Positions 1-64,000 of a stretch of DNA of 64,000 nt are shown piece by piece. The position numbers were made by a program, and so were the translations under genes. Positions within the stretch are counted from its first letter, which is position 1. Each line of letters starts with the position of its first letter. A model generated the notes under the pieces. The model was not told the DNA's origin and ran no database searches. It saw nothing but the letters and a program-made list of their open reading frames with translations. This DNA is from Bryoerythrophyllum caledonicum. Its lineage: Eukaryota; Streptophyta; Bryopsida; Pottiales; Pottiaceae. The DNA lies in assembly GCA_963971425.1 (NCBI GenBank), contig OZ020518.1:2058263-2122262 (forward strand), written 5' to 3'.

Positions 1-707
1 CCACTAAATCGGTACAATACACTCTACCAACCGAAATCCTTCATTCTCTCACATCTTTATTTGACATCACTCACTCCTACTTCTCATCACCACTCACATG
101 TCCCACAACACTACAAAAAAATTTCTCACCGTTTGACAGAGATAAGATTTTTGGCTTAGTAGGGAAAGCATTTGACTCCAAATGGCAAGGTATAGGACTC
201 GCACATCCCCACACAAATACAGATATTAAACAAGCCATACATTGGGCCAGATTAGCTGCACAACAACACCCTAACAATATCACCTTCATAATTGCCCCAA
301 ACATAAACTGATACACAAACCCCACACCATTTACAGGACCATTTCCTGATACACATATTATTACACTATTTGACGCCGATACCATTATATATACCAAACC
401 CACCCTTAACCGACGATCACCTATACAACACACTGAACCATCTAATTTACAAATCCTATGTATACATCACCAAAACAATATCATAGGTAATGTAGAAAAA
501 CTACACATAATTCATGCCATAACACAAACCATAGGCATTGACTACATCTACACTAACCCAACACCACCAGCCCCAACACACCTCAAAGTTAATTGTAGCA
601 AACAATGGTCCAATGCTCCATACCCTACCTCTCAGTGTAATAACTCCCTTTCTCTACCTCTCCCGTATTACAACACACGTCCTCTTAAATTTAACCCATA
701 ACACTGC

Positions 708-1135
708 TACTATACCGACGGTTCCTTCACAGAACCTATGGAAATTAGTCTTGAAAACTGGACAAGTGAAACCGCCGGATATGGCATATATAACAGCTCA
801 AAGAAACTAAATATCTCCAAAAGATTACCTGGCCTACAAAATATTCTAAGAGCTGAAATGATGGCTCTTTATAAAACTCTGAAAATCATTCTCAAACATT
901 TCCCAAATGAACCAGCACATATCTTCACAGATTGTCTAAATATCCTCTACCTAATTAATAATCATATTACACACCCAACATCGAATAATAACCACCCCGA
1001 CCGCATTCTCTTAACTTCAATAATTAACCTCCTATTTAAACGAACACAACCCACTACACTACTAAAAGTTAAAGCCCATTCCCAAATATCTTGAATTGAA
1101 AAGGGAGATAAATTAGCCAAAGAAGGCACCAATAA
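708..1135 (+). pseudogene. RNase H domain of the LINE polyprotein (degenerate)
   Basis: The domain starts with a YTDGS motif, continues through AEMMALYKTLK and the FTDC motif, and reaches KVKAH followed by GDKLAKEG. These match the four acidic positions (D, E, D, D) of retroelement RNase H. An in-frame TGA lies in the loop before the last Asp, so the domain could not be translated through. The neighbours upstream and downstream belong to the same element. Confidence 0.75.
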
Positions 1136-1489
1136 ACCTTATACACATGCCTCCAAACCACACAAATACGCCCATTCTACCCCCTACTATTACCACCAAG
1201 ATCAATGGACAGACATGACAAATTCACCAGACAAAGGACCAATACGATTTCTAAAAAAACACCTTCTTAAATATGACAGAATTCACAACCTAGAAATCAT
1301 AGCAACACAATTCCCCAACATAGACAAATGGCTACATAATACTGACATTGATACAAAACTCTCAACAGGCTTCTAGAATAACTCCAACCTTACGGACACA
1401 CAAATCACTTGCCTTATCAAATTCCGCACGGGACAATACATGGGAAACACTCGAAAACAACTATTCTCTGGAAATACCCGATTTCTGAA

Positions 1490-2168
1490 TATAACATGTT
1501 CTATATGCAATTCAATTGATCCCGACACATGGCATCATGTCTTATTAAAATGCCAACACCTCCATATACACGCACTAATAACCAAAAGACATGATAAAGC
1601 GGTATGGGAATTAAGAAAAATGTTAATCTCATCAAAAAAATCAAGATGATACACCCTCATGCATGCAGGTACATATAATAACAACTCACCAGAAAATACC
1701 GTCCCACCATGGCTTCTACCATGCACATATCTCTTCTGCCGCTATCAATGTAATGCTTGACTTAAGCCCGATATATTATGCGTGCGCGGCCTCCCACTAA
1801 ACACCGCCCCTCCCACCACTATTAACCCAAATTTAACAATACAATTTATTGAATTTGCATACTGTAATGATAGATTTTCTACTCAGACAGTTCTTAACAA
1901 AACTACTAAATACCAATCGCTAATCGACAACATATCTAGCCACGGGTGGAAAGTAGACCCCATTATCATTGTCACTGCCGGAGCTAGAGCCACCTCACAC
2001 AACTTGCCAATGACAATCCTTACAGAAAAATTTAATATTCCCATTACAACCATCCAACACACATTTAAAAACATTAACACCATCGCTGCACACCATGCCA
2101 TGTCTATACTCATACACAAGAGACAAATTGAAAACCAACCAATACCTATAATCTTAGATCCCCCATAG
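1490..2168 (+). pseudogene. CCHC knuckle plus R2-like restriction-like endonuclease domain of the LINE
   Basis: The knuckle reads C-x2-C, then H and C in the pattern CSIC...WHHVLLKC. It is followed by KPDILC, IQFIEFAYC, a TTKYQSL segment and PIIIVTAGARAT. The order CCHC, then a (K/R)PD motif, a beta strand with an acidic residue, a KY segment and a final hydrophobic strand ending in GA is that of the C-terminal endonuclease of R2/NeSL-type LINEs. This is pattern recognition rather than alignment. One TGA, where Arg would fit, separates the knuckle from the PD motif. Confidence 0.55.
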
Positions 2169-2521
2169 TCACTTTACTTTGAAATAATATAAATACTATA
2201 ACATTACTGATACATGCTCAAAGACAGAAGCGCCGGATTCAATTTCTATATCAAGCAACCCAACAAACTGACAATTGTCTCATGACCAGCATAATTAACT
2301 CATCTCTGCCAAAACCACTGTCCCATAAAATATGTCGGAAAGATAAACGGTCCTCACATCTCTCGACATTTGTCTAAATCTCACAGGAAGTTGACTTTGC
2401 CTACACACTAAAATGTCTTATTAACACCAACAAAATGCAATATAAAGACACTTCCGCACCTTTTAACCATTCATAGTTATAGCCCCACCATCAACTAACC
2501 TTTAGTACGTCTCACACCACT

Positions 2522-3085
2522 ATGTCAAATACCATTTGGTATCGCTCTCCAGGTTCTCATAGTCTAGTCGATGTAAACCTTTCGCAAGCTGTCAAGACAA
2601 ACCCCCAACCGATGTCAGTATCAAAAGTTCCACAACCGGAACAAGAGCTCTCATTTTCTAATCTTCCAGATCACAATCTTCCCCTCACCCAACCACCGTC
2701 TCCTCAAAGTAGATATCGTCCGTTTCTACCCATGACATATGTGGTTCTGCAACCCCGTGCTCAAAGGCCAAGATTAGATGCATCTCCAAACTTTGGACAT
2801 CGAGGTAGGGCCCCTCGTAGTCCGGGACCTCCAATCTATCCTCCACTACCTACTAGAGTGCCAAAGAGACATGCGCCATCTGCAACTAATAGAGATCAAG
2901 TACGATTCATTGGAGATCTTTTGCGTGATCAAGCCAGAGTGCTAGGCCAATTTCTATGGGTGGGGAAGACCGAAGCTGAAGGCCCAATTCGCTACTTTGA
3001 AGCAACATATGAAGGACCCAATCATGACCAACTTTGGGGTCTGATTGCCAATCCGATACTGCCACAAGAAGGAGCAACGCACTAG
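2522..3085 (+). CDS. Unidentified ORF, probably part of the same retroelement
   Basis: A 187-residue ORF with a proline-rich first half and a conserved-looking C-terminal block containing FLWVGKTEAEGPIRYFEATY. I do not recognise the protein. After the TAG at 3083 the same frame continues sensibly for about 35 more residues, with another TAG where Trp would fit (near 3147). The original ORF was therefore probably longer and has decayed in the same way as the LINE upstream. It lies between the LINE endonuclease and a poly(A) tract near 3473, which suggests an additional element-encoded ORF. A separate unrelated gene fragment is possible. Confidence 0.35.
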   Translation: MSNTIWYRSPGSHSLVDVNLSQAVKTNPQPMSVSKVPQPEQELSFSNLPDHNLPLTQPPSPQSRYRPFLPMTYVVLQPRAQRPRLDASPNFGHRGRAPRSPGPPIYPPLPTRVPKRHAPSATNRDQVRFIGDLLRDQARVLGQFLWVGKTEAEGPIRYFEATYEGPNHDQLWGLIANPILPQEGATH

Positions 3086-3472
3086 GGTCACAATCGTTGG
3101 TTACTCGGACATCCAAAGGAGATAACTGAAGAACAACTGGCGACCTAGATTGGAGACATGATGCAAAAAATACTACGGTTCCTTCACCTTCCTTGACGAT
3201 GTGTCTCTTTAATGTTAGCAATTGTTCCATTTCCCACATTCAATATCTCACTATTTAGCTCAACTCCGCAAATCACTTAGCTCAACTCCGCAAATCACTT
3301 GAAGATACTCCTCCCTACTTATCAGAGTTCCTTATAGTAAATCTTACTTGTGATAAAATGCTAGAGACATACTTATATATTGCAGTCTCACTTCACCTCT
3401 TCCAACGTCGTTAGAATTACGCGCTACCCTCCTAAACTCTTAAACTTCCTTTTCCACTCCATGTGTCTACCC

Positions 3473-3494
3473 AAAAAAAAAAAAAAAAAAAAAA
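3473..3494 (+). repeat. Poly(A) tract, possible 3' end of the retroelement
   Basis: A run of about 21 adenines follows the decayed ORFs. A LINE inserted on the plus strand would end in such a tract. I could not delimit target-site duplications. Confidence 0.4.
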
Positions 3495-3499
3495 CCTAT

Positions 3500-5375
3500 T
3501 ACCCCTATCAATTCAATCAATTTTCTCTTCTCTTTGTTCCCTTCTTTTACTCACCTATCCAAGGAGATACTTCTCCTTTTCACCTGTTACTCTCACAGTG
3601 TCTACCCTCGAAAGGAAGAAGTAGTTCCCAACCACTTTTCTCTATCTTTTGGACATTGATATAGTGTTAGGAATTAACAGACACTTTATTCACGCCGACC
3701 TTTTTAAGGCCGGAGTTCTTACTACTAACATGCACAACAAGTATGGCTAAGTATGTGGTGTCCACTTTAGCCTGGACTAAACATGAGTACAAAGAAACCA
3801 TGATGTTAGTGCTGATGTAATAAATGAACATGCCATCAACATCGGTTGTTGGCTTTGACATTTCCAATATCATGCATGGTGGTAAACCCGGCAGGACTGT
3901 TGTTGCATTCGTCGTTTAAAACAACGACAAATAATACATCTTCATGTTCTACTAAATTCAACAATAACATATACAACATGTCTCATCTAACGCAATAAAA
4001 AATGGGAGATGTTGTTTCAAACATCTCAAAAGACATTGCCCGTATGTTGTGGCATCAATGAAGTCATGCTAGCATCACTTCTTTAACAGAACATGTAGAG
4101 GTTTGGGTAGATTGGCTCGCTTTGGTGTTGGGCCATTGCTTCCTACCACAATAGTTGTCTGCTTTGTTGTCTTTGTAGCATGTCATGGGCAGGTTGATGG
4201 CTCACCTTGTGCTTCACTCTCTTCTTGTAAGAGTTCATAGAGATGACATATTAAAGTGCAAAGGGCAATCTATAATTTCACAACAACGCTCCATGTAAAT
4301 TAGAGGAATTGCCCTCGTCTTCAATGACATAACATTATGTTATTTGCGATGTCAACCAGGACGTCACAACTGACGTGAAGATGTCATGTCTACCGCGTTC
4401 AAGTCGCAAAGTACATCATCTTCAACGGCAAGAGGATTCAAAGAATTTCCAAAGAAGGGGTTCTTGGACTTTGTGCGTACATGGACATCTGCCTGATTGC
4501 TAGAAAGGGATTCAACCGCCTCTTGCTCCTTTATGTTCTCTTCACCCACCACTTCATTGCCCGTATTCACAGCTTGATATACTCCATCTCGGCGATACGA
4601 CTATGTACCTTATCAATCTCTCTTGCCTAATCAGGATGGACCCTGCACTTGTCCACTTGCTGCCGCTCGTACTCTTTTGCCACTTTTACATCTACTTCGG
4701 AGTCAAACGGTAGCCTCCCTAGCACCATGGTCTTCGTGACAAAGCACACACATTCACATCAAAGAAGGACATCAATAATTTATTTGTGAGCATAAAAAAA
4801 AAACACGGGAGAAGGATGTACTAACGTGTAAACTTACAAATACTTGAACTCACCTTTGCTGCAGCTGCAGCCTCTCCGTGGTGGCCAGCACTGAACTTGG
4901 CTATGGCTAAGGTTAGCTGGCTATGGCCAAACCTACTCTTGGCCTTGTCCTTCCCTTTGAGCTCTCCTCTTGTCGTTTTGATCTTCCACAAATCGCCTTC
5001 CTTGCTCCCAGCTAGTTTTGTCGTCAGCGCTCCATGGCTCTAGCCATAACCACCACCAAAGCCGCCATTGCTTTGCTCCAACCTTCAAGTCACCTCTCTC
5101 TATTCCTTGTTGTTCTCCTAATCTCCCTCTTCTTAGCATTGTAGTGAGCTCCGCCGCTCTCCACCTGCCATTGCTATCGCCTAAGTTCAGTTTGCTCTCA
5201 CCCACGCTTCCAAAAGTAAAGTGTGGGTGATGTAGAGGTTGCTTTTGTGTAAGTCATCCTTTAGTTCTACCTTCCATGCGACAAATTTCATCCACTATGG
5301 ATGGAAGGTGATCGACTTTTGATGATATTTATCTTCGTGTTTAAATACTTCTGCTCTAAGGGGTCTTCTACAACA
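3500..5375. other. No recognisable gene
   Basis: Short ORFs occur on both strands (for example minus-strand frames at 4364-4570 and 4933-5205), but none shows a known domain, splice context or conserved motif. The minus strand from 4730 to 4610 reads as a charged segment interrupted by a stop and may be a worn transposon remnant. I see nothing else that can be supported. Confidence 0.4.
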
Positions 5376-5475
5376 ATTCCGTTGACGATGACGTGGTTCT
5401 GTTGAGGATGACATAGTTCCGTTGATGATGACGTAGTTTTGTTGAGGATGGCGTAGTTCTGTTGAGGATGTCGAC
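5376..5475. repeat. 20-bp tandem repeat, five copies
   Basis: Five imperfect copies of a 20-bp unit of the form GTTCTGTTGAGGATGACGTA run head to tail. They differ by one to four substitutions. No gene is evident around them. Confidence 0.8.
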
Positions 5476-5899
5476 ACTAATGGCATGGGCGACGTCATTC
5501 TGGATACTCCATGTTTGTAGTGACATTTTCATACACATATTTGGTGACGTCTTCGATGATGTCTAGTGTTAAATGATGGCAATTGTAACGGCAAGTGTAG
5601 TTGACAAACTTCAAGTTGTAAATGAATGATTTGAATATTATTGATTATGGTGTATTTTGCAATGTAGAGAAGTCATTAATACAACATGTGTGGTTATCTA
5701 TTATCTTCAAGTTGTTGCATCCTTTGCCGCTCTTTGATTTGTTTTAAGTTTATCCAATCTATAATTGAGGAATATACATAGCTCTATTCATCAGCATTTT
5801 GAAATGTTTGTACTAAAAAGGAAAACTATGAAGAAGTGGCTAGGCCAAAGAAAATAAACAATGTGATAAGGAAGTGCAAAACATGTTCCTTGGTTAAGT

Positions 5900-8100
5900 A
5901 GACTCATGTAGAACATTTGCATTTACTATTTCAACTTCATAAACACCCCATTTTTCCCACAACTTTTGCCTTTTTTTATTCAATGTTTTTAGTTTTAAAA
6001 CACCTAATGAGCATTTACATACTTTTCTGTTTTTATATTATATTGAGACTTATGCCTAAACCCATGAGCAATTCAACCATTTCCCATTCTTTTTATTCAT
6101 TGTTTTGAGTTTTGTGTAAACAGTAAACCACTTGACAATTTCCCAATTTTTGTCATTCGGTCTTGCAAATTTGATAACAGCCCAAGACCACTTCATCCAT
6201 GTGCATTATTTTGTTTTTAACCTTCTAAGTTTCCAAACACAAAAAGAGCACTTCAAGTTTTTCCAATTTTTTTTAGTCTTTTCACTTGTACAACAACCAA
6301 GAAGCACTTCGACCAAGATCACTTCAACCTTTCCTGTTTTATTAATTCACTCCTAAGACCCCCTAAGACAGCTTTAAGTTTTCCCATTTTTTTCTTCAAA
6401 CTTGGGGCAATTTAAAAGACCCAAAAACACTTACACATTTCCAATTTTTTTTTCAATATTCAAATCTTTGAAACCCTTCAAGAGCACTTCATCCATTTTC
6501 CATTTTTTCTATTCACTCTTTTTTGTTTTGACTAAATAGAAGACCATTGTTTAATTTTCCAATTTTTTCTAGTCACTCTTGCAATTTCTCTACCTACCCA
6601 AGACCACTCATGCATTCCCATTTTACTTTTTTTAACCTCCAAGTTTCCATACATATGAAGAGCACTTCAACGTTTCTCAATTATTTCTTCAATGGGTTTT
6701 TATTTTAAAAACACCCGATAAGCACTCACAAATTTTTTTATTTTTTTTACAATCTTCAGTTGTAAGAAACACTTGATGACCAATTCAACCATTTCTTATG
6801 TTTTTTATTTAGTCTTTTGAATTTTTCCTGAACCAAAGACTACTTATTAATTCTCTATTTTTTTTTCATTCACTCTTGCAATTTTCAGAGAAGCCCAAGA
6901 CCAATTCATTCATTCCGTTTCTTTTTTTAAAGGCAGTAGGCTGTCATTTATGTTTGTCATCAAATTTTTAAAACAACCCAACACCTCTATAACTTACCCA
7001 TTTTTTTTAATACACTCTTTTTAGTTTTCCTAATCTAAAAGCCCACTTTCACCTTCTTTATTTTTCCCAACACTTTTGCAATTTTTTAACAACCACTCAA
7101 ACATTTGCCACTAAGTTCATGAATTTAAAGAATGAAATACTAAAACTACAATATTAACAAGCATGCTCTATGAGATTATTTAAATCAATGAGCATATAAT
7201 CCCATATTTAATCAACCCTAAAATATCATGTATACAAAATATATGTAACATGTGCACTTAAGTTGAGCAATTAATATATTTTTAGTTTTAAGTGTTCCTG
7301 TAAGTCCATTAAATAATTTATCCAGAAGACAACTTATACCTTACCTAATTGAATTTATTTATTTTTGTGAGTTTTAAGATACCCGGAGACCACTTTCACC
7401 TTTCCATTGTCTTTAATCACTCGATTTTGTGTACAGAACACTCCAAGACCCATTGCCACTTGCTTCATTTCTGTATCCACTCTATTAAGTATTGAAACTT
7501 GTAAACACTTACTCAAAGAAAACCTACGGTGCCTTTCCTTATAAAATTTATCCATTCTTGTGAGTTTAAAGAAACTCGAAGACCACTTACACCTTTCCCA
7601 TTTTATTCATTTACTCTTGGAATTGTAAGAAGATCCCAAGACCCCTTATACCATTCCTAAAGTTTTTTATTCACTCTTTTGAGCTACCCTAAAACCAAAG
7701 ACCGCTTGTAAATTTATTAAAAAAAATTGTTCAAGGTATGGACATTTTAAAAACATTTATATTCCACTTCATTCATTTCCGTAAATTTTTTGTCTAATTC
7801 TTCAAATTTTTAAAACAACCCAACAACTCTAAATCTTACCCATTTTTTTAATTCACTCTTTTCAATTTTCCTAAAGCCAAAGACTACTTTCACCTTTCCC
7901 ATTTTCTTAGTCGCTCTTGCAATTTTTAAAACAAACTTATAGTAGTTCGTCCATTCCCAATTTTTGTTAATTACTCTTAGAATTTGAAACACCACAAGAC
8001 CACTTACACCTTCCTCATTTTTTTTTTCCACTTTCATAATTTTTTAACAACCGAAGACCACTTAAACATTTTAAATTTTTTGGAACTCATTCTTTTAGAA
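5900..8100. repeat. AT-rich degenerate repeat field
   Basis: About 2.2 kb is built from variants of one theme: AAGACCACTTCAACCTTTCC, then a T-run, then ATTCACTCTT and GCAATTTTT. It recurs every 70-90 bp with heavy divergence (for example near 6130, 6290, 6490, 6550, 6890, 7390, 7580, 7880 and 7990). Short ORFs here are by-products of the repeats. It resembles an old satellite or an amplified non-coding element. Confidence 0.65.
7121..7323 (+). repeat. Direct repeat copy 1 (about 200 bp)
   Basis: This begins with AATTTAAAGAATGAA, contains ATATTAACAAGCATG and ends with CTGTAAGTCCAT and AATAATTTATCC. The same sequence recurs at 8104-8307 in the same orientation with roughly 85% identity by eye. 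The two copies bracket about 780 bp of the AT-rich repeat field, so a larger unit of about 985 bp has probably been duplicated. Confidence 0.8.
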
Positions 8101-8103
8101 AAT

Positions 8104-8307
8104 TAATTTAAAGAATGAATTACTAGAATTTCTATATTAACAAGCATGTTTTGTGATCCAATTTAAATTAATGAGCAAAGAATCCCATATATAATCAACT
8201 TAATAATATTATATATACAAAATATATGTAATATGTGCATTTAAGTTGAGCCACTAATAAATTTTTAGTTTTATGTGTTTCTGTAAGTCCATCAAAATAA
8301 TTTATCC
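8104..8307 (+). repeat. Direct repeat copy 2 (about 200 bp)
   Basis: Second copy of the segment at 7121-7323, same orientation, offset about 985 bp. The shared blocks include ATATTAACAAGCATG, ACAAAATATATGTAA and GTGCA followed by TTAAGTTGAGC. Confidence 0.8.
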
Positions 8308-8464
8308 CATGTAAGCAAAGCCGATAATTTCATACAAACAAGTTTTGCCTATCTATGTAGAGGAGCTTCCCATTTTGCTTAGTTTTTAGCTTCCGGGCAG
8401 CGATCTGTAGTCATCTCACGGTAAAAATGAATGCAGTGGCTGATGTGGACCTCCTACGTTTTCT

Positions 8465-10250
8465 ATGACGTTGCACTCAGTCGTGACCACGTTGTTAGTG
8501 ACGTCCTCCAAAACGTGTCTGTCCACGGTGACATCTGTGCATTTCGTCTTTAACAAGGGCACGTTTCATGCAACGTCAAAAAAAATTCAAGTATTGCGGC
8601 CGGAGTCCGACAAACGTCAGACGTCTCAGAAAACACAACACGTTGCAGCATTGACGCCATCTAAAACGCGGTTTTCTAATAGAGTCCAGTCCTGCACAAG
8701 CTACAACATTGAACATTTTGGTGTGCAACAGACTCATTTGATATTACGCAGCTAGTACTCGTAGACCGACATGTATGAGCAGGTCGCCACGTATGTTTCT
8801 CGGTGCGAAGTGTGTGATCAGGTTAGATCCAACTTCAACACCTTGTCACCACAGCTACAGCCTTTGTCCATTATGGAGTTGGGGGTTACCGTTGGTTCTT
8901 GGATTTTGCCGAGCCGTTTGTTGTCACCCCATGTGGAGCCAAATATGTGTTGATGATGGTGGAACATTTCAGTTAGTGGATTGAGCTTGTGGCACTACCA
9001 CAAAGTTCTTCGGAATTAGCAACTATGGCATTCCTTGACTGGGTGTTGGCTTGTTTTGGAGCTCTAGCTAAGGTGTTGACAGATTAGAGGTGTGAGTTCC
9101 TTGTGGCTTTCAAAGTTGTGTACCAAAGCTTTGATTGGCCACCGTACCACTTCTCGGGATCACTCGAAAGCAAATGACTTGAAGAAGCGTGTTGTTTAGA
9201 TTGTTAAGCAGGGCCTACCAAAGTATAGATTACTTCAGGTTCGCCATCATGATTGAGATCTAATGATAGCATGGATTGCCACGGGGTATCGATTTAGCCG
9301 ACAGGCTTCACTGACAGCATTCAGTCCGTTTCAATTGTTGTATGGGCGAGAGCCAATTTTACTGAGTTCCCTTTGGGAGAAGTTGGCTCTGGTTGTAGAT
9401 TTGGACAATCCAGATGTGTGGGCCCAGTGTCTACGGGATTGAACGGAGTTTTTCAAGCGGGCCATGGAGAAATTATTCATCGCTAAGCATTTTAACACCT
9501 TACAATATGCTTGTATTCATAGCGGTGTGTATCGATCTCATTTGCAACGTTTATCTACAGCATCAGGCGTCAGGGCACACTATTCTTTGCGTGAGGGATG
9601 TGTTGCCTAGTGGCACCTCGTTGTTGGAAGGCGAGGATGGTTGGGAGTGTCGGGAGCACTCTAAAAATTATGCTCTTAAATTGTCATTTATCCATTGATG
9701 GCTCCATTCATCTCAAGTTGGCCATTGTGCTAATAGGCCTTCCATGTTTTGTGTATGATTAGAAGAAAAGTGCCAATATCATGTTGTTGTGTGACCATTG
9801 CTACTGTGGTTGGCATACAACTTGGTCGACGCTGCTTCTTTCTACTCTACCGTTCGAGGATTGGATCTGCCTTTGTTGTCGAAGGTCTTCGAGCCATGTT
9901 TCATCCAATGAAATGACTTGAATTCCTTGTGGACTTGTCACTATGTGGTGTGCTGCCATCTAGTTGAAGGTCTTTGTTTTGTTTCCGAGACAGCCAACGT
10001 AAAGACCAGCCAAGGGATTGTCAACAAAGTTGCCTAAGGCGATTATGGATGGGGCTCATATTGCACCCGGCCTATTCTCCTTTAGTTACTTCTTGATACC
10101 CTTATTGATACGGTGACGGGTGACATCTTTGGCTGGATGCATACTATTGTTGTAGCAACATCATTGTGGCTTTTAATTGTGTTAGTGTTGTTTGGTCGTA
10201 ACTGGTTAGAGGGGTTGTTTATCAGCTAGGGGGGGGGCACTTGAGGGTGT
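8465..10250 (+). mobile_element. Decayed Ty3/Gypsy retrotransposon fragment: integrase plus PHD-like finger
   Basis: The H...H half of an integrase zinc finger (HFGVQQTH) lies near 8715 and the C-x2-C half (CEVCD) near 8808. The integrase core follows: an LDFAEP motif near 8905 in a shifted frame, VLTD near 9075 followed by a stop where Gln is expected, and SRDH near 9155. The motif that should carry the catalytic Glu has Lys instead. Further on are GYRFSRQASLTAFSPFQLLYGREPI in pieces, and RVxDVLPSG-like sequence near 9580. Frameshifts (an extra G near 8885) and TAG/TGA stops make it inactive. No LTRs, protease or reverse transcriptase were found here. A PHD-like finger follows at 9743-9880. 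Confidence 0.75.
9743..9880 (+). pseudogene. PHD-finger-like segment downstream of the Gypsy integrase
   Basis: In the frame following the integrase tail, the sequence gives PCF, a stop, then NIMLLCDHCYCGWH, and finally EDWICLCC. This matches the layout of a PHD finger: a C-x2-C pair (second Cys now Tyr), LLCDxC, GWH, then W-x-C-x2-C. PHD fingers read histone H3 tails, so this could be a targeting module carried by the element in place of a chromodomain. Two of the expected zinc ligands are lost and one stop interrupts it. Confidence 0.6.
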
Positions 10251-11780
10251 GCTTAGCATAATTGTGTTTGACTACTTTTTTGTTTATTTGATGTGGATTG
10301 TGATTTTCGATCTGTTGTGTTTAGCAATCTTCATTTACACGACATCGTTGAAAAAAAGAACTAAATTAGTCATGTTGTACTATTGCAGTGCGAACATCAT
10401 CTAGAAGGCTTTCAGCCTTACTACCATCAACAATGGTCGTGGAGCAGAGTTAGAGCAACATTCATTGCCCTCTTCCACCTCCTATTCACGAGACATACAA
10501 AGACGGAGCCTTAATTCCCAAAGGACTAGGTCTTGTGCATCACCAAAACCACTTCAAAACTGCCACTTTGAGGTGAGATATTATTAGACTTCCTTAAAAA
10601 AAAGTATTTTCAAGCGTTGATCCTCACACTTCACCGTTTTAAAAAATCGGATTGTGACACTTCACCGTCTAGGGGTGTAGAAAGTGGCCCTATACTTTTG
10701 AGAAAGATTTAATTAAAAGAATAGAGAAATAATTGTTGGATCTAAAACCCTAATGGTGAAGCGTCAGGATCATCTACTCCTGAAGTCACAAACGAGCTCA
10801 AGGTACAAAAATTTCTCCTCCAAAAGAAATTTAATATTAGTTTTATATTTAATATAGATAATAAATGTTAATAAAGTATCATACTACTAAAATCATAATC
10901 TACGGAGTGAACCACGCAGCAATCAACCACGCAGTCAACCGTGCAGTGAACTATATAAACACTGCAGTCAACCGCAAAGTTAATTGCGCAGTCAACCGTG
11001 CAATGAATCATGTTACCTTTTTTCTTATAGTTTGTAATACAAAAACTACATTAAAATGGTTGGACTAATGCGTTGCAAAGCAAGCGTCAATTGCTAGTTA
11101 ATCACTAATTTCATATAGTTTTGTCCTCAACAGAAGAACTAAATGTTCATGTCACGGCAGTGGGAAGTAAACCAGCAGAGGGAGTTGAACTACTACATCT
11201 CCACGGCGGCTTCATTCGGAGGCATGTGCATTGGAACATTAAGCTCATGCACATGTGTGCGGATGAGCCTCCGTTGGGCCCCAACAATTTGTGGTGGGAT
11301 CCACTAAACAAAAGGTAAATTTCGATAACATTTTAAAAGTATAAATTGGTTCCAAGTGTAAACGCATTGGAAACTCTTTGGAAGCATGGAAAACACTTTG
11401 GGAACGGAGGGGAACATTGGAGAACATGGTAGGGAACAACGTGGGAACTCATCGGGAACGCAATGGGAACTTTGTGGTAGTATTGCGGGTAAAAAAGTAA
11501 ATGAGAAGAGGATAACCAAATGGTTTGGTTAGGAACCACATCAGATTCTACCGTGCAACTGATGTGGGCATGAGGAGCCCAACCTGGACTTTTAGGGACC
11601 ATGTCTGGGAGATGAAGCCCCATGTCGTCGTCATGTGCGTCTGCTTATCGACAATGGTTGCAAATTCGGTTTGCAAATGGTATGTGTAATGTTGTGTTTG
11701 ATCACGATCACGTCCAAATTGATTGAAAGATGTGAGTTGAAGAATCTTCAATCCAAAGCTGTAAGGTGCTTGCTAAACTG
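10250..11780. other. Intergenic region without a recognisable gene
   Basis: I see no supported gene between the Gypsy remnant and the CCCH/RRM gene. The stretch contains a 12-bp tandem repeat (10907-11012). It also contains a purine-rich run from about 11385 to 11475, where the word GGGAAC or TGGGAAC recurs at short intervals. Confidence 0.5.
10907..11012. repeat. 12-bp tandem repeat
   Basis: About nine imperfect copies of a 12-bp unit related to CAACCGCGCAGT (variants AACCACGCAGTC and AACCGTGCAGTG) lie in tandem. The period is a multiple of three, so the array reads as an alternating NHAVNRAVN-type peptide, but no gene context supports translation. Confidence 0.7.
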
Positions 11781-11815
11781 TAATACATTTTTGGTATTAA
11801 AATACGTGCCCGTAT

Positions 11816-12139
11816 TTACGGATGGCCGGGCCGGGCCGGGTCGGGCGTGCGGATAGTTTCGGGGGGTGAAGTTGGTTCCGTGCCAGTCGAGAGAGAGAGA
11901 GAGAGCGAGACTCAGGTCATGATTTCCACATTAGGGTTTGGTGCTCATCCCTAACCCGGCTCTCGCTCGCGCTGTGTCTTGGCAAACCCAACTCCTTGTC
12001 GCCATCTCCCTCCCTCGCTAACCGCTCCCCTCTCCCCCCGCCCTCCCCTCCCTTCCCCGTCCTTTTCTTGTCCCTCCGCTATGCCGGCCTCCCGCGACGT
12101 TTATGGCTTGGCGTCGGGCTAGCCTCGTTCTCCACCAGC
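11816..12139 (+). promoter_or_regulatory. Promoter and 5' leader region of the C3H41-like gene
   Basis: A GC-rich GGCCGGGCCGGGTCGGGC run (near 11825), a GA microsatellite (about 11888-11906) and a pyrimidine-rich leader precede the proposed start at 12140. The sequence ATTAGGGTTTGG near 11932 resembles leader motifs common in plant genes. The transcription start is not determined. Confidence 0.4.
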
Positions 12140-15100
12140 ATGAGGATTGACGACGCGCCTCTCAATCACTACTTGATTCAACACCTAAAACCGTTGTGAG
12201 TGCCGTTTCTCCTTCCCTTCCCTCTCCGGCCACCTCAGGCAAAGTCACACAAAGTCCCTTGTCCCCCGCGAGAGCTATGAGCGATTTTTTTTTTGCGGGA
12301 GTGGTAATTCTTCGATAATTATATCTAAAGTTACGAGTGATCAGTAGGTCATGGTTGGGATATTATTTTCGTGCGCACATGTTTACGGTTGTAGGTTTAT
12401 TCTCGTGAGTAAGTCCTTCTCAGCAAAGCCAAGTACTTTTTGAGTTGTTCACGTCGCTCGACGCACAGGATGCAATGGAATAGGGTACGCTAGATTGATT
12501 TTGAAACGAACGAGAGCGGTCGCATAGCATTGGTTGTAAGGCTGAGCGCATGGTTGAGAGGTTTGATCCTTCATCGGAGCATGCTACATTTATAATACGC
12601 TGAGAAGCAGGAGGTAAACGTCAACTGAATGACGAGTAGATTGGTGGCTTTGATACGGTGTCCAGGACCGAAGCAAATCCTACCTTGCTTGCTGACTATG
12701 TTGCTGCATTATTAAAGAACCATAAGTCCAAGAAAGAGCTCCAGACATTGTGCGTGGATCAGCTCTACGACTTTCTTGGAGAAGGTCAGTTCATGGTGTC
12801 TGACAAGGTGCCTTCTCCTAATGGTCGAGTCCACGGTCTATAAGGATCGCTTTACTTATGAACTTATTGATGCTAGGAGAGGGTGTTATTTTTATTGATT
12901 ATCTCGTATCAACCGTGAGGTGCAGGAACAAACGCATTTGTTGTCAATCTCTTTAATGCTCTTGACGACGGAAGAATTCCCTCAAGTATGGAAGACTTAG
13001 AGGGTGCCAAGTCTCTGGACAACATAGACACTGTTGCTGGTATCAGGACATCACCTTCACATCTGGAGAGGCTGCCGAGTGCTGGCGTGCAGGACTGGAA
13101 GGACGAAGTAGAGGAAGAAGAGAGCAGTGATGATGACCGCAACCATAAGCATCGACGTCGAGTCTCTCGATCACGATCTCCTGATAGAATCGACGAACCT
13201 AATAATATTTCTCGTTACAATGGAGGCGGCTCGAACGATCTCAAACGTGATAACCATGGGAGAGGAGGTGGTCAATTTGATCGCGATAGGCCGAGACGAC
13301 CAGGCCGTGATGGAGGAGGTCGAGACGGCCTATTGCGTGGGAGTGGTCCTCCGTTTCGAGGGGATGTACCAAACCTGCGGCGCGACATGGGTCGTGGCAG
13401 AGGGTGGGTTGGTCCTATGCCGCCCCCTTTCGGTGATACAGTGCCTTTGTTGCCTCCGAATGCAGGATTTTTCCCGAATGGAAGGGGCCTGGGTGGTCGT
13501 GGGGCAGGAGGGTGGCCAGGAGGTTTCGGACACATGGGAGGCATGGGAGCCGGTCCCTTAGAGCGAGGGCCGCCTGGGGTCATGAACCTAGGTATGGGAA
13601 TGGGCATTGGTCCCGTTCGGCCGAGGTGTCTGGATTTTGAAGAACGAGGTTTCTGTCTGCGAGGTGACTTGTGTCCCATGGATCACGGCTCGCATATCGT
13701 CGTGGAGGACGTACAGGTATGATGCACCATTCCTTCTGTAGAATAGTAAGATGCATATCATCTAAGGTTTGGTTTTCTCTCTGCATATTATCCGGAAGCA
13801 TGCATTGTGGAAATTCAGTAGGTTCCGCGTGTTGAATTTTCATATCAACAGACGCTTTTTTAATGCTTAAGTGCCGGCGATGAGTATTATAGATTGCTCA
13901 TCTGGAATTCTTGGAAAGAAGTTCAGGCGTCTAAGCCCAGTTATTTCCTTCAACTCAGTGTTTTGATTGTGGCTCACTCTGCAGAGTCTCTCCAAGTTTA
14001 ACCTTCCTGTAAACCTCCCAAACGGGCGAGGTATGGTTGTGGCCCCTGGGCCAATGGCAGCCTCCAATTCCATGTTACCCACTATCGCACCTTCAAGTTC
14101 TCGGGGGAATCGAGGTAGCCGGGAGCCAAGCATTCCCCCACTGGACGTCCCGATTTCATTGAATGGCCAAGCGTCTGGTGCAGAGCCTGACTTGTATGAT
14201 CCTGATCAACCTCTTTGGAACAAAGATAGGCCTGAGGCTACTGGAAGGATTAGGAAGCTGTCATCTTTTCAGACGGAACAAACTGAAATGGACAAAGAGA
14301 AAGTAGAGCTCAAGAAAAACCCGGATGTGCGAGGAATTGATGGTGGCAGTAGAGGTGCAAACAATATTAGCGGTTTGGATGCTGGGTCCACTGTATGGGA
14401 TCGTATTGGACCTGTAGATGTAAATGCCGGAAGCTTAGAGATGAAGCTAGAGGAACAGCGGGGCCAGGGCAGAGGAGTCTCGTGGCAGCAAGGAAGATGG
14501 GGGGACCGTGAACCTGATAATGGAGCCACCCTGTTGAGTGCAACTCCTGGACGAGGACGAGGCGCTGCCGGGTGGGCAGAGGTAGGTCCTCCATTCAACC
14601 GCCCGAAAGAGGGGACCAACTCGGGGCTCCGTGCTTCTGGTCGCAGTGTAGAACGTGCTCAGTGCACACTCTATGTGAGCTGCATACCTCCCAATTCGAA
14701 TCGTGCAGAAGTCTTGCTCATGCACTTCGAAAAGTTTGGACGTGTTGTGGATGTCCGGATTCCGCCTCACAGTGACAGAGCCTTTGTCCAGTTTGCTACT
14801 CGCGAGGAGGCAGAATCAGCACTGGCTTCCCCTGACGCTGTAATGGGGAATCGCTTCATACGGCTGTCGTGGGCTAATCGGGATAGTATTACTAGTGACA
14901 ATGGCGCTTCCACCTCTTTTACTGGTCAGTCGCCAACTACTGGTATTGAGCCTACAGGTGGTCATGCTGCACAGTCAGTAAAAGGTCGGGGGAAACTGGG
15001 TTTTACTGGTCTGAATGGAGTGGTTGCCAGCATGTCAGGAGCTTCTATTACAGAAGGTAGCAACAAAGCCACCACCTCAAATGATTCTGCGTCGTCCTTA

Positions 15101-16295
15101 CCTACTCCAGTCGCAATGGTATCAAAGAAGCAGGAAGAACTTGAGCTTATGCGCGAGAAGATTCGTCAAAAGCAAGAGGCTCTTGCTCAGAAACGCGACG
15201 ATTTTCGGCGGAAGCTCGACAAGCTTGCTAGCCAGGTAAATTGTGCACCTGCACCTTATACACTGTTCCGGGACCTCTTCTGTCAATGTGCGTTTTTCCC
15301 GTTTGCAAAAGATTTTATGTAGGTAGACTTCCTGACAGTTTCAGTTCCCAAGCAGCGTTTGCTGGATCCTATTGTAAAGGATTTGATAGGACGCTCTGCA
15401 ACATTATGGTTTCGCTTATTCGTTTGTTCGAATTATTGGACTGGATTTCAGGGAGCTACTGGAACTGAAGATCATGTTGGAGAGCAGGCTACTAAGCGGC
15501 AGAAAACTAATGCTGGCGACGTCAGAGTCTCGAAAGAGACCCTCGTCAGCAATTCACCAGCTAGTACTGGCCTTAAAAAAACCAGCTCAGGCGAAGCTGC
15601 GCAGGTTGGAGTGCAACAGGTGTTGCTGAAGCCTATAAGGTCTCCTCGCCCTCGGACGGCTTCTGGAGTATCCGCAGGACATCCTTCAGTTGCTTGGGGT
15701 CCTGCACGATTTAAACTTGATAACCGCACTACTACTTTTAGAGTTCTGCCTCCCCTTCCAGCCACTGTCCCGGATGTAAGTCCAATCGTTTCCTAAGTAA
15801 GCAAGAACTAAGTGCTGGATGTTGTTATGGTCTATGCTTAAGTCGATGAGGTGGAATACTGACATTGTGGGGGATCGATGCTTTTTATGCAAACAGGTTG
15901 CGGCTGTAAGAGAACATTTCGCAGCATTTGGTGAGCTATCAAGGGTTGAAGTTGAGGATGCCGACAGCCAGAAAGTGGAATCAGAACAGTCATTGCCTGC
16001 TAACAACCCCATAAGGGTAAGCTATACTACTCGACGAAGTGCTGAAAGAGCTATGACCCAGGGCAGGTGGTTTCATGGCCAGTCTTTAAATCTGGCTTGG
16101 GTCTCCACTTCCTCAACCATTCGGCCTTCAGAAAGTTTGGCCCCTTCTTCTAACAAGGCCGCCGTGGCAGAGCCTGGGATCAATAGTAGAGGTGATGCCA
16201 ATGAGGTTCCGGAAGAGGATCAGCAGCATCACGTAGAAAGTCAGGCAACAGTTATAACAGACGAAGCTCTTCAAACTCCAGCTCAGGTGATGTAA
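12140..16295 (+). CDS. CCCH zinc finger and RRM protein, C3H41 / RBM26-27 type
   Basis: Six coding exons: 12140-12195, 12666-12784, 12926-13716, 13985-15235, 15452-15775 and 15897-16295, with GT-AG junctions and consistent phases, giving 979 residues. The N-terminal 85 residues form the PWI-like helical domain found in RBM26/27 and C3H41. A charged RS-like and Gly/Arg-rich stretch follows, then a C-x8-C-x5-C-x3-H finger (residues 293-312), an RRM (about 546-622), a coiled coil rich in KQEELELMREK-like sequence (about residues 700-739), and a second, degenerate RRM near residues 835-912. Animal relatives belong to the exosome-targeting PAXT machinery, so a nuclear RNA surveillance role is inferred. 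The start was chosen because MRIDDAPLNHYLIQHLKPL begins the PWI-like helix. An upstream in-frame ATG at 11996 is less likely. The last exon could splice further at CAG/GTGATG just before the stop. Confidence 0.9.
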
Positions 16296-17110
16296 CACCA
16301 CAAAAGAGATGTATCAACTGTCAAAATAGTTCTGAATGTTTCTGGAATCCCACTTTGCGCTGGGAAACATTTGAATGCCTCATTAGAATAGACATTTAGT
16401 GCAGCAGCGTAGACTCTGTAATTTGTAAGCATTTCGGTTTCTACCCTTTTAGGACTTTCAATTGGCAACAAGTTCACCAGATGTAGAGCTCATCTACAAC
16501 TACAGTATGTGCAGTCATCAGATCTTATTTTTGGAAGTAAAATGAAAGAAGTCACTTGGCTGGCTTGGCTGTCTGCAATTGAAACGGCATAAATCCCTGT
16601 CCATGTCTGCAATTCTGTCGTTTGTATGCATTGCTATTCCTTCGCCAAGCCGGTATCCATACTCGTCCGAAACCTGGGAAACATTCATCCAAAATGGGCC
16701 ACATACATCCAAAAGCAGAAAACGTTCATTCAACCTTTTGGAGTACATTCATCCAAAATTGTCAGATGAAGAAGAAAACGGAGCGAAGCGGAAGAAGAAG
16801 GGTTTTAGCAGGGTTTTGCAGAATCGTGAGGACATTTGGAGAATCAGGCAGCGAGAGCGGACCGGAGCTGAGGATGAGGAAGCGGAGAGCGGGGAGCAAC
16901 GAAGTTTGCGTAGGATAGACACGGATACACAGAGACACGGACTCGAGCATCGAGATGTTGATAGGAGAAAGAGAGATACGGACTCGAGCATAGAGATGTT
17001 GATAGGAGAAAGAGAGAAAGAGAGAGTCGTGTCGAGTTTGTCGTTATCGTCACGCAACCATCGTCGCTTACCATCACCGGTCTTCTTCCTCGCCGTAGCC
17101 TCGCTCCGTC
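16296..17110 (+). promoter_or_regulatory. 3' UTR of the C3H41-like gene and 5' region of the AP2-repeat gene
   Basis: The two genes lie head to tail about 815 bp apart. The second half contains two near-identical purine-rich blocks with GATGTTGATAGGAGAAAGAGAG (about 16953 and 16995) about 42 bp apart, followed by a pyrimidine-rich stretch just before the ATG at 17111. The ORFs crossing this area lack domains and look like purine-repeat artefacts. Confidence 0.45.
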
Positions 17111-20100
17111 ATGTTCTCGCTGGACTCGCTCTGCTTCGGCAGGGCCACTTCCCTGGCCTCCGCCGCGTTCTCTGCTCGCATTCTTGCCCCGATTTTCCAC
17201 TCTCCGAATTCCGCGCTCATTCTCTCTTGCAGCGCTGACGGACATTCGTCTGCTCCCTACTCACGCTTCAAAGGTCTGAATCTTTTTTCTTTTGTAATGC
17301 CGTTTGTGGTCGTATTTAGGGTTTTAGACTCTCCGCTTATGGGACTGCGGTCTTCATAGGCCTTCGCGAGACACGAGGCCGGTGGGAAGCGTGCATTGAG
17401 GAGGGGAGCCGTCAAGCGAAACTGTTGTTTGCGTCGGAGGAAGAGGCAGCGAAAGCTTATGACAAGTGAGTGATTGCAATTTAGGTCTTACGTATTTTAT
17501 TTTATTTTTATTTTTTTGACAATTGGCTCTCTCGTATTTGTAGAGCTCAGTACAAACTTCATGGAGACGAAGCTGAAACCAATTTCGATCTTTCGGAAAA
17601 TGAGAAGGAGGAAGTAACGGAGCTGGAGTGGGAAGACCTGGTTCTGGATCTGCAGCTTCAAGGATTGCCAAAGGCGACACTATGTGAGTGAGTTCCCGGC
17701 TTGGCCCGCACAAATTAGGCCACAATTTCCACTGTTACTTGTATTGGATCCTAGTTTGTAGAGAAATTTCGCTTCTAGATGTCTCGACTTGTCTAAGATC
17801 TTATATGTTGTCTTGTTGCAGCGGGCTTGACTTATCATGGAGTCCTTTGCAAGAACGATCTCTGGCACACTCATGTCAAGATTGGCAAAAAGCGATACGT
17901 CGGTCACTTTACATCGATGATAGACGCCGTCAACGCATATGATATGTAGGTATCCTGTATTTTTATTAGAATGATGTTCTATCATGAAGAGATTAGAGGT
18001 TCTCATTAATTTCTGCAAGTCCAGTACTACATATGACGATATATTATGTGGTTGTACAGGGTGGAATACAAGCTTCATGGGAGTAAAGGCCTACTTAACT
18101 ATGATGTCACTGATGAGGAGGCAGCTGAACTGAAGGAGACTGACTGGGATTCCCTGATTTCGAAACTGGGATTAAAATTTATTGAACGCCGTAAACCTCG
18201 TAAGTAGGCGGTTTATATGTATGAGAGTCTTTGTGAATTTCTCTCTACGTATGCTTATCGAGATTACTGGTTTTGTGGATTTAGGGTCTGCCACCCCTTG
18301 TTCAGAATCGCCAGTGAACAGTCTTCAGCTGTAGCCGCTTATTTGGTTTTGATTTTTTGAGGGTATGTTGTCCTGGACTGTTCTTTTTCATCATGTTGTA
18401 GATTACAACGCTAATCTTCTAGGCTACTTCCTGCAGAGAAAACTGGATACCGTGGTGTACGTGAAGTTGCCTCTGGGAAGTGGTCTGCGAGCTATACCTA
18501 TAGAGGGACCTTAATACAGTTGGGGCGATTCGACTCGATAGATGCTGCCGTAAAATCATATGACAGGTACTGAACCCGGGATGTTCCTGCCAATGTGTGG
18601 TTTCTTGGCGCATCTCTAGTAGTTCCGACATGACCTCGTTTGTGATTGATGAAAGAGGATTTGAGCTTTCCCCTCACTTGTAGACTTTCCTGTGTAATAT
18701 GTTGTTGTGGTTGTTGTACGCACTCATAAGATCAGACACGTTTGCTAAATAAATCAGTTGTTATTTAATTACTTAACAAACGATTTATCGTTAACTTTGT
18801 GAAGTATTTCTTTGCTGAGTCCATGAGCACTCCCAAGGAATCTACATCGGGATCATTGTTTGGAAACTATAGAGAGAGAGCGACTTAGATTCAATAGACA
18901 AGACCACCTGAATCTCCTAATTTTATATTCTTTTCACACCTCTTTTTATTTGAGCGCTGTTGGAAATGGATATTAGTTCATGATTGTCTGGCCCTCAGTC
19001 GACTGTAAGATTCAGTTGGTAATACTGGTAATTTGCATGGTTCTTTTGTGGAGAAGAGGGTTATTTGACGGAATCTGAGTACATCTCAATGCTTTTATTT
19101 CACTTTTAAAGTTTTGATTTTCGTTTCTTTACAAAAGATTTGGAGACTGACTGAATTCCCTTCAGTTTTGCATATAAATTATGTGGAGAAGATGCCAAGC
19201 TGAATACATTTATGGAAGAGGATGAGAAGGATCGGCTGTCCAAGCTCACCTTGAGAGAGGTCCGAGCTACTTTAGCACGTCAGGCTGTTCGTCCTCCAAG
19301 TTCAGGTATTATGCTTTCTGTAGATAGATTTATATCTTTGATCCTGGGAATGCTGAGCTTGCTGATATTGTACATTGTCCTGATAGCTTGCAACCTAATA
19401 ATAAATCCCAAACTCTTAAGGATAGTGGCCTAGAAGCATCACGTCTGCATCTCATTTTAGTATGACAAACCCTTCTTTTGTCGTTTTACTCGTAGAACTC
19501 ATTATTAACATTGTGGTGATGATACTCGACCGAAGTTGATTTGGGTGCTCGAGGAGCCCGACTTGTAAAGGGGAAGTGGGAGGTATGTGTGGAAAGCACA
19601 ATGCGCGACACTCTTTTCCTGGCTACTACAAGCAACGAAAAAGAGGCAACGCAGATTCATGACATGTGAGCATTTCCTTCTATATTTTCATACGACATGC
19701 ATGTATTGTATTAGGAATTATTATTTTTATCCTATAGATAGAGATCACCATATATATTGAGAAGTGTAGGTCAGGCAAACAGGGTAGAATCTCGATCTTG
19801 ATGCTTGGTTGTTGTTTCCACTGTCATTTGTGCCGTGCGTAGTTTGTGCAACCTGGTAAGCTGTGCAAAAATGCCAAGCGAACATATCATGGTGTAGGGA
19901 TGTTTGATTTATTGAACGTCAACTCTTGCAGAGCCGCTTATAAATTACATAAAGACTTAGCAAAGACGTATTCTGAGTTACCGCCCGAGCTACGGGAACA
20001 TTTAGATTCGATAGAGTGGGTAGCAGTTGCCGAAAAATTTGGCCTGCAAAGACTGCCTTCATGTACGGCCTCAGTTCTGCTCCATCTCACTTTCAATTCA

Positions 20101-21418
20101 TGCTTTTTTAGGAGTTCCTACTCATTGAAATGATACCTGTGCTTGGAAGTTAAACATATACCCTGGAATGCCTTTTTGCTTGGAAGTTGGATCGGGAAGC
20201 AGATTCTATGCGTGTGTAGTCACGTTTCTGCTCTTGCTGCCTGCAGATAACGGAGTCAAGAGGTTAGTTTCAGGGATGTGGCAAAGCTTCCTACGTTATG
20301 GAGGATCCTACCTACCCGTTGGTACATTTGCTTCAGCTGAAGTGGCCGCTCACGCCTCTGACATGTAAGCCACTTCATTAATCTCTATTACACAGATGAA
20401 TTTCTATGTGTCTTCAATTTGAGGTTTGGAGGTACAGCTCAGAGGTGAGATTCGGCATTGCAATGACGATTTATCACTCAAGCTAACTTCGAAGGGCCTG
20501 AAAACAGGTGTACGTACAAGCTGCGAGGAGACTCACGAGGGGTAGTTTATAACTTTCCACTGGAGGACTCCGAAAAGAGACAAGTGGAAAAGCTTCAATG
20601 GGGTCAATTAGTTGCTAGCCTTCGAGGTATCTTCTGTTCCTCGTCCACATGCAAAAAAATTTAGTTGCACACTTCCCGTTGTCTGAGGAGGGAGTCTTTC
20701 TGTTCATTCTGCGGCTTGGATACGTTTGGTTTGAGATACGATTGAACAATGCTAGTAATTTTCGAGGCATACCTATTTTTTATGTAATGAGATTGGTTAC
20801 GTTGAAGTAATTGGGACAAAATTGATGCCAAAATTCAGTGTGGGGCCAAGTTGAGTATACTTTGATTAGTTTAATCTCCTGGAACAAAGCTTCATACCTT
20901 GTTGTGAATGACGGTTGCAGAATCGCAAGAAACTTCCCCGCATATTGCTGAACTTAGTGACATGGAGGCGGCTGCTGCTATCAATCAGAAGCACTTGCCA
21001 CGAGATAAAAAATGGACACTTTTCTTGTGCCAGGAACAAATGATCCAACAGAGGGTAAAATTCTTGACTTGATGCGTTCTTTGCATCCTGATGCGGACTG
21101 TGTCTTACGGTTGGCATGTATACGCAGATGATGAGGAGGGCTTCTCGTGTCGGGCAACAAATTATAGTTCGGAGACCGGAGTTAGCACAACTATTTTCAC
21201 CCCTGAATCGACGTGCGGATGGATCCCCGTTGTTGGTTGAGGAGGTGATGGAGTGCAACTCAACGCCTCTGTTATGGACATGCCAATGTGGAAACCTGTT
21301 CCTCAAGTCTCCTGCTGTGCTGGGAAAGATCAAGGCTGTGTGTCACCAACCTGGGTGTACATCATTAGGACGAGATACAGACAGATGGAATAGATCATAC
21401 TTTGGCAGCCTCAACTAA
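17111..21418 (+). CDS. Protein with five tandem AP2-like modules
   Basis: Thirteen exons with GT-AG junctions give 621 residues: 17111-17273, 17360-17465, 17544-17683, 17822-17945, 18060-18199, 18437-18566, 19166-19305, 19536-19665, 19932-20062, 20247-20364, 20508-20626, 20921-21054 and 21128-21418. Five modules of about 88 residues begin near residues 51, 137, 225, 315 and 402. Each has an AP2/ERF-like core (best in module 3: GYRGVREVASGKWSA, LGRFDS, AAVKSYD, YKLCG) and an acidic helical tail with a W-x-x-L pattern (EEVTELEWEDLV, ELKETDWDSLI). Every module is two exons, with a phase-2 intron right after the Y-D motif and phase-1 introns between modules. The tail recalls the Soloist-type AP2 protein At4g13040. 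The N-terminus is Ser/Ala-rich with few acidic residues, like an organelle transit peptide. The C-terminus has C-x-C and C-x4-C pairs. DNA binding is inferred. Modules 4 and 5 are the most diverged. Confidence 0.85.
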
Positions 21419-22890
21419 AAGTAACACCTGCAACCTCTTTACTCATTCTATTTGAACTTCATCAGAATCTGAACATGCTCGACGAGGTAAGCAAGGTCCA
21501 TAGTTGTAGTCACTTGAATCCTTGTACAATTTCTACTGTTTGCCATATGCTCTGCCCGCTTTATCATACCTTTGTAACATTTTGTTACCTAAAGAGATTA
21601 ACCCTTTAAGGCCGATGAGCTTTTTTGGCCTGTGAGAATCTATGAGTTTTCTAGATCATGCTATTTGACATCTGGGTACATTTCAGCATGAGAAATAATT
21701 GTAGCTTGGTGGTGCTTGCAAGATTGCTGTGGGGATGGTCTCAATAGATGCCCATCTTCCTCCACCTCTATGTCCTCAAAAAATTTATGGAGGTGACTTG
21801 TAGCGGTTGCTATTGCAATTATTGTGCCAGAAAGACCCAAAAATGGCCTTCGGTCTTGAAGGTTTAATGATTCTTCCAACCCTCATATCTCATGTTGTAC
21901 ATGCTAAATCGTTGATTTAATTGAGGACGTGAGTTGGAAAGGGTATATTTATATTAGTTGAGTAGGATTTGTTCCATTTATTTACATCTAATTCCAAGAG
22001 GTGATACGGATGCATAAGGTGAAATTTATAGTGAATTAGTCTTATAATCGATCCCCATAATTCATGCTATATTCTTTGAATGCTTGACAATTTATATCAA
22101 TTGATATGCAAATTCATTCAAGTATATCCAAGTAGCACAAACTTTATGCAAGTTTTAACCAAATATTTGAGGTGACCATGCCCATTACTATTATCTTCCG
22201 ATCTCCGCTACTTCATGAAACATCCCAATTCTGCCCCATTTCCATTTAATTCACTCATTCTCAACTCCAGAATTGATCTTTCAAAGCCAGAAGGTGCCGT
22301 TTGTGGCGACAATATTCTAATGTATGGTTTTGTATTTGAACATGATAAAGTTCAAAGATTAAATCTTTGAAAAATCTTGTGACCTCCAAATGGAAGATTT
22401 TAATTGATGAATTCTCAATCCAAAGTTGTTAGTCTTGCTAAAGTTGAATACATTTTTTCATACTCTACAAAATAGAATAGTACGAGCATGTATATCATAT
22501 GATTCCCAACTGATGTTTAAAAATTAAGGTTTGTTCATGACCCCTTATTTAAGTCGGCGCTTGTGAAAGGTGCACAATGATAAAAATAGGCTAAACATAA
22601 CAGACTACTTCAAAAATTCATAACCCCTAGAGGACCAAGTGGACCTGCGAGGTACAAGATTTTTCACTTTGGCTACGATTATCTTTCAATCCATATGGCC
22701 CAATTTCACAAAATGTTTTCCACATCATCTCATATAAGTTTAGCAGAAGATATTGCATTTACATTCTCAAAAAGTTCATTTTGGCACCTTTTTAATCAAT
22801 AGAGTTGAGATTCCACTAGAATGCCTTGGTCCTTTAGGGGCTAAACTACATTTTATTGAAAAGATATTGGAATTATATATATATATATAT
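21419..22890. other. Intergenic region downstream of the AP2-repeat gene
   Basis: The first part is presumably the 3' UTR. No gene was recognised. TTAACCCTTTAAGGCC at 21598 recurs nearly unchanged at 42149 and 56052. A partial inverted pair (TAACCCCTAGAGGACC near 22620 and GGTCCTTTAGGGGCTAA near 22829) suggests a worn MITE. Confidence 0.4.
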
Positions 22891-22893
22891 ATA

Positions 22894-23575
22894 TATACTA
22901 GGGTTGATACCCGTCGTCCCGACGGGAAGAGCGGAGGATGGTGTGTTAAATATACGTTTGTATGTTTTGTATTTTATCCCCCATTGTCATCAACTGGCCG
23001 GGGCAATCCCAAGTTAAATAAACATATGTAAATGCAAAAATCAAAATTACCCATTATATACGCATTATGTACTATATATATCTATTATTCACTTTAAATA
23101 CCCAATATTTATTTCATATACGTGTTATTGTCTTTAGATAACTATCATTTATTTTATGTACCCGAGGTAGTATATTGTATAGTTTCAATATGTTGGAAAT
23201 TATGGTTTTATTTTTCTATTTTTGATACATAATACAATTTTAAAACTCAATAAGCCAAATTTGAATAAAAGGGCACTATAAAGGATTCCTCCAAAGGGAA
23301 CTATAAAGGATTCCTCCAAAGGGCACTATAAAGGATTCCTCCAAAGGGCTCTATAGAGGATTCCTCCAAAGGGCACATATGGAGGATTCCTCCAAAGGGC
23401 ACTATAAAGGATTCCTCCAAAGGGCACTATAAAGGATTCCTCCAAAGGGCACATATGGAGGATTCTTTCAAAGTTCACATTCAATTCAAAGGGCACACTT
23501 GATTCAAATGGCAAATCCAAAGGTCACGTGACCGGGAGCGGCGGACAGACAGACTGTCGCCTATTATATAAGTAG
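22894..23575 (+). mobile_element. Candidate non-autonomous transposon with terminal hairpin
   Basis: The stretch is bounded by (TA)n runs. It starts with CTAGGGTTGATACCC and a perfect hairpin, CCCGTCG-TCC-CGACGGG (22910-22926), and ends in CGCCTATTATATAAGTAGATA. It contains words shared with the foldback arms at 23920-24930 and a 25-bp minisatellite. The layout recalls Helitron-like or MITE derivatives, but I cannot name the family. No protein is encoded. Confidence 0.4.
23281..23475. repeat. 25-bp minisatellite, about eight copies
   Basis: A 25-26-bp unit of the form AAGGATTCCTCCAAAGGGCA followed by CTATA repeats from 23281 to about 23475. The unit itself occurs once in each neighbouring foldback arm (near 24110 and 24685), so the array is a local amplification of part of that element. 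Confidence 0.85.
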
Positions 23576-23919
23576 ATATATATATATATATGAGTGGAAC
23601 CTACGTTGTAACCGACACGCCATTGGATAATTGAATTAAAAAATGAAAGTTTGTCACTTCTTTTTTGCCTCATTCGTGTATGCAATGTGCCTCATTTTGT
23701 TTAATTTCATTCTTCTTCTACACATTATTCAAATATGCAATAAAATTTCATCCAAAACATCATCTTTATAGGCTATAACTTTGCTTTTGAATTAAAAACG
23801 TAGTTGCATATTTAGGAAGTATTTATAAACTCGTTCAAGAATAAGTAAGAACTGAATGTTGACATGGACGGGAATGCCCGAATCAACATAAGCACATGCA
23901 CATCACAAAGCAAAACAAA

Positions 23920-24933
23920 TAGCAGGAGAGAGATTATATACCCATCAATTACTTTAAATGCCCGTTATTTACCGTGTACATCCTGGGTAGTATACCCCAT
24001 AGTGCCATCAAAATAATTAATTTTTTTGGTCAAAAAAGTTCATCCAATATCACCTAATTTAATTTTAATGTAATAGCTATCCAAATTTCAATGAAAGTGC
24101 ATTTATAGGACTCCTCCAAAGGGCACATTTGATTAATAAGGCACAATGTTCAAAAGATAAAGTGATTCCTTCAAAAGGTTTTGTTCTAAAGGATGTCACC
24201 TTGAAACAACTTGAAAACTCTTTGGCGTAGAAACGACGAATATTCCGAGATAGACACATGACAAATCGTTTTCTATCATATATAGAAATATAATCATTGC
24301 AAATTAATATATTTTATTTTGAAAAACCTTCTAGTGTTCACCTTCAAGAAGGGGAAGCAGTTTGATACTACTTCTTCATTCTCTACTAGGCATCGACTTA
24401 GTGGTGGAACGAACAAACCTTCACTATACTACAAATGGCCACTAGTGTAACCAATCAAATTAATTTGAAATGCTATAACTTTTTTACTTTTGAAGATTTT
24501 CTTTATTGAGAGCACATCTCTATATATAATAGAAAACGATTTGTCATGTGTCTATCCATAACATGTGCCGGTTCTACTCTAGAGAGTTTTTATTTGATTC
24601 TCTTGAGGTGACATCCTTTAGAACAAAACCTTTTGAAGGAATCACTTTGTCTTTTGAACATTGTGCCTTCAATAATCAAATGTGCCCATTGGAAGAGTCC
24701 TTTAAATGCGCCCTTTCATTGAAATTTGAATAGCTATGTCATTAAAATTAAATTAAGTGCTCTCAGATGAATTTTTTGGACAAAAAATTAATTATTTTGA
24801 TGACACTATGGGGAAAACTACCCTGGATATACAAAGTAAACAACGGGTATCTAAAGTAATTGATGGGTATTAACAGTTAATGATGGGTATTAACAGTTAA
24901 TGATGGGTATATAATCTCTCTCCTGCTATTTCA
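23920..24933. repeat. Large foldback (inverted repeat) element
   Basis: The left arm (about 23920-24298) is repeated in inverted orientation as the right arm (about 24519-24933) around a spacer of about 220 bp. Matched landmarks are AGGAGAGAGATTATATACCC (left) with GGGTATATAATCTCTCTCCT (right), TTGTTCTAAAGGATGTCACC with GGTGACATCCTTTAGAACAA, and ATTTGTCATGTGTCTATC with its complement. The right arm has an extra duplication, TAACAGTTAATGATGGGTAT twice, near its end. A transcript would form a hairpin of nearly 400 bp. Confidence 0.85.
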
Positions 24934-24939
24934 AAAAGT

Positions 24940-26462
24940 GGTTTTCTGATCACACACCAAGTTTTTACCAGAAGAAAGGAAGAAGGTGCACAAAAAGAAA
25001 GAGTATTAGCTTGATTGCCACTGATTTGCTTTGTTATGAATGAATTTCGGCTCGAGTCTCGCCAAAGGATGAATGTTGTCGTTCTTCCGAGAGGTGGGAC
25101 CCAAAAAAATAAGTGAGAAGAGCGGGGCCCACGTAGAGTAGGATTGCGAGCAGGGTTATCAAATACATAAATTTGGAATAATGAATACATGTATTCAGAT
25201 GTATTCAGAATATTACTCTAGCACACCATGTATTCCAGCTCTTGTCAGCGCCCTTTCCGCCTGACCGCCACTATTTGTTTGTCGTGATCCTCATCAACCC
25301 CCTCAATTTGTACTTAATTGTCATTTGTACTTAATCAGGCGTATTTGGAATACGTCAACGACAACTGAATACACGTACACGTATAAAATATAAATACAAA
25401 TACAAATATACTATATTTGATAAAAACCCACGACACTGGAGCGAGGACGAGGAACCCGACGGAGCAGTGTCCTACGTGACACGGGTTTGCAGTGGTCCTC
25501 ACCCAAAGCTCTCGTCTTCTTCGTCGTTGTTGTTGTCGTCGTCGTCGTCGTCTTTGTTGTTGTTGATGATGATGATGGTGGACGCGATGGTGGTGGGCTC
25601 TGGTGGTGCTCCTCCTCTCTTACGGCACCGGGCTCTTGCATCTTCTTAGTAGTTTTCCGCTCGAAGGCAGTGGCCGCTCCTCCGCCACCGCAATTTGCTT
25701 CCTAGGGTTTGACATGAGCGTCGGATGGAGTTCCCGGCGAGGGATGACGACATGGTGGAAACCCTAGGGTTGTACGATCAGCCGCGCGGAATTGGACACG
25801 GGAAAATGAGACATTGGCCGTGATCGAGGTTTTTTTGGTTGAATTGGGCACCTGAGAATGAGACATTGGCCATCGAGGTTTTTTGTTGCGATCTCGCTCT
25901 CGCTGCGACATTAGTGGCTCTCCCGCTGGTACATCCTCTTTACTGTGCTCTTGTTTTTCGTTACGCTTGTGCTGAAATGCCGCGGGTTTCTGAGCGCGTA
26001 TTAGGGGTTCTGGCATGGGAGTTTCGGGAATGGTAGCCTCTGGTTTTTGACCTCTAATGAGAGTGGTGAGGTCAAGGTATGAACAGCAGGTACCTCAGGG
26101 GTGTCGGAATTATTCGCTTTGACGATGTGCGGGTGCTTCAGAATCTGGTAGCTCCTTGTGGAGAGTAGCATGAGTGCGCAGGTTTAGACGGCAGCAGAGC
26201 GTAACGCATTGTTTTCTTTGGCTTGCAATTGAAGGCGAGCTGGTGACGTTGTGACGTCATAGCGACTGTGGTTGCTCTGCAGGATTTTAGTTTTGGTTTT
26301 GGGTGAGAGCGCGATTTTGTGCTCACAATCAGTTCGATCGGCAATCGTACTTTTAAATCAGTCTATGTGCTTCATAGTTGTGTCTGTGGGACGGAATAGG
26401 TCAAATGGCGGAAGGAGATATGGAGCTGAAGGGCATTTGTTTTGATTGCGTGCAGGGTAATC
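24940..26462 (+). promoter_or_regulatory. Upstream region and probable 5' UTR of the SPLAYED-type gene
   Basis: No separate gene is evident. The stretch includes a palindromic GAATACATGTATTC near 25182, a mixed TCG/TTG/GATGAT microsatellite (about 25518-25585), and AAACCCTAGGGTT near 25758. The sequence TGCGTGCAG ending at 26457, just before the ATG at 26463, looks like the acceptor of a 5' UTR intron. Confidence 0.4.
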
Positions 26463-39069
<12,607 letters not shown>

Positions 39070-39259
39070 TTGTATAATACCTTGTAGAAACCAGAACTTC
39101 CATTTTTCTTTAGTGCTACATTATGATCATAGTGCTTCCTTTTGCAATGAAAGCTCCGGCATCCAGCTGTTGCGGTTTTGATAATCAGATAATCTTTTTC
39201 CTTGCTATGTGATTTCATTCGGCATCAGTGAGTAAACCTTTGGTAAATCAATATATACA

Positions 39260-39293
39260 TGTATGTGAACATAAAACATGTTCACATATATTA
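39260..39293. terminator. Hairpin between convergent genes
   Basis: TATGTGAACAT, a short loop and ATGTTCACATA form an inverted repeat between the SYD-type gene (plus) and the EGF-like gene (minus), which converge with about 300 bp between stop codons. A role in 3' end formation is only a guess. Confidence 0.25.
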
Positions 39294-39377
39294 TATCATA
39301 TACAGCTTGATTGAGGTCAAATCCCAGTGTAAGAGTGGGATTTCGATCCCAGTCTCTCATCTATTGTTTGGAAGAGC

Positions 39378-40248
39378 TTACACTACTCCTGCTGGGCCAG
39401 GCACCTTCTGGTTGTTGAGATTTGTTTCGTACATGGGCACGCCCTGTTGAGGATGCGCTTGCTGAGGGTACCCGTACGCTGGGTCACCCACCGGGCCTCG
39501 TGCTCTGCGCCTGGTCAAAGCATTTCGGATGCAGGCCAAACAGAGGCACAGGATGAGAAGCGCCCCGAGAATGGCCCCAAGGATGGAGAGCACCACTTGC
39601 CACGTCCTCAGCTTCCGCTTGCGGCCTGCACACACAGAAAAAAGCAAGAGTGAGAGCCGAGGAAAAGCAACTTCTCATCTCACACTTCTCTCATTTTGTA
39701 TGAGCTTCGACTAGAATGAGAGAAGTACAGATGCTCACATCCCGAGTAGCCGGTCCCAATGTTTCCGTCACCGGTGTAGCCCCGTCGACAGGCGCAGTAA
39801 TAGCCGCTGTACCGACTGTAATAGCATCTAGCATTAGTAGCGCACGAGGTGCAACCCGTCACTGCATCACCACATCACACAAAGAATATCAGCTAAGGTT
39901 CATCTTCCTCATTTTCGAGCTGGAAACGACAAATAATCTCAAATACTAAAACTAACTGATTCCAGTTGGCTTCTTTTCCTCATCATTTAACTGACCCTGC
40001 TATGTGACTAGTTCCTTGACCCTTCTCTCCAACCATGATCTCACCTCCTCCTACACAGCTTTAAAATCACTCTAAAAGAAACAGGTACAGAGTCACTCAT
40101 GACAAACGTCAAGCACAGAAGAACACCGCATGTATACAATTAATAGGATGTGCAGACCTTGAGCTTCCACAGCGTCGAAATCCATGAGGGTGACGATGGT
40201 GACGATGGCCACAAGAACCGCCATCTTCCACGACACCATGGTGTTCAT
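39378..40248 (-). CDS. Small single-pass membrane protein with one EGF-like domain
   Basis: Three minus-strand exons, 40248-40158, 39861-39739 and 39625-39378, with GT-AG junctions give 153 residues. A signal peptide covers residues 1 to about 29 (hydrophobic core MAVLVAIVTIVTLM, ending VEAQ). Next is an EGF-like domain (about residues 34-73) with six cysteines in the order C-x2-C-x5-C-x9-C-x-C-x16-C, including the typical CRRGYTGDG turn. Then come a basic stretch, a transmembrane helix (WQVVLSILGAILGALLILC), and a Pro/Gln/Tyr-rich tail with GYPQQ and YETNLNN. The predicted topology places the EGF domain outside and the tail in the cytosol. I do not recognise a characterised orthologue. A 5' UTR intron is likely: a CTGTGCAG/GTATGT donor near 40489 and an acceptor just before the ATG near 40253. 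The gene converges with the SYD-type gene. Confidence 0.85.
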
Positions 40249-40489
40249 GCCCCTGCACACAAAAGAAGCAAACAGACTAGGAATCACCTCCAAACAGACA
40301 AACAGGTCGGTGTACGTGGGTCCCCCTCCAGGGACTGTTAATGAGTAAAGCTCACCGTGAACTAATAAGAACAGCTCCTAGCTTTTAAAAACTCTCTCCT
40401 TGGAAGCATATCTGATACAACAACACTGTTTGCAACCTCTATGTATGTAGTAGACAGAGCAGACAAGACTGTATCTTTACCAACATACC

Positions 40490-40660
40490 TGCACAGAATG
40501 GGCTTCGAAGAAGGGATTGGGGCTGGTGAGGTGTGGATGTGAGTAGGAGCAGCTTGTTTGGGAGAGCTTGGGGAGTGGGCTGGTGATGAAGGGGGCGGTG
40601 CTTGCTCTCTAGTTCCAGGGGCACCTTTACAGTAGTTTATTGGTTCCCTCGCCATGTGCC
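40490..40660 (-). promoter_or_regulatory. Probable 5' UTR exon and promoter side of the EGF-like gene
   Basis: Read on the minus strand, a pyrimidine-rich leader with many CCC and CTC runs ends at a good donor (CAG/GTATGTTGG) near 40489. The transcription start is not visible. The region beyond 40660 contains no other gene. Confidence 0.4.
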
Positions 40661-41003
40661 AGCTCTGCGCGTACGGCGCCGCGTCACGGGGCATGCCACG
40701 TGGCGTCCTCTCAGTGGAGACACGTGGGCATGCTCATCTAAAGGTGCACGGCTCTTTGTTGACTCATCCCGGAAGCCCAAGGTCCTAAAAACTTATTAAT
40801 TATTTGGCATGCTGAACCTAGGACATAGAATAGGGATGAATATATCCTATTTTTTTAATCTAAAGTATTACCTTGAATAGTATTATAGAATATATCCTTT
40901 TTATCTTAAAAACATGCATTCGCTTGGATATATTCATGATGTTTCATGTGCACGGATTAGAAGAATGTTGTGTTAGAAGTGGTTTTTTTTTTTCCTTTAC
41001 TAA

Positions 41004-41472
41004 GAGCATCTCCACCCCGCCACAGCATCCCGCCAAATAGGCAGGTTTGCCGTGGCGAGGTGGAGGAACCGCCCCACCGCATGCCCCAGAACGGGGGAGT
41101 GGGGCGGGGATTCCCCGGGACAGGGCCCCGTCGACGAGGAACTGCGGCAGTTCCCCGGGGCCCCGTTTAATTCCGCGTGAGTGGCCACCCACTCACAGCC
41201 TGCCACGTGGCATGCCGTGAGTGGCACGGTCGGAAATTTTATTTTTTAAAATAAAAAATAAAAAAAACACTGGAAAGAAATAGAAAATATTTATTTAAAA
41301 AAATTAAGTTTTTTTAAAATCTTTAAAAAAATAAAAAAATAAAAAAAATTGCTGCTGGCCGCACTCTGGCCGCGGGTGTGGGGAGGAGAGGATAACTCCT
41401 CCCCCGTCCTCTTCCTCCCACGGGATAATCTCTACTTGGCGTGGAGTTTCCCCGCCAGGGCTGGAGATGCTC
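41004..41472. mobile_element. PIF/Harbinger-like MITE
   Basis: Terminal inverted repeats GAGCATCTCCA at 41004 and TGGAGATGCTC ending at 41472 are flanked by the 3-bp duplication TAA (41001-41003 and 41473-41475). The ends are GC-rich and the centre (41235-41350) is almost pure A/T. The GAGCATCTCC end is widespread in plant MITEs, and a TAA duplication fits the Harbinger group. There is no coding capacity. Confidence 0.75.
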
Positions 41473-41475
41473 TAA

Positions 41476-42330
41476 GGTTGGATAACCTATCACCCACCAA
41501 CCCTAGAATCAACAGTCTTATGTGGGCCAAAACCACCAGCCACCCACCCCATTTCCAAAATTTTAGGAAAGTCAGTTATGATTGGGTGTCAATTTATAAT
41601 TGGTTCAAAGCTCTCGGTTTTTAGTCTCTTGCACAAGTGGTCATTAGCACAACTTAGTGTGGAAGTAGAGAGTTTTGTGTGTCAAGAATGTGTCACGGCT
41701 TACTATCCACTTAAAAAAATTTGTAGCAATTTCAATATGAAGAAATAAATGGTCACGACAATTGCAATATTCATGAAATCCTATTTTGAATTCCCAAAAA
41801 AGATTCTTATCACGTATACAAACGCTAGAAATAGGTCAGCAAGCTTAAGTTGGTGGTTATAGGTCATCCAACCTTAGATAAGACAAAGAATGACAGAACT
41901 TGGCTTCATTTGTTGTGCATTTGTTAAGGTCTAAAGTTTACTGCAATTCTGGTTTATATGATATTACTTCTTTGTACACTAATTTTGGAGGTAGAAAAGG
42001 AGTAAAGGATTTTCTACTTTAGCAATGACCATACATAAAATTATTTGCTGAAATAGGGTCACCTTCATCCTCGATAGTTTTCCACCTAATCAACTACCCC
42101 GTGAATGATCTCGGGAACCAATCTCACCAAAATAAAACCCTCAACACCTTAACCCTTTAAGACCTACGAGCTCACCGGACCTAGGGGAACTTACAAGCGT
42201 ATAGATTATGCAGAACATCATTCATAGAGCGGGTACATCCCACTTCATGGAAATCATTGAAGTTTGCCAATGCCTACATCTGGTTCCGTGGTGTTCATGT
42301 TGCTCCACCTCCAAATTTTCCTCAGAGGTC
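41476..42330. other. Intergenic sequence, no gene seen
   Basis: AT-rich sequence without supported ORFs. TTAACCCTTTAAGACCTACGAG at 42149 resembles the word at 21598 and may mark one end of a dispersed element. Confidence 0.4.
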
Positions 42331-42336
42331 GGGTGT

Positions 42337-42567
42337 AGAGGATTAAGAGTCAAAGAATGCTCTAAATGTTTCAAAGATGTTGTAAACGGTGGAAACAACT
42401 AGAAGGATACCCGTTCCAAAACCGATTGTGCCCATAAAATCAACAACCATCGTCAATGCTCGAATGCACATGCCTCTAGATGCAGCTGTCGTGGGAATGT
42501 GGCGGTTCAAACTCCCTATCACGTTACGTGGCGTCGAGGGCCTCTCCGCATCGTAGTGTTTAAGCAT
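42337..42567 (-). pseudogene. SEC61-alpha C-terminal gene fragment
   Basis: The minus strand encodes about 75 residues matching the C-terminus of the Sec61 alpha translocon subunit: LNRHIPTTAASRGMCIRALT, then VVDFMGTIGFGTGILL and FETF. Functional SEC61-alpha has the equivalent LNRYIPTAAAFGG, ADFMGAIGSGTGILL and YFE. Only this last portion is present and several conserved positions are changed (GSG to GFG, IG to IR). The rest of the gene is missing on both sides, so this is a captured or retro-inserted fragment. The functional gene must lie elsewhere. Confidence 0.75.
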
Positions 42568-42783
42568 AGATTTGTTTGTTACTAAACTCTATTTCCAAAC
42601 TCTACACCAAAACTATGACGGAGTAACACCGACGCACCCGATCTCTATATTGAAAAACTAAGACGAAAGAACAATGAAACAAGGTTTGATGGTGTAGCAA
42701 TGCGGTTTGTTGCTTTGTTTTTGAAGTAAATTGTAGAATGAATAGTAAATTGTAGAATGTGAACACTTGTATGTAAACTACTA

Positions 42784-44151
42784 CACTAAAGATGACATTT
42801 AGTGTAGTGGTACAGATAGTGTACTTATGCCAGTACACTATTGTTAACAAATTGGCAATTAGTGTAAGCCGCCATTGTCATTTATAATAACGCAAATCAT
42901 CCATCTACCCTTGTACACTATTTGTTAAAAGGTTGACAATTACTATGAGCCTCCAATCAACAGCCTATCCCAACACAAAAACTTGATGTATGTTTATTGC
43001 ATATTTAGAAAATAACTAATGAAAATTTTATGTATATTTAATACATATTTAACACATATTTATATATTTAATGATTTTTTAATGAAATTTTGATGAATTT
43101 CTACTGACAATTCGATGATTTTTTAATGAATCTTTAATGTATATTTTATGACTATTTAATGTACATTTTATGTTTAATGAGTTTTTAATGAACTTTTAAT
43201 GAACTTTTAATATTTATTTCATGAATATTTAATGTATATTTTTATATTTCGTATACTTTATGAATATTTTATGAGTTTCAAATAAAACTAAATACATGTA
43301 TTATTAATGTTTATTTGAATATTTAATGAATATTTGATGATTATTCAATGCATAGTTAATGAGTACTTAATGCATATTTAATGAATATTCAATGTATATT
43401 TGATGAATATTAATTGCATATTTAATGAATATTGAATGCATGTTTAATGAATATTAAATGCATATTTAAGTATATTTCCATGTTTATTGTGTATTTATTG
43501 TATATTAATGTTTTTTCCCTTGTAATATTCCTTTCTTTTCTCACTGTCCTTTTTAATCTACTTAGTTTTACAATCTTGTACTTGCAATTCATTTTCCTTC
43601 CATATGTTCATTATACTTTGTCCAATTTTTGGGATTTTCCTTTTGTTTCATATCTACATTCTATTTTTTCCAATCTTTCTCTTGGAAATTGTTGTTTTTC
43701 TTAAAATCTTCTCTACTTAGATGCTCTAAATATACACATTATCATTTTCTAGGTTTCATACACTAAATGTCCACAAGTAAAAAAAACTTAGGTTCCACTA
43801 TTTACTAGAATTGCCATTTAGTGTAGTAGTTGACATTTAGTGTATACATTTGTCACTACACTAATTGCAAACTTCACAACTACACTGATTTTGATGTTTA
43901 GTGTCATGGGTAGTAAATGACTTGTAAATGTTAAAAGTTTTCACTCTTGATGAATATTTTTACCGACCACATCCACTATGATCCCCCTCTTTGAGTAGTA
44001 TAGATTGTTGTACTCTTAGTAAAAATTGATATCAAAAGTAAAAACTTACAACATTTACAAGTCATTTACCGCCCATGACACTAAACATCAAAATCAGTGT
44101 AGTGTTTGGGTTTGCATTTAGTGTCCACTACACTAAATGTCATCTTTAGAG
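42784..44151. mobile_element. TA-flanked inverted-repeat element
   Basis: The left end CACTAAAGATGACATTTAGT matches the complement of the right end (ACTAAATGTCATCTTTAGAG, ending at 44151), with TA on both outer sides, as for Tc1/mariner-type MITEs. Inside, 43840-43935 and 44035-44130 form a second inverted pair (GTTTAGTGTCATGGG with its complement), and 43000-43480 is an AT array of TTTAATGAATATT-like words. No transposase is present. Confidence 0.6.
43040..43480. repeat. AT-rich array of TTTAATGAATATT-like words
   Basis: Imperfect short repeats of about 12-24 bp (TTTAATGTATATTT, TTTAATGAATATT, TTGATGAATAT) run for more than 400 bp within the inverted-repeat element. Confidence 0.7.
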
Positions 44152-44172
44152 TAGCATGTTTTAGGTCGTTAA

Positions 44173-45638
44173 CCCATTACCGCCCAGAGATGTTTATGAA
44201 AAAACCAAGATTTCTTGTTGATTTTTTTCTTTCAACTGGATTTGATGGAAATGCAATGCCTATATTAATATCTAACCTTACAAAACTGAACTCAATCCAT
44301 GACCTGAACTTTGGGGAAGTTTTGCACAACATCCGACGGTTGATGGAATAGATTATAGTCTTTAACCCCTAAGGTACCGTGACAGTTTTACACCAAAAAC
44401 ACTTCAAAATTGTTGGATTCTAGTGCAATGAATAAAGAAGGAAACAAAAACTTTGATTTTTAGTTCTGACCGTAGGATCTCAATAAAGGCTTATTAAGTA
44501 ATACATGTACAAAATTTCATAAACTTTGATCACACGGATTCAAAGATTATAGTGTTTGAAGTCAAGCAAATGGTTCATTTTCTTCCCTGCGTTTAGTGGA
44601 TCAGCAGACTTTAACTTCACTTGGTGTCAAAAAATTTCACTACACAAGGTCTTAGTCCATTACCATCTTGTTAAGCATGATGTTAGCTCCTCACACACCA
44701 ATTTTTAGAGGTAGAGACCGGGTGTAGCATATTCAAAACAAGTGTGCAAGGAGTGGAGGCTCAAAATTTGTTAATTCACACTTTAATTTTTTTTTAACTG
44801 AATATGTTTTTGATTGATAATCCGAATGGTTAATAAGAAGGTTTACATTACATATTGTTGTGGAAAAAATAAAAAGTGAAAAATATAAAGATACCTAGGC
44901 TTTATGTGGAAAAGAAGAAGTTTTTTTGGTACCTTGCCTGACAATGTGACAATGTGGAATTTTTCAACTATAGTAAAAATTTCAAAGAAGAATGTTGGAA
45001 ATTGACACCATAGGAACCTGACCAAACTTTCAAAAAGCCATTTTTGACACTTGGTCTCTTAGGGGTTAAAGTTACCGTGTATTGATAGTGAAATCTTTGG
45101 ATTTTGGAGGATGTCCTACTTTGACCATCAATAGATTCTTGAAAGATTTTTTTTACTTTAAATTAGAGAGGTCATGTGCACTAGGTTGATAGCTTCGCAT
45201 TGACATATCATATGTGAAGAAAATATTTTAACACAATTATTGGTGATTTTTTTTGCTCTTTCCTACTTGATTGTATACAAAGATGTTCCAACCTTTTACG
45301 AATCAAAATGGAAGTTTCGTATGTGATGAACAATCACATAAACAATGAAGAATCTCTTAAAGACAACGTTCAATCAAAATTTTAGACCAAAATCAATGTG
45401 CATGTGTATGAAATACAAAATAGTATGTGGCATGGTATTCACTGTATTTTGGGTTGTATTCCTAGCTTTTCCAAGAGTTCTATAAATACAAATTATGATC
45501 TAATCGTTGGAAAGTGTTCATGTAATGTGTGCGCAAATCTGAACCTTGTATCTCAAAGCCTAATTCCTCATGGATTTCATACGAATTGAGTTTTAGCACC
45601 TCCGGAGTCCCATTTCGGGCTTCCTGGGCAGTAAAGGG
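44173..45638. mobile_element. Candidate piggyBac-like non-autonomous element
   Basis: The left end is TTAA followed by CCCATTACCGCCCAG. The right end, read inwards, is TTAA followed by CCCTTTACTGCCCAG. Both TTAA copies (44169-44172 and 45639-45642) fit the target duplication of piggyBac elements, whose termini begin with CCC. A second inner inverted pair, TTTAACCCCTAAGGTACCGTG near 44360 and its counterpart near 45062, supports a structured element. The 1.47-kb interior has no transposase. Chance pairing is possible, but two match blocks in the correct orientation make it unlikely. Confidence 0.55.
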
Positions 45639-45642
45639 TTAA

Positions 45643-46130
45643 TGATCTTCCAACCTGAAATGGCCCGACCAACACAACAATGGGGGACAAGTCTAGGATG
45701 GCTTTGTTGACTCACTCACCATCACTCCGAGTGCAAAAACCATGAAAAACCATGGACATTCACTTCTCACTCTCCATTGTGCAAAAACTTACTCGCTGCT
45801 TCAATGGCCTCAGTTGGAGTTCTTCTATTGCTTGCTTGTTGCTCCCTTTTTTGGCGCCCAACACTTGTGCATCTCCATGTGGACCACATCGATGGTTTGT
45901 GCACATGGGACCTAAAAGGGCTACCGAATGGTATTTGGAGGTGAACTTGACATGTCGGTCGGTTTAGCATGTCAAGCATGTTCAACTAAACACGGGCTTG
46001 AAGAACGCGAGTTCTGGACCAATTTGGTATTATCAAGTGCACAACCCTGGAGTGGGATTATGCTTTGAACACGGTTAGTTCGCTCACCTGGAAGGATTTG
46101 GGGTTTAGTGTTTGTGGATGGTGGGTATGG
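45643..46130. other. Intergenic sequence, no gene seen
   Basis: Overlapping short ORFs on both strands (45752-45985) share no recognisable domain. Nothing is supported. Confidence 0.4.
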
Positions 46131-46134
46131 ACTA

Positions 46135-46539
46135 AGGTAGTGGTTGATATTCCCGCCCAAATTTCAGGTTTGCATATTTAGACTTGTGAAAGAAAAAATT
46201 TATGATTTTTGGATGCTGTGCAAAGCTATTGCAAAGGCATCTCCAAAAAAAAAACATTTTTTGAGCATTTCTACAATTTTCTATGAATTTTTAAGAACAA
46301 AGGCTTAGAGTGGCCAATAACCGCTCATAGAGTCATGGTGTTCATGAGAGGTTGGATTCTGAAAATAGAGCACTTGTGCACCAATTCGAACCAATCAGAA
46401 GTTCTCAATTTTCCCAAGCATGGGCGGAATTAGAACAAGCTTGGACACTTTCTGAAGCCAGGCTGGTTGGTTTCTGACACACAGCCCCGGAATGTAGGGT
46501 GCAACAATTGGAAGTGCACTGAAATATCAACCACTACCT
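46135..46539. mobile_element. Short TA-flanked MITE
   Basis: AGGTAGTGGTTGATATT at the left and AATATCAACCACTACCT (allowing one mismatch) at the right form terminal inverted repeats. Both outer flanks are TA. It is 405 bp and non-coding. Confidence 0.6.
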
Positions 46540-46735
46540 TAGGGTGTTGAGGTTTTTGAAGTGCAGTTAAACATCATGCCAGTTTTCTGCCAACGTCTGG
46601 AATTCTTGAGGGTAGCTCTGTTTGAGAATGAGCACAATCATCCCATCTTTGCTTCAAAAAGTATGTCTATTCTTCCATCTCTGCTTTTCTGTTTCAAATT
46701 TGGGGAGATCTGTTGATTGTTTGAGTAAAGTGATA

Positions 46736-47077
46736 AGGTAAGCCTCCCCATAACCAACAAAAACCCATAGCTAATGCGAGTAAATTGGGGTATATCCAAC
46801 CCTTTTCCATTCCATTACCACCAACTCAGCTTTGCTATTAGTCAAAAGACCCTTACTTTTGGTCGTTGGTTATGCAGGGTACCTACTGCTGGCCACCCAC
46901 TAAATATGGCTGCACAGTTTGAAAATTCACAACTAATTCAATTTTCATCAGAAAAATATGAAATCACTTGGGTTGGAATTGTAATTCTATTGGCTATCAG
47001 TGAAAAATAATAGTAAAATTATCTCCTCTCTCCATATATGCACATTCCTTAACTTGTCGATTTTAGGGGGCCTACCT
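46736..47077 (+). repeat. Dispersed MITE family, copy 1
   Basis: The ends AGGTAAGCCTCCCC and GGGGGCCTACCT are partial inverted repeats. The whole segment, including CCCATTACCACCAACTC-like and GTTTGAAAATTCA blocks, recurs in the opposite orientation at 58937-59290. Confidence 0.75.
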
Positions 47078-47262
47078 TTGCTGAATTTTACTCATGAAGG
47101 ACATCAAAGGTTATAGTGGATGTTGATAGTGTGAAAAGAGTGTCTGTTTGTCTTGTTTCTTCTGTTGTCGGTGCTTGCGAGACAAAGATACCTAATCAAA
47201 TCTGCAGCCAAATTTCCAGCTACTTTGTGGATGATGTGATGCAATATTTTGTATAGGATGGG

Positions 47263-47382
47263 GCCCTCCTGGCCGGGCAAGGGCCTCACACGATGTGAGC
47301 TACCCCGACGAGGAGGGCAAGGGCGGAGCCGAGTCCCGAAGAGGAAGGTTGCTCACATCGTGTGAGGCCCGGCCAAGAGGGC
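47263..47382. repeat. GC-rich palindrome (foldback)
   Basis: The left arm (47263-47300: GCCCTCCTGGCCGGGC and CCTCACACGATGTGAGC) pairs with the right arm (47351-47382: GCTCACATCGTGTGAGG and CCCGGCCAAGAGGGC) around about 50 bp. It is much more GC-rich than its surroundings. Confidence 0.75.
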
Positions 47383-47629
47383 TTCACTCGGCATAACGCC
47401 TGATCAGGGCGGCCTGTTACTTTTTTTAAAGCTGCCTCGGAAAAATCACTTCAGGAATTTGGAATGCCGGGTTCTCACGAACATTATGGGAAGGGAGGAT
47501 TGCCGGAATGAATGGGCGCAAATTGAGGCCTGGCGTTATGTAGATGAGAAGTGGGAGAGGATTTTGGGGAAGATAGCGGAGTGGGTGCTCCGCACGTGCG
47601 TAGTGGTGTTGGCCATCCCTGCCGTTCTA

Positions 47630-49171
47630 CAATGACCTTCAAAACTATTCCAATGTTTATACTTGTCCTATTCATAAAATAATGTAGGACAAAAATATTT
47701 ATGGAATGGAACGTAGTAAATTTATTGAAAAGTACAGATAATGTCTAGTTTCTTACAAAAATTCCATCAAAATCTAAGCACTCATTGAAAAGAGAACAAA
47801 TTCTAAAGCTACTCTATACATTGGGACAGTTTTGAAGGTCCAACATGCAATCACCACTTTGTCCATTTTCCTTTGGCCTTCAATACAACTGCTACCCGTC
47901 TGGACATTGATTCTACAATTCTTTTGCAATCATCAATATTGATAGAAGAGAAGGTTTTTTCTATACAAGACCATAAATCAAGTATTCCCTTTGGAGGTAA
48001 ATCATATAGATTTAATTTCCTTTTCAAAATGGCCCAGAGGTTTTCAATAGGATTCAAATCTGGTGATTGAGGAGGCCAAGATAAGATACTAAATTGCTAC
48101 TTAGAAAACCATTGTTTCATGCTATTACTACTATGTATGGGTGAATTATCTTGTTGAAATATGAGTTCTGATGCATCTAAAAAATATTTATTAATTGTAT
48201 CATGTAGATGTTCCTCCAGTATTTTTTGATAACCATGTTGATTGAGGCGACCTTCAATTCTATGTATCATGCCACGTCCATGTATGCACATGCATCCACA
48301 TATCATCACAAAACCACCTCCATGTTTAGCTGTCAAAACAATAGTCCGCTTTGATAGATCTCGTGGATCACGAACCCAACACCAAATTCTTCCATTTGAA
48401 GAAAATCTATTAACCTTAGTCTCACAGGAAAATATCACGTGACTCTAGTCATCAATGGTCCATTGTTCATACCTTTTGGCGAATTCTAAACGAGACCTAA
48501 TATTTTTACTTACAAATGTGGTTTCTTCACTTTCACATGTGATTGCAAACTTGCTCTACGAAGTGCACAACATAAAGTAACTTCACTCACTTGTACTCCA
48601 AAAACTTCTCTCACCTATTTAGTAGCTTGTCTTGCACTAGACACCTTTCCTCTAGTTAAACTACTTATACAAGACCGGTTCATCTGACTTTTCAATTTGT
48701 GTGGTCTACCCCCAACTAGAAGATTTGCATCTGGCAAATACTTTTTACAAAGCCTTTGTACACTTGACTTCCCAACATGCGAAGACTTTGCCACCTCTCT
48801 CACACTATAGCCTTTCTAAAGTAAAGAGAGTACAATGGTCTCACCATTTTCTCTTCTAAAGAAAAACACAAGAACAACTTATAGATGTATATGTAAATGC
48901 AAGAAGACACAAACCAAGCAATTTACAATGCATCTACTCTTCAACAGCTATGCTCACATGGTATATGGACATGGACCTTTAAAATTGTCCCAATGAAGAA
49001 GAAATATCTTAAGCTTCAATCCATGCACATGCATGTAGATACAAGTGGCAAGACTTGTACTTCAATTGCCTTACTGAGAATAGGAAGTAACTACAAAGTT
49101 GCCATGTCACTTCAACATGCAATCAAACAAATTTCAAACGATAAACATTGGGACAATTTGTAAGGTCACTG
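47630..49171 (-). mobile_element. Tc1-like DNA transposon, inactive
   Basis: The element is bounded by TA (47628-47629 and 49172-49173). The terminal repeats CAATGACCTTCAAAACTATT and, read inwards from the right, CAGTGACCTTACAAATTGTC are similar. At 1542 bp it has the usual Tc1 size. It encodes a broken transposase on the minus strand. Internal copies of the terminal word occur near 47828 (GTTTTGAAGGTC). Confidence 0.85.
47851..48803 (-). pseudogene. Tc1-like transposase (DD34E type), broken
   Basis: Reading the minus strand, an N-terminal helix-turn-helix region (VAKSSHVGKSSVQRLCKK, near 48780) is followed by the DDE region: FSCETKVNRF near 48425, IFQQDNSPIHSS near 48145, and SPDLNPIENLWAILKRKLN near 48050. 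There are 34 residues between the second Asp and the Glu, the Tc1 spacing. The first catalytic Asp is replaced by Cys (TGT) in the FSxET motif. Stops near 48100, 48610 and between 48440 and 48580 break the frame. It is therefore dead both in sequence and in its active site. Confidence 0.85.
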
Positions 49172-49173
49172 TA

Positions 49174-49950
49174 TTTCACGATATCCTATGTCAGCTCAAA
49201 ATAATTTGGCTAAAATGGGCCAAAATGCTATGACAAAAACTTGGCTGCTATAAATCCATTGTTAAAAAGTCAAAAAATAAAAGAAAAACGGCGAGAATTT
49301 AATGCGGCCAAGCTGGAGGATAGCAACTTAGCGACGGGGTGGGGCCGCACTGTGCTAAAAAAGTCAAGAAGCATACTTCCTATTGCCATTCACGCACAGT
49401 CCATGCAAGCCAACCTACTACTGTAGCATGCCTTGTGTAGCCCTTTCTGACATGGCTTTTGTTGGGAATTAGCCACAAGAAGCGCCACTCCCACGCATTC
49501 ATCGCTTACTGCGCCTGCCGTTGAGCGCATGTTGTCGCTAGTGCGTCTAGATGCCGCCACTTCCTCCTCGCTTGACATCCCTGTGAAGTTTGGTGGGCTG
49601 CATTAGCCTAGGGTTTTCAAACTCTTTCAGTCTTTCCCACCTTCAGACACCTTGATGGGCCGCCCATTGCCTTGAATATGAGAGTTCATGGTGCATACAG
49701 CAGTTGTTGGGGAGATCTCTAGGTGGGTGTTGCAGTTAGCGAAGATTATGGCGTATCGTTGGCAGTAGATTCTGATGTTCTGGGAGGGTGGAGGTGGAGT
49801 GAGGCGGCGACGGCGGAAACCTGGAGCTTTGATATCATATTTAGAGGTAGAGGTTGTGCGCATTGTAGATCTGTTGTGTTTGAGGTGTGTGTGCTTGCAA
49901 GAGAGCGTCTCACTTTTGCTACGTCTATGTTTGTGTAGCTCATGTAGGTG
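49174..49950. other. Intergenic sequence upstream of the hAT-related region
   Basis: No gene is supported. The short ORFs on both strands here have no domains. It may contain the 5' end of the hAT element, but I could not identify its terminal repeats. Confidence 0.35.
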
Positions 49951-50757
49951 GATGGCGTCGAATTCTATCATGGAGAATGCTAGTAGTGGTGGTGATGTCG
50001 GCGTTGAGGGCGGTGTTGCTGCATCTGAAGGAGATCTATCTAATTCACCGATTTTCATCAGTGATGGGGAGAGCGCTTTTCGGCGATTTGTAGTCACTTG
50101 AAGGCCGTACGTGGAGGCGCGGCGCGGTGGAAGCGCCCAAAGAAGGCGTTGCAAGCACAACGTCAGTAGGTGTTGGATCTACTAAAGCACCTGGTGCAAG
50201 CATTGCAGGCGCGAGATCTGAAGATGGGTATTTTGGAGCGGGCAAAGTTGGTGTTGGTGATATTGGAGCAGGCGATGGCAGCATTGCTGGGAGTCGCACT
50301 AGTGCATGCGATGGTGTCGGTGGTGAGAGCCGCCGTCGAGCAGGCGATGGTGGCGGTTGTGGTAGCCACGCTGGAGCCGGCGATGCTGGCTTAGCTGAGA
50401 GTCCTGGTGTAGTGGAGTCAAGTCGACTGAGAGAGCCACGTGGATGTTGCGGCGTTGAAGCAGGCAACTCCGGCGGAGCTGACGATGAACCACCTCACTC
50501 CGACAGCACTGACGATGCCGAAGTGCCACTTGCCAGAGGAGCCAACGTTGGCGGTACAACACCAAAATCAGCTGCCGCGGCTAACACTCGAGTTGTGCGT
50601 GCGGTGTCGATAGAAGGTGATTTTTTTAATTTTTTAAATTTAATGCTCAAAGTCTTGTGTGTGATATCATTTGCCTTGTTTGCTGCTTTAGTTTTTAAAT
50701 TTTTTTGAAGCCTTTACACGATTTTGGTTCTCTATGTCATGTTGAGACGCCTTGTGC

Positions 50758-50969
50758 TGATGTTGTGGTTTTTTGAATTTTTTGGAAGTTTTGAAGGCTC
50801 TCCGTATTTCATCTTCTCTTTCTCATTTGTAAATACCTTGTGGTGCTATCGGCTACTTTGTATTGATGTTGTGGTTTTTTGAATTTTTTGGAAGTTTTGA
50901 AGGCTCTCCGTATTTCATCTTCTCTTTCTCATTTGTAAATACCTTGTGGTGCTATCGGCTACTTTGTAT
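50758..50969. repeat. 106-bp perfect or near-perfect tandem duplication
   Basis: Two adjacent 106-bp copies start with TGATGTTGTGGTTTTTTGAA, and a third begins at 50970. More diverged copies of the same theme (CCTTGTAGTGCT, GTGTTGATGTTGT) continue to about 51260. Confidence 0.85.
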
Positions 50970-51329
50970 TGATGTTGTGGATTTTTAAAAAAATATTACG
51001 CTCCAAACTCTATAATGTTTTAGCCTCTCTTTTTCATGTGTGGATGGATGCCTTGTAGTGCTGTGAGTTGTCTTGTGTTGGTGATGTGGTTTTCAAAATA
51101 CTTTTCTAAGTTTCAAAGTCTAGATATATTATGTGTGAATGCCATGTAGTGCTATCAGCTGCCTTGTGTTGATGTTGTCGTTTTCAAAATACTTTTCTAA
51201 GTTTCAAAGTCTAGATATGTTATTGCATCTCTTTTTCATGTGTAGATGTCTTGTAGTGATCTCAGCTGCAGCTACCATGTTTGAGTCCTTTTTTTTTAAA
51301 CATAACTTCAAGTTACAAATCCTTTCAAA

Positions 51330-51740
51330 GTGTCTAGTTGTAGTTTAAGTCTTAATAACTTAAAGTTAAAGTATAAGTTAAGCCTTTCCAACTTTCACTT
51401 TAAGCCTTTAAGTTTTAGTTCAAGCCTTTCCAACTTCAAGTTTAAGTTCAAATAAATAAGCTTTTATAACTTTAAAGTTCAATCCCTTTTTATCACTTTT
51501 CTTTATATGATTGAAAGTATTAAAGCCTTCAAACTTTTAGTTTAAATTTAAACCTTCATAACTGAGAACTAAATATATTGTTAAGCCTTTCTCAAGTTTC
51601 ATTTTAAGCCTTTCCAACTTTAAGTTTAAGCCTTTCCAACTTTCAATTTATGCCTATAAGTTCTAGTTTGAGCCTTTCCAACTTTGAATTTAAGTTTAAG
51701 TTTAAGTGTTTGTTACTTTCAACTTCAAAGCCTCTTTTTA
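51330..51740. repeat. Degenerate repeat of TTTAAGCCTTTCCAACTTTAAG-like units
   Basis: A word of the type TAAGCCTTTCCAACTTT recurs at least six times (about 51378, 51430, 51598, 51625 and 51675 among others) with variable spacing. It is AT-rich and non-coding. Confidence 0.65.
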
Positions 51741-53619
51741 GATTTTTAAAAAAAATTGTACAACTTTAAGTTTCAAAGCCTTTGCAATGTTTATGTCTAA
51801 ATCATGTATGTTTTTTGATGGAAGAGAATTTTGCTACCATGATTGAGTCTTTAAAAAAAATTATTAAGTTTCAAAGTGTTTGCAATGTATTGTTTGAATC
51901 TTATATGTAAGCTTAGCTGCTACTGCCATGTTTGAATCTTATATTAGAACAAGTTTAACCCTATAGCCTTCTCAAAGTTTATGTTTGAATCATGTCTCTG
52001 TTGTGATGCCAGCTACTATTGTTGCCATGTTTGAGTCGTTTGTTTTGGCTCAATTTTAAGTTCCAAAAACTAAATAAAAATTATGTTTGAATCATGTATG
52101 TGTAGTGATCACAACTGCGGCTGCAGCTATGCCCATGCTAGATGCAGAAGTGGTGGGGGGTGATTGGAGAGCTGCTGGCACCTTGTGTACTTTAGGCGGT
52201 GAAGTTAGTTTCCGTCCAACAGTAGCTGCAATTGCTACTGTGGTAGAAGGTGTGGGCGCTGATAGCACTGAGTTGCATGTGCATGTTTGCCTCTTCTTCT
52301 CTGGCCCAGAGCAAGAGAGGATCGTCACACGTGAGCAACGGAAGATCCAAAAGCGTTTAGAGAAGGAGGCGGCTGACAAGTGTAGGGACCTCCGGAAGCC
52401 AGAGCCAGCTGCAAGATCGGCTGCAAAGGTTGGTGTGACTTTGGAGCTCTTCTTCCAATCCTCCAGAAATGCCTTGAGTAAAGCTCCTATCTTGTGGCCG
52501 AGCACTGTGAAGGACATTGGAGCGGATACATCAACAAAAGTGTCGAATGTAGAAGCAATTTCTAATTCAACATCAGATATAGTCTTGGTGTCGAGCACAC
52601 CTCCACATAGCAATCCAACAGTGCAACTGTTGGACACCGGAGGGAGGGGGAATCAACAAGAAGTGGATGTTTGCAAGAAGGATAAGCGGCCTTTGGCAAC
52701 TACAAAAGCTGCCCCTAAGCGCAAGAATGTTGGACCGTCTTTACGGCTTCCAGGGTCTTCGAGGCTTGGTGCGTCATCCGGAGGGTCAACGTCCACTGTT
52801 CAAGCTCCCGTTCAGGTGTATGCTTTGTTTAAGTCTTTCTCATGTACAGTGGGCTCTCTTTATAAAAGCATCTAATATATCAGCAAATTCATTATAACAA
52901 GCGGCGTGGGCCCAGAACATTTAGTTGCTCTCTACAACAGCCATTTGCTATCACAACAACTTCCATCAAACCAAATTGTCACCCCACATAACATCCATTC
53001 AATCTAAGGCATGTCAGAATTGGTCATTATCAAGGAATAGTCCCCATTGGTAAGATAAATTTGTTATTGTGGATTCCCATGAGAGTTGCCATCAATGATG
53101 AAGTTTAGTTACATGCCATCCATTGTTGAGGTTACATGCCCATCAACTGCCTTGATGTGCACTAATTGCTTGCACTAAATGCTCAGTTTTTTTTAGTTCT
53201 GCATGTGTCTGACCAACCCCTTGACTAGTATGCGTCATACAGAGATTACTTGCACCATCATCCTTTGATGCCATACTTTGATAGAATCATTCATTCAACA
53301 ATACCATTTAATAGTCTTCCCACCCTTCCCATTACAACATCCATTTAATATTACAGCCTCTATATATAACAGGCATAATCAACAGGGTTGTTATAAAGGG
53401 AGCTGACTGTATATGCTTTGTTTAAGTCTTTCTCAACTTCAGATGAAGTTGCTATGTTTGAGTCTTTTTTTATAAACTGTTTTTTGTGTTTGAATTGTCT
53501 TTGTGGTTTGAGTCTTTTGAATGTATGTTTGGTGATGTCAACGGCTCCTGCGATGTTTGAGTCTCTTTTTTTACTGATCTTAGATGGTTGCTACTATATT
53601 GCTCATGTGATTTTGACCA

Positions 53620-56600
53620 GCGGTGGCAGCGAATCTAGCGACTCCGATTTTGAGCGCATACCTCAAGTGAAGCGGACATCTCGCGAATATGACCTAAAGC
53701 GCCGTTTCTACCGTGAGTGGGCTGCGTGGTTTCCGTGGTCTGTTGGTGTTGTGGTAAATGGGAAAGACCATGTCAAGTGCATAGTTTGTACCATTATTGA
53801 TGGGAAAGATAAACTCCTTAAGCATGAGGGCCAATGCAAGGTACTTTTAGTTCTTATGTCTTATGCCTTTTTTAATATGCTTATATGATTGAATTCTTGT
53901 ACTTTGTTCTATCTCTTGAATCAATTCTGACCATGATTTCTGTGCAATCCTCCTTTGGAAGCTGAGAAGGATGGTGAAGTGAAGGGTGTGAAAGCAGGCA
54001 ACATCTACATCAAAAAGAAGTGCACACATCAGAGAAATGCTGCTGATTTTGCCAGGCGACCACATGCAACAGTCCTTTAGCGAGTCAATTTCATGACCTC
54101 AAGCAACCGTCTGAAGAAGTTATCCCAATTTGCCACAATTTTTCAAGTGCTCCAGAGTGGTAGACCGATGCTAGAATTTCAAGATCGACAGAGGTTGTAT
54201 ACCTTTTTGAAATTTCCAAATGTTTTAAGAATACATCAGTCCCTTTTCTCTAGGTGGATCATGGCTGAGGCCATATTTGATGTTGTAGGTTCTTGAATAA
54301 TCTCACTTTTTCATTTTTCTTGTATGTTGTAGTATATAGGTTGTTACTCATCATAGGTTGGGAGTCTTGAATGTCTACAGCCTTTTCTTATTCTGAGAGG
54401 GGCTACATTGATGCATGGGCTGATAGATAGTGGATTGTCTTCACTCATAGGGAGGAAGTTTGAGTAGCTGAAATGTATGGCTGCCTTGATTGAATGGAAC
54501 GCAACCTTGGTCTAGTGCATAGCAGTGTTGGGGCTTGAGTGTAGAGTTGCTGGAAGTGCTTTTCAATTATAGGAACATTCTTAATCTAATAACAATGTGT
54601 TGTGTGCCTTGTATAGCTCAAAGATCATTTGAAGGCAAAGATTGAGGGTGCAAACTTCATTGCAATCTCTTGTGATGAGGTCATGGCAGTCGATAATTCA
54701 TCATGGATTTCCATCCATACTTACGTGGTGGAAAATTGGCGTCGTGTGCCTTTGCTTCTGAAGGTGCACAAAATCACTGATGGCTCAAAGGCTGATGACA
54801 TTCTCATGGTGTTGATTCAGGTCTTGAATGAACGTCGAGGACTTGATGCCATTGACATTCAGCAGCGACTTTTGAGCTTTGGAGCTGACGAACATGCGGT
54901 TTTCCAAGGCCACATCAACGGAGTCTCCAAGCAGCTTAAGGAAAAGCATGCTCTTTTTTCTCAGAGCGTTCATTGTTTTGTTCACAGATATAACTTGGCA
55001 TTCAAGGTCTTAAGTAAAAGATGGCAATCATGAAAGCAAGATGTTTTCATTGGCCATTTTGTTGTAGCCCTCTCCACATGTGATGGTCAATTTTTAAAAC
55101 ATTATGTTGACCTTGCCACTTCGTACTGCACGGATGAGTTCACCAATTTCAGGGCGTTGTTGGAACTTTCCCACTTCAATATCTTTTTGAAGTCGGATGT
55201 AAAACCTAAACACTCAATGAGAGCAGCTGATGTGGAAGTTGGATGGCGTGGAGGTACCTGCTTTCCACGAAAACAAACCCATTGATTGTATGGTCTTTCA
55301 ATCCATGGCTGCCAACGTTAAGGTGCAATGCACAAGTGCGTCTTCTACCTTTTGTATTTATGTATTTTATTATTGTGGCTCATAGCTCACCTTAGTTGTT
55401 TGTACCATTTTTTGTGTACAGAGGCTGCAAAAGCCTTAAGGGTTGAACTGAAGGAGCACTTTCCCTTGGCGGAGACGTTGAACGCGATGTGGATATTCTA
55501 TCCCCAGTGTTGGATGCAAGAAAATTCTTGTAGAGTGATTTTTCACTACTCTAAGAAAACACCCAAGTATACCCACACCTCATAGGATTCGTTACGGGGA
55601 TGATCATACGCCTAGTTTTAAGTAATTGGAGCTTAATTGTGTAGTTAAGGCTATCTTCTCGGTTAATTCTTAAGGTTATTTATCTATCTTTTAGGAAATT
55701 AGGGTTGTTAGCATCACTCTTAAGGGGTCCATCCACAAAATAAAATCCCAAAGGATCTCTCATGCCTTAAGAATGAACATTAGTCCTTTTAAGATTGTGC
55801 TTATGCCACTAACTCTTAAACATATGCCACACTGGGCTAATGGAAGATTCCATTAAGTCTCATTGCATTGGTTCCTTAATTACACCCTTTAAGAATTCAA
55901 AGCTTTACCTCATACAAATCGTTCCACTTTTCACGTCCGTCCACTCGATCCACATCATCACGTACTTAAGATAAGGGTTAGTCTCAAGAATCACACACAC
56001 AAGTTAACTTAAGTCTTAAGGAATTCACCTCTTAAGTTCACTTATCCATGATTAACCCTTTAAGACTACGGTGTTCTACACTTATTCGTACCATTTAGTC
56101 TTTAAGATATTTGACTAATACTTAAGACTTCACTCCTCGTCGACTCCATGTTCTTAAGAACACAACCTCTGGTTTTTAGTTCTTAAGCACTTATACACTT
56201 ACTTAGGACTGATCCCTTAAGAACCTACACAGCCTAGACCAAATCAGCCTTACAGTGTTCTTAAGTTTCCATCTTAAGACTACCAAAACAGGGAATGCAT
56301 CTCGCTGAATGCAAATGATGTCCCATGTTCTCACCCATACACACCTTTAAGTCCAAGCCCTTAAACTTAAAAGTCTCCTAGTACCTAAGGTCTTAATCTT
56401 CATAAGCTTATGTTATCCAAACTTGGACTTAAGATTCTTTAGTTTCTATGTTCTTTTCTGAAGTCTTCCTTTAGGATTTGTTCCTTACTTACTCTCTTAT
56501 GATAGATTCTTTAATACTCACAAATTAGTCTACCTTAAAGAATCCCTTCTTTTAAGGCTAGACTTAAATGCTAATTATTTGTATGCATAATATGACACTC

Positions 56601-58017
56601 TTGCCATGCATCAAGGTATGCCACTCTTGATGATTATTGCATAATTGCATTAACATGAATAAGAACTCCACTCTTATTCTCAAGATACTTAAGTTATGCT
56701 CACTCACACTTGAGATTCTATTAAGTACTTATGCACTACAATCCTTATGCATTAAGTCACTTAATTTCGTATCATCTCCATTAATCTTCACACTTGTGAT
56801 TAATGCTCCAACACACACAAGGTCACACACACACAACCTTAGTAGTTAGGGTATTTCCCTAACTTATTTTATGAAGAATAAATAAACAATGCATTAATGC
56901 ATGGGAATTTTATCCACAATTAATACCTAATGCATGCACTTGCATTTACACAACACAATGTCAAATTTAGTGAATGAAGATCACATATTATTGCAATTAT
57001 ATATATGACTCAAGTCACACACAAGACTCTATATATGCAAATTCAATAGTAATTATATATTCATATATAAAATTAAATACTCTTACAACATTAAGAGTCA
57101 TCAACTAGTTTTTTCACCTAAAACTAGGACTTACTCCAATCTTCCTCCAAGGAATTTCTACGGTAATGGCAAAGAATGCTAAAAATTCAAGCTAGTCATT
57201 CTACTCAACATCCAAGAGGTACACTTCTTGACAAGAGGTTTTCCCTATCATTAACCATTAAGATTAATTCCACTAAATCTTCACATCTCTTTATATCTAT
57301 TCATGAAAAGGTACACCCTATCCAAAGGGTGCGAGTTCAACCCTTTTCCCATTATTTCCTAATTCTTGGATATAAATAGGTACTTTCCAATAAATTAACT
57401 GCTTAGTGTAAACATAATCATTAATTATTTAATTCTCCATATATTTGTAACCCTTTTTACATTTAATTTTTGAAAAAAAACTATTTTTGTCATTTTGGCC
57501 CTACATTTCTCTCAGCACTTTCCCAGTTCATTTGGAGATTCTCAATGCCAGTTCTGCGAGAATAAGGAGATGAAGGTCATTGGGGATGCGGGGCAAAAGG
57601 TTGTGGTTCTCCTTTTGCTGAATGGCTTTGATCTTGACTCCGAGCAGTCATTGTTCAAGCTTTTTATGGCTAATAATTGTGTGCGTGCTTGCACTAAGCC
57701 TTTTGATTTGAATCCTTTGACAAAGATATGGTGTGTTGCCCAAGCCAACACACCTCTTGCAGGCCGATTTCCGACATACCTCAAATTGGCGGAGATTGTT
57801 GTGGTGATGGTTTTGGGCTCAATTGAAGATGAGAGAACACTTCAGTTCTCTCACCTTCTTGAAGTCTCGTCTTGGTAACGCACTTGATGATCACTTGGGG
57901 TTGGTAGTTGGTATGTTTTCGCAGAGACTTTTTGAGTTGGAGACGTTTTCATATGAAGAAGCATTTCAGCTGTGGTTTAAGACCACGGAGGGATATCGTT
58001 ATGGGTCTAAGGAGTAG
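53620..58017 (+). pseudogene. hAT-superfamily transposase, broken and interrupted by an LTR
   Basis: Parts in order: a BED/TTF-like zinc finger (about 53641-53839: REYDLKRRFYREWAAWFPW, VKCIVC, then H...C), ending at a donor CAAG/GTAC; a linker (about 53969-54290) with a TAG where Gln is expected near 54078; the catalytic core (54617-55030) with ISCDEVMAVDNSSW, LLSFGADEHAVFQGH and VHCFVHRYNLA; YPQCWMQENS near 55510; and after the 55529-57505 insertion, the hAT C-terminal dimerisation region (about 57760-58000: FPTYLKLAEI, GSIEDER, FSSLTFLKSRL, LVVGMFSQRLFELETF). A frameshift separates GSIEDER from FSSLTF. hAT transposases cut and paste DNA with 8-bp duplications. This one has stops, frameshifts and an insertion. 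Terminal repeats were not found. Confidence 0.8.
55529..57505. mobile_element. Probable solo LTR inserted in the hAT gene
   Basis: The insert starts TGTAG and ends CTACA, a perfect inverted terminal pentamer of the TG...CA type, and is flanked by ATTCT and TTTCT (4 of 5 matching), fitting a 5-bp duplication. Removing it together with one flank copy joins WMQENS to LSTFPVHLEILNAS in frame, which restores the expected hAT sequence. It is 1977 bp, non-coding, and very rich in CTTAAG. No internal retroelement domain is present, hence a solo LTR. Confidence 0.75.
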
Positions 58018-58936
58018 GATGCTTGTGTAGAAGATTTTCTACCTTTACTTCTTTGTGTTTTAATTTTTGGGTAGTAGACCAAAATGTTGAGCTTTTATGC
58101 ATCTTAATATTTTTCCATCACTTGCATTTTCAAGTTCTGTGCATTGTATTTGAATTAAAAATAACAGTATTTGTGTTGCAGCTATCGGTGGCATGTGTAT
58201 ATTATTCAACATTATGGATGGGCATGGGTGGATGATGTATTTTTGTGGGTGGGGTGGGCTATGGGCAGACAAGAATGCCGGAGCTCTAGAATGGCTTTGT
58301 ATCACATGAGTTGAATGAGTTGAGAGTGGGCATGTCTGAGGCCGTGGATTGCTCATTTTGTGGAATGCTTATACTGTAGATTGCTCATATTGTGGGTTTA
58401 GAATGATGTGGATTTAGAATGTGAGGCAGCTTCATGTTGTCTTTTGCGGCTTGAATTTCCTTGAAAATTTCTTGTTTAGGAGCCTGAATTCTTATATGAT
58501 TTTGTGGACAGTGGCCAAATTACACTCTACAAAATTTTGGAATCGCCATATTGCACTTTCACAGTAGTTTTGATTAGCCAAAAACACGATTTAGGAAAAA
58601 AAAAAAGGAATCGCCAATCTATTTTTCTTAATTTTCTTATATGGTGCCAAATTGCTTCATTTTGTTGGCCTTGGCGGCCAACTGATATCCTTCATCCATA
58701 GTTCCATGGAGCCAAAACTGCCCTGTTGCTAGTCCGAGCATAGCCATTGTAGCTATCCACTCAAAATGAAAAAAAAAAGTTGATCAGAAGCTACAAAGCG
58801 CCTGCATGTGATGGATGGGGCCATGGGATCAAGTCAGAGTCAATGGGAAAGTGTAACGTTTGCCCTCCATCATGGGGACATGCACCAACTGGGGACTGGA
58901 AAACACTGCATTCAAATGTAAACGCAAATACATATA
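58018..58936. other. Sequence downstream of the hAT remnant
   Basis: The first few hundred bases may be the 3' end of the hAT element. No gene, terminal repeat or RNA was recognised. Confidence 0.35.
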
Positions 58937-59290
58937 AGGTAAGCTCCCCTAAAACCGACACCTTAAAGAATGTGCATATATGGAGAGAGGAGATAATTAT
59001 ACTATTATTTTCAAGTGATAGCCAATAGAATTGCAGTTTCAACCCAAGTGATTTCATATTCTTCCAATGAAAATTGAATTAGTTATGAATTTTCAAACTG
59101 TGCAGCCATGTCTCGTGGGTGGCCAACAATAGGTACTCCCCATAAACAACAACCAAAAATAAGGGTCTTGACTAATAGCAAATCTACATTTAGAGCTGAG
59201 TTGGTGGTAATGGGATGGAAGAGGGTTGGATATACCCCAATATTATAGGTGTTGGCTATGGGTTTTGGTTGGTTATGGTGAAGCTTACCT
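58937..59290 (-). repeat. Dispersed MITE family, copy 2 (inverted)
   Basis: This matches 46736-47077 in reverse orientation over its full length of about 350 bp (for example AATGTGCATATATGGAGAGA and GGTTGGATATACCCC against their complements). Its ends, AGGTAAGCTCCCC and GAAGCTTACCT, form short inverted repeats. Confidence 0.8.
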
Positions 59291-59491
59291 AATATGTAGA
59301 CCATACAATTATTGCAAGACATGTCAACTCCTACTCAATTCATCCAATTATACAAAATCTCAGATGACATTATAGTAAGTTCCACATCTTATTTCATTGT
59401 GCGCTTTCATCCATTCTTAAGGACTTGAAAACTCATTGAATCTAAATCTAAGCTCCAAGAGATTTAGACCAGAAGTTAAGGGATTTGCCTA

Positions 59492-59907
59492 TTGACCCCG
59501 GTCGAGTGTTGAGCCGAGCCATAGGCTCGGCAGGGCTTGAGAGGGGTGGGACAATACCTGGCCCTATTTTGATAAAAGGGCCTAATTTGATCCATGAAAG
59601 GACTCCATAGGGTCAGCCCTTTTTTTTGGACCCGTGTCCCTCTTACTCGTTGCACTGCAGAGGCCAGTTTTTGGAGGGACGAAGCTCGAGAGGTCAGATT
59701 TCTGACAATCCACCGAAATTTCGCCAAAAAAAAAGCCCCGCACAGGGTATTTTGGGACCACAAGCTCCAATTTCGGCAAAAAAATTCCAAAAAAAATCTC
59801 TAGGATCCTAAAACGGGCACGGCCAGAAAAATGGACCCACCCGAGGGTGAGGTTTGGTGCAACGCTCGACGAGGCTGAGGTTTGGTGCAACTCTCGACCA
59901 GGGTCAA
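59492..59907. mobile_element. TA-flanked MITE
   Basis: The left end TTGACCCCGGTCGAGTGTTG pairs with the right end CAACTCTCGACCAGGGTCAA, with TA on both outer sides. The element is 416 bp. Near the right end a direct duplication, GAGGTTTGGTGCAAC, occurs twice. It has no coding capacity; ORFs crossing it are incidental. Confidence 0.7.
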
Positions 59908-60257
59908 TAAGGAGATCCGAAGTTGGGGTTCTAAAGACTCCCATCAGGGTCACATACCGGAAGAAAGTTGTTTGTTGAATTGCTTGTGCCTTGGCTCATT
60001 GGAATGTACAGCAGTGTCAATATAATGTACCGAAGTTGAAAGCATGAGGCATAACATTATGTGTCTAAAGAATTCAGGTCAATCATACAACCGCCAATTC
60101 CCTGCACCTGCATAGTAATCTTACCAGAGGACAAGGGCGGAGTGAAGAATGTCATTATGTGTATGAGAGAGGGCTACCTTAACCTGTTAACGACGAACAA
60201 GCCCAATTTGGACGGCCATAGCTATTTTCGAACACACGACTTGCCGAATCAACCCCA

Positions 60258-60422
60258 CCATCCTCGTGTGTCCACATTCGCCTTTCCCAACCATCCTCGT
60301 GTGTCCACATTCGCCTTTCCCGACCATCCTCGTGTGTCCACATTCACCTTTCCCGACCATCCTCGTGTGTCCACATTCGCCTTTCCCAACCATCCTCGTG
60401 TATCCACATTCGCCTTTCCCGA
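60258..60422. repeat. 33-bp minisatellite, five copies
   Basis: Five nearly identical 33-bp units starting CCATCCTCGTGTGTCCACAT occur at 60258, 60291, 60324, 60357 and 60390. They lie 26 bp beyond the stop codon of the permease gene, so within its likely 3' UTR. The period is divisible by three and opens frames on both strands, but no gene uses them. Confidence 0.95.
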
Positions 60423-60448
60423 TTTGGTTTTCGCCGGCTGAATTGAAC

Positions 60449-62862
60449 TTAGGCTACATCGTCATCGAGGTTGAAGATCTCTCGGACGGGCCCTTTGAAC
60501 CAGTGGCGCGCATCCACGACCCACCAGCCCATGACGAGGAAGAGCACCACGCCCAGCGCCACGGGCGCGTAGTTGAAGGTCTCCAGCTTGATGGGGTAGG
60601 ACGTGGGCAGCAGGAACACCACGCAAGTGTAGCAGATCCACAGAAACGCCACCAGGCACACCCACCGGCTGGCGCCGCCCATGTGGAACGGCCCCCGCTT
60701 GAACTTCTCCGACTTGATCACCATGCGCGCGAAGATGGGCACCGCGTACCCGCCGACCCACCCGATGGTGCAGATGGACGTGATGGCTGTGAACACCACG
60801 TTCAGCTTCAGGATCGGCAGGCCCAGCACAATCGCAAACGCCGCCGCGAACCACACCGCGTTCACAGGCACCTGCACGCTCCGGTTCACCTTCCGCAGCT
60901 GCTTGGAGTATGGCACTCCTCCGTCCCGCGAGAGCGCATACACCTGGGAAGGCGACCAAAGACTAGTGAGACCAGAGATGTGACAGAGCCTGTGTATGTC
61001 AACACAGAGAGCGAGGTCCAAAGTGGTAACTACTTTTGGGTTCACGCTGGAACTCAATAGTATTCTCATTCACTCATGCATGCTGCTGGCTTTATCTTGT
61101 TGGATACTCTCTCGGCCTAGTTACCCTTCCGAGTAGTTTATGATGTGTTGAATGATTAGCTAGTGGTTGTCCTTAGGGTGCAGAATCTGGTACTTACAAC
61201 GCGAGCTGCACTGGTGGTGATGGAAAGGCCAGCGAAGAAGAATGAGCCCCAGATGACACACAGGAGGATGATGGCTCCTGTGCCGCTCTGGTAGCGCCCA
61301 TAGAATGCGTCGTACAGTATTTGAGCAGGGACAAAAGCACCTCCTGTTTCATTTGTGGTGTCGTACAAATAACTCGGGTCCTGGAAAACAGCAGCAGTGA
61401 TTTTGTAACATTTTTCTTTCTACAACTAGGAGCAACAAACGAGGTGTGTGTGCTTACCTGAATACTAAAGATGAGAGCCAGGATGAAGGCCCAACCGAAG
61501 ATGGAAATCATCCCAATGCTGGAAAGAATTGCAATAGGACCATTCCTGTCGGCGTTTCTAGTCTCCTCCGTCAGATGGGCAGCGGCATCATACCCGTAGA
61601 GGGAATACTGGCTCACCAGAAAAGCCATCATAACAGCATACACAGGATTCGAGATACCTGTCGTATCTGACGCGATATCCATCTTCGTAAACACGTAGGA
61701 GGCAGACTGAGTGGTCGGCGCTACCAAGGGCAGCATGATGACAATCAAAGTCCCTCCCAAAACCTGAGACAAAGGTCCAGACTATTAAAATCCAGGTGAA
61801 AAGAGTCATAACAGAAAGACCAGGAGAGATTTCGCACCTGCCACCACATGGAAACGATATCAATGAGAGCGATGAGATTGAGAGCAAAGCTGTTGAGCAC
61901 GGCCCAGATGAGACAGAGGCCGATATAAACTGCGAGAAATACACCTCGAGGTGCGAAGTAGCCGCCATTCTTGTTAGTCCCCGTTGAGAGCAGAATGATA
62001 TTCTGCAAGGTTTGCGTTCCTGCATACGCCTATCCACAAGCAATGTTACACTATGATGGTGAGAGTGGATCCACAATAACGAGTCACAGCCTATAATTAC
62101 CTGCGTTCCAATGCCCGCGATCAAACCAATCGCTTCAAGCCACGCACAAATCCATGATGCCAATGGTCCCCATTTCGGCCCAGACAAATGAGCCGCCCAA
62201 AAATACAGCGATCCTGTCGTCTGTCAACAAACGCAAACCATGATAAAGAAGAAAACTCAACGCACGGGATATGAACATAAACGTAACCCTATCTAAATTT
62301 TCTAGGTGAAGGAGAGAAGCAACGTACTGGGAAACTGCTGCAGATTTCCGCCCTGCACATCATAGGCCATTCACTATTAGAACATCTTCTTACAAAAATT
62401 TAATCTGCCAATGAAAGAACATAGAAGCTGATCTTACATTGCCAAGCCGACGAACCACGTGAAGAAGGAAACCACTACCCAGCCCCACAACACGGGAGCT
62501 GGCCCCGCGTAGATGAAACTGATCCCGAAGAGCGGGACGATTCCCGTGAACAACGACATAGTCGAAAACGCAATCGCCAGGCACTTGAAGAGCGTCTTCA
62601 CATCACATCCACGATTCATTCCCCATCAGACATGCGCACAAGAAAGAAAGAAAGAAAGAAAGAAGGGGAAAAAGGCCGCGGGTGCGCGAATTAAGGGAAA
62701 CAGTAGTAGTACCATCTCGCGCCGGAGCTCCTGCTTGTACCCCAGTTCATTGAGGCGGCGCTCCCCGGTGTCCATCTCCCCCGCGGCAGCCGCGCTCTTC
62801 TTGCGTGCCATATCCTCCCCGCTCCTCATGGTCGCCAGCAACGACGTCGACTCCCCTTGCAT
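60449..62862 (-). CDS. Amino acid permease of the APC superfamily, BAT1-like
   Basis: Eight minus-strand exons, 62862-62713, 62595-62438, 62352-62328, 62220-62101, 62029-61838, 61763-61458, 61380-61198 and 60943-60449, give 542 residues with consistent phases. The N-terminal cytosolic part ends in RRLNELGYKQEL, typical of BAT1/GABA-permease proteins. About twelve hydrophobic segments follow, including FGISFIYAGPAPVLWGW, AEICSSFPTTGSLYFWAA, YDAAAHLTEETRNADRNGP and RVVYALSRDGGVPYS, the hallmark loops of this APC subfamily. Members exchange or import amino acids such as GABA, alanine and glutamate across plasma or organelle membranes; the substrate here is not determined. Exon 3 is only 25 nt. 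The start ATG lies a few bases after a likely acceptor (TTTGCAG/GTCAG), so a 5' UTR intron is probable. Confidence 0.93.
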
Positions 62863-62868
62863 CTGACC

Positions 62869-63409
62869 TGCAAACCAGAAAAGCAAATCATCAGAACCCC
62901 AGACCTAGCAGTAAATCCCCCCAAACCACGCCAATTCTCATGTGCTAGCCCCCAGCAGCTCATCCCCCAAAACCCCCCCTCCTCCTCATCCTCCTCCTTC
63001 ACTCCAAAACTGTCGTAAAAACTCATGACGAGGCAAAAATACAGCAAAAAAGGGGGGTTTTTAGGAGGCGGGGATGAAATCCAAGAAAGAAGGAGTGAGA
63101 GAGCCAATTCTCGTATACTATCCCCCAGCTCATCACCAAAATGTGTCTCCCTCTCCTCCTCCTCCTTCACTCTAAAATTTAGACAAGAATACAAGAGGAG
63201 GGGGAGGAAACTCAAGAAAGAAGGAGTGAGAGAGCCAATTCTCGTATACTAGCCCCCAGCTCATCACTCCCTCTGTAAAAACTCACAATGAGGGCAAGAA
63301 TACAGCAGAAAAGAGGAGGAGGGGGAGGAAATTCAGGAAAGAAGGAGAGGGGAATCGACAAGGCATGCAAGGTGGGCGGGGGGAGGAAGGGAGGAAGCCA
63401 TCTCACCTG
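62869..63409 (-). other. Probable 5' UTR intron of the permease gene with internal repeats
   Basis: On the minus strand a donor CCCCAG/GTGAGATGG near 63410 and the acceptor near 62868 define an intron of about 540 bp. It contains three copies of a segment starting GCCAATTCTC, then TAGCCCCCAGC and CTCATC (near 62930, 63099 and 63234), each followed by a purine-rich stretch such as GAGGAGGGGGAGGAAA. Confidence 0.5.
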
Positions 63410-63850
63410 GGGCGGAATGAGGAGGGGGAGGGCGTGGAGGGGCGATATAGCAGCGCACGGAGATGGGGTGCACCGGCGGCGTAACAGACGCAGCTGCAGT
63501 GCGGGTTGACCCAAGGGCCACCCGCGACTACCGTTGTCGAATTCGCACCTGCGTGACGTGAGGGGCGACGAGCGACCGGTGCGATCTGGCACTCACGAGT
63601 AGCGTGGCCGCGGTGTGCATGTCCTTTTCTCTCCCTCTCTCGGGAACACACTTGAGTTAGCGCCCGCCTTCAAACTGCCTAAGCCTGTCTCTTTTCCCAC
63701 GCCTGCCTGCCTCGCGCGCTCGGGGACCTCGCTGCCGCCGCTCTCTCCTCCCGCACGCGCCGTCGCGCTCTCAGATTCTTCGCAAAACCTTGCTGCGATC
63801 GTCTTCGTCTGCAGAAAAGTGCAACGCCCCGAGACGTATCCCGCAACAAC
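63410..63850 (-). promoter_or_regulatory. 5' UTR exon and GC-rich promoter region of the permease gene
   Basis: The minus-strand leader begins somewhere near 63640-63660, where the sequence turns GC- and CpG-rich (63690-63860). No convincing ORF lies in this region. The last 150 bases of the window are AT-rich without features. Confidence 0.4.
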
Positions 63851-64000
63851 CCTTCGTGCGGGTCACGAGTTTCGTACCTAATTAACGTCAAAATACCTTA
63901 AACCGACACTTTAGTGATTTTGTGTTTCAAAAGTTGAGACTTAATTGCAAAAAAAATATGCTTGGGTAGAGAAATAAGGTTCTGATTTGTGAGAGAAAAA

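Follow-up and report, generated by a model that had tools for sequence, protein, structure and literature searches.

The window (the whole 64,000-nt stretch of Bryoerythrophyllum caledonicum DNA analysed here) contains a gene for five tandem AP2-like modules followed by a C-terminal tail, an array that appears to have arisen by repeated duplication of an exon pair. We hold this account of its structure and origin with high confidence. Land-plant AP2 proteins usually carry one or two AP2 domains. By sequence, the gene would be an orthologue of the Marchantia gene MpAP2L3 and shares with that group five modules and a tail in the same order; the gene itself is not new, MpAP2L3 being already a database name. 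On the whole, a duplicated array acting as a multivalent nucleic-acid-binding regulator is the explanation that we consider reasonably probable.

Gene Model and Exon Structure

The gene occupies positions 17111–21418 on the + strand and comprises 13 exons and 12 introns, all GT-AG, which join into a single open frame of 621 amino acids with its stop at 21418; all reading frames are open. Exon 8 has the sole acceptor in the gene with A at −3, and there are fewer pyrimidines at exons 11 and 12. The parts of the protein are encoded as follows.

17111..17257, + strand: N-terminal leader, residues 1–49, Ala/Ser-rich
17258..17683, + strand: module 1, AP2-like core and acidic helical tail (end of exon 1, exons 2–3)
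17822..18199, + strand: module 2 (exons 4–5)
18437..19305, + strand: module 3 (exons 6–7), with the top single-module Pfam AP2 score, 27.0 bits
19536..20062, + strand: module 4 (exons 8–9), with the lowest AP2 score, well conserved
20247..20626, + strand: module 5 (exons 10–11), the most conserved module against Marchantia
20921..21418, + strand: C-terminal tail, residues 481–621 (exons 12–13), found in three relatives
21281..21358, + strand: W-x-C-x-C-G ... C-x4-C motif, with C577, C579, C597 and C602 invariant in 4/4 sequences

An earlier note on this DNA had described a 13-exon gene with five AP2-like modules, each split at the same place just after a Y-D motif; the open 621-residue frame, the GT-AG introns and the profile scores given below bear out the first statement, and the second was found in 5/5 modules, where a phase-2 intron lies 2 nt after the D of YD, HD or SD (AYD, AYD, SYD, IHD and ASD in modules 1 to 5). 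Symmetric phase-1 introns between the copies had also been claimed. As to phase this is correct: each module is preceded by a phase-1 intron, a further one follows module 5, and the last intron is phase 0. The place is identical only for modules 2, 3 and 4, in which the intron precedes the G of the xxG motif by 6 residues; the preceding intron of module 1 lies at that G and that of module 5 lies 2 residues before it. Exons 3, 5 and 7 share a length of 140 nt. The plan of an AP2 core plus an acidic helical tail, proposed for every module, fits the array, except that the helical tail of module 3 is without the W.

Around the gene, a 41-bp tandem repeat of 2.1 copies (16931–17017) lies in the presumed 5′ untranslated region and a 25-bp unit forms an array of 8.2 copies downstream (23268–23473). 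Open frames with RRM-type matches (RRM_1, 33.4 bits; Nup35_RRM_2, below its cut-off) are found just upstream on the same strand at 13967–15319 and 15801–16292, and an amino acid permease exon (AA_permease_2, 67.3 bits) is found on the − strand at 60452–61069.

Relatives and Conservation

A first search for relatives scored the 7998 candidates with most words in common and listed 32 matches. Three of these covered 89–92% of the window protein, namely P0001 (77% identity), Mapa_012604 of Marchantia paleacea (P0002, 50%) and MpAP2L3 of Marchantia polymorpha (P0003, 49%), and the remaining matches listed reached at most 48 bits. Both Marchantia proteins have five modules and the tail in the order of the window protein. 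Their leader is ∼195 residues long compared with ∼50 here, and the two gave no convincing alignment; a crude composition filter for organelle targeting, applied to the leader, did not separate the array family from AP2 controls. P0001, a 564-residue frame in a 2086-nt contig, starts near the exon-2 border and was taken as a spliced transcript because the contig is shorter than the 4.3-kb gene. A search with a double module (48 matches listed) added P0034, the environmental sequence P0033, which has modules 2–5 in part, and Riccia fluitans R1flu_017720, which has the leader and module 1 only and is probably a short gene model; the remaining matches listed were AP2 proteins of different types, with P0036 (three AP2 matches) scoring highest among them.

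The C-terminal part (residues 481–621) proved larger than described before and gave no Pfam match. A tail search with a tool limited to relatives that have exact short words in common listed just the three relatives from 516 candidates (E ≤ 10), none of them outside the array family, and the one match of tail exon 13 in the genome was itself. The Cys motif of this part is a candidate metal site, and metal binding by it is possible.

Against M. polymorpha, identities in modules 1 to 5 were 38/86, 41/88, 38/90, 45/87 and 49/78, and those of tail residues 506–566 and linker residues 482–505 were 39/61 and 6/21. The corresponding values for modules 1 to 5 against P0001 were 68/84, 64/88, 66/90, 69/87 and 64/80, with modules 1, 4 and 5 equal (79–81%) and modules 2 and 3 at 73%. 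Graded decay had been suggested for modules 4 and 5; in this comparison of four sequences, however, the highest conservation against Marchantia is in modules 4 and 5 and most of the tail, which argues that there is no decay.

Apparent Skipping of Module 4

P0034, a transcript-like contig with 99% identity to P0001 where aligned, is without module 4, and P0001 carries all five modules. The join in P0034, ...RPPSS-D-YGVRR, is what the phases predict for exon 7 joined to exon 10; the same join in the window gene would give RPPSSDNGVK. Skipping of exon pairs 2+3, 6+7 or 8+9 would be in frame in the window gene, a stop would arise at the junction for 4+5 and 10+11, and skipping of the mixed pairs 3+4, 5+6, 7+8 and 9+10 also preserves the frame. 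Transcripts that skip modules had been named as evidence against a functional five-module protein. One such contig, P0034 (three member sequences), was found for module 4, next to P0001 with all five, and it looks like alternative splicing, not a refutation of the five-module protein.

AP2-like Character of the Modules

The whole protein scored 40.8 bits with Pfam AP2 (PF00847; curated cut-off 33.3), which places it in the AP2/ERF superfamily; the same profile gave 71.7 bits on P0003, in four stretches at E ≤ 10. With single modules as queries, in which a few junction residues differ from the final splice, Pfam AP2 saw only modules 1 (19.3 bits) and 3 (27.0 bits), both below the cut-off, and left modules 2, 4 and 5 unmatched. 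A lack of AP2 matches in single modules, which the earlier note had said would speak against the array, was thus seen in part with Pfam, but was overturned by more sensitive profiles. Leave-one-module-out profiles gave each module 31.4–78.5 bits, compared with 3.5–13.5 bits for the best of 200 shuffles of that module. A further profile, made of 91 non-liverwort AP2 domains that had been gathered with the module profile itself and were hence somewhat biased towards a match, gave 45.9–56.5 bits for module 1, 31.9–44.2 for module 2, 45.0–54.3 for module 3, 17.3–21.9 for module 4 and 35.7–52.0 for module 5, with best shuffles of 4.4–8.1 bits.

When a profile of 20 modules was run against the PDB at E ≤ 1, the matches listed were AP2 proteins only (5/5), namely WRI1 (72.9 bits), ATERF1 (two sequences), ERF096 and TEM1. 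The module profile found each of the ten module exons singly, these exons being included in the profile, and across the window it found nothing beyond them except one match with an E of 0.96. An AP2-like secondary structure was predicted. In a weak structure model of P0001 (mean pLDDT 58.1, pTM 0.33, tail below 50), the counterpart of module 5 was predicted to adopt a WRI1/TEM1-like AP2 fold and matched AP2 chains, and module 4 matched no named AP2 chain; no other families appeared among the matches of this model, which is not evidence against them. A second model, of module 5 plus tail from P0034, was unusable (mean pLDDT 34.6). The profiles indicate that all five modules are AP2-like, with module 4 the weakest. 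Module 4 has thus diverged most from AP2 and yet has a conserved form.

Origin of the Array

In a 20-row tree of the modules, all five positions grouped with 4 changes, the minimum possible, and module 1 had modest support (67/69); a larger tree that included outside domains (45 rows, 88 columns, many open forks) split module 1 in two. Because the modules group by position and not by species, the array is most likely older than the divergence of the species sampled. A search for repeats of the modules at the DNA level gave only two short two-copy families, neither of which corresponds to the modules, indicating that the duplications are old.

The B. caledonicum genome (a 437-Mb assembly of 894 contigs) gave 83 PF00847 matches, a lower bound on genes, among which the window modules themselves were not picked up. 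All 83 were examined, and the phase-2 split 2 nt after D occurred in none (0/83). In ten ERF/DREB-type genes (L009–L016, L022 and L080) a phase-1 intron follows D by 4 nt and the exon downstream of it fits; L100 is split just before AYD, and L027 and L028 are split upstream. The own-genome two-domain AP2 exons that were inspected run unsplit through YD and have introns before the helix. We considered a shared ancestral intron, as many own-genome Pfam matches end at YD, and rejected it as identical because the ten ERF/DREB-type genes have theirs in phase 1, 4 nt after D, and the AP2 exons are unsplit. With the phase-2 split in 0/83 matches and the AP2 exons unsplit, we infer that one gain of the intron followed by exon-pair duplication is the simplest account.

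The intron of the ten ERF/DREB-type genes lies 2 nt from the array site, which makes this part of the AP2 helix a recurring place for introns. L041 (C15:18589454, +) and L042 (C15:18629343, −), two RAV-like loci whose match values are equal, lie ∼40 kb apart in opposite orientation and represent a recent inverted duplication or an assembly duplicate. L030 (C1:15768237–15768863, −), a two-domain AP2 locus matched as one stretch, has a TAA inside it and a second domain that has diverged, and is perhaps a pseudogene.

Repeated duplication of an exon pair, as the earlier note had proposed, is backed by the exon phases, the profiles and the trees and is the best explanation of the array. A two-exon unit encoding an AP2-like beta sheet and helix and then a two-helix tail would first have gained the phase-2 intron in the AP2 helix. 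Tandem duplication by exon pair via the phase-1 flanking introns would then have given five in-frame modules, the array being complete before the sampled species split, and later divergence would have made of the modules five distinct surfaces, each conserved separately.

Relation to Other AP2 Proteins

A Soloist-like ancestor had also been suggested. In AT4G13040 and its kin, MRG and RLYD replace YRG and RAYD (PMC9520294); this signature was present in 0/20 modules. The names of the matches listed, most of which are generic or missing, include none that points to Soloist, and the helical tail of the modules also matches AP2-type R1 and RAV domains. Soloist ancestry was rejected as a supported origin because the signature is absent and the helical tail is not specific. 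The Soloist (At4g13040 group) is a divergent AP2 protein with several introns, as here (PMC9413063), but has a single AP2 domain compared with five modules.

Over the 20 modules the best-scoring subfamily profile was ERF for 12, AP2-R2 for 4, AP2-R1 for 2 and RAV for 2, with mostly small margins and with profiles of 41, 24, 24 and 2 sequences, respectively. Profile-profile scores were 106.6 for R2, 105.2 for ERF, 88.2 for R1 and 71.3 for RAV, and the tail-sharing groups, R1 and RAV, were not the top scorers overall. The AP2-type factors (WRI1, AIL/ANT) have the AP2 fold and, after R1, a similar helical linker (profile positions 3–84), but they have exactly two domains, whereas the window protein has five; ERF/DREB proteins have a single AP2 domain. 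RAV proteins (TEM1) combine one AP2 with a B3 domain, and a B3 domain had no match in the window protein at E ≤ 1; an own-genome RAV-like locus has one open frame through the AP2 domain, unlike the split modules.

The AP2 count alone is not unique, as P0007 and P0010 are likewise multi-AP2 proteins with five matches each. Their AP2 domains, however, are short and set apart, with matches ending near profile position 44–48 and thus no module tail, and the sequences are without the CxC...Cx4C tail; they represent an independent multi-AP2 architecture. Among the proteins examined, only the MpAP2L3 family was found to have an array of this kind, with module tails, exon pairs and a C-terminal part of its own. 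The literature covered, mainly from outside the subscription journals, gave no account of a five-module architecture under MpAP2L3, and the single mention matching MpAP2L in the accessible plant texts was of MpAP2L2 and MpAP2L5.

Possible Function of the Array

The base-contact positions of ERF1 (1GCC) are kept at 0–2 of 7 in each of the 20 modules. TEM1, from the DNA-binding RAV family, also keeps 2, so the few contacts kept count against ERF-type reading but say nothing against DNA binding as such. Changed DNA-contact surfaces, as foreseen from the first inspection of the sequence, are thereby supported, and classical GCC-box binding by the array seems unlikely. The sheets hold 2–6 K+R per module compared with a mean of 6.7 in the 91 outside domains and 4 in TEM1, and the core net charges (−2 to +6) lie inside the outside-domain range (−2 to +10). 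Module 1 including its tail has a net charge of −9 and the C-terminal part one of +5. In the sheet strands of modules 4 and 5, R320, R323, R407 and R418 are invariant in 4/4 sequences; these arginines, together with the basic charge of the C-terminal part, suggest contact with nucleic acid.

We tentatively propose, at somewhat less than an even chance, that the protein is a multivalent nucleic-acid-binding regulator centred on modules 4–5 and the tail. It would probably be nuclear and would act without GCC-box reading. Essential contacts may come from modules 4–5 and the Cys tail, modules 1–3 would add avidity or spacing, and in-frame skipping of module 4 may tune the regulator. Two legume Soloists are predicted in the chloroplast in one survey (PMC9413063), which makes such predictions weak evidence for the location of the array, and the leader is no safe guide to it.

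The mostly negative or near-neutral whole modules, their acidic tails and the unusual invariant residues of modules 4 and 5 would also suit a protein-interaction scaffold in which the modules have given up contact with nucleic acid and partners are bound by the W-x-x-L helical tails. We consider this unlikely; the four invariant arginines and the basic C-terminal part equally suit nucleic acid. There is likewise only a small chance that the array has left promoter reading altogether as a multivalent scaffold for RNA (or for nucleic acid of chromatin or organelles), with module 4 a spliced cassette and five diverged AP2 sheets each holding a different segment. By analogy with mtAP2-1 to -4 of Toxoplasma gondii, apicomplexan mitoribosome parts whose AP2 domains are used outside promoter reading (PMC11652630), the array might have been drawn from transcription into the role of an organellar RNA binder, acting on RNA or ribosomes of plastids or mitochondria, which we find quite doubtful.

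A classical AP2/ERF-type reader, with five modules that recognise a long DNA site through contacts of the ERF kind, is improbable: the whole protein passes Pfam AP2, an AP2-like secondary structure is predicted and module 5 matches AP2 chains, but the ERF1 base contacts are kept at 0–2 of 7, the sheet is less basic than that of the mean outside domain, and the surfaces differ from module to module. A decaying gene or mispredicted array, with modules 4–5 as degenerate remnants or spliced out, could draw on the low AP2 score of module 4 (17.3–21.9 bits) and its skipping in P0034, but is very improbable given the conservation of modules 4 and 5 and the tail against Marchantia, the open frames and GT-AG splice sites, and all five modules in P0001.

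The preferred reading remains the duplicated array as a multivalent nucleic-acid-binding regulator. Plant AP2 proteins are usually sorted by one or two domains, and the conserved protein here has five. The route of duplication can be read from its exon phases, and one module is apparently dropped as an in-frame cassette. The presence of the array in the model M. polymorpha opens it to direct knock-out, tagging and SELEX, and it would offer a plant test of the AP2 fold as a general nucleic-acid binder, an idea that comes from the Toxoplasma mitoribosome AP2 proteins.
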